A DNA stretch of 64,000 nucleotides from SAR324 cluster bacterium. GTDB taxonomy: Bacteria > SAR324 > NAC60-12. The notes below the pieces were generated by a model. The model made no database searches, was not told where the DNA came from, and worked only from the letters and a program-made list of their open reading frames with translations. This document shows, piece by piece, positions 1-64,000 of this stretch. A program made the translations under genes and the position numbers. How positions within the stretch are numbered: the first letter of the stretch is position 1; every line of letters begins with the position of its first letter. The stretch spans positions 1-64,000 of the forward strand of contig JADFZZ010000003.1 in the NCBI GenBank assembly GCA_015232315.1, given 5' to 3'.

Positions 1-1880
1 GCCAAAGCGCACTTTCGTTGATTTCCCTGAGAGTCCTGGACATAGGTCCACCAGACATTGAGCCTTCCGAGCGGGGTGTGCTGGATGTGGGGGGAAATGG
101 GGAATTCCTCCATATTCCGGTAGATGAAATCGATGAGGTCTTTCTGTTCCGGTTCTCCCCAGAAAAAATCATGAATCAGCCATTCGTAGGGGAAAATACC
201 GGGATGATCGCTATGCTCAACCTCCCGGCAGAGGAAGTGATTGAGGATGTCCGTGGCTTCCAGCAGGATTTTCAGCGTGTGGCAGTATTGCCTGTTGCCT
301 GTTGCCGTGCCAGCCACCATGCACAGCGTCACCCAGACCTCACCCGCGTCCAGAGACCGCAAGGTGGAGGCTTTCAGTTGTTTGCCGCTGGCGGCAGAGG
401 GCGGAACCAGCTTGAGATGAAGGCCCTGCTCCGGATCGATCATCTGGTCCTGAGTGATGACTTCCGCAGTTCCGGTGGTTTTGTTCTCAATCCGGAATTC
501 CATACGCTGGATGTTTTGCAGGGACGGATCGGCATAGCCTGTCAATTGATAGGAATTCGGTCCGCCCACAGAGGTTTGCTTGACGCTGACCGCCACCGGA
601 TCAGTGGACGATGTTTTTCCTTCCCAGCGGATGTTGTCCAGCAACACTACTGAATGCAGTTTGCGAAATCCCAATGGTGGCGGTTCTTTCTGATACAGGA
701 CCAGAGTAATTTTAACCTGTTTTCCCGCCAAAGATGATACATTGACAGGCAATGACAGCCAGGAACCATGCACCCAATCCGTCGGACTGGTCATGCCCTC
801 CACCGCGTAAGTATAGCCTTGAGGTGGAAAGGGAGAACCAGAGGACCAGGTGAGCCGTGGTAAATCCACTTCCTGAATGAGGGTTGATTCCGGTGAACCG
901 GAGGAAATTTCAAGGCGCAAAGTGTCTCTGGGAGACAGATCTTTTTTGCTGGAGGAATACATGTGTCCTGTTTTCATCAGAATATGATACTCCAGATTCA
1001 TGGTTTGAGTATATTGAGGCACTGTCAGTGTTTGTGAAACCGGGGTAGTGGTGTTGCCGTAGGCGAGTGATTCCTTGATCAGTTCCAGGGCGGCCATGTG
1101 CTGTCCATGGGACGGAATTTGATTTTGATATCGGGTCGTGACACTCAGGGAAGGATCATACCCGCCCATATCCCGTCCGGGTGTCCAACGGCTCAGGTCT
1201 CCAGACTCGAAATCATCAATCAGCACCGCCTGGTCCCCTTCCACATGCACCGTGAGGTAGACGGATTTCTGGCGTTGATAAACCTCCTGATTGACCTTGA
1301 CAGCGAACTCAAAAAAGAAATGTCCTGTCTGGGTAGAATCCGGAGTCCAGGTGAACACGCCATCCCTGAATTCCGGCGGAGTCCCTTGCCTGAGGTTATG
1401 ACGCAGGGTTAAAAACTCATCCTGATGGTTGCCCAGGGCCTGGAGCAGTTCCTGATGGTTCAGCCGATAATTCAGAACCCCGATTCCTGTTAGGGGATTG
1501 AGAATGGTGGGATTGATTTCCACACGGATGGGCATTCCGGGTTTGACCACCAGTTCGTCAGCGGGTAGCGGCATCTGGATGGGCTCATCAGACACATAAA
1601 TCGGCGGCTGTGGTTTGCCGAACTGCATCGTGAAATGATTGAATTTTACTTCCATGGTGTCCATTTTCTGTAAATCAGAGCAGGACACCATCAGGGTGGT
1701 TTCACCTGCCGACGCGGCACCGGGTGCCAGATCCTCAAGGGAGAAGTCCTGTGGTTCTTCTCCGGGATACAGGCGATACGCGTAGATGTCCCCCTTGACA
1801 CAACGCCGCATGTGAGGAAACACCGGCATGGTGAGGGTCATGTTTCGGGTGGTTTTCAGACCATCGGGTCGAAAAATCAT
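1..1880 (-). CDS. large secreted Ig-like/CBM-like protein, C-terminal part (cut by window edge)
   Basis: The minus-strand frame is open from an ATG at 1880 to the left edge of the window, so the C-terminus is missing. It encodes a beta-rich protein. A segment near 1290-1500 resembles a putative Ig (He_PIG) module with a FTWTP motif. Near 1190-1215 a DDFESGDLSRW motif begins what looks like a galactose-binding or carbohydrate-binding jelly-roll. No catalytic motif was recognised. It overlaps the stop of the upstream reading frame by ATGA, but the two frames together complete one domain, so this is probably not an independent gene. It is more likely the continuation of the 1877-2362 frame after a one-base shift. 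A surface or extracellular role is inferred from domain type only. Confidence 0.6.
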   Translation of the reverse strand, partial: MIFRPDGLKTTRNMTLTMPVFPHMRRCVKGDIYAYRLYPGEEPQDFSLEDLAPGAASAGETTLMVSCSDLQKMDTMEVKFNHFTMQFGKPQPPIYVSDEPIQMPLPADELVVKPGMPIRVEINPTILNPLTGIGVLNYRLNHQELLQALGNHQDEFLTLRHNLRQGTPPEFRDGVFTWTPDSTQTGHFFFEFAVKVNQEVYQRQKSVYLTVHVEGDQAVLIDDFESGDLSRWTPGRDMGGYDPSLSVTTRYQNQIPSHGQHMAALELIKESLAYGNTTTPVSQTLTVPQYTQTMNLEYHILMKTGHMYSSSKKDLSPRDTLRLEISSGSPESTLIQEVDLPRLTWSSGSPFPPQGYTYAVEGMTSPTDWVHGSWLSLPVNVSSLAGKQVKITLVLYQKEPPPLGFRKLHSVVLLDNIRWEGKTSSTDPVAVSVKQTSVGGPNSYQLTGYADPSLQNIQRMEFRIENKTTGTAEVITQDQMIDPEQGLHLKLVPPSAASGKQLKASTLRSLDAGEVWVTLCMVAGTATGNRQYCHTLKILLEATDILNHFLCREVEHSDHPGIFPYEWLIHDFFWGEPEQKDLIDFIYRNMEEFPISPHIQHTPLGRLNVWWTYVQDSQGNQRKCAL

Positions 1881-2362
1881 GACGGAATTGTCGCCATTGT
1901 GGATCGGGTGATTTCGGTGTCTTCCGGCAGGCTTTCCGGCGAGATGTCCAAGCGGGTGCCATCAGCGAACGCGATGGTTCCGCCTTGTTGTCGGGAAATG
2001 GTTTCAGTGGCGATTTCATAAGTTTGTCTATCCGGTTCCGCCACCGCCAGCGTCAATGTCTGGCCGGGCCAGATGGCTCCACCCGGAGTGTGAGCCAACA
2101 CCTGGAACGTGATGAACCGGGTTTCCTGTTCCTTGAAAGGAACCTGTCCCTGAAAAATGGGGCGGGTGGGGTCGGTCTGATCCGGGACCAGTTCCGTGAG
2201 AAAACGGATGGGGGTTTTCCGCTGATCCACTTCCCATAATTCCACTTTGGCGGGAGATCCCTGAATTTCAAGGGAAAACGTGACGGTCATTTCCTGATTG
2301 ACGGTCAGGAACGTTTCAGAGGCCTGAAGTTTACCCAGCACCAGTGATTGTCTTCCACGCAT
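1877..2362 (-). CDS. N-terminal part of the same large Ig-like protein, frameshifted
   Basis: 161 codons starting at ATG 2362, with a good ribosome-binding site (AGGGGA about 5 bases upstream). The product is beta-strand rich and ends with a segment of the type GT-x-DISPESLPEDTEIT, the signature of a ZU5/GAIN-like module. That module normally continues with a line such as FRPDGL plus a beta-strand. Exactly that continuation is found in the other frame at 1860-1890. Inserting one C into the CCC run at 1905-1908 (minus-strand CACCCG) would join the frames. I see no N-terminal signal peptide, which is odd for a protein of this type. A real inactivating frameshift and a sequencing error cannot be told apart here. 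Confidence 0.6.
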   Translation of the reverse strand: MRGRQSLVLGKLQASETFLTVNQEMTVTFSLEIQGSPAKVELWEVDQRKTPIRFLTELVPDQTDPTRPIFQGQVPFKEQETRFITFQVLAHTPGGAIWPGQTLTLAVAEPDRQTYEIATETISRQQGGTIAFADGTRLDISPESLPEDTEITRSTMATIPS

Positions 2363-2467
2363 ACGTCCCCTTCATTAAAAATGAATCAACAAACCAATTG
2401 GTCTGAGGGATTCATAGCAAAAATATCGCGGGGGACGCAATGGCAAAAATTATCGCTAACAAATTTA

Positions 2468-4672
2468 TCAATGAATCTCCGTCACAATCCTGTTCAGATT
2501 CATCACCATCCGGTCAACCACAGACACGGCCATTGTTCCTTTTTGCGAGCTGGCCTGTGCGTCGCCTGCGGTTTGAGCGACTTCATCCAGATGAACATTG
2601 ATTGTTTTTGTTCCACGGGAAGCCTCCTCCATCCGTTTACTGATTTCATCGTTGGCATAATTTTGGGAAACAATCGCTGTATAGATTTCTCCGGCAATAG
2701 CATTCATCTGTTCAATCAACGAACTGACATGCTGAATGGATTCGATGGCAGAATCTGTGTCTTTCTGGATGGTTTTGATTTGCGTTGAAATTTCCTTGGT
2801 CGCTTCTGCTGTTTGTGAGGCCAGTGCCTTCACCTCACGGGCAACCACTCCGAATCCCTTTCCAACCTCTCCGGCCCGTGTTGCCTGAATCGTCGCGTTG
2901 AGCGCCAGAATATTGGTTTGTTGCGCGATTTTGTGAATCAATTGAATGATTTTACCAATGGCAAGAGAGTTTTTTCCAAGATTGCCGATGATTTTAGATG
3001 CTTGTTGAGAAGATTCGACAGCTTCCCCGGAAATGTTATTGCTTCTAATCACCAGGGTTTCACTGGATTTCAGGGACTCTGCCATTTGTTCCACGGAAAA
3101 AGCGATAAACTGGATGCTGGATTGAATGTCTTTGGCTTCCAGCATCACCTGTTGCGTTTCAAGAAATGTTTTGGAAGAACCCTGTGCCAATTGTTCGCTC
3201 ATACCCAGCAAATCCTTGCTGGCATCCCCCAGACGCTGAGAAATGTCGCGAACCTGTTCCTGAAGTCGCCGGTCCCGTTCTTTTCGCTGGCGTTCAAGAG
3301 TAATGGTCTGTAACGCAATGGCGGTTCCCAGGAAATTATTTTGATCATCATAAACCGCTGTTGCCTGCAACAGAATCCAATCCTGTCTCAGCGAGACTTC
3401 ACATTGATAAGGTAATTTTATGGGATCAAGCAAATGAGAGAGCAGTGTTTCATTGTCAAACAACTCCGCAAAAGGCTGTTCTTTATCATTCTTCGGATCA
3501 AAATGATCCTGGCAACACATTTTGGATGCTTCAGGGTTCATATAGCTGATTTTACCATCAGGATTCATGAGCACCATGCTGACGGGAGCGTTTTCAACCA
3601 GAGCGTTCGTTTGCAACAGCGCGAATTTATGCTTTTCTTCTTCAGTCCGACTCCATTGCTGTCCTGTAATCATCTGGTTCACGCCCAATGATAAACGTGA
3701 CAACAGAGAGTCTGATAGTTCAGGCGCCCTTATATCCAGATTCCCATTTTCAACTTCTTCAAATGTTTTAAGCAACAGGTTAATATCATTCATCCATTTG
3801 AGTGATTGTTCCTTCTCTTTCTGATGCACAGACAAGTCTCGTTCATGAGCGATTTTCAGTTCCTGCTCCATGATACGGATTCCTGTTGCCAGTTGTTCCA
3901 TCAGCAAATCTTCAAAGGTAGGAATCTCTGTTTCCAGATTCCCTTCCCCCACCTGACGCAGAACCTCCAATAATTGGTTGATATCTTTCTGCAACGCTTT
4001 TTGTTTGAGTTGGGTTTCAATGAGCTGAGCTTCACTTTTCATTTTTTCATTTTCGAGATGAACACCGGACTGATTCAGTTCTCTGAGCGCCAATTCTTTT
4101 TCCTGCCGGAACAAAATGGCCAGCAAGGTTACAACCAACGGCAATCCGGAGGCACCTGTACTCTGAAATAGCGTGTAATATGCTGAAGAAACATCGACCG
4201 AACGTAGCTGTGAAAAATTCAAAATTCCCGAAATTTCTAAAAAATATAAAAAAAGAATGGCAATAGCTGTGATGATCCCCCAGATCACGCCTGATTTATA
4301 ATTATCCAGCAGAATCACAGCCAGAGGTGTCACACTTAGCCAGCCAATGGCATTGTGTTCAACACCACCCATGGAAAATGCCACCCCCAATAACGTGCAA
4401 CTTAGTACAAACGCATATAGATGGATTGAGGCTTCTGTTGATCCCAAAACTCGCATCACAACAGGCGACAAAATTGCCAGAACAGCACCCAAAAGCAACA
4501 CTGTGCCACCAAATTGATTTTTGAATAAAAAACAGATCATGGAATAAACCGGTGCTATCGCCGCAAATATAAGGGTGAATGTCATCAGCATTCGAGCCTT
4601 TCGCGCGTCTTCCGGATCATCCAGTTTTTCCTGAGACAGGAGACTGTTTACCCATTCAAGTTTGATCATCAT
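2468..4672 (-). CDS. methyl-accepting chemotaxis-like protein with multi-span N-terminus and PAS domain
   Basis: 734 residues. Residues 28-188 hold about six hydrophobic spans and no large periplasmic loop, so the sensor region is membrane-embedded. Two HAMP-like segments follow (about 231-270 and 298-335, each with a GNL motif), then a PAS domain (about 355-465). The methyl-accepting signalling hairpin is about 500-720, with the conserved tip at 583-626 (QQTNILALNATI, then GFGVVAREVKALA). Such proteins relay signals to CheA/CheW or to related kinases at the membrane. The start has AGAAGGACGG just before tandem ATGs. No cheW or cheA with a P5 domain lies nearby, so its kinase partner is unknown. 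A membrane receptor role is well supported; the stimulus is unknown. Confidence 0.88.
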   Translation of the reverse strand: MMIKLEWVNSLLSQEKLDDPEDARKARMLMTFTLIFAAIAPVYSMICFLFKNQFGGTVLLLGAVLAILSPVVMRVLGSTEASIHLYAFVLSCTLLGVAFSMGGVEHNAIGWLSVTPLAVILLDNYKSGVIWGIITAIAILFLYFLEISGILNFSQLRSVDVSSAYYTLFQSTGASGLPLVVTLLAILFRQEKELALRELNQSGVHLENEKMKSEAQLIETQLKQKALQKDINQLLEVLRQVGEGNLETEIPTFEDLLMEQLATGIRIMEQELKIAHERDLSVHQKEKEQSLKWMNDINLLLKTFEEVENGNLDIRAPELSDSLLSRLSLGVNQMITGQQWSRTEEEKHKFALLQTNALVENAPVSMVLMNPDGKISYMNPEASKMCCQDHFDPKNDKEQPFAELFDNETLLSHLLDPIKLPYQCEVSLRQDWILLQATAVYDDQNNFLGTAIALQTITLERQRKERDRRLQEQVRDISQRLGDASKDLLGMSEQLAQGSSKTFLETQQVMLEAKDIQSSIQFIAFSVEQMAESLKSSETLVIRSNNISGEAVESSQQASKIIGNLGKNSLAIGKIIQLIHKIAQQTNILALNATIQATRAGEVGKGFGVVAREVKALASQTAEATKEISTQIKTIQKDTDSAIESIQHVSSLIEQMNAIAGEIYTAIVSQNYANDEISKRMEEASRGTKTINVHLDEVAQTAGDAQASSQKGTMAVSVVDRMVMNLNRIVTEIH

Positions 4673-4708
4673 AAGCCGTCCTTCTGGTATGACTGGATTG
4701 GAGTGTTT

Positions 4709-5698
4709 TTAGGGATTGATAATGATTTTGCCGATTTGTTCGTTGGACTCCAGGTATTCAAACGCATCCCTGAATGATTCCAGTTTGAATTTTTTGGCAA
4801 TGATTGGAACCAGAAGTCCTTGTTCCAGGCCTGTGGCGATGGATTGCACAACTTTTCGCAACTTCTCCAGATCCTGAAACAACGGCATCAAGGTATAGCC
4901 TTTAAGGGTCAATTGTTTTTTCATCAGAACACCGGCATGAATATCCATCGGCCGACGGTCAAGCAGACCATAAATAAATATTATTCCATGAGTTGCCGCT
5001 GCCGCGATATGATCTTTAACAGTCGGGCCGGCAACAGGATCAAAAATAATTCGGGCACCTTTTCCCTGCGAAATGGCCTTCACCCGCTCTACATAATTGC
5101 CATCTTTGATATTTATCACATGCTGGGCTCCGAGCCTGGAAAGAGCTTCCATTTTTGCCGGACTGGTTGTGGTAGCAATTGAAACGCCACCATGCATATT
5201 CACAATTTGTATTGCGGCAACTCCGACAGAGCTTGAGGCGGCTGGAATCACAACACAATCACCTTTCTGGATCCGGGCATCTTCAATCAGCGCATCCCAG
5301 GCTGTGATATATTGCATCCAGATTCCTCCAGCAATCTCATCATCAATACTGGAGGGGGTGGGCAACAAATGAGATTCAGGGTAAATCCCGTATTCGGCAC
5401 AACATCCCTGATGACTCGCATTGAAGGACGATGGTAAAATTGCGACACGATCTCCAGGTTTTAAGAATGTGACTTTTGAGCCAACAGCATCGACAATTCC
5501 GGCGCCCTCATAGCCAACGCGACTTGGAAATGCAGGCTGAAAAAAATAAAGTCCCTGTCGAAACAGGCTGTCAGCCCGGTTGAGTCCAATGGATGTGATT
5601 TTAACACGAACATCCGTTCCCGCTGGATCCGGAAGTGCGTGATCCTCGATCTTCAATACATCCAGACTGCCTTTCTCCTTAAATACCACAACTTTCAT
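4709..5698 (-). CDS. zinc-independent alcohol dehydrogenase / quinone oxidoreductase (MDR family)
   Basis: 329 residues, the usual length for quinone oxidoreductase-type medium-chain dehydrogenases. It has an N-terminal GroES-like fold with the LNRADSLFRQG segment and GYEGAGIVDAVG, followed by a Rossmann domain with AASSSVGVAAIQI in place of the usual GGVG motif and a C-terminal segment ending GKIII. The cysteines that bind structural or catalytic zinc in alcohol dehydrogenases are absent, so an NADPH-dependent quinone or enone reductase is the likely activity. The substrate cannot be told. GGAG lies five bases before ATG 5698. The gene is transcribed towards the chemoreceptor gene, 36 bases away, and may be co-transcribed with it. 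It is divergent from the transporter gene at 5968. Confidence 0.87.
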   Translation of the reverse strand: MKVVVFKEKGSLDVLKIEDHALPDPAGTDVRVKITSIGLNRADSLFRQGLYFFQPAFPSRVGYEGAGIVDAVGSKVTFLKPGDRVAILPSSFNASHQGCCAEYGIYPESHLLPTPSSIDDEIAGGIWMQYITAWDALIEDARIQKGDCVVIPAASSSVGVAAIQIVNMHGGVSIATTTSPAKMEALSRLGAQHVINIKDGNYVERVKAISQGKGARIIFDPVAGPTVKDHIAAAATHGIIFIYGLLDRRPMDIHAGVLMKKQLTLKGYTLMPLFQDLEKLRKVVQSIATGLEQGLLVPIIAKKFKLESFRDAFEYLESNEQIGKIIINP

Positions 5699-5862
5699 GC
5701 CGCTCCAGTAGTCAACAAAATTTTAAAAAAACTGAAATTCGAACAAAAGATATGTTTTCATTTCCATTTATCAATAATCTTCCAGAATCACAATGCAACC
5801 CTCTTCTAAAAACAACACAATTCACATTTCTACAGTTCAATGTTGCGTTTTCAGGTTAGGCC

Positions 5863-5892
5863 TTGAAATAATCAGGATAATCTCGTTATGTT
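5863..5892 (+). promoter_or_regulatory. candidate sigma-70 promoter for the MMPL fusion gene
   Basis: TTGAAA at 5863-5868 and TATGTT at 5887-5892 are separated by 18 bases, about 75 bases before the ATG at 5968. Matches to the consensus are partial and no experimental support exists. Confidence 0.3.
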
Positions 5893-5903
5893 TATACAGA
5901 TCA

Positions 5904-5933
5904 GAAACAGGCTCTTGCAAGCGGACCTGTTTC
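5904..5933 (+). promoter_or_regulatory. leader hairpin upstream of the MMPL fusion gene
   Basis: GAAACAGG at 5904-5911 pairs perfectly with CCTGTTTC at 5926-5933 around a 14-base loop that itself contains CTTGCAAG. It lies between the candidate promoter and the ribosome-binding site (GAGGAGAGG before 5968). It has no following T-run, so it is not a typical terminator. An mRNA leader element or a protein-binding operator is possible. Confidence 0.4.
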
Positions 5934-5967
5934 TAACTTACCTAACGCAGCTATTGAGGAGAGGATT

Positions 5968-8900
5968 ATGATCATCAAATTTTTGCAGAAACTCAAAGAT
6001 TATCCTTTCCCGGTCATTGGGGTGATTCTGGTCATTACGATTTTGTTTGCCATCAAGGCCGAAAGCCATCTGATCAACGTGGATGGAGATCTGGTGATTG
6101 ATAGTTCACTCGATAATTATATCAGCCGGGATTCTGATTCCTATGAATTTTTCAAACAGATGCGGGATGTGTTTGGCAACGAGGAAATGATGATTGTGGC
6201 CATGCAACCTCACCCTGAAACCGGATTCAATGTGGAATTTTTTGAAGACATGGAGCAGCTTACCCAGCGTATTCCTAAAGAAGTTCCGGGAGTCATGAGT
6301 GTGGTGAGTTTGACCAACACCCCTCAACTGGAAGGCACCTGCGCAGGAAAATCCTATTTGTATTACGAAGAAGCATCGCTCTGCGTCAATATTCTGGAAC
6401 GCTACCGGATGAATCAGCAATGCGCAGGAAAACCGGATTCTGTTCCGGCTGACAGCAATGGTTCCGCCACCACTGATTTTCTGGAAGCGTCTCCCGTTCT
6501 GCTTGGCGATGCGATCACTGAATCCCCGGTCACGACAGATTTTCTGGAAGCGTCTCCTGTCATGCTTGGCGATTCGATGATTGAACCTCCGGTCACGACA
6601 GATTTTCTGGAAGAGTCTCCCGTCCTGCTTGATGAAAGCATGTCGTCCACTGTTGACAGCGCTGTTGTCGAGGTTGAACAACCCAAGGTGAAATGTGTGC
6701 CGGGACTCTTCCAAAATCCGGATGATTTCAAACAGGAAATGGATCGCCGGGCCAGACAGGCCTATGAGGCACTCAAAGGCAATTCCCTGATTCTTAAAGA
6801 TCTCATTTCTTCTGATTTCAAAACGGCCTCCATGCTGGTTCAATTTGGCAATGAGATTCCCCCTGAAGCCAAACAAGTACAAATTGCCATGGAAAACCTG
6901 CTGGCGGAATATCAGGCCAAAGGCTACCGGCTGGCCTATGCCGGGCAATCGCGTCAACAATATCAGGCCTCCAAAGTGCTGGCGGGAGACATTGTGCGGA
7001 TCCTGCCCCTGAGTTTACTGCTGATGGTCGGCAGTCTGGCCTTGTCATTCCGTTCAGCCCGGGGCGTTTTGATTCCGTTGGCTGTGATCGCCCTGGGCAT
7101 GACCTGGACATTTGGTATTTTTTCCATTGTTGGTGAAAATCTGAATCCGGTGACCATGGTTCTACCACCACTGTTGATCTGCGTGGGCAGTGCCTATGTT
7201 ATTTTTACAGTGAACCAATTTTATCAGGAAATCAAAGCTGGACACAACACGGACCGCCGATCTCTGCTGGATCATACGGTGGCTCATGTGACAGTTCCGT
7301 TGTTTGTCACCGCCTTAACAACAGTGGCTGGATTTGCGGCATTGATTGCCAGTCCAATTCCCGCTATCAAAAGCATGGGCTTGTATGCCTGTATCGGAGT
7401 GACCATCATTATTGCGCTGTCGTTGACATTGGTACCAGCCATGCTGTCGTTGATGAACATTCCAGTTTACAAGGAACGAGAGCTGAAACCCGGAAAACTG
7501 GATGATATGCTGAATTTCATGGCCAATCTGGTTGGAAATTACCCCAAGCACCTGCTCTCCATGTGGATTGGAATCGGCGCATTGGGATTGGTGGGCGTTA
7601 CCTGGATTGAAGTGAACAGCGAAGGTGGAGCCTTTCCCGCGGACACACCCATCATGCAGGATCTCAAACTGATCGAAGATCAACTTGCCGGAACCAACAG
7701 TCTGAGACTGGTGTTCCAGAATGACGCGGATCCACATCAATTAAGAACAGCGGCTATGATGCGAAAACTGGATGTACTCAAACACATGCTCATGGAGCCT
7801 GATCCGGAAAGCCCCATTCTAAAAATCGAGGGTTTGCGGATTGATAAAGTCTACACCTTGACCGAGTACCTCAAGTTACGTTATCCGAATTTAGATGAAC
7901 TGACCGATCGCGGTGTTGAACGATTTATCGAACAACTCAGAGCCAACAAGGGACCCAAATTTATCAGTGACAATAATGAGTTGCTACAGTTGACAGTCCG
8001 TCTGCAAACCAGTGGTTCCACTGCGTTTCTGCAATTACGGTCACATCTTGAAAAAATATTGCCTGAAATGTTTCCGGGGTTCACCATCCGTTACACGGGT
8101 GGCGGTGTTCTGGCCAGTGAATCAGCGGACAACATCGCCCGCAGTCAGGTCAGCAGTATGCTTCTGGCGTTGACCATCATTTTTGTCATTCTGTCAGCCA
8201 TGTTCATGTCTGTTAAAATGGGCGTGCTGGCATTGTATCCCAACATTGTGCCCATTCTGGTATTTTTCGGAGTTCTGGGCTGGCTCTCAATTCCGCTGGG
8301 TGTGACCATCTCTGTCATTGCCGCGATCGCCCTTGGAATAGGGGTGGATGATACCATTCATTATTTGGCGCATTTCAATGAAAACGTGAAAAAAATGCGT
8401 AACGAACGCGAAGCATCCCTGTTCACACTGAGACAGGTGGGGCGTCCAGCCACTTACACGACCGTTTCGCTCTGTCTGGGGTTTGGTGTGTTTATGATGT
8501 CAGAAATGGAGACACAGGTTCTCTTCGGCGCTTTGGTCTGCTTCACCTTGCTGGTCTGCTGGATGGCGGACATGAATTTTACACCGGCGATCACCACAAA
8601 AACCAAAATCATCACGGCCTGGGACTATGTGGGAATGCAACTCGATGAAGCATTTCTGAAAACTCTGGAAATTTTTCAGGGCATGTCACTCAAGGAAATC
8701 AAACTGGCCACGCTGTCAGCCTACACCATTGATTTGGAACCGGGAAAACTGCTGTTCAGGGAGAAGGATTCCGGGTATGAAGCCTATGTCATCATCAAGG
8801 GCAAAATTCAGTTGTATCGGGAAGCAGAATTTCATGGCACACAGAAAATCGTTTCAGAACATATTCCCGGTGAAACTCTTGGCGTGCGTGGACTGTTCCG

Positions 8901-9897
8901 CAAGTCTAAACGGACTACCTCAGCGGTGGCGCTTGAAAACACACAGGTGTTGGTACTCAATGATGATATTCTGAAAAAACTGATGGGACGTTATCCCGAC
9001 GTAGCGACCCGTCTCTTTAAAAACTTTGCGACCACCCTGGCCAGACCGATCCAGAATGCGGAGCGGCAGGTTGCTTTTAAATATGCCCAGATGCTTGGAG
9101 AGTTTGAGGGCGATCCTGAAGCGTATGTTACTTTTCTAACAGAGATCGTGGACAGAATTGTCGCGGATGGCTCTATGAGTCCTCAGGAAAAACAGGAAAT
9201 TGAAACCATTGTTTATGCCGATGGCAAGGTGACACCGGAAGAACAGACTCAGTTGGATCGTCTCAACGCCTTGATTGATTCGGGGGAACTGGTGGAAGAA
9301 GAATCGCTGGAAGATCTGGTGAACGCCATCATCGCCGACGGTGAAATTTCACCGGAAGAACGCAAGGCGCTCAACAAGGCGATTTATGCCGATCACAATG
9401 TCAGTGCTGAAGAACAGGCTCAGATTGACCGATTGAACCAGATGATTCAGGACAGAAAGGTGATTGAACACAAACCCGCCTTTGAAAGCATCTTTCAACA
9501 AATGACTCCGAGGGAAATTCGCTGGCTTCGGCACACTTTTGAAATCAAACATATTCCTCAGGGAATGCGTGTTTACTCTGAAGGTGATTTTGGCGATTAC
9601 ATGCTGATCGTCATGAACGGAAAATTCAATATCCATGTGAAGGAAAAAGGCCAGGATTACACCATTGCCACCATTTTTGAAGGCGATGTGATCGGTGCGG
9701 TATCCATTATTCTTAAAGATTACATAAGGTCTCACAGTGCTTCTGTTCTGGAAGAAGCGGAGGTCATGTTCATGAGTCTCAAAGGTCTGGATCGGTTGGA
9801 AAAGACCCATCGCAAACTGGCATCAAAATTTTATTTCAACATGGTGTGCATGTTCTCTGACCGTCTGGAAGAGTGCCTCGATCAATTACAGGGGTAA
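5968..9897 (+). CDS. MMPL/RND-type transporter fused to two cNMP-binding-like domains and TerB-like segments
   Basis: 1309 residues, far longer than plain MMPL exporters. Residues 1-900 are a two-fold RND transporter: a first span near 12-30, a periplasmic loop to about 340, a multi-span block at 341-490, a second loop, then a multi-span block at 731-880 containing GIGVDDTIHYLAHF. A cyclic-nucleotide-binding-like domain follows at about 904-990. Next comes an acidic helical region at 1048-1160 with repeated DG-x-(V/I/M)-(T/S)-PEE/PQE signatures, reminiscent of TerB or helical calcium-loop modules. A second cyclic-nucleotide-binding-like domain is at about 1171-1277. The tail should be cytoplasmic and could gate or localise the pump. 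In the first loop there are three 21-residue tandem repeats. In the first binding domain the canonical Glu of the phosphate cassette is Val, while Arg982 is kept; in the second the Glu is Ala. Substrate is unknown; hydrophobic or lipid-like cargo is usual for the family. Confidence 0.85.
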   Translation: MIIKFLQKLKDYPFPVIGVILVITILFAIKAESHLINVDGDLVIDSSLDNYISRDSDSYEFFKQMRDVFGNEEMMIVAMQPHPETGFNVEFFEDMEQLTQRIPKEVPGVMSVVSLTNTPQLEGTCAGKSYLYYEEASLCVNILERYRMNQQCAGKPDSVPADSNGSATTDFLEASPVLLGDAITESPVTTDFLEASPVMLGDSMIEPPVTTDFLEESPVLLDESMSSTVDSAVVEVEQPKVKCVPGLFQNPDDFKQEMDRRARQAYEALKGNSLILKDLISSDFKTASMLVQFGNEIPPEAKQVQIAMENLLAEYQAKGYRLAYAGQSRQQYQASKVLAGDIVRILPLSLLLMVGSLALSFRSARGVLIPLAVIALGMTWTFGIFSIVGENLNPVTMVLPPLLICVGSAYVIFTVNQFYQEIKAGHNTDRRSLLDHTVAHVTVPLFVTALTTVAGFAALIASPIPAIKSMGLYACIGVTIIIALSLTLVPAMLSLMNIPVYKERELKPGKLDDMLNFMANLVGNYPKHLLSMWIGIGALGLVGVTWIEVNSEGGAFPADTPIMQDLKLIEDQLAGTNSLRLVFQNDADPHQLRTAAMMRKLDVLKHMLMEPDPESPILKIEGLRIDKVYTLTEYLKLRYPNLDELTDRGVERFIEQLRANKGPKFISDNNELLQLTVRLQTSGSTAFLQLRSHLEKILPEMFPGFTIRYTGGGVLASESADNIARSQVSSMLLALTIIFVILSAMFMSVKMGVLALYPNIVPILVFFGVLGWLSIPLGVTISVIAAIALGIGVDDTIHYLAHFNENVKKMRNEREASLFTLRQVGRPATYTTVSLCLGFGVFMMSEMETQVLFGALVCFTLLVCWMADMNFTPAITTKTKIITAWDYVGMQLDEAFLKTLEIFQGMSLKEIKLATLSAYTIDLEPGKLLFREKDSGYEAYVIIKGKIQLYREAEFHGTQKIVSEHIPGETLGVRGLFRKSKRTTSAVALENTQVLVLNDDILKKLMGRYPDVATRLFKNFATTLARPIQNAERQVAFKYAQMLGEFEGDPEAYVTFLTEIVDRIVADGSMSPQEKQEIETIVYADGKVTPEEQTQLDRLNALIDSGELVEEESLEDLVNAIIADGEISPEERKALNKAIYADHNVSAEEQAQIDRLNQMIQDRKVIEHKPAFESIFQQMTPREIRWLRHTFEIKHIPQGMRVYSEGDFGDYMLIVMNGKFNIHVKEKGQDYTIATIFEGDVIGAVSIILKDYIRSHSASVLEEAEVMFMSLKGLDRLEKTHRKLASKFYFNMVCMFSDRLEECLDQLQG
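6469..6657 (+). repeat. three tandem 63-bp in-frame repeats in the transporter gene
   Basis: Units at 6469-6531, 6532-6594 and 6595-6657 encode three 21-residue repeats that each begin TTDFLE(A/E)SPV. The third unit is diverged in its second half. They lie in the first periplasmic loop (residues 168-230), an acidic, Pro/Ser-rich, probably disordered stretch. Confidence 0.85.
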
Positions 9898-9909
9898 ACT
9901 TCATTATCT

Positions 9910-9946
9910 CAGGGGAAATCGTCCCCTGGAGTCGTTTTCATTTTCC
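9910..9946 (+). terminator. hairpin terminator after the MMPL fusion gene
   Basis: CAGGGGA at 9910-9916 and TCCCCTG at 9922-9928 form a perfect seven-pair stem with a five-base loop, followed by T-rich sequence (TTTTCATTTT). It sits between two convergent genes and may act on both strands. Confidence 0.6.
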
Positions 9947-9990
9947 CTTTTCTCTGATTCTTTTTTTGAATATCAAACAGCAGAAAAACC

Positions 9991-10809
9991 TCACTTTTTC
10001 TGAGATTCCAGTTTTTTGAGCCATGCCTTGAGTTCCTCCAGCGAAAGACCTCTGAGCCTGTCTTCAGGAGGCAATCCCTTGAGCCGTTCTTCAGGAGGCA
10101 ATCCTTTGAGCCTGTCTTCAGGAGGCAATCCCCTGAGACGATCTTCAGGAGACAGGAGGCTAAGATGATCCAGGACATATTCTTTTTGAAAATCCTCGAT
10201 GGTGTAGGGCATGATTCCCTCCAGATTATAGGTTTCAAATAAACGGTTGATGATCGTGCTGATGTTCGATGAGTGCATCTGATAATGATCCGCGCCATAG
10301 CGGACTCTTTCAGCGTTGGCGCTGAATAAATTCCAAATTGCGTTCTGTTCCGCGTTTTCCATTTCGGACAACACAATCACTCGAATCAAGCGTGAACCCC
10401 AATTTAAGTCATAAACCCCATTTCTTATTGAGACCAGTTCATTTTGAGTTACCAGTTTCTGCGGAAAGCGGGTGCAAACACCATACAACTGGAAATCTTC
10501 TTCCGGAAGCAGTGTGTCCAGCGAAGGACTGACCTGTTTGCGGTAATTCACATAGTGCCCGATCAATTCGTGGAGCGACCAGTCATCCAGAGGTTCCCTC
10601 ATGGATTTGTAAGTGAGCAAATTGTGAATTTTCAGATTTTCCAGTCCATCTGGTAATTCTTTAAGATCCCCCTCTCCGCACTTGTGCAGGATTACCACAT
10701 CCAGCAACTGACGCTTGAGCGATAAATCCTTTTCGAGTTCTACCTCATAGGGCGAATCGAGAAAATAATCCCACAAAACCAGTCCGAACAGGCGATGCCA
10801 ATGTGTCAT
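9991..10809 (-). CDS. Rpn-like / PD-(D/E)XK-type conserved protein with repeated tail
   Basis: 272 residues. The N-terminal half (WHRLFGLVLWDYF, then EKDLSLKRQLLDVVILHK and HELIGHYVNYRKQVSP) matches a conserved family that is multicopy in delta-proteobacteria, sulfur bacteria and planctomycetes and is usually annotated as Rpn or putative transposase/nuclease related. The acidic and basic residues at about 24-42 could form a PD-(D/E)XK-like core, but I cannot confirm an intact active site. Residues 219-254 are four tandem nine-residue units of the type LPPEDRLKG, followed by a helical end (LSLEELKAWLKKLE). If active, it would cleave DNA and promote recombination. It stands alone, convergent to the transporter gene. 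The family assignment is from memory of similar sequences. Confidence 0.65.
   Translation of the reverse strand: MTHWHRLFGLVLWDYFLDSPYEVELEKDLSLKRQLLDVVILHKCGEGDLKELPDGLENLKIHNLLTYKSMREPLDDWSLHELIGHYVNYRKQVSPSLDTLLPEEDFQLYGVCTRFPQKLVTQNELVSIRNGVYDLNWGSRLIRVIVLSEMENAEQNAIWNLFSANAERVRYGADHYQMHSSNISTIINRLFETYNLEGIMPYTIEDFQKEYVLDHLSLLSPEDRLRGLPPEDRLKGLPPEERLKGLPPEDRLRGLSLEELKAWLKKLESQKK
10048..10155 (-). repeat. four tandem 27-bp repeats in the Rpn-like gene
   Basis: Four consecutive 27-base units encode L(S/P)PE(D/E)RL(R/K)G. The units are nearly identical at the nucleotide level, so copy number can vary by slippage. The array sits just before the C-terminal helix. Confidence 0.85.
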
Positions 10810-11035
10810 GTGTCAAATCAGGAATAAAAGGAACAGTACCATCTAATCTCCGGGAATTATGACAATATCAGCCTGAGAGAGCAAGATGGATTTTCCGGGA
10901 TTCAGTTCTCAAAATGATACCGACCAGATGGATTTTAGCATTGGAGCGCATAATGCCACGACTCTGGTCCGTGTGTTGCCAAGGTGAATTCTTCTTGGTG
11001 TATGTGCCTGAAGCGATGACAGTCAGCTATTATGC

Positions 11036-11800
11036 TCAAAAATATGGTTGAAGCAAAGGGCGCAGTCTATCCCAACACAAAAATTTGAGCGCAAGGAGTG
11101 TTAAGACAATTTTGTAAATCAGCCGGAAACGCTGTTCTGACAGATTCCGGACCAGAATGCGTTTTCCCATGTACGTGCCGAGGATTACCGCCAAAATCAT
11201 ACCGATGATCAGTGTGCCATATTCCTGAAACGGGAATTGCCAGATCACACCAAACGCCACAATTTTCATCAAGTGTGTGACTAACTGGCAAGCCGCCTGG
11301 GTGGAAACCACAGATTCTCTGGAAAGTGGTTTTTCCAGAAAAAAAGGCGCCAGCAATGGACCGGCACCGCCTGCGATCATGGAAAAAAATCCACACAAAC
11401 CACCTGCCAACACAAATTCTCTTTGGGGATGTCGCCAGACAAACCGGCGGAAGGGAAAATAAACTACAAACAGAATGAATCCCCCAATGAACAATTTGAT
11501 ATAAACCACATTGGTTTTGCCAATCATCAACAGTCCCAACGCGCCCAAAGGAATCAGTCCAACGCAATATTCAGCGACATATCGCCAGTGGATGGAGCGG
11601 AATAAAAAGAGGGATCTGGAAGAATTACTGGCCAACTGGACCACGCCATGCACCGGGAGAACAATCCAGTAATCCATGTACATGAGCATGATCGCGATCA
11701 GAGTGAGTCCACCGCCCATACCGACCACGCCTGAAAGCAGGGAGGTTCCCCAGGCCGCAACCATGCTGAGCAGGTCATAAACCCATGAATCAGCTATCAT
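11036..11800 (-). CDS. TSUP family (TauE/SafE) membrane transporter
   Basis: About 254 residues with seven to eight hydrophobic spans. It carries the two family repeats: GTSLLSGVVGMGGGLTLIA near the N-terminus and GGLCGFFSMIAGGAGPLLAP in the second half. TSUP proteins move sulfite, sulfonates or other organic anions across the inner membrane; the substrate here is unknown. A longer reading from GTG 11848 would overlap the upstream gene by 59 bases and adds a polar N-terminus. ATG 11800, preceded by GGATGG, overlaps it by only 11 bases and gives a normal start; ATG 11812 is also possible. The overlap with the GAF-kinase gene indicates translational coupling. Confidence 0.85.
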   Translation of the reverse strand: MIADSWVYDLLSMVAAWGTSLLSGVVGMGGGLTLIAIMLMYMDYWIVLPVHGVVQLASNSSRSLFLFRSIHWRYVAEYCVGLIPLGALGLLMIGKTNVVYIKLFIGGFILFVVYFPFRRFVWRHPQREFVLAGGLCGFFSMIAGGAGPLLAPFFLEKPLSRESVVSTQAACQLVTHLMKIVAFGVIWQFPFQEYGTLIIGMILAVILGTYMGKRILVRNLSEQRFRLIYKIVLTLLALKFLCWDRLRPLLQPYF

Positions 11801-13145
11801 GGGATGATCCATCCAGAGCAGGAGTCGGATTGATGGGGGTTTTTCCACGGGGGATGCTGATGGTCACACACATCTGTTCAGTAGAATTTTGATTGACCTG
11901 ACATTGACCATCCTGAACCTGAAGGGCCAGATGCACAAAAGGCATGTAAAGCATGGATAATCCGTAATTATCCAGGGGCTGTCTCATGAAGGTATCAAAG
12001 TCGAGGGGATCCGCATGAATCTGCTGAATGAGTGGGTCCAGGTCAAAACCGATACGCAGAAAAATGTGGTTGTTTTCAACATCACCTTCAACAGCAAATA
12101 CTACATTGATGTCCTGTGTTGCGACCAGCGTGAATAAATGCTCCAGCACATAAGTGATGGCTGTTTCAAAGAGCAGGGAATCGGCCAGTACGGCTACAGG
12201 ATGTCGGGGGAGTGCAACTTTCAGGTTCAAGGGGGCTTCGGGGTGCCGGGTTGTGAAACCGGCAATGCCGTCATGGACGCATTGCTGAAGGAGGAGTTCC
12301 TCCAGTTGTGGTTTCAATGTGCCTCGTTGCAATTTGTGAATGTGGAGCAGTAATTCTGAAAAGCGGAAGGTCTGTTCCAGATAAAAATCCGTATGGCGCT
12401 GAAAATCATATTGATTCAAGGATCCCTCAGTTGCCATGGATTTCAAATGATTCCAGGCATCAATCATTCTGACACTGTCCCGGAAATAATGAATCAGTGA
12501 ATAAAAAACGCCCTCACGTTCCTGGGCATATTTTACACTCTCCTGAAGGCGTTCAGAAAGTTGCCGGATTTCATCTTCATATTGTTTCAACCGTCCCAGA
12601 AGTTCGGGTGAAGACTGTCGGGCCATATTGTCCTGACGCCGCACGGACCCCAGGCTTGTTTCAAGAAAAACTTCGAGTTGGTGGACAAGCTGGTGCAGAA
12701 GATCTTTGGAAAAATCAGAAATTTCGATCACATCCGAAGCGACTTCCACAAAGCCAAGAGGCATCTGGTTGACATCGACGAGAGGGATCATTTGAATCTG
12801 GACAATTCCCTGTTTTAAATAACTGTCCAGTTCTTTGAAATAAGTGGTGTTGGAGTTTTCTTTGTGATAGAGGAAGGGCTGTTTTTGTTGAAAGACATGA
12901 CGTGCGAGTTGATTGGAATCCACTGCGAGTGACGGAAGAGTGATTCTTTTTTTAGGGAAATGCTCATAGTGCCAGTTATTGAAATAAACCCGTACAGAGA
13001 CGAGCGGATAAATTTCCGGTAAACCAAACATGAAAACCCGGACAAGATCCTGCGTGAGGGTTTTGCCACTGGATTGCCCCCGGATCTGATGCAGTTTTGA
13101 CAGCAGTTTATAAAAATTTTGTAATAGCTCCTGTGGGTTGTTCAT
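11790..13145 (-). CDS. GAF domain protein with degenerate histidine-kinase region
   Basis: 451 residues from ATG 13145, chosen because AGAGGATCG lies just upstream; an ATG five codons earlier (13160) has no such site. Residues 1-170 look like a GAF sensor domain. A coiled-coil linker follows, then a dimerisation-like helix pair containing IHYFRDSVRMI, then a region aligned with the HATPase domain. In that region the N-box is LLFETAITYVLEHLF and no DxGxG motif is visible, so ATP binding is doubtful and this may be a pseudo-kinase or a scaffold. There is no membrane segment, so it should be cytoplasmic. It overlaps the TSUP transporter gene and probably shares its mRNA, suggesting the transporter and the GAF protein respond to the same cue. 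Confidence 0.6.
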   Translation of the reverse strand: MNNPQELLQNFYKLLSKLHQIRGQSSGKTLTQDLVRVFMFGLPEIYPLVSVRVYFNNWHYEHFPKKRITLPSLAVDSNQLARHVFQQKQPFLYHKENSNTTYFKELDSYLKQGIVQIQMIPLVDVNQMPLGFVEVASDVIEISDFSKDLLHQLVHQLEVFLETSLGSVRRQDNMARQSSPELLGRLKQYEDEIRQLSERLQESVKYAQEREGVFYSLIHYFRDSVRMIDAWNHLKSMATEGSLNQYDFQRHTDFYLEQTFRFSELLLHIHKLQRGTLKPQLEELLLQQCVHDGIAGFTTRHPEAPLNLKVALPRHPVAVLADSLLFETAITYVLEHLFTLVATQDINVVFAVEGDVENNHIFLRIGFDLDPLIQQIHADPLDFDTFMRQPLDNYGLSMLYMPFVHLALQVQDGQCQVNQNSTEQMCVTISIPRGKTPINPTPALDGSSHDS

Positions 13146-13306
13146 GATCGATCCTCTCATTGTCCATAAACATGAAAACCACCAATAATCATTGGCGGAC
13201 GATACCTAATTCATCTTCATCAACACAAGTTTTTTATCAGGCTCCAGACTTGCAATGCCCAGTCTGCTGAACCGGGTATGATTACAGCTATAATACAAGG
13301 AATGTT

Positions 13307-13939
13307 ATGAAACCAACTCAAGCTTTGCAAACTGTTACCTGCCTTGATTTTGAAGGCGTTCTGATTCCTGAAATCTGGGTTGGACTTGCCCGGCGCACCG
13401 GGATTGAGCAACTCAAACTGACAACACGTGATATCGTCGATTATGATGAACTGATGCGTTTACGGCTTAAAGTTCTCGATGAACACAATCTCACACTGAA
13501 AGACATTCATGAAGTGGTCAAAACAATGGATCCTCTTGAAGGCGCACTGGATTTTCTGACCTGGTTACGTCAACGGACAGAAGTGATCATTTTATCAGAT
13601 ACCTTCAGGGAATTTGTCGCGCCGTTGCTGGCAAAACTGGGGTATCCTACTATTTTCTGTCATTCGCTGATTCTTGATGACAATCTGAAAATCATCAATT
13701 ACCAACTGCGCCAGAAAGACCAGAAACGTCATGCGGTTAAAGCGTTGAAAGGCCTCAATTATCAGGTTGTTGCCTCGGGGGATTCCTATAATGACCTCAG
13801 TATGCTGGAAGAAGCTCATGCCGGGATCTTTTTTCAACCCACTGAAAAAATCACCAGGGAATATCCTCAGTATCCAGTCACCCGGAATTATGAAGAACTC
13901 AAGGCTCGACTCTCTGAGGCCGCTGGACTGAACCACTAA
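13307..13939 (+). CDS. thrH: bifunctional phosphoserine phosphatase / homoserine phosphotransferase ThrH
   Basis: 210 residues of the haloacid dehalogenase superfamily. It carries motif I CLDFEGVLIPEIWV, in which the first Asp is the phosphorylated nucleophile, then KLTTRDI.DYDELM, motif II VIILSDTFREF, YQLRQKDQKRHAVKA, and motif III ASGDSYNDLSMLEEAHAGI. These match the ThrH subgroup rather than SerB closely. The enzyme dephosphorylates phosphoserine and can transfer the phosphate to homoserine, linking serine and threonine metabolism in the cytoplasm. AGGA lies seven bases before the ATG. The next gene, a hybrid kinase, begins 37 bases downstream in the same direction, so co-transcription is likely although the functions are not obviously linked. 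Confidence 0.92.
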   Translation: MKPTQALQTVTCLDFEGVLIPEIWVGLARRTGIEQLKLTTRDIVDYDELMRLRLKVLDEHNLTLKDIHEVVKTMDPLEGALDFLTWLRQRTEVIILSDTFREFVAPLLAKLGYPTIFCHSLILDDNLKIINYQLRQKDQKRHAVKALKGLNYQVVASGDSYNDLSMLEEAHAGIFFQPTEKITREYPQYPVTRNYEELKARLSEAAGLNH

Positions 13940-13975
13940 CTCAAACCAATTTTTGCTTCAATTTATGAAAAAGGA

Positions 13976-15667
13976 ATGATGTCAGATCACTCGGTCTTGA
14001 TGGCATTGCTCACCGCAATTGTGGGGACATTGATTGTTCTGTTGCTGTTCAATCGCCAGTTGAAACGCGAAGTACATGCCCGCACAATGCGTATTTCAGA
14101 AATTTATAAAGATCTTCAGATGAGCGAAGCCAAGTATCGTTCGCTGTTTTCTGAAAATCACGATGCGATCCTGTTGATTGACATTGATGGACTGAATATC
14201 ATGGATGCCAATGAGGCCTCAGTCCGGCTTTATGAGTATTCCAGAGAAGAATTACTTAATCTAAATATTCTCCAAATCAGTGCTGAACCTGAAGAGACAA
14301 AGATTGCGCTGGAAAATGCCGCCACAGAAACGGGACGGTTTGTGCCCTTGCGCTGGCATCTGAAAAAAAACGGGGTTCGGTTTCCGGTAGAAATATCTCT
14401 CATTCCATTTCGCTGGAATCACCAGCAGGTAGTGTGCGCGGTGAATCGGGACATCACGGATCGGATCCGGTATGAAGAAGAAATGAAAATAGCCCGGGAA
14501 TATGCCGAAAAAGCCAATCAACTCAAATCCCAGTTTCTGGCAAATATGAGCCATGAAATCCGGACACCGATGAATGTGGTGCTGGGCACTGTGGAATTGC
14601 TCTCCAGAAGCCATACCACTCCTGAGCAAAAAGAATTTTTAAAGACCATTGAGCAAAGTGGAAATCATCTGCTCGAAATCATCAATGCCATTCTAGATCT
14701 CTCGAAACTGGATTCTGGAATAGAGTTGCATGAAACCGTGTTTGATCTGCATGAATGTGTCAGTGCGACACTGCATATGCTCAAAGCCCAGGCTGATAAA
14801 AAAAATATTCCGATTGTGTACCGGTTCGGGGCCCACGTTCCCCGCTACATCACAGCCGATCAGACCAGGGTTCGCCAGTTGCTACTCAATCTGGTGGGCA
14901 ACGCTGTCAAGTTCACCAACACGGGAGAAATCGCGGTTGCCATTATTGTGCAACAACAGCAACAGGACAGGGTGGAACTCCAGTTTTCAGTCAGTGATTC
15001 CGGCATCGGGATTCCTGAAGATAAAATCAGTTTATTGTTCAATCCCTTCACTCAGGTAGATTCATCGCTGACCAGGCAGTACAGTGGAACAGGTCTGGGG
15101 TTGGCCATTTCCAAACGACTGGCGGAAGCCATGGATGGAAAAATATGGGTGGAAAGCGAACAGGGGAAGGGGTCCATTTTCTTTTTCTGTATCCAGGTCA
15201 AGATTCCGGAAACGGTGTTGATCTCCAAAATAACTGAATCAACGGTTGAGCCGGAAGCCAATAATGAGGATATGGTTACTGAGACCATGCGGATTCTTGT
15301 GGTGGAAGACAATCCGGATAATCAGACGTTGATTCATCATTTTATCACACTGGCAGGATATAGCGCGGAGTTTGCCGGCAATGGAAAAGAAGCGCTTGAG
15401 GCTGTTTCAGGCACCAACTATGATCTGGTGTTGATGGATATTCAGATGCCTGAAATGGACGGATTGGAAGCGACTCGACAGATTCGACAACGGGATCCTG
15501 AAAATCCGAAACCATATATTGTGGCCATGACTGCTCACGCAATGGTTGAGCATGAGCGTCAGTGTATTGAAGCCGGAATGAATGATTATCTCAACAAGCC
15601 TCTCACCATTGAGTCAATTCAAAAAATCATTCATAAATATCAACAAAAAATAATGGTTCGTCCCTGA
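13976..15667 (+). CDS. PAS-domain hybrid sensor histidine kinase with receiver
   Basis: 563 residues. One N-terminal membrane span (about 5-25), a PAS domain (about 50-165), a HisKA domain with NMSHEIRTPMN (phospho-His at 193), a HATPase domain (NAVKFTN N-box, DSGIGIPEDK G1, GTGLGLAISKRL G2), and a C-terminal receiver with phospho-acceptor Asp488 in LMDIQMPEMDG. All key catalytic residues are present. There is no Hpt domain in the protein; the convergent CheA-like protein at 16098-18164 has one and could be a phosphorelay partner, which is inference. GGA immediately precedes tandem ATGs at 13976 and 13979. The next gene starts directly after the stop codon, indicating coupling. Confidence 0.93.
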   Translation: MMSDHSVLMALLTAIVGTLIVLLLFNRQLKREVHARTMRISEIYKDLQMSEAKYRSLFSENHDAILLIDIDGLNIMDANEASVRLYEYSREELLNLNILQISAEPEETKIALENAATETGRFVPLRWHLKKNGVRFPVEISLIPFRWNHQQVVCAVNRDITDRIRYEEEMKIAREYAEKANQLKSQFLANMSHEIRTPMNVVLGTVELLSRSHTTPEQKEFLKTIEQSGNHLLEIINAILDLSKLDSGIELHETVFDLHECVSATLHMLKAQADKKNIPIVYRFGAHVPRYITADQTRVRQLLLNLVGNAVKFTNTGEIAVAIIVQQQQQDRVELQFSVSDSGIGIPEDKISLLFNPFTQVDSSLTRQYSGTGLGLAISKRLAEAMDGKIWVESEQGKGSIFFFCIQVKIPETVLISKITESTVEPEANNEDMVTETMRILVVEDNPDNQTLIHHFITLAGYSAEFAGNGKEALEAVSGTNYDLVLMDIQMPEMDGLEATRQIRQRDPENPKPYIVAMTAHAMVEHERQCIEAGMNDYLNKPLTIESIQKIIHKYQQKIMVRP

Positions 15668-16120
15668 ATGTCCCAGTCTGTTAAAAAACTCCATATACTG
15701 ACCAATTTCATTTGCCTGCCTTGCGGAAAACACCATCGTTTTGAAACGGGTGTTGATATTTCATTGTATCTGGATCTGCCCAATGATGGAACGTGGCATG
15801 AACTGATTGATCAGATGCCAGAGTTTGTTGAATTGCTGGAGCAGGATGAATTTATGATGCCGTTTTTTCTGAGGTTCCTCCAAGAACATGAAGAGCATGA
15901 CATTCGTTTTCTCAACACCTTGGTTCATGATATGAACGATCTTGTGGAATTGAGACAACAGCATCTCGAGCAAATGATCAGGACTTATGAAACCTGGCAA
16001 CAGGTGCAGTCACAGTTGACTTCCCTGCATATTCAGGCAACGGCTAAATCGTTGCATTTCAATGTAAAATTATCGGCGTCTCCTGTTCGTTATTCCTTCA
16101 GACAAATTCGGGAATCGTGA
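15668..16120 (+). CDS. small hypothetical protein coupled to the hybrid kinase
   Basis: 150 residues, not recognised. The ATG begins immediately after the TGA of the kinase gene, so translation is probably coupled. The N-terminus has a short CLPCGK Cys-pair motif, then a long, acidic, amphipathic helical middle (about 45-115). No membrane segment or signal peptide is seen. The last 23 bases overlap the end of the convergent CheA-like gene. The position suggests an accessory or output protein of the adjacent kinase, but nothing in the sequence proves it. Confidence 0.7.
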   Translation: MSQSVKKLHILTNFICLPCGKHHRFETGVDISLYLDLPNDGTWHELIDQMPEFVELLEQDEFMMPFFLRFLQEHEEHDIRFLNTLVHDMNDLVELRQQHLEQMIRTYETWQQVQSQLTSLHIQATAKSLHFNVKLSASPVRYSFRQIRES

Positions 16121-18164
16121 TTTTCAGCGTCATGCCCTGCCCCTGTTCACTTTCAATCTCCAGAGAGCCACCCAGTTCTTCTACGGCAACCTGCACCGCA
16201 TTCATACCAATTCCCCGTCCTGAGAGATCGGTGACTTCCTCCGCTGTGCTGAACTCCGGAAGCATCAGAATTTTCCAGAGTTCTCCCTTGGCGCTCAATG
16301 ATTCAATCTGTGCCTGATCCACGATGTTCTGCTGTTTCGCTTTTTTCAGGATGTTCTCATAATTCAGTCCCTGTCCATCATCAGAGAGATGAATCATCAA
16401 CTGATTGTTTTCTGTGAAAGCGTAAAACTGAATCAGCCCTGTCTCCTCCTTGTCTTGCCGCAATCGGTCTTCAGGCAGTTCAATTCCATGGTCCACAGAA
16501 TTGCGGATCACATGGACCAGCGGAGCGCTCAGGGCTTCAAAAATCTGCTTTGAAACCAGAATGTTGTCACCAGTCGCCAGGAATTTCACTTTTTTCCCCA
16601 AAGTTTCACTCAATCTGCGAATTTCATCATTCCACCCCTTGATCATGGCTCGCAAGGGCAGAGTTTCCAGTTGATTCACCAGTTGACGTAGCTGTTCAAG
16701 GTTTTCTGTTTCTGCCGCCTGTTTCAGCATTTGGAAGCGTTCAGGAGAGAGCACAATACCTGTCAACCTTGCTTTCAAATCATCACTCATGCTGTCCAGT
16801 AACATGTGAGCGGAATTCATGTGTTTTGCCAGTTCCTGTCTCATATGAAAATATTTATCAGTGTTGCTTTTCTGTTGCCGGACATCTTTCAGATAATCTT
16901 CCAGATGATGGGCAAGATCCTTGATTTCAGTGAGTTCAAACATGCCGCAACTGCCTTTGAGACTATGAATATCACGAACCAGTTGAGTCATGAACTCTGA
17001 AGCAGGCTGATTGCCACTGTCCATATATTTCTCAAATAGGCTCAACTGATACAGCGATTCATCCATCAACTGTAAGACATTGATATACGCATCAGGATTA
17101 TCATATATTTTTTGCATAACCCGGCGCTCTGTTTCGAGATGTTCACTTTTTCGGGACAAGGCCAGTTTTTCCGTGATATCCTCCAGTCCGATATCAACCG
17201 CGAGGATATCACCTGCCGGGCTAAAGCAGGGGTAATAGGACAAAACCAGAGTCTGTGTTTCCTGTTGAGCGTTAATCAGGGTGGTCTGATGCGGGAACAA
17301 TTCCGCGATTTGTTTGAAATCCATCAGGGTGTCTTCATAGAGCAGGGGATAAACCTGTACCCAGTCTTGTTTGGCAGTGAGATCATTTTGAAACATCAAT
17401 TCATGAAACGGCTGTCCAGCGATACGGCTCACGTTGAAATATTTCATGAATTGTGTCGAAAACTCATTGGTGATGTTTCCATCCCTGTCCACTTTGACCA
17501 GGCCCTGAGGGGTGTGCTGAAGCACTTCACTGAGGCGGCGGGTGATCATCTGCAGGCGTTCTGATGATTCTCTGAACAGGAGCTTCCATAAACGGGGGGT
17601 TTTATTGACGACCTCCATGAAAAATTTTCGTTCAATCCTCAACACTCTGCTGAAGGTGAGGGTTCTGACAGTTGCGGAGGCCTTGAATTCGCCGCGCAAA
17701 CAGGACATTTCGCCAAAGCATTCATTGCGTCCCCTCACAGCGACCAGTTCATTGTTGACATAAATTTCCACGTTGCCTTCTTCCAGATAATACACAGCAT
17801 CCGCTGTTTGATCCTGTGTGAGCAGATTCATCCCCGGTTTCACGAGGCGTTCCTGCATTTTTTGCGCAAGCCCCAACAAATCAATGGGTGCCAGTTCTTT
17901 GAATAAGGGCACATTTTTCAGCAGTTCGACTCTGGCGTTCTGTTTTTTGAGTTCATCCTCACGTTTGATGTCATTGAGTTGAACCATATTGGCCAGGACC
18001 GAACCATACCGCTGGGTAATCTGATGGAGTTTCTGCTGAGATTCATCATCCAGTAAATCCGTATGGTTTGCCATTTCCTGCTGAATTTTCTCCCATAAAT
18101 CTCTAATATTTTCGGGCAGTACCAGCCCGTTTTTTTCAAAAGCCATAATTCGGTTTGCCTCCAT
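16098..18164 (-). CDS. CheA-like kinase with cNMP-binding-like, PAS and Hpt domains, no CheW-like domain
   Basis: 688 residues. A coiled N-terminus is followed by a cyclic-nucleotide-binding-like domain (about 85-185, with FGEMS but Lys/Ala where the phosphate-binding Arg is expected), a PAS-like domain (about 205-335), an Hpt domain (phospho-His 400 in HSLKGSCGMFEL), and a CheA-type HATPase (HVIRNSVDHGIELP at 551-564, DDGQGL at 595-600, GRGIGM near 654). The protein ends at the HATPase, so the P5 domain that couples CheA to CheW and receptors is missing. It is therefore more likely a soluble, ligand-controlled phosphorelay kinase than a chemotaxis CheA. Its start follows the TGA of the upstream gene directly; an internal ATG at 18146 with GGAGG upstream is a good alternative start. 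Confidence 0.85.
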   Translation of the reverse strand: MEANRIMAFEKNGLVLPENIRDLWEKIQQEMANHTDLLDDESQQKLHQITQRYGSVLANMVQLNDIKREDELKKQNARVELLKNVPLFKELAPIDLLGLAQKMQERLVKPGMNLLTQDQTADAVYYLEEGNVEIYVNNELVAVRGRNECFGEMSCLRGEFKASATVRTLTFSRVLRIERKFFMEVVNKTPRLWKLLFRESSERLQMITRRLSEVLQHTPQGLVKVDRDGNITNEFSTQFMKYFNVSRIAGQPFHELMFQNDLTAKQDWVQVYPLLYEDTLMDFKQIAELFPHQTTLINAQQETQTLVLSYYPCFSPAGDILAVDIGLEDITEKLALSRKSEHLETERRVMQKIYDNPDAYINVLQLMDESLYQLSLFEKYMDSGNQPASEFMTQLVRDIHSLKGSCGMFELTEIKDLAHHLEDYLKDVRQQKSNTDKYFHMRQELAKHMNSAHMLLDSMSDDLKARLTGIVLSPERFQMLKQAAETENLEQLRQLVNQLETLPLRAMIKGWNDEIRRLSETLGKKVKFLATGDNILVSKQIFEALSAPLVHVIRNSVDHGIELPEDRLRQDKEETGLIQFYAFTENNQLMIHLSDDGQGLNYENILKKAKQQNIVDQAQIESLSAKGELWKILMLPEFSTAEEVTDLSGRGIGMNAVQVAVEELGGSLEIESEQGQGMTLKITIPEFV

Positions 18165-18893
18165 TCAGGGCGTGTTTGTTTCTGGATAGTCCCGGAATAA
18201 TACGGGAATCATCACAGAATCAATGACAAGATGAGTTCCTTCTTCATTCAACCGATCCAGCAGTAAAAACCTGGGCATATCGGCCAGTAAAATTTCACCA
18301 TGAGAGGTGGTTTGTACCAGACAGGACTCATCGGCATCCAACCATACCCCATCCCTCAGCATGGTGTCCTGACGTCCATTATTCAAGGCAATGAGGGGCA
18401 ATTCATTTTTTAAAAATTGAATCTGAAGTCCACGCATCGGGGTTCTTTCACATTGAAGGTAGCATTTATCCCAACGAGACTCGACATAGTATTCGACATA
18501 GTAACGCCCAATTTCCGGTTCGTAGTTCAAATTGGAAACAAACTGTTCAAAAACCTTGCCTTCAATGCGTTGGTTTTTCAGGCTCCATTGCTGATTTCGA
18601 TCCACAAAAATAAATTCATAATACCAGGACATGATTTTTTGTGGATCGAAAGCACCCGAATGTCTCAGTTCACGTGCCATGGGGATTGGGAAATACATCC
18701 CGCCAGGCAGTTGGTCTTTGAATTGAAACAATTGATGAATGACGTGTTGAACGGCAGAATCGTCCAGCATTCCGTTGACAGCCAGAGTGTCCCGATGTGA
18801 TGCAATGGCTAAATCCAAAAAACGCTCTTCCTGTAGAAAAAACAGAAAAATGTCATGCTGACGTAGAATATCAATGGTTTCCCTGATATCCAT
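18165..18893 (-). CDS. hypothetical protein paired with the CheA-like kinase
   Basis: 242 residues, not recognised. It is rich in aromatic and acidic residues, has no membrane span or signal peptide, and appears mixed alpha/beta. A central block (WYYEF through EYYVESRWDKCYLQCE) and a C-terminal block (GVWLDADESCLVQTTSHGEI) look like folded domains. GGGAGG lies about nine bases before the ATG. The stop codon abuts the ATG of the CheA-like kinase gene, so the pair forms a coupled operon. It may be a sensor, inhibitor or target of that kinase, which is inferred from gene order only. Confidence 0.72.
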   Translation of the reverse strand: MDIRETIDILRQHDIFLFFLQEERFLDLAIASHRDTLAVNGMLDDSAVQHVIHQLFQFKDQLPGGMYFPIPMARELRHSGAFDPQKIMSWYYEFIFVDRNQQWSLKNQRIEGKVFEQFVSNLNYEPEIGRYYVEYYVESRWDKCYLQCERTPMRGLQIQFLKNELPLIALNNGRQDTMLRDGVWLDADESCLVQTTSHGEILLADMPRFLLLDRLNEEGTHLVIDSVMIPVLFRDYPETNTP

Positions 18894-19077
18894 AGCTTTA
18901 TACCTCCCTATCGTGACATGTTAAACCCCAAGGTTCATCATCTCGTAAAATATTTACTTCTGAATCGTTATCTTAAAATTGACAAAATCTGTCCTAAAAA
19001 GCAAAAATATCATGAGTCCTTCATCGTAAACACGAAGGGAGGATGGCCTTATCCCAAATTTTAACAGTTTTTGAACC

Positions 19078-20754
19078 ATGTCTCATTTTTTTTGCAGAAA
19101 AATATTGATCTGGATAACAGGAATCACACTGTTCAGTTATATGTCTGCACAAGCCCAGAAGTCACCAGAAATCTCAGAAAATTCTGTAGAGTTTTTTGAT
19201 CAGGATCCGTTTGAATCGTCCAAATCCAATTCTCCAACGGATCCATCTCTCGGGTTGGAAGAAGATCCGTTTGCCACGTCACCTGAAAAAAGTGAGCCAT
19301 CCCCTGGTTTTGAGGAAGACCCCTTCACCAAACAACCCGCAAGCAATACGCCACCATTATTACCCAAACCTGATTTGCCGGAGGACAAGAATCAAAGTCC
19401 ATCGGTTTCCAAAGATACGGGTCTGGCTGGAACACCAACGGAATATACGCCAAGATTTTCATTCAGTCACAAATACCGTGTATTGGGCGGGTTTACAGAA
19501 ACGCATGGTCTGATTTCTATTGAAAACCAGGATTTTATCATCAAGGAACTCCGTCTGATCACATCCTATCAGCAAACAATCCGTATCCGAACGTCAGCAA
19601 ATTTTTATAACTATGTCCGGATCAATGTAACATTCGCTCAGAATTATGACACCCATAACCAACAATATGTCGATAACCAATCGGCTTTGAGGGAAATTTA
19701 TTTCAATTATCAATTTGATGAACATCAGATTCGTGCGGGTTCTCAGGTCTTTCGTTTGGGCAAGGTCGATTTCGACAGTGTCATTGATAATCTGAATCCA
19801 ACCAACTTCAATATCCTGAACACGCTGGATCCTGATTCAGGAAAAAAATCCCTGACCGCAATACGTTACAATTGGTACAAGCATAAACGGTCCTTCACCG
19901 TTTATCTGGATCCGCTCCAGCAAAAAACGCCGGGTATGGAATATACTGATTTCCGGGACGATTCGCAAAAGCGTGAGCGGGGTGAGCGTCCGGACAGCAA
20001 ATCGTTCATCCGGGATTATTTTGGACTGCAATATGAATGGCTTGGTCACTGGGACACGCGTATTTCATTTTTTCACTGGTTTGACACGGACAATGACATT
20101 TCATGGGAATATATCCGTAACGCACAGGAAGATGATCAATTTTTGGTGGGCAAAAACGCCCTAACTCATTTTGTGGAAACTTTTTATGAAAAAGAATCCA
20201 TCAGCAATTTTGCTACGCTGGAGACAGACACCACCTTTGGCAGTTATGTCTGGAAATTTGAAGCAGGGTTGTTTGACCGAAAAAACTTTTATCACCTCAA
20301 TCGTCTTCATTCTGATTATCTGATTTTTGATACAGTCCGTGTGCCTTATGTGGCATCCTCCACCTCCATCGAACGACTGTTTTCCAAGTTATTTCTCATG
20401 GGGATTGTTTCATATCGTCATTTGTTCGGGGTTCCTGAAGACACGCATATTCTGATGTTTGAAAATTATGAAGCCCCGCTGGATCAGAAACGGGATCTGG
20501 AACGCTTTCAGATGACAGGCGTATTGATCTGGGACATGACCAGTCAATGGAAAGTGAATCTGGCAGGATTTCAGAGCACACCGTTTGCTGTCAAGGGCGT
20601 GATGAACAATTGGATCTGGAATCGACAGGAATATAATTCTCAATGGCAGATCAAACTCCTTCATGGAGAAACAGATGAACAAAAAATGTTGAATAAAAAA
20701 ATCTTTTCAAATCAGTTTTTTGTTGTTTATCAACGTGTTTTTACAGAACTTTAA
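19078..20754 (+). CDS. outer-membrane beta-barrel protein with EDPF-repeat N-terminal linker
   Basis: 558 residues. A signal peptide (about 1-27, ending SAQAQ) is followed by a disordered acidic, Pro/Ser-rich linker (about 28-125) with three spaced (E/Q)DPF motifs. From about 125 to the end there are alternating amphipathic strands typical of DUF1302- or porin-like barrels, for example LREIYFNYQFDEHQIRAGSQ. The final segment VVYQRVF may be the barrel's closing strand. It probably sits in the outer membrane; cargo is unknown. There is no good ribosome-binding site at 19078. A short 21-codon frame starting at 19043, right after GGGAGG, overlaps this start and may couple translation. An in-frame TGA just upstream excludes a longer protein. 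Confidence 0.75.
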   Translation: MSHFFCRKILIWITGITLFSYMSAQAQKSPEISENSVEFFDQDPFESSKSNSPTDPSLGLEEDPFATSPEKSEPSPGFEEDPFTKQPASNTPPLLPKPDLPEDKNQSPSVSKDTGLAGTPTEYTPRFSFSHKYRVLGGFTETHGLISIENQDFIIKELRLITSYQQTIRIRTSANFYNYVRINVTFAQNYDTHNQQYVDNQSALREIYFNYQFDEHQIRAGSQVFRLGKVDFDSVIDNLNPTNFNILNTLDPDSGKKSLTAIRYNWYKHKRSFTVYLDPLQQKTPGMEYTDFRDDSQKRERGERPDSKSFIRDYFGLQYEWLGHWDTRISFFHWFDTDNDISWEYIRNAQEDDQFLVGKNALTHFVETFYEKESISNFATLETDTTFGSYVWKFEAGLFDRKNFYHLNRLHSDYLIFDTVRVPYVASSTSIERLFSKLFLMGIVSYRHLFGVPEDTHILMFENYEAPLDQKRDLERFQMTGVLIWDMTSQWKVNLAGFQSTPFAVKGVMNNWIWNRQEYNSQWQIKLLHGETDEQKMLNKKIFSNQFFVVYQRVFTEL

Positions 20755-20889
20755 AAAAACGGGTTTTTCAGCGCTCGTTCCTTGGATTTACTGAGTGTGG
20801 AAGGCTGGAAAAAATGTTGCGTCTTTCCTTGAATTAATTATTCTCCAAACGATCCGGTCATTATAACTACTTGTGTTCAAGGGGGCTTC

Positions 20890-22254
20890 GTGTCTGAAAT
20901 AAGTACTACATTAATCAAGCAGACTCAAACCGCACGGCAGGCCTCAACCCTGCTGGGCATACTTTCAGATCAGCAAAGAAACCAGGTGCTTCTTGCTATC
21001 GCCGAACAGTTGAGACAGCATACTGCGGATATTATCAGCGAAAATCAAAAAGATCTGGAGCACGCCCAAACCATGGTTCACGAGGGCAAACTATCCCAGA
21101 GTTCGTATCAACGATTGATTCTGACACCCAAAAAAGTCGAACAGATGGCGCAAAACATGGAAAGTGTCGCCAAACTTTCGGATCCCTTGGGCAAGATCCA
21201 GATGGCTACGATGCTGGATGACGGACTTGAACTGTATCGTGTGACGTATCCCATCGGTGTGATATTGATTATTTTTGAATCAAGACCTGAAGTCATGATG
21301 CAGATCACTGCCTTGACCCTCAAATCAGGCAATGCCGCCATCCTCAAGGGCGGTACAGAAGCAAGATATTCCAACCGGATTTTATATGATCTGATTCAAC
21401 AGGTGCTGAAGCGCTTTGAGTATATTCCTGAAGGGGCAGTGAATCTGGTGCAAACACGTGAAGAAATCGCTGAACTCGTTCAACTCAGTGAGTGGATTGA
21501 TCTGATTATTCCGAGGGGGAGCAATTCATTGGTGCAACATATTCAGGCGCATTCAAGAGTTCCAGTGTTGGCACATGCGGATGGCATTTGCCACGTGTTC
21601 CTCGATGAATATGCTGAACCACAAAAAAGCACATCACTGGTGATTGATGCGAAAACTGAATATCCGGCGGTTTGTAACGCAATGGAAACGTTGTTGGTAC
21701 ACACCGGTTTTTCATCTGCAACTCTCGCATCAATTTTACAAAAATTGCAGGAGGCTAATGTCGAATTGAGATTGTGTGAAGCGACCATGAACCGACTCAA
21801 CCTTCAGGAATTAAAACCATGTGTGAAAGCGACAACAGAGGATTGGCAAACGGAATATACCGATCTGATTCTGTCCGTCAAAACGGTAGGATCTTTACAG
21901 GAGGCGATTGATCATATCAATCTGTATGGGTCAAAACACACGGACTGTATTGTGACTGAAAATGCTGAAAATGCTGAAAAATTTATGAATACAGTCGATT
22001 CGTCCAGTGTCTTCTGGAATGCGTCAACGCGATTTGCGGATGGCTTTCGTTATGGTTTTGGTGCGGAAGTCGGCATCAGCACCAGCAAGACTCATGCGCG
22101 AGGTCCTGTGGGACTGGATGGACTCGTGATTTATAAATACAAACTGTATGGAACGGGGCAATGTGTGGCAACATACAATAAAGGAGGAAAGCCTTATCGT
22201 CATACCACTATTGACACAACCAGTTCTTCCTGGAAATTTCCCTCACAACCATAA
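20890..22254 (+). CDS. proA: glutamate-5-semialdehyde (gamma-glutamyl phosphate) dehydrogenase ProA
   Basis: 454 residues of the aldehyde dehydrogenase fold. It reduces gamma-glutamyl phosphate to glutamate semialdehyde in proline synthesis. Visible signatures are GVILIIFESRPEVMMQI, the nucleotide-binding block LILPRGSNS-like (IDLIIPRGSNSLV), the catalytic cysteine 262 in YPAVCNAMETLL, and FADGFRYGFGAEVGISTSK followed by RGPVGLDGL. The protein is somewhat longer than typical bacterial ProA, mainly at the C-terminus, which ends in a Thr/Ser-rich tail. Translation starts at GTG 20890 with AAGGGGG upstream. No proB is seen in the window. The PLP decarboxylase gene follows after 27 bases. Confidence 0.93.
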   Translation: MSEISTTLIKQTQTARQASTLLGILSDQQRNQVLLAIAEQLRQHTADIISENQKDLEHAQTMVHEGKLSQSSYQRLILTPKKVEQMAQNMESVAKLSDPLGKIQMATMLDDGLELYRVTYPIGVILIIFESRPEVMMQITALTLKSGNAAILKGGTEARYSNRILYDLIQQVLKRFEYIPEGAVNLVQTREEIAELVQLSEWIDLIIPRGSNSLVQHIQAHSRVPVLAHADGICHVFLDEYAEPQKSTSLVIDAKTEYPAVCNAMETLLVHTGFSSATLASILQKLQEANVELRLCEATMNRLNLQELKPCVKATTEDWQTEYTDLILSVKTVGSLQEAIDHINLYGSKHTDCIVTENAENAEKFMNTVDSSSVFWNASTRFADGFRYGFGAEVGISTSKTHARGPVGLDGLVIYKYKLYGTGQCVATYNKGGKPYRHTTIDTTSSSWKFPSQP

Positions 22255-22281
22255 GCGGTCTATCAATTTTACGGATAAATT

Positions 22282-23976
22282 ATGAATCACACCATTCCAC
22301 CACTGACAGAAAGTCAGTTTCCCACCCAGGAAGAGATTGATCATCTCCGGCACAAGTTTTTTGTGGGACCCGGAGATGATGAGATCTTTCGTAAATGGGG
22401 GCACCTTGCCATGGAACTGGCACTGGAATGGTTGAAAAATCCGGAACAGAAAAAAATTCATGCGGATATTTCATTGCCGGAGCTGGCAAATGTATTTCGT
22501 GATATTCATATCCCGTCCCTCGGTTCTGAAATTGAGCAGGTGTTTGAGGAATGCCGCAAAACCATTCTGGAAAATTCTGTCAGAGTCAACAATCCCCGCT
22601 ATATCGGGCATATGACAACCGCTATTCCCTGGTTTTCAGTGGTGGTGGATATTTTGATCACGTCCATTAACCAGAACCAGGTCAAAATTGAAACCGCACT
22701 GGCGTCATCCTATGTGGAACGGCAAACCCTGGGATGGCTGCATCATATGATTTATTCTTTTCCTGATAAATTTTATGAGGAGACCATTCAACTGCATACC
22801 ATTGCGTTGGGTAACATTACCAATGGTGGAACGATGGGGAATCTGACAGGTTTGGCGGTCGCTCGTGAAATCAAATTTCCGGGAATCAGGGAAAAGGGTG
22901 TGTATGAAATAATTCAGCAATCAGGTTATAAAGGCGTTGTGGTGCTGGCTTCTCAACGCGTCCATTATTCTCTGAAAAAAAGCATCGGAATTTTAGGCTT
23001 CGGCGAAGCGTCAGTGATTACCATTCCAGTGGATTCCCACAATCACATCCGGCTTGATCTTCTTGAACAGAAAATTAAGGAACTTCGGGAACAGAACATC
23101 GCCATCCTGGCTTTGATCGGTATTGCGGGCACTACAGAAACAGGAAATATTGATCCACTGAAAGAAATGGGAGCCATTGCTCAAAGAGAAAACATATGGT
23201 TTCATGTAGATGCGGCATGGGGCGGTGCATTACTGTTGTCCAATGATCTCAAAAACCGGCTTAGTGGAATTGAGATGGCAGACTCTGTGGTGATAGATGG
23301 ACATAAATTATTTTATCTACCTCTTGCACATGGTGCTGTATTGTTTAAAAACAAACAGTCACTCAATACATTACGACACAACGCAAATTATATTATTCGA
23401 AAAGGTTCGGTCGATCTCGGTCGAACTTCTTTGGAAGGTTCCAGACGATTCAATGCGCTGAAACTGTGGTTTTCGCTTAAAATTCTGGGACAGGATGGCT
23501 ACAATGTATTGCTGAAAAAATCACTAAGACTCACTGACTTGATGAAACACTTGATTGATGAGTCCCCTGATTTTGAAAGGACCAGTGAGCCAGAAATCTG
23601 TATTCTGACATATCGTTATGTGCCAATCCAGTGGAGAGAACAGATTAAGGACAGTCTTAAACGGAAGGATCAAAAAAGCCTGTTGGTGCTCAACAATAAA
23701 CTGAATGATCTCAATGTGGAACTTCAAAAACGGCAGCGAGAAGCCGGACAGAGCTTTGTTTCAAGAACAAGGTTGGAATCAGCAGGTTATGCTCACGAAA
23801 TTGTCGTGTTACGCTGTGTTCTGACAAACTTGCTCACACGATCCCAGTTTTTAAAAGAAATTCTGGAAGAGCAGCGAAGTATCGGTCAACAAGTGTTCAA
23901 AGAGATCACCTCAGGCATCAATATTGCCGAATCTGTTGAAACGGGTGATACTTTTGATTTTTCCATAACGCAGTGA
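22282..23976 (+). CDS. PLP-dependent amino-acid decarboxylase, PanP-like
   Basis: 564 residues of the group II decarboxylase family. [24 protein letters not shown] and [13 protein letters not shown] precede the PLP-binding core: [25 protein letters not shown] and the Schiff-base lysine 342 in [13 protein letters not shown]. The pattern fits the aspartate 1-decarboxylase PanP subgroup, which makes beta-alanine for pantothenate, better than classical glutamate decarboxylase, but substrate choice cannot be read from sequence alone. It lies 27 bases after proA and is followed by a hairpin terminator, so proA and this gene form a likely transcription unit. Cytoplasmic. Confidence 0.82.
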
Positions 23977-24000
23977 GGAGAATCCCTCACTCCCTCTTTT
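23972..24000 (+). terminator. hairpin terminator between the decarboxylase gene and adk
   Basis: AGTGAGG at 23972-23978 pairs with CCTCACT at 23985-23991 around a six-base loop, followed by CCCTCTTTT. It overlaps the decarboxylase stop codon and separates the proA unit from adk. Confidence 0.55.
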
Positions 24001-24025
24001 CAATCATTCAACGAACGAGGATACC

Positions 24026-24667
24026 ATGAGAATAATATTGCTAGGGCCCCCGGGATCTGGAAAAGGCACTCAGGCGCAGAATATCATGAAGGAATTTCAT
24101 ATTGTCCAGTTGTCAACAGGAGACATGCTGAGAGCCGCGGTCGCCTCAGGATCTGAAATCGGAAAACAGGCGAAAGCCGCCATGGAATCAGGACTTCTGG
24201 TTTCTGATGAAATCGTGGTTGGTATTATTCGTGAACGGATCAAGCAACCAGACTGTCAAGCCGGGTATTTACTGGATGGTTTTCCCCGAAATGTTGCCCA
24301 GGCTGAAAAGCTGGACGAAATGCTGAAAGCCAACGGACAAAAAATCGATCAGGTTGTATCTCTCGAAGTTGATGATGAGACCGTTGTTCGCCGCATTTCA
24401 GGACGGTTGGTACACACGGCCAGTGGCAGAAGTTATCATATTGACTTCAATCCTCCCAAGGTTGCGGGTAAGGACGATGTTACAGGGGATGATCTGATTC
24501 AACGGTCAGATGACAATGAAAACACGGTTCGCGACCGACTGGCGACATATCACCGTCAAACAGCGCCTCTGGTTGAGTATTACACGAAGTGCGGTTGTCT
24601 GACACAAGTGGATGGAATGTTATCTCCAGACAAAGTGTATGAAAATATTGCGAAAGCACTTCGATAA
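24026..24667 (+). CDS. adk: adenylate kinase
   Basis: 213 residues, the normal length for long-form adenylate kinase, which interconverts ATP plus AMP with two ADP in the cytoplasm. The P-loop GPPGSGKGT is at 7-15, followed by [19 protein letters not shown] and the LID region with [13 protein letters not shown] and FNPPK. The LID lacks the four cysteines of zinc-binding forms. CGAGGATACC precedes the ATG. The class I adenylate cyclase gene begins 18 bases after its stop, so the two are likely co-transcribed. Confidence 0.96.
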
Positions 24668-24685
24668 CACATAAGAGGATTCACC

Positions 24686-27511
24686 ATGGCTTTAGGAAAT
24701 CTTTTTGCGAAAAAACCTGTAAAGGCAGCTCCTGTCAAAGCTCCTGTTGCTGACGATGAGCAGGAGTCGCTGGAACGGGGCTTGCCATCCCTGTTCACAA
24801 AAGGGATTCAAATGCAAAAAGAACGTGAAGATCTGCTGAGAAAAAGCCTTGAGGATGGTATGGCTTTTTTTCAGGAGTTCAATAACGCACGTCTAAAACT
24901 GGCGTTTGAATCATTCACGGTTGATATGAAAAAAGCCTTGTTTGAAGTCCTTTTTTTCCTGCATGTGAATGATCCCAAATATTCTGAGGTGAAATTTACC
25001 GGGGTTGAAGTAGAGCATGTCTATGGTATCACCAGAGAACATGAGTATGAGGCCTCAGCTAATTTATATCTCGAAGGTGCCCCTCATGGCGTTGAGGGGA
25101 TTGAAGAACTTCCTGAAGTATTCAGAGCGGAATTTTTTGAATTTATTCAGAAAGAATTCGGGACACGCCCCAGTGCTTCGGATGTCAAGGATTTCTGTCC
25201 ATTTGTCAGCATTTCATCGTTAGGCTCAGTCGGGACTGTCGGTCATAAACCCATATCATCTGATCTGGACATGCAGGTGCAGTATGAAATGGAGCCTTTC
25301 CTGATTGATCCCTCGAACTGGGATGATGACAAACTTACAGAAGCCCTGAAAAGAGAAATTCAATACTGGATGCAACTCATCCGGGTCAAAAAGAAAGTTC
25401 CCGCGGAACAACTGAAAAACCCCAAGGTGCAACAGGAACTTCAGCGAATGGCCAAAGAACAGGTCAAAAAGAATTTTCCACAGTTGTATCAATATTTGTT
25501 AGCCAAAACCGCTGATTACCGCAAAGATCTGATGACGCCCAATGGTCCGAAAATTCGGCAATTGTTGCTCCATGAAATGATGGAACTCATCAAACGGAGC
25601 AACCGTCGGGAAAAAGGTGAAAAATTTTTGCAGGCAAAACAGGAATTACTGAAAAAAAAGGCATTGACTGTCCAGGATTACATTCAAAAGAAATATCCTC
25701 ATGCGGAAATTTACCTGTTTGTCTGTGACAATGAACTGTTCAGGAAGGGCTATCACGGAACCACACTCGAATCCAAAGAAGCATCAGGTTCCGCTTACGA
25801 GCATATTTTGTCCTATGATGTCCTGATGCCGGGAATTCAGTTCACACCGATGGTACCCTCCCATTTTGTGCTACCCAAGGTCATGAATGATTCCTCGGAA
25901 TTTTATGATAGAACCATGGACTACATCAGATTTAATGTTGTTTCCTTATACAGTCAGGCATCCCGCAGACTTGCGAATCTGGGGGCCACTCCCAGGTTGC
26001 CTTTACAGTACATCCTGAGTCATGGCGGAGCAATCTACTGGGAAGCCTTCAAAGCTTCTTCCGGAAATCTTGCCAAAGCCCTGTTGAATTTATTCAGAAT
26101 TGAAATGCTGCACGAACCAAAATTTTTAATCATGATTATTGAAATGATTAAAAATCCTACGGTTCTGGATCAGTTTATTGAAAACCCACCCGATGACGTA
26201 AAAACAATCCGTCAAACAGAATTTGGATTGTGTCCCTGGGAACTGGTGGAAATGGAGCAAACGCATAAATTGCTGATCAAGGACCCCTGGTGGTTGAAAT
26301 ACAAGGCCTTGAAAATCGCTTTTGGTGAATTGCAGTACCTGAAGGAAGATGATCGCAAACGGATTTCTAAAATCATTGATATTTGTTTTGGCCTGCATGT
26401 CAAAGTTTCCGAAGTTTTTATCAAGCCCGGAGACACACGAAAATTTGAAACTTATCGTGAACAATTTCTAATTGATTTTCTACGACGCGCCTTTCCTGAG
26501 GGATCTCCCCAACGCAAATTTCTGGAACATGTCAACATGGGAGAAACCAAGGCTGTTATTGAATATGAAAATGAAATGCGATATTTGTTTGAATCCTGTA
26601 TTGAGCGGGTATTGGACATTCAGAACAGGCATGGTCTGCCTGATGACAGCAACCAGAAAGAGTTTGAAATCTGGTATCATTATTATCAGAAAAACTTTGA
26701 ACCACCGCCCAACATGGTCAGAAAGAGTATCCTGCATCACTTGAAGGTTCCACGTTTGCGCCTTCAGGCCGGGTTCAACCCCAATACGAAAATGTGGACT
26801 TTCCGTTCATTGCAGACAGAAAGTAAGCTGGGGAAACGATTTGATACGTTTGGGGTTCTGGATCATTTGCCGGATGAGGTCGATTTGATCGTGAATAAAA
26901 GTTTCACGTATGGTCTGGCAGACACGATTCTTAATTCATATTATGGTTATGTGAACAAAGGATCGCTGAAAGAACAGAAAACGGTGCTTGAATTTGATTC
27001 CTCAAACATGAAGTATGGAGATCCCACTGACCAGCGTCTGGCTTATGTGCGCCCGGATAACGTTGCCCGTCTTGCTGATAAAATCACGGAGTTCTTTTAT
27101 TACCGGACATACCATTACATGGATTCTGTCAGTGTTCCCAAACATTACCTCGAAGTGTTTTTTCTACTGCATTTCATGCGATTTGGGCGACTATCCATTC
27201 TTTATCGGGATAATTTGACAAACTGGTATCTGGATGAATTTGATATCAAGGATTTAAAAATCATGGCCAATCAACTGAACGGTAACTATCAGCATACCTT
27301 CAAAGTCAAAGCATTCCATCAGGTTGTGGCCAAATTTTTAAAAGATCACAACATTGATCTGACAGATGAAAAAGTAAAAACCACTTTCTGGTTGAATCCC
27401 AACAGTGCCCTCACAACTCATGCCGCAAACAAGGTAACAGCTAAAGAAGATGATTTGTCCGCAGCCTTCAAAAGCGCGATTTATAAGGTTCACACCAGAA
27501 AATCTGAATAA
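24686..27511 (+). CDS. cyaA: class I adenylate cyclase
   Basis: 941 residues, close to the enterobacterial CyaA length but diverged. The nucleotidyltransferase signature LGSVGTVGHKPISSDLDMQV is at about 179-198, with catalytic-type Asp193 and Asp195 matching the TMGSTSSVGQ..SDLD segment of CyaA. A second CyaA-like block (IYLFVCDNELFRKG, then HGTTLESKEASGSAYEHIL) is at about 342-375 and matches the FFLIDENRFRHN..SGSLGG region. The remainder is helical. It would convert ATP to cAMP in the cytoplasm. It follows adk by 18 bases with a good ribosome-binding site (AGAGGATT). It is the only cyclase seen here, and proteins with cyclic-nucleotide-binding-like domains occur elsewhere in the window. The match is to the N-terminal catalytic half; I cannot align the C-terminal half confidently. 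Confidence 0.83.
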   Translation: MALGNLFAKKPVKAAPVKAPVADDEQESLERGLPSLFTKGIQMQKEREDLLRKSLEDGMAFFQEFNNARLKLAFESFTVDMKKALFEVLFFLHVNDPKYSEVKFTGVEVEHVYGITREHEYEASANLYLEGAPHGVEGIEELPEVFRAEFFEFIQKEFGTRPSASDVKDFCPFVSISSLGSVGTVGHKPISSDLDMQVQYEMEPFLIDPSNWDDDKLTEALKREIQYWMQLIRVKKKVPAEQLKNPKVQQELQRMAKEQVKKNFPQLYQYLLAKTADYRKDLMTPNGPKIRQLLLHEMMELIKRSNRREKGEKFLQAKQELLKKKALTVQDYIQKKYPHAEIYLFVCDNELFRKGYHGTTLESKEASGSAYEHILSYDVLMPGIQFTPMVPSHFVLPKVMNDSSEFYDRTMDYIRFNVVSLYSQASRRLANLGATPRLPLQYILSHGGAIYWEAFKASSGNLAKALLNLFRIEMLHEPKFLIMIIEMIKNPTVLDQFIENPPDDVKTIRQTEFGLCPWELVEMEQTHKLLIKDPWWLKYKALKIAFGELQYLKEDDRKRISKIIDICFGLHVKVSEVFIKPGDTRKFETYREQFLIDFLRRAFPEGSPQRKFLEHVNMGETKAVIEYENEMRYLFESCIERVLDIQNRHGLPDDSNQKEFEIWYHYYQKNFEPPPNMVRKSILHHLKVPRLRLQAGFNPNTKMWTFRSLQTESKLGKRFDTFGVLDHLPDEVDLIVNKSFTYGLADTILNSYYGYVNKGSLKEQKTVLEFDSSNMKYGDPTDQRLAYVRPDNVARLADKITEFFYYRTYHYMDSVSVPKHYLEVFFLLHFMRFGRLSILYRDNLTNWYLDEFDIKDLKIMANQLNGNYQHTFKVKAFHQVVAKFLKDHNIDLTDEKVKTTFWLNPNSALTTHAANKVTAKEDDLSAAFKSAIYKVHTRKSE

Positions 27512-27517
27512 AAAACC

Positions 27518-27546
27518 TTGCATCTCCAAATAATTTTCTGTAGACA
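27518..27546 (+). promoter_or_regulatory. candidate promoter for tRNA-Gln
   Basis: TTGCAT (27518-27523) and TAGACA (27541-27546) are separated by 17 bases, 25 bases before the tRNA. The match is weak at the -10 element. Confidence 0.25.
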
Positions 27547-27571
27547 TCGCTCCTTAATTTCTGACCTTTTT

Positions 27572-27646
27572 TGGGGTGTCGCCAAGCGGTAAGGCAACGG
27601 GTTTTGATCCCGTCATTCGAAGGTTCGATCCCTTCCACCCCAGCCA
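27572..27646 (+). tRNA. tRNA-Gln (UUG)
   Basis: A cloverleaf can be drawn: acceptor TGGGGTG (27572-27578) pairs with CACCCCA (27636-27642), discriminator G, encoded CCA at 27644-27646. The anticodon stem ACGGG/CCCGT encloses the loop TTTTGAT, giving anticodon TTG, and the T arm has the GGTTCGATCC core. Confidence 0.95.
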
Positions 27647-27676
27647 TCTTCCCTACTTTCTGCCACGTTATACCTG

Positions 27677-28462
27677 ATGACAAATCAGGAATCCTCTTCT
27701 TTGAAATATTCACAGTGGCGTCCTATCGGCGTGTGTGATCAGGGAACTCCCAATACTCAGAAAGCCAAGATTTTCTCCCAAAGTGATTTCAGTGCCCTGC
27801 AAGCTCCCGGAATTGACCGGAACACCTGGCAACATCACAAAAACGTTCTGAAAATTATTCACAAATATGCAAAGGATGTCGCACAAATCTCTCCTTTGAC
27901 CCAAAAAATGAAACAGCCAGTCGTCAAGGATATCAAACTTGTTGGCATGGTCCTTGATTTCAAAAAGACTCCCGGACTGAATCAGGAATCACAGGAGGGC
28001 AAGGTTCAACTGTTTCAGGTGTCTTTTGAAGACGCAGGACAAAAAAAATCCCGGTTTTCGTTGAAGTTGATTCTTATATCACTGGGTATTTTTTTATGCC
28101 TGATACTTGCTCTTATGATTCACTCAATAGACTGGACGCGATCTCGAGTCGTCTCATCACAAACCGTGATATGTGACCCCAGACAGCCTTCTTATAAGTA
28201 TCTCAACCAATTGAAAGAGCATCAGGAATTGATGCGGTTGATTTTGAAACAAGTTTGGAGTCATGTTCCATACAATCATCAAGCTTGTCTAAAGAATACA
28301 AACAAAACAGAGGACATCGAATTGCAATTGATACAATGTTATCACCAATTACAACAAAACAATTCAGCATTGATGCCCGACCAGGAACTACAAGCGATTG
28401 GTAATTGCGTTTATAATCTATGTTCGCATGCACCAGCATCTTTACGTTCAGTGTGTCAATGA
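27677..28462 (+). CDS. hypothetical single-span membrane protein
   Basis: 261 residues, not recognised. The first about 128 residues are polar and would be cytoplasmic. One strong membrane span lies at about 130-150 (LILISLGIFLCLILALMI), followed by about 110 residues with six cysteines, probably periplasmic and possibly disulfide-bonded. The start codon lacks a clear ribosome-binding site. It begins 30 bases after the tRNA-Gln gene. The bitopic layout resembles anti-sigma or signalling membrane proteins, but no domain supports that. Confidence 0.55.
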   Translation: MTNQESSSLKYSQWRPIGVCDQGTPNTQKAKIFSQSDFSALQAPGIDRNTWQHHKNVLKIIHKYAKDVAQISPLTQKMKQPVVKDIKLVGMVLDFKKTPGLNQESQEGKVQLFQVSFEDAGQKKSRFSLKLILISLGIFLCLILALMIHSIDWTRSRVVSSQTVICDPRQPSYKYLNQLKEHQELMRLILKQVWSHVPYNHQACLKNTNKTEDIELQLIQCYHQLQQNNSALMPDQELQAIGNCVYNLCSHAPASLRSVCQ

Positions 28463-28652
28463 TAGAGTTGTGTGAAAAACCATGTGACATCCAAAAAATA
28501 TTTTGTTAATGCTATAAAATATGGGTTGAGTCTGAATTTCCTTAAGGACATAAATTTCAAATCAATGAACTCGTGCACAGTCGTCTCCATGCCATTGAAT
28601 GCTGTTTGGGACTTTTCACACTACTCCAACTTCTAACATTGAATAATCAGCC

Positions 28653-29315
28653 ATGCGAATACATTATTTTATCCTCATCAATTTATCCCTGATCTTAGTG
28701 CTTGTGGGATGTGCACCTAAACCAGCAGAAAACCTTGAAATTCTAAAAAAATCTCGCAGATGTGAGGAGTGCAATCTGCAAAATGTAAATTTGAGTGGAT
28801 TGGATTTGGCCGGAATTTTTCTGAAACGCTCAGATCTTACCGGCGCAAATTTACAGGGCGCTTTTATGCAGGGCGTTAATCTGTCTCGCTCTAAACTGAC
28901 AAATGCCAACCTGATTGAAACCAATCTGGCAGGGGCAGATCTTCAGGGGGTTAATTTTTATAAAGCGGATATGGAAAATGCCATTTTAACAGGATCTGAT
29001 TTAGGCGGTGCCAATCTGGCGGGTGCCCGGTTGAAAAATGCCAATCTTCAATACGCAAACCTGAAAGGCGCTGAACTGGCTATTTCTAATCGTTCAACGC
29101 AATCGCCAACAACCATGGTTGGCACAACCCGCGAGTCTGTGATGAACGCAAATCATCTTGAGGGCGTGGATCTTGAGGGTGCTGACTTGCAAGGAGCCAA
29201 TCTGGAAGGTGTGAATCTGGAAGGTGTGAACCTCAAGGGTGCAAATCTCAGTAAAGCGATCTGGATCAATGGCAAAACATGCGGTGAGGGATCCCTTGGG
29301 GAATGCCTGCAATAA
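28653..29315 (+). CDS. pentapeptide-repeat lipoprotein
   Basis: 220 residues. A lipoprotein signal peptide ends with the lipobox LVGC (Cys at about 20). From about 38 to 205 there are two blocks of pentapeptide repeats, A(D/N)LXX type (for example GANLQGAFMQGVNLSRSKL), separated by a Ser/Thr-rich break at about 145-165. They should fold into a right-handed quadrilateral beta-helix. The end, AIWINGKTCGEGSLGEC, is a common closing motif in such proteins. It is probably anchored in the envelope, with a binding or structural role. No ribosome-binding site is evident at the ATG. The stop codon lies inside a strong hairpin shared with the convergent SPOR gene. Confidence 0.88.
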   Translation: MRIHYFILINLSLILVLVGCAPKPAENLEILKKSRRCEECNLQNVNLSGLDLAGIFLKRSDLTGANLQGAFMQGVNLSRSKLTNANLIETNLAGADLQGVNFYKADMENAILTGSDLGGANLAGARLKNANLQYANLKGAELAISNRSTQSPTTMVGTTRESVMNANHLEGVDLEGADLQGANLEGVNLEGVNLKGANLSKAIWINGKTCGEGSLGECLQ

Positions 29316-29324
29316 GGCATTCCC
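29299..29324 (+). terminator. bidirectional hairpin terminator between convergent genes
   Basis: GGGAATGCCT (29299-29308) and AGGCATTCCC (29315-29324) form a perfect ten-pair stem with a six-base loop. It overlaps the stop codon of the pentapeptide gene and lies just past the stop of the SPOR gene. No long T-run follows. Confidence 0.55.
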
Positions 29325-29331
29325 TCATGAA

Positions 29332-30438
29332 TTATAGTTGAATGATCTTTGCGTCTGCAAACATGGGATTTTTCTTTTCAATCGTTTTAAGATTTTTTCT
29401 GGCCTGTTCTTCTGTTTCAAAAAATCCGACTCGTGTTCTAAAGGTCAACTGACCTGTTTCAGCATCCTGCCGTTGCGAAATGTAGACAAAGTAATTTTCG
29501 CTATCAATAGTAGTCAAACCACCGATGGCGTTTTCTCTGACCAGATACTGAGGCATTTCAATCATCCATGGTTTGTTCATGGGTGTTCTTAAATCAATAA
29601 TATCACGGGATAATTCTTTGGCAGATGGTCTGACAGCCCAATACGTGTTAGGGAACAGTTTTTCATCTTTGTAGCGATAATAGATTTCCTGACCCATTAA
29701 TTGAGCTTCTTCTTCCGTTGTGAAAAACCCGACACGTACACGGTACCAATGTTTACCACGGTGAGGGGTTTCTGTCCGGAAAATATAGGCATAGTATCCA
29801 TCCATCAAGAGTTTTCTCATCACCTGAATGGCAGTCAGAAATCGTTCTTCTTCAATGGAGGCAATCTGAACGGCATATTTCCCACGTTTTTTACGAGAGA
29901 GAATATCCTTGGAATCTGATTTTTCAGAAGCAAATTGAACTTTGAGTTTTTTGCCATCCCAAATCAGATGCCAGTCTTTATTTCCTTTTCCGGAGCGGAT
30001 GGTATAGTCAATTTTAGACTGATTCTGAATCAAAATGGTTTGCCATGCATTCATGTTGGTATCTTTGGCCGGGTCAATGATCTTCCAGAATTTATCTCCT
30101 TTTTCAACAAGAGATGCCAACTCAGGTTTTTCTCCACCCAGGATTTGAACAACCGCATTTTGAGATTCCCGGTCAGTTGACTCTTTCATACTCATCGGTG
30201 TGTCAGAAGCAGATTCAGTCACATTTTCCTGAGTGGAATCAGCAGACTGTGAGTGTGCTTCAGTAACAGTCTGAGACACACTCACTGGTTCCGGAGGGAA
30301 CGCTGCTTCAATATCTGCGGACATCTCATCTTCCCGATGGGGAGACATTTGTACCAGCATAAAAATAATGACTGCCGCAAAAATTACAATCACGGTGCTC
30401 CACAAAACAATAACTTTAGATAGCCTGACTTTTTCCAT
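29332..30438 (-). CDS. SPOR-domain membrane protein
   Basis: 368 residues from ATG 30438, chosen because AAAAGGGTGAC lies just upstream; a longer reading from GTG 30525 has no such site. A short cytoplasmic N-terminus is followed by one membrane span (about 9-31), then an acidic, Ser/Thr-rich periplasmic linker. A first SPOR-like domain has YAVQIASIEEERFLTAI and WYRVRVGFFTTEEEAQ; a second, C-terminal repeat has YFVYISQ and FRTRVGFFETEEQARK. SPOR domains bind denuded peptidoglycan glycan strands, mostly at division septa. A cell-wall or division role is therefore likely. The gene is monocistronic and convergent to the pentapeptide lipoprotein gene. Confidence 0.86.
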   Translation of the reverse strand: MEKVRLSKVIVLWSTVIVIFAAVIIFMLVQMSPHREDEMSADIEAAFPPEPVSVSQTVTEAHSQSADSTQENVTESASDTPMSMKESTDRESQNAVVQILGGEKPELASLVEKGDKFWKIIDPAKDTNMNAWQTILIQNQSKIDYTIRSGKGNKDWHLIWDGKKLKVQFASEKSDSKDILSRKKRGKYAVQIASIEEERFLTAIQVMRKLLMDGYYAYIFRTETPHRGKHWYRVRVGFFTTEEEAQLMGQEIYYRYKDEKLFPNTYWAVRPSAKELSRDIIDLRTPMNKPWMIEMPQYLVRENAIGGLTTIDSENYFVYISQRQDAETGQLTFRTRVGFFETEEQARKNLKTIEKKNPMFADAKIIQL

Positions 30439-30846
30439 GTCACCCTTTTGATAGAATGGTAAAGAAAGAACGGTGTCTTTCCGGATTACAAATCCTGATA
30501 GTCTTCTCCATAACACGGTAAACACGGGATATCAATTTCAAATTGATACCAATTCCTGATTGATATGCGAAGATAAAAACCCTTCGTACCAAATCAGAGC
30601 CGTTCTTCAACCATGAGTTATACTAAAATCAGGTTTCAATCCTTATCATGTTCAATAGATGTCAGAAAGATTGAACACTCTTTGAACCAGGATTTTCCTG
30701 TCGAACAAAATGACAAGGTTATGTAAAACCATGTCTGAATGGATGATTATCAAGATATAGACCAAATGGATCCTCTACCTCTAAAATTTATCCCCGATCT
30801 GTATCGAAGCATCCCTTATTCCTCATCAATGGTTTTTAAAAAAAAC
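30439..30846. other. intergenic stretch, no gene seen
   Basis: About 400 bases between the SPOR gene start and the tRNA promoter. I find no convincing reading frame, RNA or repeat. It should hold the promoter of the SPOR gene, but no clear elements stand out. Confidence 0.4.
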
Positions 30847-30875
30847 TTGTTACATTACTCAAGTCGCCTTAAAAC
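30847..30875 (+). promoter_or_regulatory. candidate promoter for the CAU tRNA
   Basis: TTGTTA (30847-30852) and TAAAAC (30870-30875) with 17-base spacing, 21 bases upstream of the tRNA. The spacing and distance fit a sigma-70 promoter. Confidence 0.4.
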
Positions 30876-30896
30876 ATGCCGCTTCTTCAATATGGT

Positions 30897-30970
30897 GGGC
30901 CTATAGCTCAGTTGGTTAGAGCAGCCGACTCATAATCGGCGGGTCGTAGGTTCAACCCCTACTGGGCCCA
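30897..30970 (+). tRNA. tRNA with CAU anticodon (elongator Met or Ile-lysidine)
   Basis: Acceptor GGGCCTA (30897-30903) pairs with TGGGCCC (30963-30969), followed by discriminator A; CCA is not encoded. The D arm starts AGCTCAGTTGGTTAGAGC, the anticodon stem GCCGA/TCGGC holds loop CTCATAA, and the T arm is GTAGG/CCTAC. The CAT anticodon and this stem occur both in elongator tRNA-Met and in the tRNA-Ile modified by TilS. I cannot decide between them by eye. Confidence 0.93.
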
Positions 30971-31335
30971 CTCCCATAAATACAATTCTAGCGGGTTTTT
31001 AGACCCTATGAATTCCTGCATAACGAATCGACTACAATCGCCAATCTTTCGTGAGTTACTCAGAGGGAATCGACAACGAATCCAATCGCATATCCGCCGC
31101 GGGTATGACCGGAGCCGGGTAAATTCTTTTCTGGCTTTTGCCTGAATCGACCAAAGCCTTTAGGCGCGAAGATTGCTGGATTGAGTTTCGGGTCTTATTA
31201 ACCGTTGAGTCCTTGTCTGGAATACTATAGTTGATGATAATGTGATCTCATGCAAATTTCTGGTTGCATTGGCATCGACGGGTTTGATATAGAGTATCCA
31301 GAAGTCATTATGATTCATTTTTAGCAGGAGTGTGT
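30971..31335. other. intergenic stretch after the tRNA, no gene seen
   Basis: About 360 bases without a supported gene. GGGTTTTTAGACCC just after the tRNA can form only a four-pair stem. I looked for a duplicated tRNA 3' end as a sign of integration and found none. Confidence 0.4.
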
Positions 31336-31752
31336 ATGATTACGACCCTGGTCTTTATCGCGGTTCCCGTGAGTGTGATCGGTATTATGGCGTTGTTGTA
31401 TTTTCAGCTTAAAAACAGTACAAAGCGACTGGAGCAGATTTCACCGCAGACCATTGCACGCCTCATGGATTACCTGGATACCCTTCAACCCTACATGCAA
31501 AGATCTCAACTCAATCAACATGACTGGGGATACATGAGTATGATTATCAAACGAATTCTGGATGTCGATGATGGTGATTTTCCTTTTCTGAATGATGAAG
31601 AAGAGCGAATTCTGTCCGAGTTTGTCTATGGCAATCGAAAGAATAATGAAATTTTCCGCCAAACCTGTGATGAATTGTGGAAACGGGTTAAAAAATTGAG
31701 AAGTGCTATGGATACAGATATTTCCGGATATGGTTATCCGTCTATTCTTTAA
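31336..31752 (+). CDS. small hypothetical protein with N-terminal membrane anchor
   Basis: 138 residues from ATG 31336, five bases after AGGAG; a GTG two codons earlier lacks suitable spacing. A hydrophobic N-terminal segment (about 3-23) is followed by a helical, charged cytoplasmic domain. No family was recognised. It ends 12 bases before the response regulator-phosphatase gene, so the two are likely co-transcribed, and the protein may anchor or modulate that signalling protein. This is inferred from position. Confidence 0.65.
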   Translation: MITTLVFIAVPVSVIGIMALLYFQLKNSTKRLEQISPQTIARLMDYLDTLQPYMQRSQLNQHDWGYMSMIIKRILDVDDGDFPFLNDEEERILSEFVYGNRKNNEIFRQTCDELWKRVKKLRSAMDTDISGYGYPSIL

Positions 31753-31764
31753 GGAAAATTTTCT

Positions 31765-32910
31765 GTGGCCAGAATTCTGATTTTGGATGATGATGAGTCC
31801 GTGGTGACTCAAACAGAACAGATGATACGGAGTTATGGGTATATCCCGCTGGGGATTACACAGCCTGATCGTCTTATGGAGATGCTGAAACAGAATAATG
31901 TTGATCTGGTTCTGCTGGATGTTCACATGCCTGAAATGAGTGGTATTGAACTTCTGAAGCAACTCAAACACTCAGTCTCCTACCGAACCATTCCGGTGGT
32001 CATGCTCACCAGAGATACTCGTGAGGAAGTACTGGAAGAATGCCTGAATTCAGGTGCCGCCGATTTTATCAATAAACCATTTAGTCCGGTTGTTCTTAAG
32101 GCACGATTGCAATCGGCCCTCAACACACTTTCCTTTGTTCGAAGTCAGCAACGCTTGATTGAGGAACAGGAATTCATTACCCAGAAACTACATGAAGAAC
32201 TGGAAATGGCGGGTGAGATGCAAAGTCATCTCATGCGTTCAGACCCTCTGCCTCCTCACTACAAATCCGCCATGTTTTTTCGCCCTTACAGTCAGGTTTC
32301 AGGCGATTTTTATAATCAGCAGGTGACGGATGGCAGTTTGCATATATTCCTTGGTGATGCGACTGGGCATGGTATCACTGCCGCCTTATTGACCATGATG
32401 CTTAAAGCCGGATTAAGCTCAATTCCAGCATCAACAAGTCCCGCCAATGTTATGTGGCAACTCAATCATTTACTGAAAAAAAGCATTCCGGGTGGGATGT
32501 TTGTGACAGGGATCTATCTTAAAATCAATGCGGATGGATCTCTGGTAATGTGTAATGCAGGGCATCCTCCGTTGCTTGTTTTTCCTGAAAATGGGAATGA
32601 ACCTGTTATTCTGGATGACAGTGGTGTCGCGTTAGGGATTTTTAAAAATGAAGAAATCGGGAGGTATGAACAGGTTGCCTATCGTTTGAATCCACGGGAC
32701 AAAGTATTCATTTTTACGGATGGCATCACTGAATATCAACACCAGAAAAAAGAACTGGGTATTCAAGGTGTGACGGATTTTTTATGGAATCTCAGACATC
32801 TGGATATCAGCATTATGGTCAATAAATTATCAGGCCTCCTCACGCCAATACGCCCCCAGACCGTGAAAGATGACATGACCTTCTTTGCGTTTGAATATCT
32901 GGGCGCATGA
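31765..32910 (+). CDS. response regulator with PP2C-type (SpoIIE/RsbU-like) phosphatase output
   Basis: 381 residues, starting at GTG 31765 with AAGGA upstream. A receiver domain (about 1-120; acidic pocket LDDDE, phospho-acceptor Asp52 in LLDVHMPEMSG, conserved Lys in FINKPFSP) is joined by a coiled linker to a PP2C-family serine phosphatase (about 165-378) with SGDFYN, LGDATGHGITAALLTMM, CNAGHPPLLV and TDGITEY. Such proteins dephosphorylate anti-sigma-factor antagonists when the receiver is phosphorylated. No STAS antagonist or RsbW-type kinase is encoded in this window, so the partner is elsewhere. Cytoplasmic. Confidence 0.93.
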   Translation: MARILILDDDESVVTQTEQMIRSYGYIPLGITQPDRLMEMLKQNNVDLVLLDVHMPEMSGIELLKQLKHSVSYRTIPVVMLTRDTREEVLEECLNSGAADFINKPFSPVVLKARLQSALNTLSFVRSQQRLIEEQEFITQKLHEELEMAGEMQSHLMRSDPLPPHYKSAMFFRPYSQVSGDFYNQQVTDGSLHIFLGDATGHGITAALLTMMLKAGLSSIPASTSPANVMWQLNHLLKKSIPGGMFVTGIYLKINADGSLVMCNAGHPPLLVFPENGNEPVILDDSGVALGIFKNEEIGRYEQVAYRLNPRDKVFIFTDGITEYQHQKKELGIQGVTDFLWNLRHLDISIMVNKLSGLLTPIRPQTVKDDMTFFAFEYLGA

Positions 32911-33087
32911 GCAATCCCTGTGACAAAAATCAACATTTCGACTGTTCAGGTATCTGTTGTGGCTCAGGATTTTGAATAATTCTTAATCCTTGAAGTGGCT
33001 TGCGAACAGCAGATTGTCCTGCTATCTGATGCAACTATTATTCGAGGCCCGGTTTTGGGTGCTTTCCAACTATCATCCGGAGATTCT

Positions 33088-35421
33088 ATGATGAAAAATT
33101 TTATTAAAAAATGGGGAGAAATTGTGGTGGATTACCGTTGGGTGGTTCTGGCACTGTCCGTAGTGCTACTAATCGCTTCGATTCTTCCGATGAAAAATCT
33201 GTATTTTGACAATTCCAATGAAATGTTTTTTCTCAAAGGAGATATCAATCTGGTCACCTTTGATAAATTTCTGGACCGGTTCGGCGATAGTGAATACCTG
33301 CTGATTGGTCTTGAAAGCCGTCCACAGGACAAAAATGTGTTTAATGAAGACACCTTGAAAACCATTGCCAAAATTACGGAATTTCTGGAAAATCATGAAG
33401 TCGTGACCAAGGTTTCATCTCTCACTAAATATCAATATATCAAATCGGAAGACGATGTTCTTTCCACGATAGATCTGATCGAAGACATGGGACAACTTTC
33501 CTATGACCAGGATTCCATGGATCATCTGGTTTCCATCATGAACGAAGAAGAACTGGTGCACGGTGCCTTGATCAGCAAAGATTTCAGACACACCGTCGTT
33601 TTTGCCAGAACGCAATATGTTCGGGGTAAAGCCGATCATCAAATCAAGCTGATCAATGAATTGAATGCGTTTCTGGCAAAAGAAAACTTTGAAAAGCTGG
33701 GATTCAATATCCGGATTTTTGGCGGACCATTGCTTGCGGAGCGTTTTCTGAATGTCACGATCCAGGATCAGATGCTGATCAATCCGCTCATGTACAGTAT
33801 CATTCTGTGTTTGTTGTTTATTTCATTCCGCACTGTTACCGGAATCCTGATGCCGATAATGATCATCGCGGGCAGTCTGGTTCTAACCATTGGCCTGCAA
33901 GGATTTCTCCACTGGCCGTTCAATACTGTCAACACGGCTCTTCCGGGGATTCTGACCATTGTGGGTATTGGAGATTCGATTCATATCATTGTAGAATTTT
34001 ATCATTTTCGCAATGAAGGACTCGACCCCCGACAAGCCGCAAAAAAATCTATTGAAGTTTTGTGGTTGCCCTGCTTTTACACATCTTTCACCACTGCTGC
34101 CGGCTTCATTGCGTTGTCTGTCACCAAGCTTGCACCGATTCGGGAACTTGGTGTTCTAGGGGCCAGTGGAACGATGCTTGCGTTTTTGCTTTCAGTCGTC
34201 ACACTTCCGGCGATTCTCAGTTTTATCAAGCCATTGCCTGTCGCGACACAGAAAATTGTTTCGGAAGGGATCATTGCCCGGTTCACCCACCAACTCGCGC
34301 ATTTCACTCATCAGAATTATAAATGGCTCATTGCTGTCGGAGGAATCGGACTTGTGGCTGGTTTAGGGCTGGTCAGTCAACTGGATGTTGATACCAATTA
34401 TGTGAATTATTTTAAGAAAAATACCAAATTACGCTCAGACATTGAGTATTTTGATCAGGTGTATCAAGGCGGGAGCACTATTGAATTCATGATTGATTCA
34501 GGGGAAGAAGGGGCCGTTAAAAATCCTGATTTTCTCAATAAAGTGCTGCACATGCAGGAATATCTTGAAGGACTCGATGGAACGGGAAAAGCCAATTCCA
34601 TGATCAATTATATCCGTAAAATGAATCAGGCCATGCACAATGACGATCCCACGTTTTATACTATTCCTGAAACAAGGGAACTGATTGCTCAATATCTATT
34701 GCTGTATGAAAACACCGGGCCGGAAGAAAACCTTATGGATATGAGAACTTCTGATGATCGGTATTTGCGTCTGAGTCTCAGAATCAAAAATATGACAGCC
34801 CTTAAAACGCATACGCTGGTCAAAGACATTCAGGACTACCTCCAGCAAAATTACCCTGAACTTCCTGCGGAATTGACAGGAACACTGATGTTGTTCAATG
34901 CTCAGGATGTTTATACCCAGCAGGGAATGGTTCGATCCTTCGGATTGGCGTTGACCATGATTGGATTGATGTTTTTTGTGCTGTTTCGTTCTGTCAAATA
35001 TGGTTTTCTGGCGTTGGTGCCCAGCATTCTACCCATTTTGATGGCGGGCGGCCTTATGGAGCTTTTGGGCATTTCTCTTGACATGGGAACCATGATTGTT
35101 GGCGCGATGACCATGGGAATCGCGGTGGATGATACAATTCATGTGTTGAATCGCTATCTTCAGGCCAGAAAAAATAATCGCACTGTCGAAACCAGTATTC
35201 ATCTTGCGATGATCGAATCCGGACGAGCCGTGATCTTCTCATCCATCATCCTGACTGCGGGTTTCAGTGTTATGTTGCTGGGGTCCTTCATGCCCTTTAT
35301 CTACATGGGAATTTTTTCTGCCATCATCATCATGTTTGCGTTGATCGCCGATCTGTTTTTCCTGCCGGCCCTGTTGTATGTAGTTGATGGTGGAAGGATG
35401 AATTCTGACAAAAAAACGTGA
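33088..35421 (+). CDS. MMPL/RND family exporter
   Basis: 777 residues from ATG 33088, chosen because CGGAG precedes it; an upstream GTG at 32995 would add a polar, unlikely N-terminus. It has a two-fold RND layout: span 1 near 18-36, a periplasmic loop, a five-span block (about 225-390) with GIGDSIHIIVEFYH, another span, a second loop, and a final five-span block with GIAVDDTIHVLNRYL. The length fits the HpnN/MMPL lipid exporters. Unlike the larger transporter at 5968 it has no cytoplasmic regulatory tail. A lipid or hydrophobic substrate is likely but unproven. The glycosyltransferase gene follows after six bases. Confidence 0.88.
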   Translation: MMKNFIKKWGEIVVDYRWVVLALSVVLLIASILPMKNLYFDNSNEMFFLKGDINLVTFDKFLDRFGDSEYLLIGLESRPQDKNVFNEDTLKTIAKITEFLENHEVVTKVSSLTKYQYIKSEDDVLSTIDLIEDMGQLSYDQDSMDHLVSIMNEEELVHGALISKDFRHTVVFARTQYVRGKADHQIKLINELNAFLAKENFEKLGFNIRIFGGPLLAERFLNVTIQDQMLINPLMYSIILCLLFISFRTVTGILMPIMIIAGSLVLTIGLQGFLHWPFNTVNTALPGILTIVGIGDSIHIIVEFYHFRNEGLDPRQAAKKSIEVLWLPCFYTSFTTAAGFIALSVTKLAPIRELGVLGASGTMLAFLLSVVTLPAILSFIKPLPVATQKIVSEGIIARFTHQLAHFTHQNYKWLIAVGGIGLVAGLGLVSQLDVDTNYVNYFKKNTKLRSDIEYFDQVYQGGSTIEFMIDSGEEGAVKNPDFLNKVLHMQEYLEGLDGTGKANSMINYIRKMNQAMHNDDPTFYTIPETRELIAQYLLLYENTGPEENLMDMRTSDDRYLRLSLRIKNMTALKTHTLVKDIQDYLQQNYPELPAELTGTLMLFNAQDVYTQQGMVRSFGLALTMIGLMFFVLFRSVKYGFLALVPSILPILMAGGLMELLGISLDMGTMIVGAMTMGIAVDDTIHVLNRYLQARKNNRTVETSIHLAMIESGRAVIFSSIILTAGFSVMLLGSFMPFIYMGIFSAIIIMFALIADLFFLPALLYVVDGGRMNSDKKT

Positions 35422-35427
35422 TGAGTC

Positions 35428-37122
35428 ATGAATAAACAGGAAAACAACACCTTGTGGCTGACCGTGTTCTTCGGATTCGCGGTCTTCTTTTTATTTTTTG
35501 GACTGGGAACCCCGGTACTGGTGGACTGGGATGAAAATATCTATGCGGAAGCCAGCAAACAGATGCTACTGCGTGGTGATTATCTCAATGTTTATATCAA
35601 CGGACAGCCCTTTGCGGAAAAACCTCCTTTCTATTTCTGGGAGCAGGTGCTGAGTTATCAGGTTTGGGGGGTCAATGAATTTGGTGCCCGTTTTCCTTCT
35701 GCCCTCGCAGGGTTGATGACCCTTGCCGTGATGGTGTTTGTTGGATCCAAACTGATTTCTTTGCGCTTTGGCCTGCTTTGGGGCGTGGTTTATCTGACCA
35801 GTCTGCTGCCAGCAATCCTGTCTCGAAGCGCGGTGATTGACCACACGTTTAATTTTTTAATCACGATCGCCGCATTCTCTTTGTATGGCTATGATCTCGA
35901 ATATCAGAAAAAGCTGACTCAGGAACACACCAAAACGAAGCCTTGGCTGTTATTGACTGTGGCCAGTGTTGCCATGGGACTGGCTGTGCTGACCAAAGGT
36001 CCGTTGGGTGGGGTGATTCCCCTGGTTGCGTTTGGTGGTTACAAGACATGGCAGCGCTTTAAAAACATTTCGATAGGGCATTTTCTTTATTGTGGTGTGC
36101 TGTCTCTGAGCATCGCGTCTTCCTGGTATCTGGCCAACTGGTGGGTCCATGGCCTTGAATTTCTAAAAAATTTCATTGCCTTTCAGTCCGGTCTGTTTTC
36201 AAAACCTCTGGAAGGGCACACTGGCCCGTTTTTTTACCACTGGATTGTGGCGTTATTCGGCATTTTTCCCTGGACAGGGTTTCTGTTTCAGATCCGCCGG
36301 CACAAGATGGAACAGCTTCAACCAACCCATGCCAGACCACTCCTGGTTTTCAGTCTGAGCTGGTGTGTCTTTGTGTTGGTTCTTTTTTCATTGGTTAGCA
36401 CGAAACTCCCGCATTATTCCGCCTCAATTTATGTTCCCTTGTCTTTGCTCATTGCCTGGTCTTTATATCATATCATCCATCATGAAAACGGGATTGTCCC
36501 GAAATTTATCCTGATCATTCATGGTGTTTTGATTGCGGGATTTGCCGCGGGGTTCTGGTATATGCCCTATGGATTACGGCAATTTGTCCATGAAAGTTAT
36601 CCGGATTGGCCGATTCAATGGGGCGATGAGTGGGGCCTCATTGTTGCCGGATTTGCGGGTTTGGCTGGTGCTGGCTGGTGGTTTCTCTTGAAAAAACAAC
36701 CGTGGAAATTTGTCGGTTTCACCGCCTTGAGCATGCTGTTCTGCTCCATTGGCATCTGGCGCTATCAGGTGCCGACCTATCAACAATTTTTACAGAATCC
36801 ATTGGTTGAACTGGTACGCCAGTCGCAGACCGAAGGGGCACAAGTCGTTTTTTACCGGTTTGTTTCCTTTGCGGCGATTCATTACAGTGAACAGCCCATT
36901 GTCATTCTGCATAATTACAAATTTGAGGGAAATCCCGAAATTCTGGATCAGTCCTCCAGTGAAAAACTTGTGGTGATTGCGGAAATCCGTGAAACATCTC
37001 GTCTGTTGCGGGAACATCCCGGTATCATGCATGTCCGTGATTTTGGACCTTATGCCATTTTCGAGCGATCAGCGTTAAATCAGCCGAATGGCGCAATTCC
37101 TGCTTTTCCCGCAGGCGATTGA
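35428..37122 (+). CDS. ArnT-like GT39-family glycosyltransferase
   Basis: 564 residues with about eleven to twelve membrane spans. The first periplasmic loop carries the family signature VDWDENIYAEASKQM (the acidic DE pair is catalytic in ArnT and related enzymes), then FAEKPPFYFWEQ and ARFPSALAGL. Enzymes of this class transfer a sugar from undecaprenyl or dolichyl phosphate to lipid A, protein or another envelope acceptor on the outer face of the inner membrane. The acceptor is unknown. It directly follows the MMPL exporter gene and precedes a small outer-membrane protein gene, consistent with envelope lipid modification and export. Confidence 0.88.
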   Translation: MNKQENNTLWLTVFFGFAVFFLFFGLGTPVLVDWDENIYAEASKQMLLRGDYLNVYINGQPFAEKPPFYFWEQVLSYQVWGVNEFGARFPSALAGLMTLAVMVFVGSKLISLRFGLLWGVVYLTSLLPAILSRSAVIDHTFNFLITIAAFSLYGYDLEYQKKLTQEHTKTKPWLLLTVASVAMGLAVLTKGPLGGVIPLVAFGGYKTWQRFKNISIGHFLYCGVLSLSIASSWYLANWWVHGLEFLKNFIAFQSGLFSKPLEGHTGPFFYHWIVALFGIFPWTGFLFQIRRHKMEQLQPTHARPLLVFSLSWCVFVLVLFSLVSTKLPHYSASIYVPLSLLIAWSLYHIIHHENGIVPKFILIIHGVLIAGFAAGFWYMPYGLRQFVHESYPDWPIQWGDEWGLIVAGFAGLAGAGWWFLLKKQPWKFVGFTALSMLFCSIGIWRYQVPTYQQFLQNPLVELVRQSQTEGAQVVFYRFVSFAAIHYSEQPIVILHNYKFEGNPEILDQSSSEKLVVIAEIRETSRLLREHPGIMHVRDFGPYAIFERSALNQPNGAIPAFPAGD

Positions 37123-37150
37123 ACAATATTAATTATTTATGGAGATGGAT

Positions 37151-37717
37151 ATGAAAAAGATGGTTTCTCGAGGAATTATTGGTTTGATGATGTTCATACT
37201 TGGTGCTCAAGCAAGCTATGCGGATACCTTGTCAGTGGCCTTGGATATGCCAGTGGTGTTTTCACCAAGTGAAGATGTGGATGCCTCAATGCCGCAGGGA
37301 ATCAAAGCCGGCATCAGCTTCATTGTAATTCCGATCGGTTTGGGCGTAGAATATTACACGGTGGATTTTGGACAGAATGATGGTGTTGATTTCAGTTCAC
37401 AATTCACCATTCTTGATTTGTATTTCAATTTGCCAATTCCTGTTGTGAACATTGCCGCTGGTGTGGGATTGGGGATGATCACTACAGGAGATGCCAGCGT
37501 TGGCGGAGGCACTCTGGCTGTGGAACCAACCGGACTGACCCAGTATTTTGTATCAGTGGGATATGATATTTTACCGCTGGTTGATCTGCATGTGGGATAT
37601 CATTCCATCACTGCGTATAAGACCAAAACCACTTACACGTTAGGCTCTTCTGAGGTGACTTCAAATGCTGATTTCAGCGGCAACATGATTTCCATCGGAA
37701 CCAAAATCGGTTTCTGA
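37151..37717 (+). CDS. small outer-membrane beta-barrel protein
   Basis: 188 residues from ATG 37151 (GGAGATGG just upstream); two earlier in-frame ATGs have poorer context. A signal peptide ends near SYA-D (about 25). The mature part has alternating amphipathic strands and ends with an aromatic residue (IGTKIGF), the typical C-terminal signal for BAM-dependent insertion. It resembles eight-stranded OmpW/OmpA-like barrels. Function is unknown. It is 28 bases after the glycosyltransferase gene and probably in the same unit. Confidence 0.72.
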   Translation: MKKMVSRGIIGLMMFILGAQASYADTLSVALDMPVVFSPSEDVDASMPQGIKAGISFIVIPIGLGVEYYTVDFGQNDGVDFSSQFTILDLYFNLPIPVVNIAAGVGLGMITTGDASVGGGTLAVEPTGLTQYFVSVGYDILPLVDLHVGYHSITAYKTKTTYTLGSSEVTSNADFSGNMISIGTKIGF

Positions 37718-37720
37718 TGT

Positions 37721-38977
37721 TTAACGGGTGATGTCTGACAGTCCCAGACATTTTGGCAGATGAATATCCCCATTCATCTGCTGACCATTTTCAATCAATC
37801 CGATCAGGGTTCGAGAGGTTGCGATGGCTGTGCCGTTGAGCATGTGGACGAACCTGTTTTTTCCCGTATCCTTGTCCTTGTACCGGATGTTCAAACGACG
37901 TGACTGGTAATCAGTACAATTGGACGTTGACGTCACTTCTCCCCATTTTCCACGTCCTGGCATCCAGGCTTCAATATCAAACTTCCGGTATGCGGGAGCG
38001 CCCAGATCTCCGGTACAGATATCCACCACACGGTAAGGAATCTGAAGTTCCTGATAAATTTTCTCTTCAATCCTCAAAAACTTTTCATGCATGGCTTCAG
38101 ACTGATCGGGATGGGTGAACGCGAACATTTCCACTTTGGAAAACTGATGAACCCGATACAAACCTCGTGATTCTTTTCCTGCGGCACCGGCTTCGGTCCG
38201 GAAACAGTGGGAAAAGCCGGCATAAAGCAGTGGCATATTTTCTTCCTTCAAAATCTGGTTTGCCATCAATCCGCCGAGAGTGATCTCTGCGGTGGCAATC
38301 AGACACAAATCTGAATTTTCAATCGAATAAATCTGGGTTTCATCGCCTCTCGGATTAAAACCGATGCCCGTCAAAATATCCCGTCGTGCCAGATCCGGAG
38401 TGGTGAACAAGGTGAAACCCTCATTTTTCAGCAATTTCATGGCAAACTGCACCAATGCTATTTCCAGCAACGCGGCTTCATTTTTGAGATAATAAAATTT
38501 CTGTCCGCTGACTTTTGCTCCGCCTTCCATGTCGAGCAAATCCAGTTTTTCCATGAGTTCCAGATGGTCTTTGGGTTTGAACTCAAACTGACGGGGCGTG
38601 CCGGCATAGTGTAAAACCTTATGATCGTCATCTGTCAGCCCCTGAGGGGATTGAGGATGTGTCATATTGGGAATGGATGCCAGCAGTGCCATCCGTTTCT
38701 GGTCCCAGACATCATATTCTTTTTCTTTCTCACTTTCCTGTTCCCGCAGTGATTTAGCTTCTTCGACCAGCGGTTGACGTTCTTCCGGAGACAGTTTGCC
38801 TTTCATGATTTGACTGATTTCATTCCGACGCTGACGAATTTGGTCAAGCTTGCCTTTGGCTGTTCGTGCCTGGGAATCCGCATCCAATAATCCGGAAACA
38901 TCGGCAGAAACATGACGTAAACGACAATTTTCTATCACAGCGTTGCTGTTTTCTCGCACAAAATTCAGATCAAGCAT
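37721..38977 (-). CDS. serS: seryl-tRNA synthetase
   Basis: 418 residues, the normal length. The N-terminal coiled-coil arm (about 30-100) binds tRNA-Ser. Class II motif 2 is visible in FSHCFRTEAGAAGKESRGLYRVHQFSKVEMF, shown here in two blocks (FSHCFRTEAG and RGLYRVHQF), and motif 3 in LNGTAIATSRTLIGLIEN. It charges tRNA-Ser, and also tRNA-Sec if present. The gene is monocistronic and convergent to the outer-membrane protein gene, with only three bases between the stops. Confidence 0.96.
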   Translation of the reverse strand: MLDLNFVRENSNAVIENCRLRHVSADVSGLLDADSQARTAKGKLDQIRQRRNEISQIMKGKLSPEERQPLVEEAKSLREQESEKEKEYDVWDQKRMALLASIPNMTHPQSPQGLTDDDHKVLHYAGTPRQFEFKPKDHLELMEKLDLLDMEGGAKVSGQKFYYLKNEAALLEIALVQFAMKLLKNEGFTLFTTPDLARRDILTGIGFNPRGDETQIYSIENSDLCLIATAEITLGGLMANQILKEENMPLLYAGFSHCFRTEAGAAGKESRGLYRVHQFSKVEMFAFTHPDQSEAMHEKFLRIEEKIYQELQIPYRVVDICTGDLGAPAYRKFDIEAWMPGRGKWGEVTSTSNCTDYQSRRLNIRYKDKDTGKNRFVHMLNGTAIATSRTLIGLIENGQQMNGDIHLPKCLGLSDITR

Positions 38978-39075
38978 AAATCATTTCAGGGTATGAGTTA
39001 ATCGGGAAGAGCATTGCACCACGCAAAAACATAGGGAGCATAGGAAGAAGCAAGCAAACTTTCAAGCAAAGTGAC

Positions 39076-39591
39076 TCAATTGGTGAACCATTTCGGAGCT
39101 TTCTGCTGGATTTTTTCAAGATAGGATCGAGCAAGAGGCAATACAACTTTCTGCGGAGTTCGGTTTCTCAGCCAGATTTCATAATCCCGCACACCACGTC
39201 GAACCGCGCACACCACTTTTTTGGGATTGACCAGATAGGAACGGTGGATTTTAACCAGCGCTTTTTCACCAAAATAATGTTCGAGAGTTTCCAACGTGAT
39301 TCTGACATCAATTTCCGTATTATTTTTGGAATCAAGCACAACCCGGCAATAGGGGGATTCCACATGAATGTAAAGCACACGATCAAGCAGCAATTCAATT
39401 TTATTGACCGCCAGCAGTTTTTTCATATACTCGGAAGCATCCTGAATTTTGGAATTTTCTTTGAGCGAACCGACGCCATCGCCGGGAATTACCGCAACAA
39501 GGTGCTGGCCCAGTTCATCATAAACCAGCTCCATACCCTTGATAATTTTTCTTAAAATCCGGTTTTCCTCATCAGTGTGATTCAATTGCAT
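39076..39591 (-). CDS. LytTR-type DNA-binding regulator
   Basis: 171 residues from ATG 39591 with AAAGGCG upstream; an earlier ATG (39615) lacks a ribosome-binding site. The N-terminal part is a short helical segment without a receiver domain. From about 70 to 168 it fits a LytTR domain: ITLETLEHYF, VKIHRSYLVNPKKV and a terminal strand region. LytTR proteins bind direct-repeat DNA sites and often control envelope or secreted functions. With no receiver it is not a classical two-component regulator and may sense a ligand or partner protein. The gene is divergent from queG. Confidence 0.84.
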   Translation of the reverse strand: MQLNHTDEENRILRKIIKGMELVYDELGQHLVAVIPGDGVGSLKENSKIQDASEYMKKLLAVNKIELLLDRVLYIHVESPYCRVVLDSKNNTEIDVRITLETLEHYFGEKALVKIHRSYLVNPKKVVCAVRRGVRDYEIWLRNRTPQKVVLPLARSYLEKIQQKAPKWFTN

Positions 39592-39705
39592 AACGCCTTT
39601 GGGTGGAAAGACCATGGGGCAAATGGATAAAAATCCAGCATTTTGGAATACTCATACCTATTGTTAAACAATTTCAAATCATTCCGTCAAGAGGGAATTG
39701 TCATC

Positions 39706-40869
39706 ATGTTGAACACTCCGCAACATTCGCAATTGTTGGAACGCATTGTCCTTAAAACCAGAGAACTGGGTTTTGATTATGTGGGGATGATTCCAGTTTC
39801 TGCCAGTGAAACGATTGCTGTTTACACACGGTGGTTAGAACAGGGGTATGCTGGCAACATGGAATACCTGCATCGGCATCAGGAAAAAAAACATGATCCA
39901 CGTGAGGTATTGCCGGAAACGCAGTCACTGATTATCCTGGGAATGAATTATCACACCGTTGATCCTTCGAAACAGGAATTGAGTGATCCATCCCTGGGGG
40001 TCATCAGCCGCTATGCGTGGGGAAATGATTATCATGACGTTATATTTGAAAAAATGAGAATGTTGCGGGAGTTTGTGGAGCAACTCACTGCTACGGAATT
40101 TCGTCATAAAGCATTTGTAGACACAGGGCCGGTTCTGGAACGGGAATATGCGTGGAAAGCTGGCCTGGGCTGGTTTGGCAAACACAGTAATCTGATCAGC
40201 GGAAAACAGGGATCATGGATTTTTCTGGCTGAAATGCTGTTGAATCTCCAACTTTGCCAGCCCTTGCCGATGCCCAAAGGCGGTTGCGGAACCTGTACCC
40301 GGTGTATTGACGCCTGTCCCACCCGGGCGATTGTGGCCGATCGTGTGGTGGATGCCCGACACTGCATTTCCTATCTGACCATTGAACTCCGTGAAGCTAT
40401 TCCCCGGGAACTGCGTCCTCTGATCGGAAACCGGATCTTTGGCTGTGATATCTGTCAGGAAGTCTGTCCGTGGAACAAATCCGCAGAGATCACAACCATA
40501 CCTGACTTTTTTCCACGTCCTGAAAATTATCTACCTTCACTGATTTCTCTGATGGGACTGTCGCAGGAAGATTTCAGCCACACCTTCAGAAAGAGTCCCA
40601 TAAAACGTACCAAACGCCGGGGCTTATTGCGCAATGTGGCAGTTGCGCTTGGAAACTGGAAAAATCCTGTGGCCATTCCTGTGCTGAAACAGGCCCTCTA
40701 TGACGAAGAACCTCTCATTCGCGAACATGCCGCTTGGGCTTTGGGCGAAATACAACATAGCGATGTGGAAACAATTTTAAAATTGGCAATTCAGTGCGAG
40801 GAAGTTTCCACAGTTCGCCATGAAATTCATCTTGCTCTCGAAAAATATTCAAGTGGGTTTACCTTGTGA
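39706..40869 (+). CDS. queG: epoxyqueuosine reductase QueG
   Basis: 387 residues from ATG 39706, preceded by GAGGGA; an upstream frame extension from 39643 is not supported. It performs the last step of queuosine synthesis on tRNA, a cobalamin- and iron-sulfur-dependent reduction in the cytoplasm. Visible features are the N-terminal DUF1730 region, ERE.AWKAGLGWFGKH, two 4Fe-4S binding sites (CGTCTRCIDACPT and CDICQEVCPW), and a C-terminal HEAT-like repeat segment (LIREHAAWALGEI). The catalytic Asp lies in FVDTGPVLER. It stands alone on the plus strand. Confidence 0.95.
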   Translation: MLNTPQHSQLLERIVLKTRELGFDYVGMIPVSASETIAVYTRWLEQGYAGNMEYLHRHQEKKHDPREVLPETQSLIILGMNYHTVDPSKQELSDPSLGVISRYAWGNDYHDVIFEKMRMLREFVEQLTATEFRHKAFVDTGPVLEREYAWKAGLGWFGKHSNLISGKQGSWIFLAEMLLNLQLCQPLPMPKGGCGTCTRCIDACPTRAIVADRVVDARHCISYLTIELREAIPRELRPLIGNRIFGCDICQEVCPWNKSAEITTIPDFFPRPENYLPSLISLMGLSQEDFSHTFRKSPIKRTKRRGLLRNVAVALGNWKNPVAIPVLKQALYDEEPLIREHAAWALGEIQHSDVETILKLAIQCEEVSTVRHEIHLALEKYSSGFTL

Positions 40870-41017
40870 CCAACCCCCTTGTGAACTTACTGAAAAAAAG
40901 CAGGATTTTTTTCATGATCAAGTCTTTGTACAAAACAAGATTGTGCTTCTGGAAAATGTAATTTATAAACAAAAACAGGAGACAACCTGTTCTACGCAAA
41001 TTGAGCAAAGGAAAACT

Positions 41018-41566
41018 ATGAAACATTTAGCCATGAAAAGTGTCGTCGTGTTCTTCATTCTGTTATGCGGCCTGTCCTCTCCGATTGGCGCGGTGGAAAC
41101 CGCTGAGCGGATCTCGGATCGTGAAATCATCGAATCTTTGGCCTCATTGAAAGCTGAAATGCGAGCGATGCGGGAATATACGGACATCAAATTTCAGAGC
41201 ATGAATAATCAGTTTCAAAGCCTAAGAGAGCAGTTTCAGGAAATGGAAGATCATCAAACCCAGATGTTCAATCAAATGGATAAACGCATGGATCAACTGG
41301 CAAACATCATGATTGCCATTGTGACCGCATTTGCGGGAATTGTTGCGGCCACCATCGGTTTTGCCATATGGGATCGTCGAACCATGATACGTCCTTTTGA
41401 AACCAAGGTGAAACAACTGGAAACCACCCTGGAGAAAATTCCCCGTGTTGAAGAAGAACTTGCCCAAAACCGTCAGAAAATCCACAGTCTGCTGGAAGCC
41501 TTTCGGGCTTTAGCTAAAAAAGATGTTCAGGTTGCGGAAATCCTCAAACAGTTTTCCCTGCTTTAA
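41018..41566 (+). CDS. hypothetical protein with signal peptide, coiled coil and membrane span
   Basis: 182 residues from ATG 41018, with AAAGGA seven bases upstream; an earlier frame start inside queG is not credible. A signal peptide (about 1-25) is followed by a long coiled coil (about 30-95, MREYTDIKFQSMNNQF and similar), a membrane span (about 98-122, IMIAIVTAFAGIVAATIGFAI), then a second short coiled coil. It would be an envelope protein with both coiled coils accessible. No family was recognised with certainty. Just downstream of its stop lies TCACCCCGGGTGA (41588-41600), an inverted repeat that may mark the edge of the IS110 element or a weak terminator. Confidence 0.65.
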   Translation: MKHLAMKSVVVFFILLCGLSSPIGAVETAERISDREIIESLASLKAEMRAMREYTDIKFQSMNNQFQSLREQFQEMEDHQTQMFNQMDKRMDQLANIMIAIVTAFAGIVAATIGFAIWDRRTMIRPFETKVKQLETTLEKIPRVEEELAQNRQKIHSLLEAFRALAKKDVQVAEILKQFSLL

Positions 41567-41669
41567 TCGATCATGAAAATAATAATTTCACCCCGGGTGA
41601 TGAAAATGATATAATCGTTCTTGAGGCTGAAAGCACTCGTTCTACTCTTTAGCGATTCAATCCTGAAAG

Positions 41670-41850
41670 TTAAGCTGAGTGTAGCTTTCATTGGTTCGCA
41701 CCCCCGGTTATTTCGTAGCGTCAGCTACAGAATGCACAGTAAGAGGACCGACGTCAGGGAACGAAATTCGTTTCATGGAGTCAGGTTATCCAGGAAAGCG
41801 CTGTTTCAGCCTCCTTTATGAGTTAGCCAGTCACTTTATCAAACAAGGAG
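41670..41850 (+). ncRNA. candidate IS110 bridge RNA
   Basis: IS110-group elements encode a structured bridge RNA in the non-coding left end, just before the recombinase gene. This region has several local hairpins in order: AAGCT/AGCTT (41672-41687), GTAGC/GCTAC (41715-41728) and AACGAA/TTCGTT (41760-41772). Position and size fit. I did not identify target- or donor-binding guides. The region lacks a convincing coding sequence. Confidence 0.45.
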
Positions 41851-41856
41851 GAGCAA

Positions 41857-43086
41857 ATGATTCAGCCCCTGTCTAAAAGTAGTGCTGGTTTAGATGTCCA
41901 TCGGGAAATCATTGTTGCCACAGTGCTTCAAGAACAACCTGATGGAACGGTGAACAAAACGGTCAAAGAATTCGCGACGTTCTCCCGGAATCTGGAAGAA
42001 CTGGCGCGATGGTTAACGAGCTTGAATCCAGAAATCGTGGTGATGGAATCCACGGGAGTTTACTGGATGCAAGTTTATGAGGCTCTGGAAACCGCGGGAA
42101 TGATTCCCTGGGTCGTCAACGCGTACCATATCAAACGAGTCCCGGGCCGAAAAACCGATGTTCAGGACTCAGAATGGTTAGCGGAGCTTGCCCGTTGTGG
42201 TTTGCTCAGAGCCAGTTTTATTCCACCCAAAGATTTTCGTCAACTTCGTTTGTTGACGCGTTATCGTAGAAAACTTTCCGGCGTTTTAAGCAGCGAAAAA
42301 AATCGATTGCACAAAATTCTGGAAAGTTGTGGTATCAAATTAGGTATCGTGCTCAGTGACATCGATGGCGTTTCGGCACGAAGAATTATTTCATCGTTGA
42401 TCGATGAGACGATTCAGCCGGATCAGATTGCCGTTCTGTTGCATGGCAGTCTACTTCCCAAGTTGATGATGATTCAACAATCGTTGTCAACGACTCTCAA
42501 TGAGCGCCAACGGTTTTTGCTCAAACAAATTCAGGCCCATCTCCTGTGGCTTGAAGCCAGAATCGAGCAAATCGATGAGCAGCTCGTCACGGCGATGGTC
42601 CCGTATCAGGAATTTTGTCAATTATTGCAAACCATTCCTGGAATAGACCTCATTGCTGCCACGATGTTACTGGCCGAACTTGGCACTGACATGAGCGTTT
42701 TCCCCAACCAACAACATCTTTGTTCCTGGGCGGGTCTGGCTCCGGGAAACAACGAAAGCGCGGGAAAACGCAAACATGGCAAAACTCGTAAAGGGAATGC
42801 GCATATCCGTGCCCTATTGTGTGAATGCGCTAACGCTGCGATCAAATCCAAATCGCAGTTTAAAGGACGATACCAGGGACTTGTGATCCGCCGGGGACAC
42901 AAGCGTAGTATTGTCGCCATTGCTCATAAATTGCTTCAAACCATTTACGTTATGTTAAAGAAGCATGAGCCGTACCGAGATCCTCAGATTGATTACGAGG
43001 AACTCGTGGTTAAACGAAACTCTGCCAGATGGATCAAGGCTTTGGATAAATATGGCTATTTGCCAAAGATAAAACTGCAGAACTAA
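41857..43086 (+). CDS. IS110-family RNA-guided recombinase (transposase)
   Basis: 409 residues, full length. The N-terminal RuvC-like DEDD domain begins SSAGLDVHREIIVAT and continues with VVMESTGVYWMQVYEAL and RKTDVQDSEWLAELARCGLL, giving the acidic residues. The C-terminal Transposase_20 domain has LQTIPGIDLIAATMLLAELG, CSWAGLAPGNNESAGKRK with the conserved serine, and KGNAHIRALL. The enzyme makes scarless insertions directed by a bridge RNA. A strong ribosome-binding site, AAGGAGGAG, precedes the ATG. The reading frame is intact, so the element may still be active. Confidence 0.95.
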   Translation: MIQPLSKSSAGLDVHREIIVATVLQEQPDGTVNKTVKEFATFSRNLEELARWLTSLNPEIVVMESTGVYWMQVYEALETAGMIPWVVNAYHIKRVPGRKTDVQDSEWLAELARCGLLRASFIPPKDFRQLRLLTRYRRKLSGVLSSEKNRLHKILESCGIKLGIVLSDIDGVSARRIISSLIDETIQPDQIAVLLHGSLLPKLMMIQQSLSTTLNERQRFLLKQIQAHLLWLEARIEQIDEQLVTAMVPYQEFCQLLQTIPGIDLIAATMLLAELGTDMSVFPNQQHLCSWAGLAPGNNESAGKRKHGKTRKGNAHIRALLCECANAAIKSKSQFKGRYQGLVIRRGHKRSIVAIAHKLLQTIYVMLKKHEPYRDPQIDYEELVVKRNSARWIKALDKYGYLPKIKLQN

Positions 43087-43305
43087 ACCACTCAATAATG
43101 GTCCATCTATACCTTGGATAGTGAGCCTTCTGACTCGCACAGTGGAACTCTGTCCTCATTGCCTATATTTTCACAGTAAGTGGAACAGAAGAAAAACTTG
43201 AGTTCAAAAAACAAGCTTGGTACTATCCGCACGTTTAAATAGCAAGTGGACGATCTGCTTGTTTTCCAACACTTTTTTATCCATCCTGAACACTTACAGA
43301 TTTTT

Positions 43306-43965
43306 ATGGCACAAGACGAACGAATTGATATCAAGGAACTCCGCGAACCCGATGAAATTCAGAAACGGTTGTTTGCGTTTGTGGACTATGCGTATAAACA
43401 CCGGAACCTGTTCCTGATCGGAGCGACCATGGTTATCGGATTGATTCTGGGCGTGTGGGGACTTTTTGAATATCGCCACTCCCAACAACTTTCCCAACTG
43501 GATCATTTATACGACATCAGCAAAAATACGCAGAATGCCGAAAGCCAGGCACTGGGAGCGGCAGTCCTTGAGGATTATGCCAAAGAACAATCCGGCAGTT
43601 ATCTGGGAAGTGTCGCACTCATGCGTGTTGCGCAACAGCAGGCTGAGACAGGACAACTCGAAAAAGCTGAAAAAATTTTCAGACAGGTTCTGGAACATAG
43701 GGGTGCAGATGCCTTTATGAAAGATAAAGCCAGAATTGGTCTGGTGCATGTGTATGAGAACCTCCAAAAATGGGACGATGCTCAAAAAATGGCTGAATCC
43801 CTGAATGCGGAAACATGGAAAGAACTCCGTGCGAGAACCCTGGGCCGGATTTTCTGGAAAATGGGCAACCGTGAACAGGCCCGGCAACAATGGGACGAAA
43901 TGAAAAACATTCCCGAAGCTGCTGATGATGCTGAAATGTTATTGATGTTTTCTAAAAATGGATAA
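43306..43965 (+). CDS. YfgM-like TPR membrane protein
   Basis: 219 residues from ATG 43306. A cytoplasmic N-terminus is followed by one membrane span (about 34-52, LFLIGATMVIGLILGVWGLF) and a periplasmic part with about three TPR-like helix pairs, including AEKIFRQVLEHRG and ARIGLVHVYENLQKWDDA. The layout matches YfgM, a SecYEG-associated helper that hands secreted proteins to periplasmic chaperones. There is no strong ribosome-binding site at this ATG. Upstream extension of the frame into the IS flank is not supported. A small omega-like gene follows after nine bases. Confidence 0.72.
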   Translation: MAQDERIDIKELREPDEIQKRLFAFVDYAYKHRNLFLIGATMVIGLILGVWGLFEYRHSQQLSQLDHLYDISKNTQNAESQALGAAVLEDYAKEQSGSYLGSVALMRVAQQQAETGQLEKAEKIFRQVLEHRGADAFMKDKARIGLVHVYENLQKWDDAQKMAESLNAETWKELRARTLGRIFWKMGNREQARQQWDEMKNIPEAADDAEMLLMFSKNG

Positions 43966-43974
43966 GGAACTACT

Positions 43975-44211
43975 ATGGATAAAAATTATATTGACCTGAT
44001 TGAACAAGATGACCGTGATTACACCCGCTTTGAAAAAGTCCTCATGACGGCCAAACGGGCCAAAGAATTTTATGAACTGGAAGAATCAGCCCGGTCATTC
44101 ATGCTTTATAAACCCACTTACCGGGCAATCCTTGAAGCCAACAATGATGTCATCCGCCCAACCCGTGAAGTGATCAAACCCATCAAAGCAAAAGCACTTG
44201 TGGAAGACTGA
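43975..44211 (+). CDS. small protein, possible RNA polymerase omega subunit
   Basis: 78 residues with AAGGA before the ATG. The central segment TRFEKVLMTAKRAKEFYE and the later KPTYRAILEANNDVI resemble the omega pattern (RFE-x-VL-x-AAKRA, then KP-x-x-x-ALREI). Omega (RpoZ) assists RNA polymerase assembly and ppGpp binding. The N-terminus, DKNYIDLIEQ, is unlike the usual one, and the match is short, so the call is tentative. It lies between the YfgM-like gene and the acyl-CoA ligase gene. It may instead be an unrelated small helical protein. Confidence 0.5.
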   Translation: MDKNYIDLIEQDDRDYTRFEKVLMTAKRAKEFYELEESARSFMLYKPTYRAILEANNDVIRPTREVIKPIKAKALVED

Positions 44212-44224
44212 TCCCGTCGGATCC

Positions 44225-45742
44225 ATGATACGACCAAACCCCGCATTCAATCTGACGGAATTTGTTCTTGGCAACAATGCCCGTCGGTTTCCTGAAAAAT
44301 CCGGATTGATTTTTGTTCATCATGCGGAACAGGAAGAAGTCTGGTCATTTTTCCGGTTTTTTCAAACGACCCAACGAGTGGCTGGTGCCTTCCGATCCCT
44401 TGGCCTTTCCAAAGGCGAACGCGTTGTCATACGACTGCCCAACAGTCCCGACTTTGCCCTGGCCTTCTTTGGTGCCATCTATGCCGGGTTGATTCCCGTT
44501 CCGTGTTCCACTCAACTTCAGGCTGAAGAAGTCGACTATCTGATCACCAATGCGCAGGCCGCGTTGCTGATTGTTTCCGCGCAGTTGCCTCATCCAGCAA
44601 AAATTGCCGGAACCTGCACAAAAATCCTTCATGAACAATTCCGGGAATTCCTTAATTTTCAGGATCCTGTTCTGGCACCTTCAACGCAGGCCGAAGATCC
44701 CGCCTATATCATCTATACTTCAGGCACTTCAGGATATCCCAAAGGCGTATTGCATGCTCACCGTAGTATTCTCGGACGTCAGCCCATCAGAACGGACTGG
44801 ATGGGTGTTTCTGAACAGGACGTTTTGCTTCATACCGGGCAACTCAACTGGAGTTACACCCTGGGCATCGGCTTGATGGACCCGTGGGCCACAGGAGCCA
44901 CCACGGTATTGTATGGCGGAGCCAAAAATATTGAAATATGGCCGGCTCTGATGGAAAAACATCAGGTGACCCTGTTCGCTTCAGTACCGGGAATCTACCG
45001 CCAGTTACTCAGGCACCATCATTTGCGCCCTGAACACCTGGCGCATCTCCGGCATGTCATGGTGGCAGGTGAAGCCTTGTCTGTCGCATTGCTGGAACAA
45101 TGGACCCAAACCACAGGTGTGCCCATGTATGAAGCTCTGGGAATGAGTGAAATTTCCACTTATATCAGCAATGGCCCCCATGTTGAGGTGAAACCGGGAA
45201 GTCCGGGAAAACCCCAGGCAGGACGAACTGTGGTCATATTACCGGCAGACAAGGGCGAATCGCCACTCCCCGCAGGCGAAGAAGGTTTGATTGCGGTGCA
45301 TCGGTCTGATCCCGGTCTGATGCTGGGCTACTGGAATATGCCCGAAGAAGAATCGTCCGTGTTTCGGGGGGAATGGTTTGTCGGCGGTGATCTGGGTGTC
45401 ATGGATGAAGAGGGCTACATCTGGTACCATGGACGCAATAACGAACTGATGAATCCCATGGGATACCGTGTTTCGCCTCTTGAAATTGAACGTGTTCTGT
45501 TACAGCACCCGGATGTGGCGGATGCTGGTGTCACAGAGATTCATCTTGATACCGGAATTTCTATCATTGTGGCATTTCTGGTTCTGCGCCATCCGGATCA
45601 TGCGACTGCGGACCAGATAATCCAGTGGAGTCAAACACATCTGGCACATTACAAATGCCCCCGGGAGATCCGGTTCATCGAACAACTTCCGCGTACTTCA
45701 AACAACAAGCTTGCCCGAAGACAACTCATCTCTTTTTTTTGA
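44225..45742 (+). CDS. AMP-forming acyl-CoA/benzoate-CoA ligase-like enzyme
   Basis: 505 residues from ATG 44225; the longer frame from TTG 44198 overlaps the previous gene and has no clear ribosome-binding site. It is an ANL-superfamily adenylating enzyme. Core motifs are the P-loop IIYTSGTSGYPKGVLHAH, A5 EALGMSEIS, A7 GEWFVGGDLGVMDEEGY, A8 GRNNELMNPMGYRVSPLEIE and a terminal NNKLARR with the catalytic Lys. It activates a carboxylic acid with ATP and loads it onto CoA. The shape fits the benzoate-CoA ligase and medium-chain ligase branch; the substrate is unknown. Confidence 0.9.
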   Translation: MIRPNPAFNLTEFVLGNNARRFPEKSGLIFVHHAEQEEVWSFFRFFQTTQRVAGAFRSLGLSKGERVVIRLPNSPDFALAFFGAIYAGLIPVPCSTQLQAEEVDYLITNAQAALLIVSAQLPHPAKIAGTCTKILHEQFREFLNFQDPVLAPSTQAEDPAYIIYTSGTSGYPKGVLHAHRSILGRQPIRTDWMGVSEQDVLLHTGQLNWSYTLGIGLMDPWATGATTVLYGGAKNIEIWPALMEKHQVTLFASVPGIYRQLLRHHHLRPEHLAHLRHVMVAGEALSVALLEQWTQTTGVPMYEALGMSEISTYISNGPHVEVKPGSPGKPQAGRTVVILPADKGESPLPAGEEGLIAVHRSDPGLMLGYWNMPEEESSVFRGEWFVGGDLGVMDEEGYIWYHGRNNELMNPMGYRVSPLEIERVLLQHPDVADAGVTEIHLDTGISIIVAFLVLRHPDHATADQIIQWSQTHLAHYKCPREIRFIEQLPRTSNNKLARRQLISFF

Positions 45743-45806
45743 AATGTCATGTAAAATCATTCCTGCTGTAAATAATTTGGTGATGAAATCCTGTGGCCTG
45801 CCACGA

Positions 45807-45873
45807 TGTCATCCCCGTGAAAACGGGGATCCAGGAGTGCGCCGATGGATTCCGTGTCAAGCACGGAATGACA
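45807..45873. repeat. palindromic intergenic repeat, 67 bp
   Basis: The element is bounded by TGTCAT (45807) and ATGACA (45873) as inverted ends. It contains two internal hairpins: ATCCCCGT/ACGGGGAT and ATTCCGTG/CACGGAAT. The form matches the widespread GTCAT-CCC-type REP or MITE-like repeats of proteobacteria. It lies in the gap between the acyl-CoA ligase and nitronate monooxygenase genes. The only other nearby mobile trace is a RAYT remnant at 48582. Confidence 0.8.
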
Positions 45874-46025
45874 CCGTGCGATGGCTTGAATCGGTTGCCG
45901 TCACCAGAAAGTTTACAACAAGAAATCATTTCTATTTTTTCACCGATGCAAAAAATCTTGACACTCCGCCACAAATTTTGATCATGCCCTGAGTAATTAC
46001 TCAACTCTTTCCCTATGGAGGAATC

Positions 46026-46994
46026 ATGGCAATCCCTGAGATTTTTCAAGGCAGACTTTCAATTCCGGCAATTGCGGCACCAATGTTTCTCGTTTCTAAT
46101 CCTGAGTTGGTGATCGAGACCTGTAAGGCAGGAGTGGTCGGGACATTTCCGGCGCTCAACCAGCGAACCACAGAAGGTTTTGAAGAATGGTTGAAACAGA
46201 TCACTTCGGCATTGCGGACGTATGAGCAGGAATCTGGAAAAAAAGCGGCTCCGTTTGGTGTGAACCTGATCGTTCACGGAACCAATCCACGGTTGGAAGC
46301 GGATCTCGCCATGTGCGCGAAATACAAGGTACCCTTGATCATCACATCGTTGGGGGCGGTTGCGGAGGTGGTGAATAGCATTCATGCTTATGGCGGAATT
46401 GTGTTTCATGACATCATTTCCATCAGGCATGCAAATAAAGCCGCGAGTGCAGGTGTGGATGGCCTCATCGCTGTATGCGCTGGAGCCGGAGGTCATGCGG
46501 GAACCCTTCATCCCTTTGCATTGATTTCAGAAATTCGTCAGTTTTTTGACAAAACGATCCTGCTTTCAGGTTGTATTTCGACAGGCGGGCAGATTGTGTC
46601 GGCCTTGGCCATGGGCGCAGATATGGCCTATATGGGGACCCGATTCATCAACACGAAGGAAAGCGGAGTTGCTGATGAATACAAACAGATGATTGTGGAT
46701 TCCAGAGCGCAGGATATTATTTACACACCCGCGATTTCCGGTGTTCATGCCAGTTTCCTGCGACAGAGCATCGTCAATGCCGGTCTTGACCCTGAAAACC
46801 TGCAACCCAAAAAAGACATTGATTTCGGTCAGGAAATGACGGTACCCAAAGAAGGCGCCAAAGCCTGGAAACAAGTCTGGTCGGCAGGACAGGGCGTTGG
46901 TTCCATACACGATATACCAACCACCGCAGAGTTGTGTGCCCGGTTGAAACAGGAATATGAGCAAACCCTGCGGGATCTGGCAAAACGACTGTAG
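46026..46994 (+). CDS. nitronate monooxygenase (2-nitropropane dioxygenase family)
   Basis: 322 residues, TIM-barrel FMN enzyme. Visible motifs include IAAPMFLVSNPELV, GVNLIVH, DGLIAVCAGAGGHAG (the FMN phosphate-binding loop region), LLSGCISTGGQI and GADMAYMGTRFINTKES. The family oxidises nitroalkane nitronates or, in other members, acts as enoyl reductase-like flavoproteins; the physiological substrate is unknown. GGAGGAATC precedes the ATG. It is convergent with the patatin gene; the two stop codons are directly adjacent. Confidence 0.88.
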   Translation: MAIPEIFQGRLSIPAIAAPMFLVSNPELVIETCKAGVVGTFPALNQRTTEGFEEWLKQITSALRTYEQESGKKAAPFGVNLIVHGTNPRLEADLAMCAKYKVPLIITSLGAVAEVVNSIHAYGGIVFHDIISIRHANKAASAGVDGLIAVCAGAGGHAGTLHPFALISEIRQFFDKTILLSGCISTGGQIVSALAMGADMAYMGTRFINTKESGVADEYKQMIVDSRAQDIIYTPAISGVHASFLRQSIVNAGLDPENLQPKKDIDFGQEMTVPKEGAKAWKQVWSAGQGVGSIHDIPTTAELCARLKQEYEQTLRDLAKRL

Positions 46995-48470
46995 TCATTC
47001 CGGGGATTGTGCCTGCTCTTTTTTCTGATGGTCCTGAAGTTTTTTAGCCTTCAGGACACAATAATCCAGAGTATGACCAATCAGCGTCTGATTGCGCATG
47101 ATCGAAAGTTTGGGCCATGTCGCCTGTTCCCCTTCAAGAATCATGGCCCGGATGTCATCTTTGGAAGGATCGGTCAACGCCCGCCGATAATTTGCCAGGG
47201 AAGAAGAGGGATGAATCGTGATGTCTCCCCAGTAACTTTGGGTCAGCAGATAAATGGCATTATCCATCGTCATGTGCAGGAGTCCGCTTTTGCTGTGAGA
47301 GCCCACCCAGTCCAGCGCATAACGTCCCATCAACTTCAACTCGGAATTAACCAGCGAAATCGTATCATTCCCCCATTTGTTCCACTTCGCCCGATCCGTC
47401 AGGAAGGGCAACACATACGGATTGGCCTGACTGGTGATAAAGCGGTTGACGTTATACAACCGGCTCAAGCGCCTCATCGGAAGATCTCCCTTGAGGGAAC
47501 CATCCACCCAGAGCTGGGAGGGCATATAGGCCACTGACGACCCGAGGCGGTCTTTACTGGTCAAGGGCACCGGGGGAAATAATCCGGGAACCGCACAGGA
47601 GGCCAGCACCGAATTCCAGATATACAAATGTGGCGTGGTCAGGTGGTTGAGCAGACGGGGAATCTGATTTTCCTTTTCCGGTGAGATCGTGATGTTGATG
47701 CTTCGACCGGTCTTGTCATAGGCCTCTTCAAATGTTTTCTCGCCGACAAATTGCCGGATGGTGTCCCAAAGTAACTGGCTGTTGATGAGATGTTTTTCCC
47801 GCCAGATATCTTTCAACGAGAGCCACTTCCAGATCCTGATTTCATAGTTATCCGGATCAAAGGTGGAATGAAGTCCTTTGTCAGAATAGCATCCGACAAT
47901 GGAGGCAATGATAGAACCCGCACTGGAACCTGAAATCACACGGGGCAGCAGGCTGTGTTCCAGTAAAGTTTTGACCAGACCCAGATGAAAAAATCCCAAC
48001 CCCGCACCGCCACTCAACAGCAGGGCGGCCCGGCCATAACTGGTTGAGGTTTCCTCAAAAAATTCCAGTTTGTCATGAACAGAAAATCCATCAATTTCTT
48101 CATTCAGCAATGCGTTCAGACTCGTCACGACTTCCGTGATATATTCATCAATGAGGTATTTGGTACCAGTTCGGGTGTGCGTATAAAGTTTAGGATTTGA
48201 GATATTGCCAATATTTTGATGCAGCGCACCTCGCAAATGGTATATCAAATCCAGAAACTGTCTGGATTCCCGTAAATTCCGGATCACATGCACCTGATTT
48301 TTGATAAACTGCCAATCATATTCTTCAGTGGCCTCAACATGTTTCCAGTTCTCATTGCCTTCCAGTTTATCCAGTTGCCTGGCCGCGTCATGCCATGTCT
48401 GGTAATGTTCCGCATTGGCCATGATTTTTTGATTGAGTCTGATTCCATCTTTTTTCAGAAAATTTTTCAT
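46995..48470 (-). CDS. patatin-like phospholipase with DUF3336 N-terminus
   Basis: 491 residues. An N-terminal helical DUF3336-type region (about 10-135) is followed by a patatin domain: oxyanion loop GGAGLGFFHLG (about 154-164), nucleophile Ser183 in GSSAG (181-185), and the dyad Asp323 in WVDG. This architecture is shared with bacterial relatives of eukaryotic triacylglycerol lipases and lysophospholipases. It should hydrolyse acyl esters of phospholipids or neutral lipids. No signal peptide is seen. Being next to a RAYT remnant and pyk offers no functional clue. Confidence 0.9.
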   Translation of the reverse strand: MKNFLKKDGIRLNQKIMANAEHYQTWHDAARQLDKLEGNENWKHVEATEEYDWQFIKNQVHVIRNLRESRQFLDLIYHLRGALHQNIGNISNPKLYTHTRTGTKYLIDEYITEVVTSLNALLNEEIDGFSVHDKLEFFEETSTSYGRAALLLSGGAGLGFFHLGLVKTLLEHSLLPRVISGSSAGSIIASIVGCYSDKGLHSTFDPDNYEIRIWKWLSLKDIWREKHLINSQLLWDTIRQFVGEKTFEEAYDKTGRSINITISPEKENQIPRLLNHLTTPHLYIWNSVLASCAVPGLFPPVPLTSKDRLGSSVAYMPSQLWVDGSLKGDLPMRRLSRLYNVNRFITSQANPYVLPFLTDRAKWNKWGNDTISLVNSELKLMGRYALDWVGSHSKSGLLHMTMDNAIYLLTQSYWGDITIHPSSSLANYRRALTDPSKDDIRAMILEGEQATWPKLSIMRNQTLIGHTLDYCVLKAKKLQDHQKKEQAQSPE

Positions 48471-48581
48471 GGTGTTTCTTCGTTCAAAATCATTAGAAAG
48501 TCCCTGCTGTCACATGAATCAAATGAGAGCATGGGATAGTAAACATAACGCGAATCGGCAATTCCGCTGTTCATATTTTTG

Positions 48582-48716
48582 TTATGTGTAGTTTTCATCG
48601 GTTTCCCAGTTTAACGGGTTATTGATGATGTATTGCCGAATCCTGTTCAGTTCATTTTCGCCACGGATAATGCGGTCAAAAAACCTGTTTTTGTTCTGGT
48701 AAAGACCTTCCCGACC
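48582..48716 (-). pseudogene. C-terminal remnant of a REP-associated tyrosine transposase (RAYT, Y1_Tnp)
   Basis: The minus strand encodes about 44 residues from 48716 to a TAA at 48582-48584. They read as the end of an IS200-like/RAYT protein: FFDRIIRGENELNRIRQYI followed by NNPLNW. This is the characteristic last helix of such proteins. A TGA at 48717-48719 is in frame just upstream, and no start or catalytic HUH or Tyr motif remains. It was too short and degraded to be an active gene. Confidence 0.75.
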
Positions 48717-48742
48717 TCAAGGATCAAGCGAACACGGCAACC

Positions 48743-50146
48743 TCAACCAAGTGTATAGAGTTGAACGCTGTGAACAGTGCGATCTTTTACAAAAATATCA
48801 GTAAATACAACGACACGGTCGCCTGCTTTGAAGCCTTCTGACTTTTTAAGTATCTCAAACGCATTAGACAAGGCATCCTGTGGCGAATCAAAATAGGTCG
48901 TCAGGAAGGGAACCACCCCCCAATACAAAGACAGCGTTCGATAAGTTTTTTGAAGATACGTGAAGGCGTAAATATTGGAATGTCGAGGTCTGTTATTGAT
49001 AATACGCTCCGCGCTTTTACCAAACTCGGTCAGTACGACAATGCCTTTCAATTGCAGATCCGTTGCCAGTTTCACTGCGGCGGCGGCCATGTGATGCCGG
49101 TCTTCCAGTTTTTCCAGACTGGCCCAAAGGTGCATGCCTGGCAGTTGTTCGGTTTTTTTAGCGATTTTCCCTAATTGTTCCAGTGCCTTGATGGGATATT
49201 TTCCCACCCCGGTTTCGCCTGAAAGCATGACTGCATCGACTTCCTGGGTGATGGCATTGGACACATCGGTCACTTCAGCGCGGGTCGGAATCGGATTATC
49301 AATCATCGTCTCCAGAAGCTGAGTCGCAATGATTACCCGTTTTCCAAGTTTCGCACACATTTCAACCAGTTGCCGCTGTACATTGGGGATATCCTCAATT
49401 TCAATTTCAATGCCGAGATCTCCTCGAGCGACCATGATTCCATCAGCGGCTCTAGCAATTTCATAGGCGTTCTTCAACCCTTCCTGCTCCTCAATTTTCG
49501 CGATGATCTTGACCCGGTGCCTGTCTTCCCCCAAAAATCCCTTGAGTTCCCAGATATCTTCAGCGGAGCGTACAAACGACATTGCGATAAAATCCACATC
49601 ATTTTGCAAACCAAACCTGATATCTTCCTTGTCCTTGTCTGTGACAGACGGCAGATTCACCCGGGTTCCCGGCAAATTGACGTGCCGCCGGCCTTTGAGG
49701 ATCCCACCATCGGTGACTTCGCAAATGAGGTGTTTTTCATATTTTTCCAACACCTTCAGATTGATCAGTCCGCTGTCAAGAATCACAGTGTTTCCAATAT
49801 TCATGGACTTGACCATATCCTGATACGTCACATAAATCAGGGGATATTCCGTACGCAGACTGTCATCGACACTGACCGCAACCAGCATTCCCTGGGTCAG
49901 CGTCATTGGTTCCTTCAAATCTCCGGTGCGTATCTCTGGTCCTTTTGTATCGAGCAATGTCGCGACCGGAAACTTTGATTCCTGATTGATTTTTTTGATA
50001 TGATCCAGGACGATTTTGTGGGAGGCATGATCCCCATGAGACATATTAACCCTGGCAATATTCATTCCCGACTGTTGCAGTTTTTTAAGCATCTCATAAG
50101 AATTCGTTGCCGGACCAATCGTACAGATTATTTTGGTTTTTCTCAT
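48743..50146 (-). CDS. pyk: pyruvate kinase
   Basis: 467 residues from ATG 50146, chosen for GGAAGGA just upstream; a 33-residue upstream extension to 50245 is unlike the family. It converts phosphoenolpyruvate and ADP to pyruvate and ATP. Key elements are the start KTKIICTIGPATNS, NMSHGDHASH, LDTKGPEIRTG, the active-site region KIIAKIEEQEGL, GIMVARGDLG(I)E and MLSGETGVGKYP. The C-terminal regulatory domain is present. The glycolytic role is clear. It is monocistronic. Confidence 0.96.
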   Translation of the reverse strand: MRKTKIICTIGPATNSYEMLKKLQQSGMNIARVNMSHGDHASHKIVLDHIKKINQESKFPVATLLDTKGPEIRTGDLKEPMTLTQGMLVAVSVDDSLRTEYPLIYVTYQDMVKSMNIGNTVILDSGLINLKVLEKYEKHLICEVTDGGILKGRRHVNLPGTRVNLPSVTDKDKEDIRFGLQNDVDFIAMSFVRSAEDIWELKGFLGEDRHRVKIIAKIEEQEGLKNAYEIARAADGIMVARGDLGIEIEIEDIPNVQRQLVEMCAKLGKRVIIATQLLETMIDNPIPTRAEVTDVSNAITQEVDAVMLSGETGVGKYPIKALEQLGKIAKKTEQLPGMHLWASLEKLEDRHHMAAAAVKLATDLQLKGIVVLTEFGKSAERIINNRPRHSNIYAFTYLQKTYRTLSLYWGVVPFLTTYFDSPQDALSNAFEILKKSEGFKAGDRVVVFTDIFVKDRTVHSVQLYTLG

Positions 50147-50294
50147 ATTTCCTTCCATAAAAGTAAATGCGTCAAAATTTCTGAATCCTTCATGCAGTAA
50201 AAAAGATTGCAGGACAAATTCATTGCAGATTTGGATTCTATTCACTATACAAAAATCAACCTGATAATTTCCAACTCAAAAAAAGATTTTACGT

Positions 50295-51491
50295 ATGTCG
50301 CCTGTCAAACAGCGTGTTTATAATTTTTTACGCGAATCCCGCTATTTTGAAAATGTTTCGGCTGAACAGATACTGGAGATCCTTGAATTAGCCCATATCC
50401 AAATCTTTCAAAAAGGCCAAATCATTCTTAAACAAAATGAAATAAATGAAGTAGTGCATTTCCTGATCTCTGGAAAACTGGCGATCAAGGTGGATGATGA
50501 AATTGTGTATGTCATGTCACGAACAGGCGATATTTTCGGAGAAATGAGTGTCATCACCGGCGAACCATGTAGCGCGACGGTGGAAGCGTTTGAAGATGTG
50601 GAAACAATTTCAATCGCTACGCCAAATCTGATCAGCATCCATGAAGACATGAATCACAACCTCCATGGAACATTTTATCACTGGATGTCCCGCATCCTTT
50701 CAGAAAGACTCAAGATAACCACTCAAAAGGCCAAATTGTTTGAGATCATGAACCGGGAGTTCAAACAGAATGTGGATAACGCCAAAGCCTTTCAACATGA
50801 TCTGTTCTCAGCCAGACTGGAAACAATCCCCAATTTTCCACTGTCCATGAAATGTGAGTTCGCGGATATTCTCGGCGGAGATTTTTATGGGGTGTTTTAT
50901 GTTCAACGCGATATGTATGGCATTGTGATCGGTGATGTGTCAGGGCATGGAATCGCGGCATCGCTGCTGGCTGTCAACACCCTGAATCTCTTTCAATTGT
51001 TTTCACGGGCAGTTTCCTCCAGCAAACGGGTGATGGACTATATCAACAATCTCTCAGAAGCGATTATGCCGCATGAGCGTTTTGTCGTCTGCCTGTATTT
51101 GATTTATGATGCCCAGAATCAGGAATTGCTCTATACACATGCCGGCAAACAACCGGCGCTGGTGCTGCGCGGTGCCGATATAATTCCGCTGGACCCGACC
51201 CCGGGATTGGCACTGGGGATCACCCCCAGCGATATTGCGTGTTTCAGTGAGGAATTTTTTCCGTTGGAACCGGGAGACCGTTTGATTCTGTTCACGGATG
51301 GAGTCTGTGAGGTTTTTGAAAATTCAGGCAAAAATGATGGAATGGACAACCTCATCGGTTTTATCAGCGAAAACGCGAACCTCTCGTCCAACGCTCTGGT
51401 GGCACAGGTTTATGCTCAGCAAAACAGGCTCCAGGCCGGAGCACAGGCCGACGATTTTCTGTTCATGGTTTTTGATCAGCAGGCTGAGTGA
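50295..51491 (+). CDS. PP2C-type phosphatase with N-terminal cNMP-binding-like domain
   Basis: 398 residues. A cyclic-nucleotide-binding-like domain (about 18-115) contains IFGEMSVITGEPCSATV; Glu83 is canonical but Cys92 replaces the Arg that normally holds the cyclic phosphate. A helical linker leads to a PP2C-family phosphatase (about 185-392) with LGGDFYG, IGDVSGHGIAASLLA, YTHAGKQPALV and FTDGVCEVFE. It therefore probably dephosphorylates an anti-sigma antagonist or similar target, under control of a small ligand. It is soluble and cytoplasmic. It lies alone, divergent from pyk. Together with the protein at 31765 it makes two RsbU-like outputs in this window. Confidence 0.9.
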   Translation: MSPVKQRVYNFLRESRYFENVSAEQILEILELAHIQIFQKGQIILKQNEINEVVHFLISGKLAIKVDDEIVYVMSRTGDIFGEMSVITGEPCSATVEAFEDVETISIATPNLISIHEDMNHNLHGTFYHWMSRILSERLKITTQKAKLFEIMNREFKQNVDNAKAFQHDLFSARLETIPNFPLSMKCEFADILGGDFYGVFYVQRDMYGIVIGDVSGHGIAASLLAVNTLNLFQLFSRAVSSSKRVMDYINNLSEAIMPHERFVVCLYLIYDAQNQELLYTHAGKQPALVLRGADIIPLDPTPGLALGITPSDIACFSEEFFPLEPGDRLILFTDGVCEVFENSGKNDGMDNLIGFISENANLSSNALVAQVYAQQNRLQAGAQADDFLFMVFDQQAE

Positions 51492-51533
51492 GTCTGAAAT
51501 GACGCAAACACTGATATTCTGATTCATGAGCCA

Positions 51534-51746
51534 TCAATCCTGTTCGTCAGGATCTTCCATGATTCTTGCCGGTCGTCGGCATTGATTGAATTCATCGTGG
51601 GAATAACTGTAGGCTTCTTTTTTCCGGGCCATCATCCGGGCATCTTCCATTTTTGAAAGACACTCCTCATAATTTTTTTCATGGAAGGATTTGCAACCAC
51701 ACAGGTATAAGGCGGCCATAAGGCAAAGGAGGATCAGTCGTTTCAT
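51534..51746 (-). CDS. small lipoprotein
   Basis: 70 residues. A short signal peptide ends with the lipobox LCGC (Cys at about 18), so the mature form is a lipid-anchored peptide of about 52 residues. It has three further cysteines, spread through the mature part and the signal, and an acidic C-terminus (EDPDEQD). The ribosome-binding site is weak. No family was recognised. Such proteins are often envelope-associated with unknown roles. Confidence 0.6.
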   Translation of the reverse strand: MKRLILLCLMAALYLCGCKSFHEKNYEECLSKMEDARMMARKKEAYSYSHDEFNQCRRPARIMEDPDEQD

Positions 51747-52007
51747 GGTTCTGTCGTTGCTGTTTCAGTGATAAAATACATTCTATTTTAAATGATGGGT
51801 TTGATCACATTTTCAGTCATGTATCCCAAACCGTGTCTTTGATTTTTTTCCGATTCTGGTTTGATATTTCAGGGGCAGACTGTTGTGTCTCGTGAGTAGT
51901 GCGAACATACAGATTCGCCCCTCTGTTTTATGGCATAAAATTTGACCAACCCCGGAACATAAAGTGAAGAATATCCTATCGGTAAGCAAGTGGTTCCGCA
52001 ACTATTG

Positions 52008-54329
52008 CTATAGGGAGTTAATGACCAAAGATTCTTCCTTACCGGGGTTATTCAGGCGAAAAATCGAAACAGAATTTTTTAAGGCATCCACCTGTGTGGA
52101 AATCTGGTTGCTCACATCATACATGTGCTGATTTCCATTATGGATGCTCTCTACGGATTTCTGGATATTGGCAATATGTAGATTCACATTTTTCAGTTGA
52201 TCTAAAGATGCGACATTCCGTGCAGTCACAGAATGAAGTTCCTGATTTCCTTCAGCAACATTGATGGAAACTTCTTTGGATGCCAGAAACGCCTCACTCA
52301 CAGCCCGACTGATTTCTTTGAGTCCTTTTTCTGCTTGATGTGTATTGAGCGATGCGTTTTTTCCGGCATCGGCCAGTAAATAAATAGACTGTGCGATTTC
52401 ATTGGCCGATTGATGTTGTTCATCAATGGAAGATCCTACCTTCTGATTTATTTCCACAACTCTGGAGATCACCCCGGTGACTGTTTGAGTATTTTCCATG
52501 GCTTTACGGATATGGGTCTGTACCTGACTAATTTGTTCCGCAATTTCATTGTTTGCGGTTGCTGTTTGCTGAGCGAGATTTTTGACTTCAGACGCCACGA
52601 CAGCAAATCCTCTTCCTGCATCCCCGGCACTTGCGGCCTCAATGGTCGCATTGAGTGCCAGCATACTCGTTTGTCCCGCGATGTTGTCAATCAATTTCAC
52701 AATCTTGCCAATCCGGGTTGAACTTTCATGCAATTCATTCATGACGGAAACCATTTCATTCGCATCCTGTTTCGCCTCGGATGAAATTTGATTGGTTTCT
52801 CTGGCACTGTCAGACATGGAAGAAAGCGCTACCGACATTTGTTGTGCAGATGCCGACAAGGTTTGGATGTTGTTTGAGAACTGTTCAATATTTTTTGAAA
52901 CACCCGCCATGTTGCTGGAGGAGTCCTGAGCGTTATTAGAAATGGTACTCAGGTTGGAACTCAATTCTTCAATAGCCGCGGCCAAAGAAGAGATTTCCCC
53001 TGAAATGTTCTTTAAATCCTGCACATTGGCATTCACACCCTGATTGAGGTTGCCGGCTTCTTTGACAATGAGCAACGTGTCAGAATGGATCTGCTCACTT
53101 TCAGCCAGCATGGATTCCGAACGGTTTTTCATTTCATTGAAGGTGCCTATGAGTTTGTTGGTGGCAATCAGAATTTGAGTCACAATACTTTTCAAACTAT
53201 CCAGCACAAAATTGATGACAGACAAAACCTTGCCGGTCTCATCTGTGGATGTGACCTCCACTTTCAATTCCAGATTGCCGGTTGCTAATTCAGTCATCAG
53301 GTTTTGTGCATTCAACAAGGAATGGGTGATGGCACGAACAATCACGACACAGAAACAAAGTGAAAGCATCAGTACCAGCGCAACCGCAACCAATTGAGTG
53401 TATTTTGTGCTGTTCAAACCGCTGATACGCTCATTCAGAAGTCCATCCAGTTCAACGATAGCCGTGTCCCATAAACCAAATTGAGCAGAAAGGGCCCGCA
53501 GTCCAGCGGATTGAATCTTATCATAGGTGATGTTTATGGAACTCGTTTGCACAACGTTTTCCTGGATTATTTTCAGAAACTCCCGGGTTGTTTCATGAGT
53601 GTTTTGCAAGGGTTGTCGCATAACATCAGCTATCAATCGTGTCCTGTCATACTTGTCAGTGTTATGGGTGATTGCCAGTTGCAAGCCATCAGACATTTCC
53701 TGTAATGTGGACTCCACATTTCCCAGCAAAACAATGATATGAATTTTTTCATCCATGGATAGTGCATGTGGATTGCTCAAAATTTGTTGTGAGAACAACA
53801 TTGTCTGAGTCATCAGATCCTCAAGTTTGGGAAGTTTGAGAAGTGTGGCATCCATGAGGTAATACGTGTCCAGATCCGGATCGAGAATCAGATTGGATTC
53901 ATCGCCTACCACGGTGATGACTCCCTTGAGGGTTGCTGCAAAAGTCTGCAAAAGTTCTAAAGTTGTTGTTGCGCTGGTTTGAGATTTAAGCGAATCCCAT
54001 TGCGCAGTCAGAGCTTGAATCTGGTTGTCAATGTTCAGGATCTCCGACTGGGTTTTACCTTCCTTTTTCAATCGTTCCAGGGTGTCTTCAATCGCGGCGG
54101 GAGGGTTGCTCCCCCGAGTCTGTGTGACAAGACCCAGATGGTATTTCTGGATGTTTTCCTGGAGTTGTCTCAGGTGTCGAAGATAGAGATCGCCTGTGAT
54201 TTCTTTTTGAGCAAAATCAATCCGCCATTGGTGGGTTTCAATCAGTAAAAACAGAAGGATCAGAATCGGAATTACAAATGATGCAACAATCAGGGATAAT
54301 TTGTTGGCAATTTTCATATTTTTTAACAT
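52008..54329 (-). CDS. methyl-accepting chemotaxis protein, transmembrane
   Basis: 773 residues. Span 1 is at about 10-31, followed by a large helical periplasmic domain (about 32-308), which contains the DLDTYYLMDATLLKLP motif seen in several receptors of this kind. Span 2 is at about 311-333, followed by a HAMP domain (about 334-385) and the cytoplasmic hairpin with the conserved tip (about 590-640: GQTSMLALNATIEAASAGDAG, split here as TSMLALNATIEAA and GRGFAVVASEVKNLAQQTA). The ligand is unknown. The start has GGAG seven bases upstream. It is monocistronic. Confidence 0.93.
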   Translation of the reverse strand: MLKNMKIANKLSLIVASFVIPILILLFLLIETHQWRIDFAQKEITGDLYLRHLRQLQENIQKYHLGLVTQTRGSNPPAAIEDTLERLKKEGKTQSEILNIDNQIQALTAQWDSLKSQTSATTTLELLQTFAATLKGVITVVGDESNLILDPDLDTYYLMDATLLKLPKLEDLMTQTMLFSQQILSNPHALSMDEKIHIIVLLGNVESTLQEMSDGLQLAITHNTDKYDRTRLIADVMRQPLQNTHETTREFLKIIQENVVQTSSINITYDKIQSAGLRALSAQFGLWDTAIVELDGLLNERISGLNSTKYTQLVAVALVLMLSLCFCVVIVRAITHSLLNAQNLMTELATGNLELKVEVTSTDETGKVLSVINFVLDSLKSIVTQILIATNKLIGTFNEMKNRSESMLAESEQIHSDTLLIVKEAGNLNQGVNANVQDLKNISGEISSLAAAIEELSSNLSTISNNAQDSSSNMAGVSKNIEQFSNNIQTLSASAQQMSVALSSMSDSARETNQISSEAKQDANEMVSVMNELHESSTRIGKIVKLIDNIAGQTSMLALNATIEAASAGDAGRGFAVVASEVKNLAQQTATANNEIAEQISQVQTHIRKAMENTQTVTGVISRVVEINQKVGSSIDEQHQSANEIAQSIYLLADAGKNASLNTHQAEKGLKEISRAVSEAFLASKEVSINVAEGNQELHSVTARNVASLDQLKNVNLHIANIQKSVESIHNGNQHMYDVSNQISTQVDALKNSVSIFRLNNPGKEESLVINSL

Positions 54330-54765
54330 AACGCACTCCAGCCATATTGGATATTGATTTCAATTGTTTTTTTATTCAAAATTCCGAAATCCAATCTTGC
54401 AATCTTCGCACCTTAAAGGCTTTGGCCAGTTTAGGCGAACGCCGGGAAAAAATTTATCCAGCTTCGCGAGAACGACACGGAGACAGACATAAGACAGGAT
54501 ATATTTATGGCTGGTGAGCTCCTTAGTTTCTGATCTTATTTACTTTTCATGCCTAAGTATCCGTTAACTGAATCACGTCCAAAGGACAAGAATATATCTC
54601 AGAGGATTTTCCAATTATTTCATTATGAAAACAAATGCTCCCGCCTTCAGACAAATAAAGAAAATTCCCGGTGCCCGGCTTTGGTGATGACACGTTCTTT
54701 ATGCCGGTAATATGTATTGTCGCATTGACAATCCATGAGGGTTTCCGCATAAACAACAGACACAC
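54330..54765. other. intergenic stretch, no gene seen
   Basis: About 440 bases between two divergent genes. Short GTG-started frames on the minus strand (for example 54553-54789) have no ribosome-binding site and unlikely composition. GGCGAACGCC is a small inverted repeat only. The region presumably holds both promoters. Confidence 0.4.
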
Positions 54766-54799
54766 CTTGTGTCCAACTGAATCGGACACATTTCACAAG
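54766..54799 (+). promoter_or_regulatory. mutually exclusive hairpins in the rnr leader
   Basis: TGTGTCC (54768-54774) pairs with GGACACA (54784-54790). Alternatively CTTGTG (54766-54771) pairs with CACAAG (54794-54799). The two stems share bases and cannot form together. The structures lie 20-50 bases before the rnr ATG, just upstream of the ribosome-binding site (AAGG). A temperature- or protein-controlled switch is possible. Confidence 0.45.
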
Positions 54800-54818
54800 A
54801 ATTATCATTCAAGGATTT

Positions 54819-57014
54819 ATGGGAATTAAAACACGCTCTGTACTGCGTATGCTGGAACGCTCCACATCCCCCCTGACTGCCAAGCAGATCAGAAAACATC
54901 TGGGAATCAAGAAAAGCCAGAAAGCCAAACTGGTTGCGGAACTTTATAAACTGGTTCATTCAGGTCATCTCAAAGTGGAAAACGGGGCCTTCATGCTGGC
55001 CAATCCTGTTTCAAAGAAAACAACGACAGCCAGGACTCACGAAAAAACAGCGTCACCCAAAACCACGGCACAGAAACCCTCCTCTCCGGACGCGAGAGTG
55101 GGCAACTTTGTGAAAAATCCGCGAGGTTACGGGTTTGTGAATACCGGGAGCGGAGAAAAAGATATTTTTGTTCCAGAAGAAAATCAGAATGGCGCCATGA
55201 ACGGCGACATGGTTGAGGTCAGGGTGTTCCAGAAACGGGGCAGTGATCGCACCCGGGGTGTGATTGTCAAAGTTCTCAAACGGAGACTGTCCCTGATTGT
55301 CGCCAAACTCATCCGTGGACAGAAAACCACACTGGCTATTCCCTTGAATCAGGCACATGGACTCAAAGCGGTGGTGGTGCAACCCGAAAATGACATGCCG
55401 GAAATTCCGTCAGGAGAACTGGTTGAACTGGAACTGATTCATGTTCCTGACAGTGAAGGTAGAAAATCGGCTCCGTTTGAAGGGAAAATCAAACGAATCC
55501 TGCTGGAAGAATCCCTGGAGGAAATAGGCTTCCAGATGATTCTTACGGAAAATCAGGTACGCTTCACCATGCCTGAAGAAATCGAAGCGCATGCCGCAAA
55601 ATTTCCTGACCGGGTGGTGCATAATCCTGAATCGTCGAGGGTGGATCAGCGGAATCTGGGATATGTGACCATTGACGGACGCACCGCCAGAGATTTTGAT
55701 GACGCGGTTTTTGTGCAAAAACAGGAGGATGGCCATTACCGGTTGTATGTCGCTATTGCCGATGTCGCCAATTATGTCCGTCCCAATGATCCGGTGGATG
55801 AGGAAGCCCTGCTGAGAGGAACCAGCGTCTATCTTCCAACCCATGCCATTCCCATGCTTCCCGAATCACTTTCCAACAATTTATGCAGTCTCAAACCCAG
55901 GGTCAATCGTCTCACTCTGACTTGTGAAATGTTGATCACGCCTGAGGGTGAAGTCGCGTCGTATGAAATCTATGAAAGCATCATCAAAAGTCAGGCCCGT
56001 CTGGTGTATGAAGATGTGGATGTGCTGTTTGAAGGCGGCAACAGTGTCATCAAGAAACAGGAAATCTGCGATTTGTTGTTTCTAATGCGGGAACTCTCAC
56101 AAATCATGGATGCCAAACGGACCCGGCGTGGTGCTATCGGTTTTTCCTTTCCGGACTATACCGTGCTGTTTGATGCCAACAACCACATGACCGGCATTAG
56201 AAAGCATTATCAGACCGGAGCCATGAAACTCATTGAGCAATTCATGCTGGAAGCCAACGAAACCGTCGCACGGCATTGCATCCACAACAAACTCCCTGCG
56301 CTGTACCGGGTTCATAAAGCCCCGGATGAAGTCAAACTTTCCAAACTTCAGGCTATTTTCTGGAACAACAATATTTCCGTGACGCTATCTGATCTGGATG
56401 AGCCTGGAAAATTCAATGATCTGTTTGACAAGATCAAGGATCTCCCCAACAAGGACCAGCTTCAGATTCTGTTGTTACGCTGTATGTCACTCGCGGTTTA
56501 CAGTCCGAAAAATGAAGGACACTATGGTTTGGCCGCGGAGTTTTACTGTCACTTCACCTCACCGATCCGGCGTTATCCTGACCTGGTGGTTCATCGTGCG
56601 CTGAAACGTGAAATGAAAGCCAAACGACAGGGAAAAGCGCTGAAAAACGAACCTGTTTCGGCTGACTTGGCTGAATTGCTGTCTCAACGGGAGCGCACGG
56701 CTGAAACCGTTGAACATCAAAGCATTGACCTCATGAAAGTGATTTTCCTCTCCAAACGGGTGGGCGATACGTTTGTGGCTACGGTCAATTCTGTGGACAA
56801 TGGCGGAATCACCATTGAACTGGAACCTGAAAATTTTGAGTGGTTTATTCCGTCTGAAGCCATGACAGATGACGCGTATATCTTTGATCGGGACCGTTTG
56901 TGCTTGCGTGGTTCCAGAACAAAACGCGTCGTGAAATCCGGAGACCGGATTCAGGCACTGCTGGTACGGGCCGATATCATTCAGCGAAAACTCGAATTCG
57001 AAATCAGATTTTGA
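54819..57014 (+). CDS. rnr: ribonuclease R
   Basis: 731 residues. An N-terminal winged-helix-like region (about 1-60, LERSTSPLTAKQIRKHL) is followed by a basic linker, a cold-shock domain (about 92-160, NPRGYGFVNTG with KDIFVPEEN), the RNB catalytic domain (about 275-600, TARDFDDAVFVQ with the metal-binding aspartates), and a C-terminal S1 domain (about 645-728). The 3'-to-5' exoribonuclease degrades structured RNA. The lysine-rich tail of the enterobacterial enzyme is absent. Leader hairpins lie just upstream. ATG follows AAGGATTT. Confidence 0.94.
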   Translation: MGIKTRSVLRMLERSTSPLTAKQIRKHLGIKKSQKAKLVAELYKLVHSGHLKVENGAFMLANPVSKKTTTARTHEKTASPKTTAQKPSSPDARVGNFVKNPRGYGFVNTGSGEKDIFVPEENQNGAMNGDMVEVRVFQKRGSDRTRGVIVKVLKRRLSLIVAKLIRGQKTTLAIPLNQAHGLKAVVVQPENDMPEIPSGELVELELIHVPDSEGRKSAPFEGKIKRILLEESLEEIGFQMILTENQVRFTMPEEIEAHAAKFPDRVVHNPESSRVDQRNLGYVTIDGRTARDFDDAVFVQKQEDGHYRLYVAIADVANYVRPNDPVDEEALLRGTSVYLPTHAIPMLPESLSNNLCSLKPRVNRLTLTCEMLITPEGEVASYEIYESIIKSQARLVYEDVDVLFEGGNSVIKKQEICDLLFLMRELSQIMDAKRTRRGAIGFSFPDYTVLFDANNHMTGIRKHYQTGAMKLIEQFMLEANETVARHCIHNKLPALYRVHKAPDEVKLSKLQAIFWNNNISVTLSDLDEPGKFNDLFDKIKDLPNKDQLQILLLRCMSLAVYSPKNEGHYGLAAEFYCHFTSPIRRYPDLVVHRALKREMKAKRQGKALKNEPVSADLAELLSQRERTAETVEHQSIDLMKVIFLSKRVGDTFVATVNSVDNGGITIELEPENFEWFIPSEAMTDDAYIFDRDRLCLRGSRTKRVVKSGDRIQALLVRADIIQRKLEFEIRF

Positions 57015-57036
57015 ATAATATTTTCTGCAAGGCACC

Positions 57037-57064
57037 GTAGAGACGCGCTATCGCACGTCTCTAC
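57037..57064. repeat. short palindromic intergenic repeat
   Basis: GTAGAGACG (57037-57045) and CGTCTCTAC (57056-57064) form a perfect nine-pair stem around CGCTATCGCA. The sequence is the well-known GTAGAGACG-type palindrome that is dispersed in cyanobacterial, Bacteroidetes and proteobacterial genomes. There is one copy in this window. It has no T-run after it. Confidence 0.8.
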
Positions 57065-57127
57065 CGACTGAGAAAGAGTTAAAGATATCCAGTATTTGTC
57101 TATTCTTAATGAAGCAAAAAAGGTTGA

Positions 57128-58831
57128 ATGGAAAATATTTTTTATTCGTTGACCGCTCATCCGAGTTGTATTGAAGGCGTCAAAATCCTCAAACAGGATA
57201 ATAATCATTTTGAACTCTTGCAGGAATATGGTCTGCCTGACATGAAAAATTCGGTCATGACCATTCCGCTGGCGGCTTTTCTGGAAGCCAACCAATGGCA
57301 TGAGTACCATGTCACCCTGATCATTCCGATGGAGAAAGTCACTTGCCGGGTGCTGACCATGCCGTTTCACGACAAACGGAAAATCAAACAGGTCATTCCT
57401 TTTGAAATTGAAAATGAAATTTTGGGCGATCCCTCGGAAATGCATTATACCTATTCCATCCAGCCCATGCCGGATGGCTCTTCCAGGGTTCTCTTACTGC
57501 TGGTGGAACGGGCCTATCTGGACGCCTTGCAGATGCTGTTCAATGAATGGGAAATCGCCCTCAAAAATGTGGATTGCGCCGCGTATATTCTGTACAAAAC
57601 CTTGCTCAATCCTCCCCAGAACGCCGTGTTTCAGCTTTATCTTGGCGGCGATGAGGTTTTCATCAACTACATCCATGAAAGTCAGCTTCGTGGCGTCAAG
57701 ATATTCGCCACCCGCATTTCAGATTTTCTGAGCGAATACTGGAATTTTTCCTCCATGGATCTGGCGGTGTTCCTGCAACGTTTTGCGCGGCATACAGGCA
57801 ATGAACAAACAGATGACAAGACGTTGCTTAAAGAATTACAACTGTTCAAGGCCATTAAAAAAGAACTGCAATGGCTTTGCAGTCAATTCAACCTGTTTTT
57901 AAGAACCCATCATTTTATTGGTGAGTGTCAGATTTTTCTGTATGGCATGTTTGGCCCCTTCATCGAATGGAACAATTCTGAATTTCGCATGAAAACTTTT
58001 CCGCTGGAAGAAGTCAGGGCGGATGAACCCTTGTTGACGTCGCCCTTGCCGGAAAGCACCATAGTTCAAAATGAAAAAGAAACAAAACCGGCTCAGGAAC
58101 CGGAAAAAACAGAAAAAGCAGAACACTTGCCCACACCCCCCCCCACTGTGATTTCCGGTGATGCCTATGAAACAGCCTTGATGACGTCTAATCGACAAAG
58201 CATCGCTCTAGGTCTGGAGCGCACGCAATGGGGAATATTGGGCGATTTGTGTCAATATGGAATGAATTATCTGGAAGGCGGCAATCTGAGCTTTTTTTCG
58301 GAAGGCGCGCCCCTGACCCGGTTTATCCGGAAATACAGGCCGATGGTGATTTTGGGATCATGTCTGCTGGTATTGCTGTTGGGAATCACCATTTCAAATT
58401 ATGTGATCAAACTCAATCTGCTCAAACAGGAAATCTCCCGGATGGACGATCAGATCAAAGCACAGATCCGTTATTTTCTGCCTGATGCCGAAAGCAGTAG
58501 TGTCAAAAGCATGATGACTTCGCTGGAAGAACAGATTGCCAGGAAAAAACAGGAAATTGAAGTGAGTAAAAAATTCGCGAAACGTGACTATTTCCACATG
58601 CAGTTCCTGAATTCTTTATCCACACTGGTTGGCAGTGATGTGCCCTTTCAGATTGATCGTCTGGAAATGACCCATGATCGTTTTGCCATCACCGGAAACA
58701 TCAACAGTTACGACAATCTTCAGTTAATGAAAAACGCTCTGGCAAAAATTGAATCGTTTAAGGAAAAGAAACTGGTGGAAAGCAACAGAAAAAGCCCGGA
58801 AGGTATCAATTTCAGAATCACCATGGAATAG
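57128..58831 (+). CDS. GspL/PilM-PilN-like membrane protein
   Basis: 567 residues. The N-terminal part (about 1-260) has the actin-like GspL/PilM fold, with MPFHDKRKIKQVIPFEIENEIL as the typical strand-helix (given here as KRKIKQVIPFEIE). A disordered Pro/Glu-rich linker (about 300-350) leads to one membrane span (about 402-422, MVILGSCLLVLLLGITIS), then a PilN-like periplasmic ferredoxin-fold. GspL couples the cytoplasmic ATPase to the pseudopilus in type II secretion. No GspM, GspE or other pilus gene is nearby, so this copy is orphaned. AAAAGG precedes the ATG. Confidence 0.7.
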   Translation: MENIFYSLTAHPSCIEGVKILKQDNNHFELLQEYGLPDMKNSVMTIPLAAFLEANQWHEYHVTLIIPMEKVTCRVLTMPFHDKRKIKQVIPFEIENEILGDPSEMHYTYSIQPMPDGSSRVLLLLVERAYLDALQMLFNEWEIALKNVDCAAYILYKTLLNPPQNAVFQLYLGGDEVFINYIHESQLRGVKIFATRISDFLSEYWNFSSMDLAVFLQRFARHTGNEQTDDKTLLKELQLFKAIKKELQWLCSQFNLFLRTHHFIGECQIFLYGMFGPFIEWNNSEFRMKTFPLEEVRADEPLLTSPLPESTIVQNEKETKPAQEPEKTEKAEHLPTPPPTVISGDAYETALMTSNRQSIALGLERTQWGILGDLCQYGMNYLEGGNLSFFSEGAPLTRFIRKYRPMVILGSCLLVLLLGITISNYVIKLNLLKQEISRMDDQIKAQIRYFLPDAESSSVKSMMTSLEEQIARKKQEIEVSKKFAKRDYFHMQFLNSLSTLVGSDVPFQIDRLEMTHDRFAITGNINSYDNLQLMKNALAKIESFKEKKLVESNRKSPEGINFRITME

Positions 58832-58863
58832 CTGGTGGTTGAAAATTTAAGAGAAATAACTGA

Positions 58864-58883
58864 AAAAGTGATTTTTCACTTTT
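58864..58883 (+). terminator. weak hairpin after the GspL-like gene
   Basis: AAAAGTGA (58864-58871) pairs with TCACTTTT (58876-58883) around TTTT. The stem is A/T-rich and ends in a short T-run. It may terminate the GspL-like transcript or be a GTGA/TCAC operator. Low support. Confidence 0.3.
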
Positions 58884-58977
58884 CAAAGCAAAATCAAATT
58901 TGCTACAGGGGACTACAGTAGCTTTAAACAAAGAATTAAGAAATATTCAATCAAACCCCAACCAGATAAGGAGTCCT

Positions 58978-59379
58978 TTGGAATATACCAAAATATTGAT
59001 AGTGGATGATGATCAGGACATGACCATGATTTTGGGGGAAATCCTCAAGCAACTGGGACATGATGTTTCAACAGCTCACAATGCTGAAGAGGCCATGACG
59101 CTGATCAAAACCGAAGAATTTTTTATTGTGATTGCCGATATTCACATGCCTGTTATTTCCGGCATAGAATTGCTCAAATGGATCAAGGAATTCAACAGCA
59201 TGATCCAGGTATTCATCATGACAGCTCATAGCAACAAGGCAACGATTGTTGAATGCCTGTCTTCAGGTGCCACGGATTATTTTGAAAAACCGTTCCGTGC
59301 TGAAGATATTGTGCTCTCCATGCATGCGGCTATTTACCGTATTCAAAAATGGGCGAAAATCCTGATGAGACCTGAATAA
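58978..59379 (+). CDS. single-domain response regulator
   Basis: 133 residues from a TTG at 58978. AAGGAGTCC immediately upstream decides this start; a longer frame from 58900 has no such site and would add an unlikely N-terminus. The receiver has the DDD acidic pocket at about 10-12, phospho-acceptor Asp54 in IADIHMPVISG, the Thr of TAHSN and the Lys in YFEKPFRAED. There is no output domain; about ten C-terminal residues extend past the receiver. It likely signals by protein contact, CheY- or Spo0F-like. It sits between the GspL-like gene and a lipoprotein gene. Confidence 0.85.
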   Translation: MEYTKILIVDDDQDMTMILGEILKQLGHDVSTAHNAEEAMTLIKTEEFFIVIADIHMPVISGIELLKWIKEFNSMIQVFIMTAHSNKATIVECLSSGATDYFEKPFRAEDIVLSMHAAIYRIQKWAKILMRPE

Positions 59380-59388
59380 GGATCAATC

Positions 59389-59652
59389 ATGCGTCATACA
59401 CGCTTTGTAATGGGGGGCACTGGACTTTGCTTGATGTTTTTGGTGGGAGCCTGTGGCAAAACCTTATGGAAAAAAACCGGCGACAGTTGTGTGTATGAAT
59501 CCGGTGAGGAACCCTTACGGCGTGTTGTGAATTATAATGATCCGGCTCTTTGTCAAAGAACTACGCCCTTGTTTTATAAGCCGAAACGACCGGTCAGAAA
59601 TTCTGATCAAGACATGCCCTATGAACTGCATAAACCGCCTGAGGATCCGTGA
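59389..59652 (+). CDS. small lipoprotein
   Basis: 87 residues. The signal peptide ends in the lipobox VGAC (Cys at about 22). The mature part is polar, with two further cysteines at about 34 and 55 that could form a disulfide. AAGGATCAATC precedes the ATG, ten bases after the response regulator stop. Not recognised. It precedes a large outer-membrane protein gene and may be its partner. Confidence 0.68.
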   Translation: MRHTRFVMGGTGLCLMFLVGACGKTLWKKTGDSCVYESGEEPLRRVVNYNDPALCQRTTPLFYKPKRPVRNSDQDMPYELHKPPEDP

Positions 59653-59723
59653 GATGCCTCATTTTTCAATGTATGTGCCGTCAATTCGGTACGCCTATTA
59701 ACCTGATGAGGGAGGAAATCAGC

Positions 59724-61832
59724 ATGAAAAATTCCAGTCTGTTAAAACGATCCATCTGTTTTCTGTTGCTCGGCCTGTTCTGGTTGGGACAACCGCTTTA
59801 TGCCCAAAGAATTTTTATCAATGGACTTCCGGATCCGCTGGCTCCTGAGGACGCCTCCGTCGTGGACTGGTATATCGGCGCGCAGGTGCGAATCATTCCC
59901 ACGATTGAGCAGAATTGGGATATGGGAATCATGAAATATATTGATGAGGAAATCGCAAAAAATAAAGCCACTTGGACCATGACCATGGATGGCATCAACG
60001 CTCTGGCAAACGCTCAGCAGGCCGCCGTAGACACCAAAGCTCAAACAGCCGCGGCAACAGCGGCTCAAACCGCTGCGGTCGCTGTGCTTACCAGTGGCGG
60101 ATCCGCGACACAGGCCGCGCTGGCAGGTCAACAGGCCGCGATTCAGGCCGCCGCGGCAACCGTCGCTACGGCAAAAGCCAATGGTGAACTGAGTACTAGT
60201 ACCGTCACCCTGGCTGAAGCCGCCGCCGCTTCCGGCGCGTCAGTGCTCGCAGTGCTGCGTCTGGCCAAGGGAACGGATGTCGATCCAAGAATCCATTCCG
60301 ATGAATCAGGACGGGTTTCCGGTGAACATTGGCGAGCTGAGTCACGCTTGAGTTTTGAGTTTGATCCACAGGATAAAAAATGGAATCTGTTCATGGCGTT
60401 TGAATGTGATTCTATCATGGATTTTGAACAGATGAACAATCGGTGCGGTAACTTTGGACTGGAACGCTTGCACAGCATCATGGCCATGCCCGGCATCAAT
60501 TCAAAACTGCACCTTGGCTGGGATGTGTACTACACCGATTTTATCCTGCGTGAGGGCGCCGGCTTTGTGGCGGGTGGCCCCATCAGTATTTATGCGGGAG
60601 ATGATCCGGGTATCTGGCTTCAGGGTTCGGCTGGCGGCTACAACTGGCAGATGGGGTATCACAAAAAATTCGAGCGAAATTCCACTCAGGGAGCCAATAC
60701 AAGATCTTCTGAAGTGGATGGCTTTGCCCGACATCCTGATCCGATGAGCATTGATCCGGATCGTGGTGTGAGCGATATCACACTGGGCTATAATTTCGCG
60801 GAAACAGGCAATGCTGTTAAATTCATCTACGTTCAGGACAACATCCGCTATGCGACGGATGAAGTTGCCCGAACCACCGCGATTTATTCAGGACGGGATG
60901 AACAGGACATGATTGACGCCAATCAGGAAGCCATGCGAGTGAATTCAAATTATATGGGACTCATGTATCACGGTGTCTTTATTGAGGGCGTGCTCGAAAT
61001 GGTGGCTGAATACGCGATGCAGAGCGGAACCGTGGTCAATGCTGAAAAATGCCCTGTCACAGCCACCGATCCAACAGGCGCCTGTATCAACGGTGAAAGT
61101 GATGACTATACCATTGATGCCAATCTCCAATATTTCGGTGTGACTTCAGGGATCTGGCGAGGCGCGATTCAGGGGTCGGGCGCAAGGGTGGGATATGATT
61201 ATCTGAAAACCAGCGGGGATGCCAAGGATGACAATACGCTCAACGGCTTTACCGGTGCGTTTCCGGGACAGCGTTTCTCACAACAGATCGGATCAGAGCA
61301 CAGCTACATGGGTGAGCAGAATCCCTTTGGAATGGGAACCCAGTTCTTTGGATATATTCCTGAGTATCACGGAAGTCGTGGTGTTTTTGCTCAGCAGGGT
61401 GTTGTCACAGGCGGTCTTGCAGGCGGCATGGACACCCGGGATGTCGAAAGCCAGGGTGGACGGGGAGACAACCCCGGTTTGACCATGCAGAATATCCGGC
61501 TGGATGTCCGGTTTGATCAACATTGGTTATTAAAAAGCAGCCTGAAACTTTTGTCGTTGAATGAATCGTTCTATCCTTACCTGAGTCCCGGGATTGGTGG
61601 AAACTATCAAACCCGTGGAAAACCGGTCACCACGCTGGATATGGGAAATGAAATCAACACTGAAATTTCCTATCTGGTCAACTGGAACGTCATGGTCATG
61701 TTTGCCTATACCCAGTTTATTCCCGGAGGCGGCATGAAAGAACTGGCTTCAGCCTATACCGGCGTGGATGCCGGCAGCGTCAAACTGGAATCCGTCAGCC
61801 GAACCGCCATGGAATTCATTGTAAAATTCTAA
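59724..61832 (+). CDS. large outer-membrane beta-barrel protein with Ala/Gln-rich insert
   Basis: 702 residues from ATG 59724, chosen for GGGAGGAAA just upstream; the longer frame from 59649 is unlikely. A signal peptide (about 1-27, ending PLYAQ) is followed by a short N-terminal region, then an Ala/Gln/Thr-rich insert (about 95-180) without aromatic residues, and a long run of amphipathic strands to the end. The last residues (AMEFIVKF) form a BAM-type C-terminal signal. The barrel resembles porin- or FadL-type folds in general only. The insert is unusual: it may be a helical or periplasmic spacer. The gene is followed by a hairpin terminator. Confidence 0.75.
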   Translation: MKNSSLLKRSICFLLLGLFWLGQPLYAQRIFINGLPDPLAPEDASVVDWYIGAQVRIIPTIEQNWDMGIMKYIDEEIAKNKATWTMTMDGINALANAQQAAVDTKAQTAAATAAQTAAVAVLTSGGSATQAALAGQQAAIQAAAATVATAKANGELSTSTVTLAEAAAASGASVLAVLRLAKGTDVDPRIHSDESGRVSGEHWRAESRLSFEFDPQDKKWNLFMAFECDSIMDFEQMNNRCGNFGLERLHSIMAMPGINSKLHLGWDVYYTDFILREGAGFVAGGPISIYAGDDPGIWLQGSAGGYNWQMGYHKKFERNSTQGANTRSSEVDGFARHPDPMSIDPDRGVSDITLGYNFAETGNAVKFIYVQDNIRYATDEVARTTAIYSGRDEQDMIDANQEAMRVNSNYMGLMYHGVFIEGVLEMVAEYAMQSGTVVNAEKCPVTATDPTGACINGESDDYTIDANLQYFGVTSGIWRGAIQGSGARVGYDYLKTSGDAKDDNTLNGFTGAFPGQRFSQQIGSEHSYMGEQNPFGMGTQFFGYIPEYHGSRGVFAQQGVVTGGLAGGMDTRDVESQGGRGDNPGLTMQNIRLDVRFDQHWLLKSSLKLLSLNESFYPYLSPGIGGNYQTRGKPVTTLDMGNEINTEISYLVNWNVMVMFAYTQFIPGGGMKELASAYTGVDAGSVKLESVSRTAMEFIVKF

Positions 61833-61844
61833 CAGACTCTACAT

Positions 61845-61878
61845 AGAGCATGTCTCATGGCATGCTCTCTCCCTTTAA
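61845..61878 (+). terminator. hairpin terminator after the large outer-membrane protein gene
   Basis: AGAGCATG (61845-61852) and CATGCTCT (61861-61868) form an eight-pair stem with an eight-base loop, followed by a C/T-rich stretch. Confidence 0.5.
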
Positions 61879-62002
61879 CCTTCCCCCCCTGTCCCCCTTT
61901 CGCCTTTATACGGATGAGAGGATAATCATGAGAGACCATTGTTAAATTTTAAGAATTTAGTTGCTCGTTTAACATAACTGTCTGTGTATATGAGCGTATA
62001 AT

Positions 62003-62254
62003 TCATTTTGTTACTCGCTGAATATGCTGTTCAACACTTTCGGTAACAAACTTTCCAGATTGGTAGTCAGATTTTGTTTCATGTAATGCCGCATCAAGTT
62101 CACAATCACGGAGGTAGTTATAATGATGCAGATCCATTACAACAAATTTTTCTTTTCCATGGACAGTGATTACTAATTCATGTTCGTCATCAAGATTGCT
62201 CTCTATCGCGGAGATGCCTTTTGTTTTTAATTGATTGGCTGTTATAGAATTCAT
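62003..62254 (-). CDS. Phd/YefM-type antitoxin, apparently without toxin
   Basis: 83 residues. The N-terminus, MNSITANQLKTKGISAIES, and the following ITVHGKEKFVVMDLHHYNYL match the Phd/YefM fold, which represses its own operon and neutralises a RelE- or Doc-type toxin. Fewer than 175 bases lie between its stop and the stop of the convergent gene, too few for a toxin gene. None is seen upstream either. It is probably an orphan antitoxin or a regulator. Upstream palindromes could be its operator. Confidence 0.82.
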   Translation of the reverse strand: MNSITANQLKTKGISAIESNLDDEHELVITVHGKEKFVVMDLHHYNYLRDCELDAALHETKSDYQSGKFVTESVEQHIQRVTK

Positions 62255-62283
62255 ATGAGTCTCTTTGAAAGGTTATTCATAGC

Positions 62284-62301
62284 ACTATTGATAGTACTAT
62301 C
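62284..62301 (-). promoter_or_regulatory. candidate antitoxin operator with overlapping palindromes
   Basis: ACTATTGATAGT (62284-62295) and GATAGTACTATC (62290-62301) are overlapping inverted repeats with shared ACTAT/ATAGT half-sites, 30-47 bases upstream of the antitoxin start. YefM- and Phd-type repressors bind such short palindromes. Confidence 0.5.
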
Positions 62302-62471
62302 GTATTAAAATTGGAACATCATTTCCTGATTTGTTTTCCTGGTTGGTGGATCATGGGGGATTGCCTTGACCTCGAAATTCTCAAAAAAGAGCCTGTTCTA
62401 ATCCATTAAATTTATAAATTGTATCGGCTTATGTTTATGGTCCGGGTGATTATTTCCTAGTGAGAAGTGTC

Positions 62472-63893
62472 TCATCCTGCTACAGGAAATTGCAACCGGA
62501 TGGTCGTTCCCTCTTTCCCGGTATTGAAAATCCTGATTTCTCCCTCATGTTCCTTCATGATTCCATAGCTCATGGACAGGCCCAAGCCTGTGCCTTTTCC
62601 CGGGGGTTTGGTGGTGAAAAACGGATCAAAGATTTTGTGTTGCACTGCTTCTGGAATTCCGCTTCCTGTGTCTGAAATATCCATCACCACCCACGGTTTC
62701 TGAAAAAAAGTATGGATCTGTAGCCGTTTGACAGGTGCGGATTCCATGGCATCCCGGGCATTGCTGATTAAATTGATCAGAACCTGTTCAATCTGGATAT
62801 TATTGCAAAGAATGGTCGGTTGCCCCTTATCGTTCTGAAGCTGGATGTCAATGCCCCTGTTTCGGAGTTGAGCGCCTGTGAACAACATGGCGTCTTCCAG
62901 AATTTTTTGTAAAAAATGCTCGTTTTTCTGGATTTTCGATTCCATCCCGAAGGTCCTTAAATGGTTGGTGATTTGTGCGCAACGCTCAACCTGCTGGGTG
63001 ATTTTATGCACATAATCTCTTGCTTTCACGGCATCCTCAGGAAGATGCATCAAGGAATTTTCAGCCGCCAAACTAATGATGCTCAGGGGTTGGTTGATTT
63101 CATGGGCAATGCCGGAAGCCATTTCTCCCAGAGAAATCAGCTTGGCCGTTTGAATCAACTGCCCTTGAATCTGGCTCATTTCATGATTGACCTTCTCCAG
63201 TTCCATGTTCACCCGTTTGAGTGTTTCTTCACGGGTTTCTCGTTCGCGGATATATTTGTTGATGAGAGCCAGTGAAAACAGAATGATCCCCAACATTCCA
63301 GATGCCATGACCCATAAAATCAAAGCGGAGCGTTGAACCAGGTGTTTCAAATTTTCCCGTTTATTCGTGATGTCATAATAGATTTCGATTGCACCGACAA
63401 ATTCACCATCATGTACCAGCGGTACGTAGGTTTCTACCACATCCACTGTCACAATCTGATTTTCCATCGAGGGGGAATTTTTCTGAACCACTTTGCTGTA
63501 AACCTGCTTTTTTGCGACAATTTCATGAAAATACGCATTCTCATTGAGTTGGCCGATATCAAGAGCCTCTGTTGAAAACAGTACTTTGCCAGAAGCTGAG
63601 AACAACTTGAGTTTCATCAATTGAAGGTCCGCTTTCAGCATTTTGACTTCCTCACGCATTAGGGAGGTGATTGCCATGGATTCCAGTGTCTTTAGATCTC
63701 CGGAATAAATTAAATGCGAAAGGTGATTGCCCACTCGTATGGCCTCATCTTCAGTATTTCGGGTGAGTTGTTCCATAAACTCCGGAAAAATCACATAGAC
63801 GGACCATGCTGTTGGAATCAGACCGAGTCCCAGTGACACCAGAATCAGCAGGAGTAGAAAACGGGATCGGCGTGGAATTGGAAAAAAGGGCAT
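62472..63893 (-). CDS. sensor histidine kinase with periplasmic sensor domain
   Basis: 473 residues. Span 1 is at about 11-33, a periplasmic sensor domain at about 34-186 (probably sCache/PAS-like, ending [19 protein letters not shown], given here as [12 protein letters not shown]), span 2 at about 187-211, then a coiled-coil linker. The HisKA domain has phospho-His264 in [14 protein letters not shown], and the HATPase has [17 protein letters not shown] and [15 protein letters not shown]. All catalytic motifs are present. No response regulator lies next to it in the window. It may pair with one outside the right edge. Confidence 0.92.
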
Positions 63894-64000
63894 AAGGCAA
63901 GAACTCCATGGAGTAAAATCGGGAACGCTGTCATTTTATATAACCATTGTGCTCCAACTTGGCAATAGCTGATTCCAGGTTAAAAAAACATCGACATTTG

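Follow-up and report, generated by a model that had tools for sequence, protein, structure and literature searches.

A SAR324 RND-type pump fused to a tail with two cyclic-nucleotide-binding-like domains

Bacteria of the SAR324 lineage encode a family of RND-type pumps that are fused to a C-terminal tail of cyclic-nucleotide-binding-like domains (cNBDs). The member described here, P0001, is encoded at positions 5968-9897 (+ strand) of the window, the 64,000-nucleotide stretch of DNA that was analysed (C3:1-64000 of a 5.25 Mb source genome), and joins an MMPL/HAE3-type pump to a tail with the order cNBD1, two TerB-like units, and cNBD2. Whether P0001 is a diverged paralog of the inner-membrane pump of a SAR324 trans-envelope exporter for hydrophobic compounds or lipids, with the family tail serving as a cyclic-nucleotide gate, seems to us evenly balanced. 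SAR324 is an abundant, uncultured lineage common in the deep ocean, and little is known about its envelope lipids and signalling. The fusion family offers a testable target for what the rich cyclase and cNBD signalling of these organisms controls.

The P0001 gene and its domains

The gene consists of one uninterrupted ATG frame encoding 1309 amino acids, with a ribosome-binding site (AGGAGAGG) immediately 5ˊ of the start codon. Directly 3ˊ of the stop codon is a terminator-like hairpin with a T-rich stretch after it (positions 9909-9929, + strand), which is a consensus match only. P0001 is confirmed as a real, intact gene encoding a pump with a sensor-like tail, and the single intact frame reported in the first-pass annotation is upheld.

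The pump body occupies residues 1-880 (positions 5968-8607, + strand) and comprises two MMPL halves as judged from Pfam, sequence motifs, and hydropathy. The MMPL model (PF03176) matches in two stretches (119.1 bits versus a cut-off of 20.5, E 2.6e-34), which places the protein in the MMPL/RND superfamily and agrees with the earlier description of a complete two-fold RND transporter. HAE3 (TIGR00921) is the best NCBIfam match, at 188.9 bits against a curated cut-off of 351.9 that it does not reach. Assignments as the hopanoid transporter HpnN (TIGR03480; 96 versus a cut-off of 752) and the sterol transporter BstA (NF045600; 24 versus 1400) were rejected. Both share the MMPL/RND fold and the two halves with P0001, but their models contain no such tail.

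Hydropathy places transmembrane segments at residues 13-31, within 342-493, at 529-547, and within 731-869, and the tail comes after the last transmembrane bundle. The RND fold suggests a total of 12 transmembrane segments and a cytoplasmic location for the tail. TM10 and TM4, which are assigned by motif and hydropathy only, carry GIGVDDTIH at residues 790-798, with D794 and D795 conserved, and VGSAY without the usual Asp, respectively; SAY replaces the Asp-Tyr pair in most family members. The pump residues D794, D795, and four loop cysteines are invariant in the family and present in P0001. A 63-bp tandem repeat of 2.6 copies (positions 6468-6631, + strand) gives rise to the acidic TTDFLEASPVLLGD repeats that lie between the conserved residues Cys152 and Cys243 of the first periplasmic loop.

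In the tail, the cNMP_binding model (PF00027) matches two stretches above its cut-off (E 1.7e-28), which assigns both to the cNBD family. cNBD1 (positions 8731-8991, + strand), identified by Pfam and by a genome-wide scan, has the phosphate-binding cassette LGVRGLFRKSKRTT, in which Val973 stands in place of the ribose-binding Glu and Arg982 is kept. Functional cNMP sensors carry Gly-Glu plus Arg (FGE...RxA), and the equivalent residues in P0001 read LGV...R. cNBD2 (positions 9547-9804, + strand), located by the genome-wide scan, has the degenerate cassette FEGDVIGAV, where GE has become GA and IGAV occupies the place of GE in functional cassettes.

The first TerB-like helical unit (positions 9136-9288, + strand; residues 1057-1107) is defined by AlphaFold and internal alignment, and the second (positions 9307-9459, + strand; residues 1114-1164) by these same approaches and by a Pfam TerB match at residues 1117-1163. 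The two units are an internal duplication, since they align with a score of 125, whereas none of 2000 shuffles scored above 43. The protein also contains four acidic repeats of the ADGxxSxEE type. The TerB match (PF05099) exceeds its cut-off (26.2 versus 24.4 bits) but covers only 47 of 118 profile positions, and the model is reached by only one of 23 tails (26-30 bits, 47-48 of 118 positions). An AlphaFold model of the tail (mean pLDDT 85) predicts two cNBDs with six helices between them in two triplets. Fold searches with the whole tail return the cNBDs of PKA, PKG, Epac, and CRP, and the low TM-scores for the whole tail reflect a different arrangement of the domains relative to one another. 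The tail of cNBD, TerB-like repeats, and cNBD named in the first-pass annotation is thus right in content and order, and both cNBDs pass their profile, but the name TerB denotes a marginal and partial match.

Several other genes in the window deserve mention. The gene after the pump (positions 9991-10809, − strand) encodes a 272-aa protein that ends in LPPEDRLKG tandem repeats and includes a 27-bp DNA repeat at positions 10053-10151; searches of Pfam, NCBIfam, and PHROGs yielded no useful match for its product. Another cNBD fusion is encoded at positions 16098-18164 (− strand), a 688-aa protein with a cNBD in its N-terminal half and an end that resembles a CheA kinase. The window also encodes another MMPL-type pump, an ordinary one of 808 aa without a tail, at positions 32995-35421 (+ strand), adjoining a response-regulator/phosphatase-like gene at positions 31765-32910.

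Distribution of the fusion and its partner genes

The fusion, recognized as a match running from the pump into the tail, is found in at least 28 of 52 sampled SAR324 genomes; a 29th (G003), whose tail looks broken, was left out of this count. Full-length homologues with 31-44% identity share the layout of P0001 over their whole length, and this layout is therefore beyond chance. The source genome itself has three copies, and the two besides P0001 are neighbours in convergent orientation on a different contig and are 43-44% identical to it overall. With these paralogs and relatives, the fusion can be neither a singleton nor a product of misassembly. The scan also recovered many further MMPL proteins (loci L089-L132), and all of them lack a matching tail, in keeping with the initial remark that MMPL proteins usually lack one.

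The named records with the fusion carry the labels SAR324 cluster or Lambdaproteobacteria and, in some cases, Deltaproteobacteria, Myxococcota, Campylobacterales, or Marinimicrobia; the labels Marinimicrobia, Myxococcota, and Deltaproteobacteria are not species-tree placements, and those records may belong to SAR324. Three loci in genomes labelled Deltaproteobacteria or Myxococcota (L066, L069, and L071) encode a pump-cNBD-cNBD fusion without carrier or barrel genes nearby, and L066 and L069 have a common downstream gene that is HD-domain-like by eye. Among 59 genomes taken as relatives of the L069 genome, three have the fusion and none belongs to the SAR324 set of genomes.

Every complete tail contains cNBD1. 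The number of TerB-like units is zero, one, or two, and the linker length varies freely. One paralog in the source genome (L009:10539-14411, contig C19) lacks a TerB-like unit and instead has a C-terminal PilZ domain (PF07238; 40.5 versus 22.5 bits, E 3.6e-10) with the canonical c-di-GMP motifs RxxxR (RYANR) and (D/N)xSxxG (NISLTG). Both of its cNBD cassettes keep GE...R, and it is possible that cNMP and c-di-GMP inputs converge on this one pump.

Clustering of the genes that neighbour the fusion pumps revealed two recurrent partners. The first is a secreted protein of about 280 aa with conserved cysteines and weak similarity to LolA. The LolA_like model (PF17131) matches seven of 12 of these carrier proteins (best E 6.8e-6); a carrier score of 24.4 is below the Pfam cut-off of 30. 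The second is a predicted outer-membrane β-barrel of 420-780 aa with an acidic, leucine-rich, repeated N-terminus. Its structural model resembles outer-membrane barrels such as AlgE and Occ/porins (Foldseek probability 1.00, TM about 0.5), and it matches no Pfam or NCBIfam family. Neither DUF1302 nor DUF1329 was matched by any of 12 barrels or 12 carriers, and PDB sequence searches with carrier and barrel profiles gave chance-level matches only, including one LolA-type entry (E 0.18).

Almost every SAR324-type locus for which sufficient flanking sequence is available has a barrel gene, a LolA-like gene, or both next to the pump. Most of these loci have the order carrier, barrel, pump, with typically 8 bp from the barrel stop to the pump start. 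The first-pass annotation had called for a search for the same architecture and its neighbours, and the result is an architecture conserved across SAR324, mostly in an operon of this kind. The parts are scattered in the source genome, where a carrier gene immediately precedes a paralog on C19, a barrel-carrier pair is on C2, and a barrel gene is in the window (positions 19078-20754, + strand). This last gene encodes a 558-aa homologue of the barrel whose gene immediately precedes that of the pump in relatives, with a disordered N-terminus bearing acidic LEEDPF repeats. No carrier or barrel gene adjoins P0001; this barrel gene, the closest one, lies 9.2 kb downstream and is separated from the pump by other genes, and no carrier is near.

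The N-termini of this barrel and its homologues (e.g. L044 and L060) contain long acidic tandem repeats (LGLEEDPLAESD), and similar acidic leucine repeats (LEESLEEGLEES) occur in the first periplasmic loop of the pumps; in P0001 they correspond to the 63-bp tandem repeat. Enrichment of the acidic motif is strong in barrels (83 versus 5.9 expected) and modest in pump loops (8 versus 1.1), and is driven by few sequences. The repeats in the pump loop and barrel N-terminus are possibly a shared docking element.

Possible control by cyclic nucleotides

One indication that the tail might sense a ligand is the cNBD1 cassette, which retains Gly-Glu and Arg (FGE...R(S/T)A) in 33 of 36 distinct tails. 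The common family form is the 14-residue FGEMGLFxxxxRSA, with the length and key residues of F56GEMALIDNQNRSA69 in Bd1971, a cNBD-EAL protein of Bdellovibrio that binds both cAMP and cGMP according to its structure and calorimetry (PMC6717892). Bd1971 is among the top PDB matches of a paralog tail (E 7e-14), its cassette (FGEMALIDNQNRSA) is nearly that of the family cNBD1, and its cNBD controls the partner domain (PMC6717892). The two cases differ in that the output of Bd1971 is a soluble EAL phosphodiesterase rather than a membrane pump, and in that P0001 is without the cassette Glu.

The source genome has 45 class III cyclase domains, 46 cNBDs over the cut-off, and 13 GGDEF domains, which points to a very rich cyclic-nucleotide network as predicted from its genes. 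With this many predicted cyclase and GGDEF domains, the ligands are likely present in the cell. P0001 may not bind cAMP or cGMP in the standard way because the cassette Glu is lost and the cNBD2 cassette is degenerate, and of the three copies in the genome it appears the least likely to do so. The Glu is also lost in L065/L078. In a quick pump-body tree that includes long branches, P0001 groups with single-unit members away from this pair, and the loss therefore seems to have happened twice.

Our preferred model, which draws on analogy as well as on sequence, is that P0001 would be an inner-membrane RND pump of the HAE3/MMPL type for a hydrophobic or lipid-like substrate, presumably driven by protons via Asp794 and Asp795 of TM10. 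In relatives, the set is a LolA-like periplasmic carrier, an outer-membrane β-barrel, and the pump, all from one operon. The pump might pass its substrate to the carrier and then to the barrel, from which it would be handed on to the outer membrane or the outside, as has been proposed for AmeABCD (PMC6394551). The cytoplasmic tail with its two cNBDs would be an allosteric gate that locks or releases the pump upon nucleotide binding. Specifically, cNBD1 of the family might bind cAMP or cGMP, and the resulting change would reach the pump via the domain's C-helix and the TerB-like spacer, with an extra c-di-GMP input in the PilZ paralog. P0001, as a diverged and separately transcribed member, would probably respond weakly, respond to another ligand, or keep its tail for assembly. 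The model is weakened by the cassette changes in P0001, by its want of adjoining partner genes, by the sub-threshold scores of the pump for HAE3 and of the carrier for LolA_like, by the barrel's failure to match a family, and by L066 and L069, homologues from genomes that are not close to SAR324 and show no carrier or barrel genes in the vicinity. A broader generalization is that, in SAR324, binding of cyclic nucleotides to the fused tail would act as a direct post-translational switch on RND pumps for lipids or hydrophobic compounds, that c-di-GMP would be a further input in the PilZ paralog, and that the pumps would belong to a trans-envelope system with a LolA-like carrier and a barrel family that are both new. 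This generalization is tentative and falls a little short of an even chance.

Other explanations differ in what the tail does. The cNBDs and TerB-like helices could be a structural scaffold that dimerises the protein or docks it to a partner in the cytoplasm, in which case no member of the family would bind a small ligand. The lost Glu in P0001 and L065/L078, the degenerate cNBD2 of many members, and the freely varying linker fit this explanation, but the near-universal cNBD1 cassette resembles that of a proven sensor and would be unexpected for scaffolding alone, which makes it unlikely. A view in which the TerB-like units sense a divalent metal as the main control of the pump would draw on the four acidic repeats and the above-cut-off TerB match. 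However, that match is partial and marginal, and many homologues, the PilZ paralog among them, keep cNBD1 but have no such units; we regard this as very improbable. The original suggestion that a small molecule or divalent metal controls the pump is accordingly divided: small-molecule control is plausible for the family on the basis of its cassettes and weakest for P0001, and the metal is without direct support.

P0001 might alternatively be a decaying paralog that lacks both partners and a working sensor. The missing Glu, the absence of an adjoining partner gene, the tandem repeat in the periplasmic loop, and the two better-preserved paralogs elsewhere in the genome would be explained by decay. 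This too seems improbable, as the 1309-aa frame is intact and has a ribosome-binding site, the two TM10 aspartates and four loop cysteines are retained, and a conserved barrel homologue is located 9 kb away. A final alternative leaves the gating proposal unchanged and concerns the cargo, which could be toxic hydrophobic compounds such as solvents, terpenes, or alkanes rather than an endogenous lipid. AmeABCD has the same kind of parts and confers monoterpene tolerance (PMC6394551), and Thalassolituus TOL_3187, which has an adjoining porin, is induced 42-fold on C28 alkane (PMC6304351). Conservation in most members of the phylum, including those with small genomes, suggests instead a housekeeping cargo, and no degradation genes were seen beside the P0001 locus. 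We consider efflux of toxic compounds quite possible but somewhat doubtful.

Relation to known systems

RND pumps are mostly controlled at the level of transcription or by small partner proteins, and a second-messenger sensor fused to such a pump would be a direct and fast switch. The closest known gene set is AmeABCD of Castellaniella defragrans, which consists of the HAE3 pump AmeD, the DUF1302 barrel AmeA, the LolA-superfamily/DUF1329 protein AmeB, and AmeC (PMC6394551). Its genes, like those at the loci of P0001's relatives, specify an MMPL/HAE3 pump, a barrel in the outer membrane, and a periplasmic protein of the LolA fold. In these relatives the gene set resembles the AmeABCD type, in contrast to the P0001 locus with its distant barrel and no nearby carrier. 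No cNBD, TerB, or PilZ tail has been reported for AmeABCD, no AmeC counterpart was seen in SAR324, and the SAR324 partners match neither of the DUF families above. In Thalassolituus oleivorans, TOL_3187/TOL_3188 similarly places an MMPL and LolA-like module beside a porin, but the LolA-like domain of TOL_3187 is fused to the pump, no cNBD is reported, and the protein is linked to growth on long-chain alkanes (PMC6304351).

Regulatory domains plugged into a transporter are also known from a different superfamily. The portions consulted of a 2023 review describe MFS transporters fused to cNBD, PAS, or UspA domains, and cNBD fusions are given there for MFS only, with none mentioned for RND pumps (PMC10710835). 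No published RND pump with tandem cNBDs, and no system with the order seen in P0001, was found in the open-licence literature, where absence is not proof; the first-pass annotation likewise knew of none. The pieces of P0001 belong to known families, and automatic annotation may already list its domains, yet the combination of an RND pump with tandem cNBDs appears to be new. If the gating model is true, we know of no earlier example of an RND pump under direct gating by a nucleotide second messenger.
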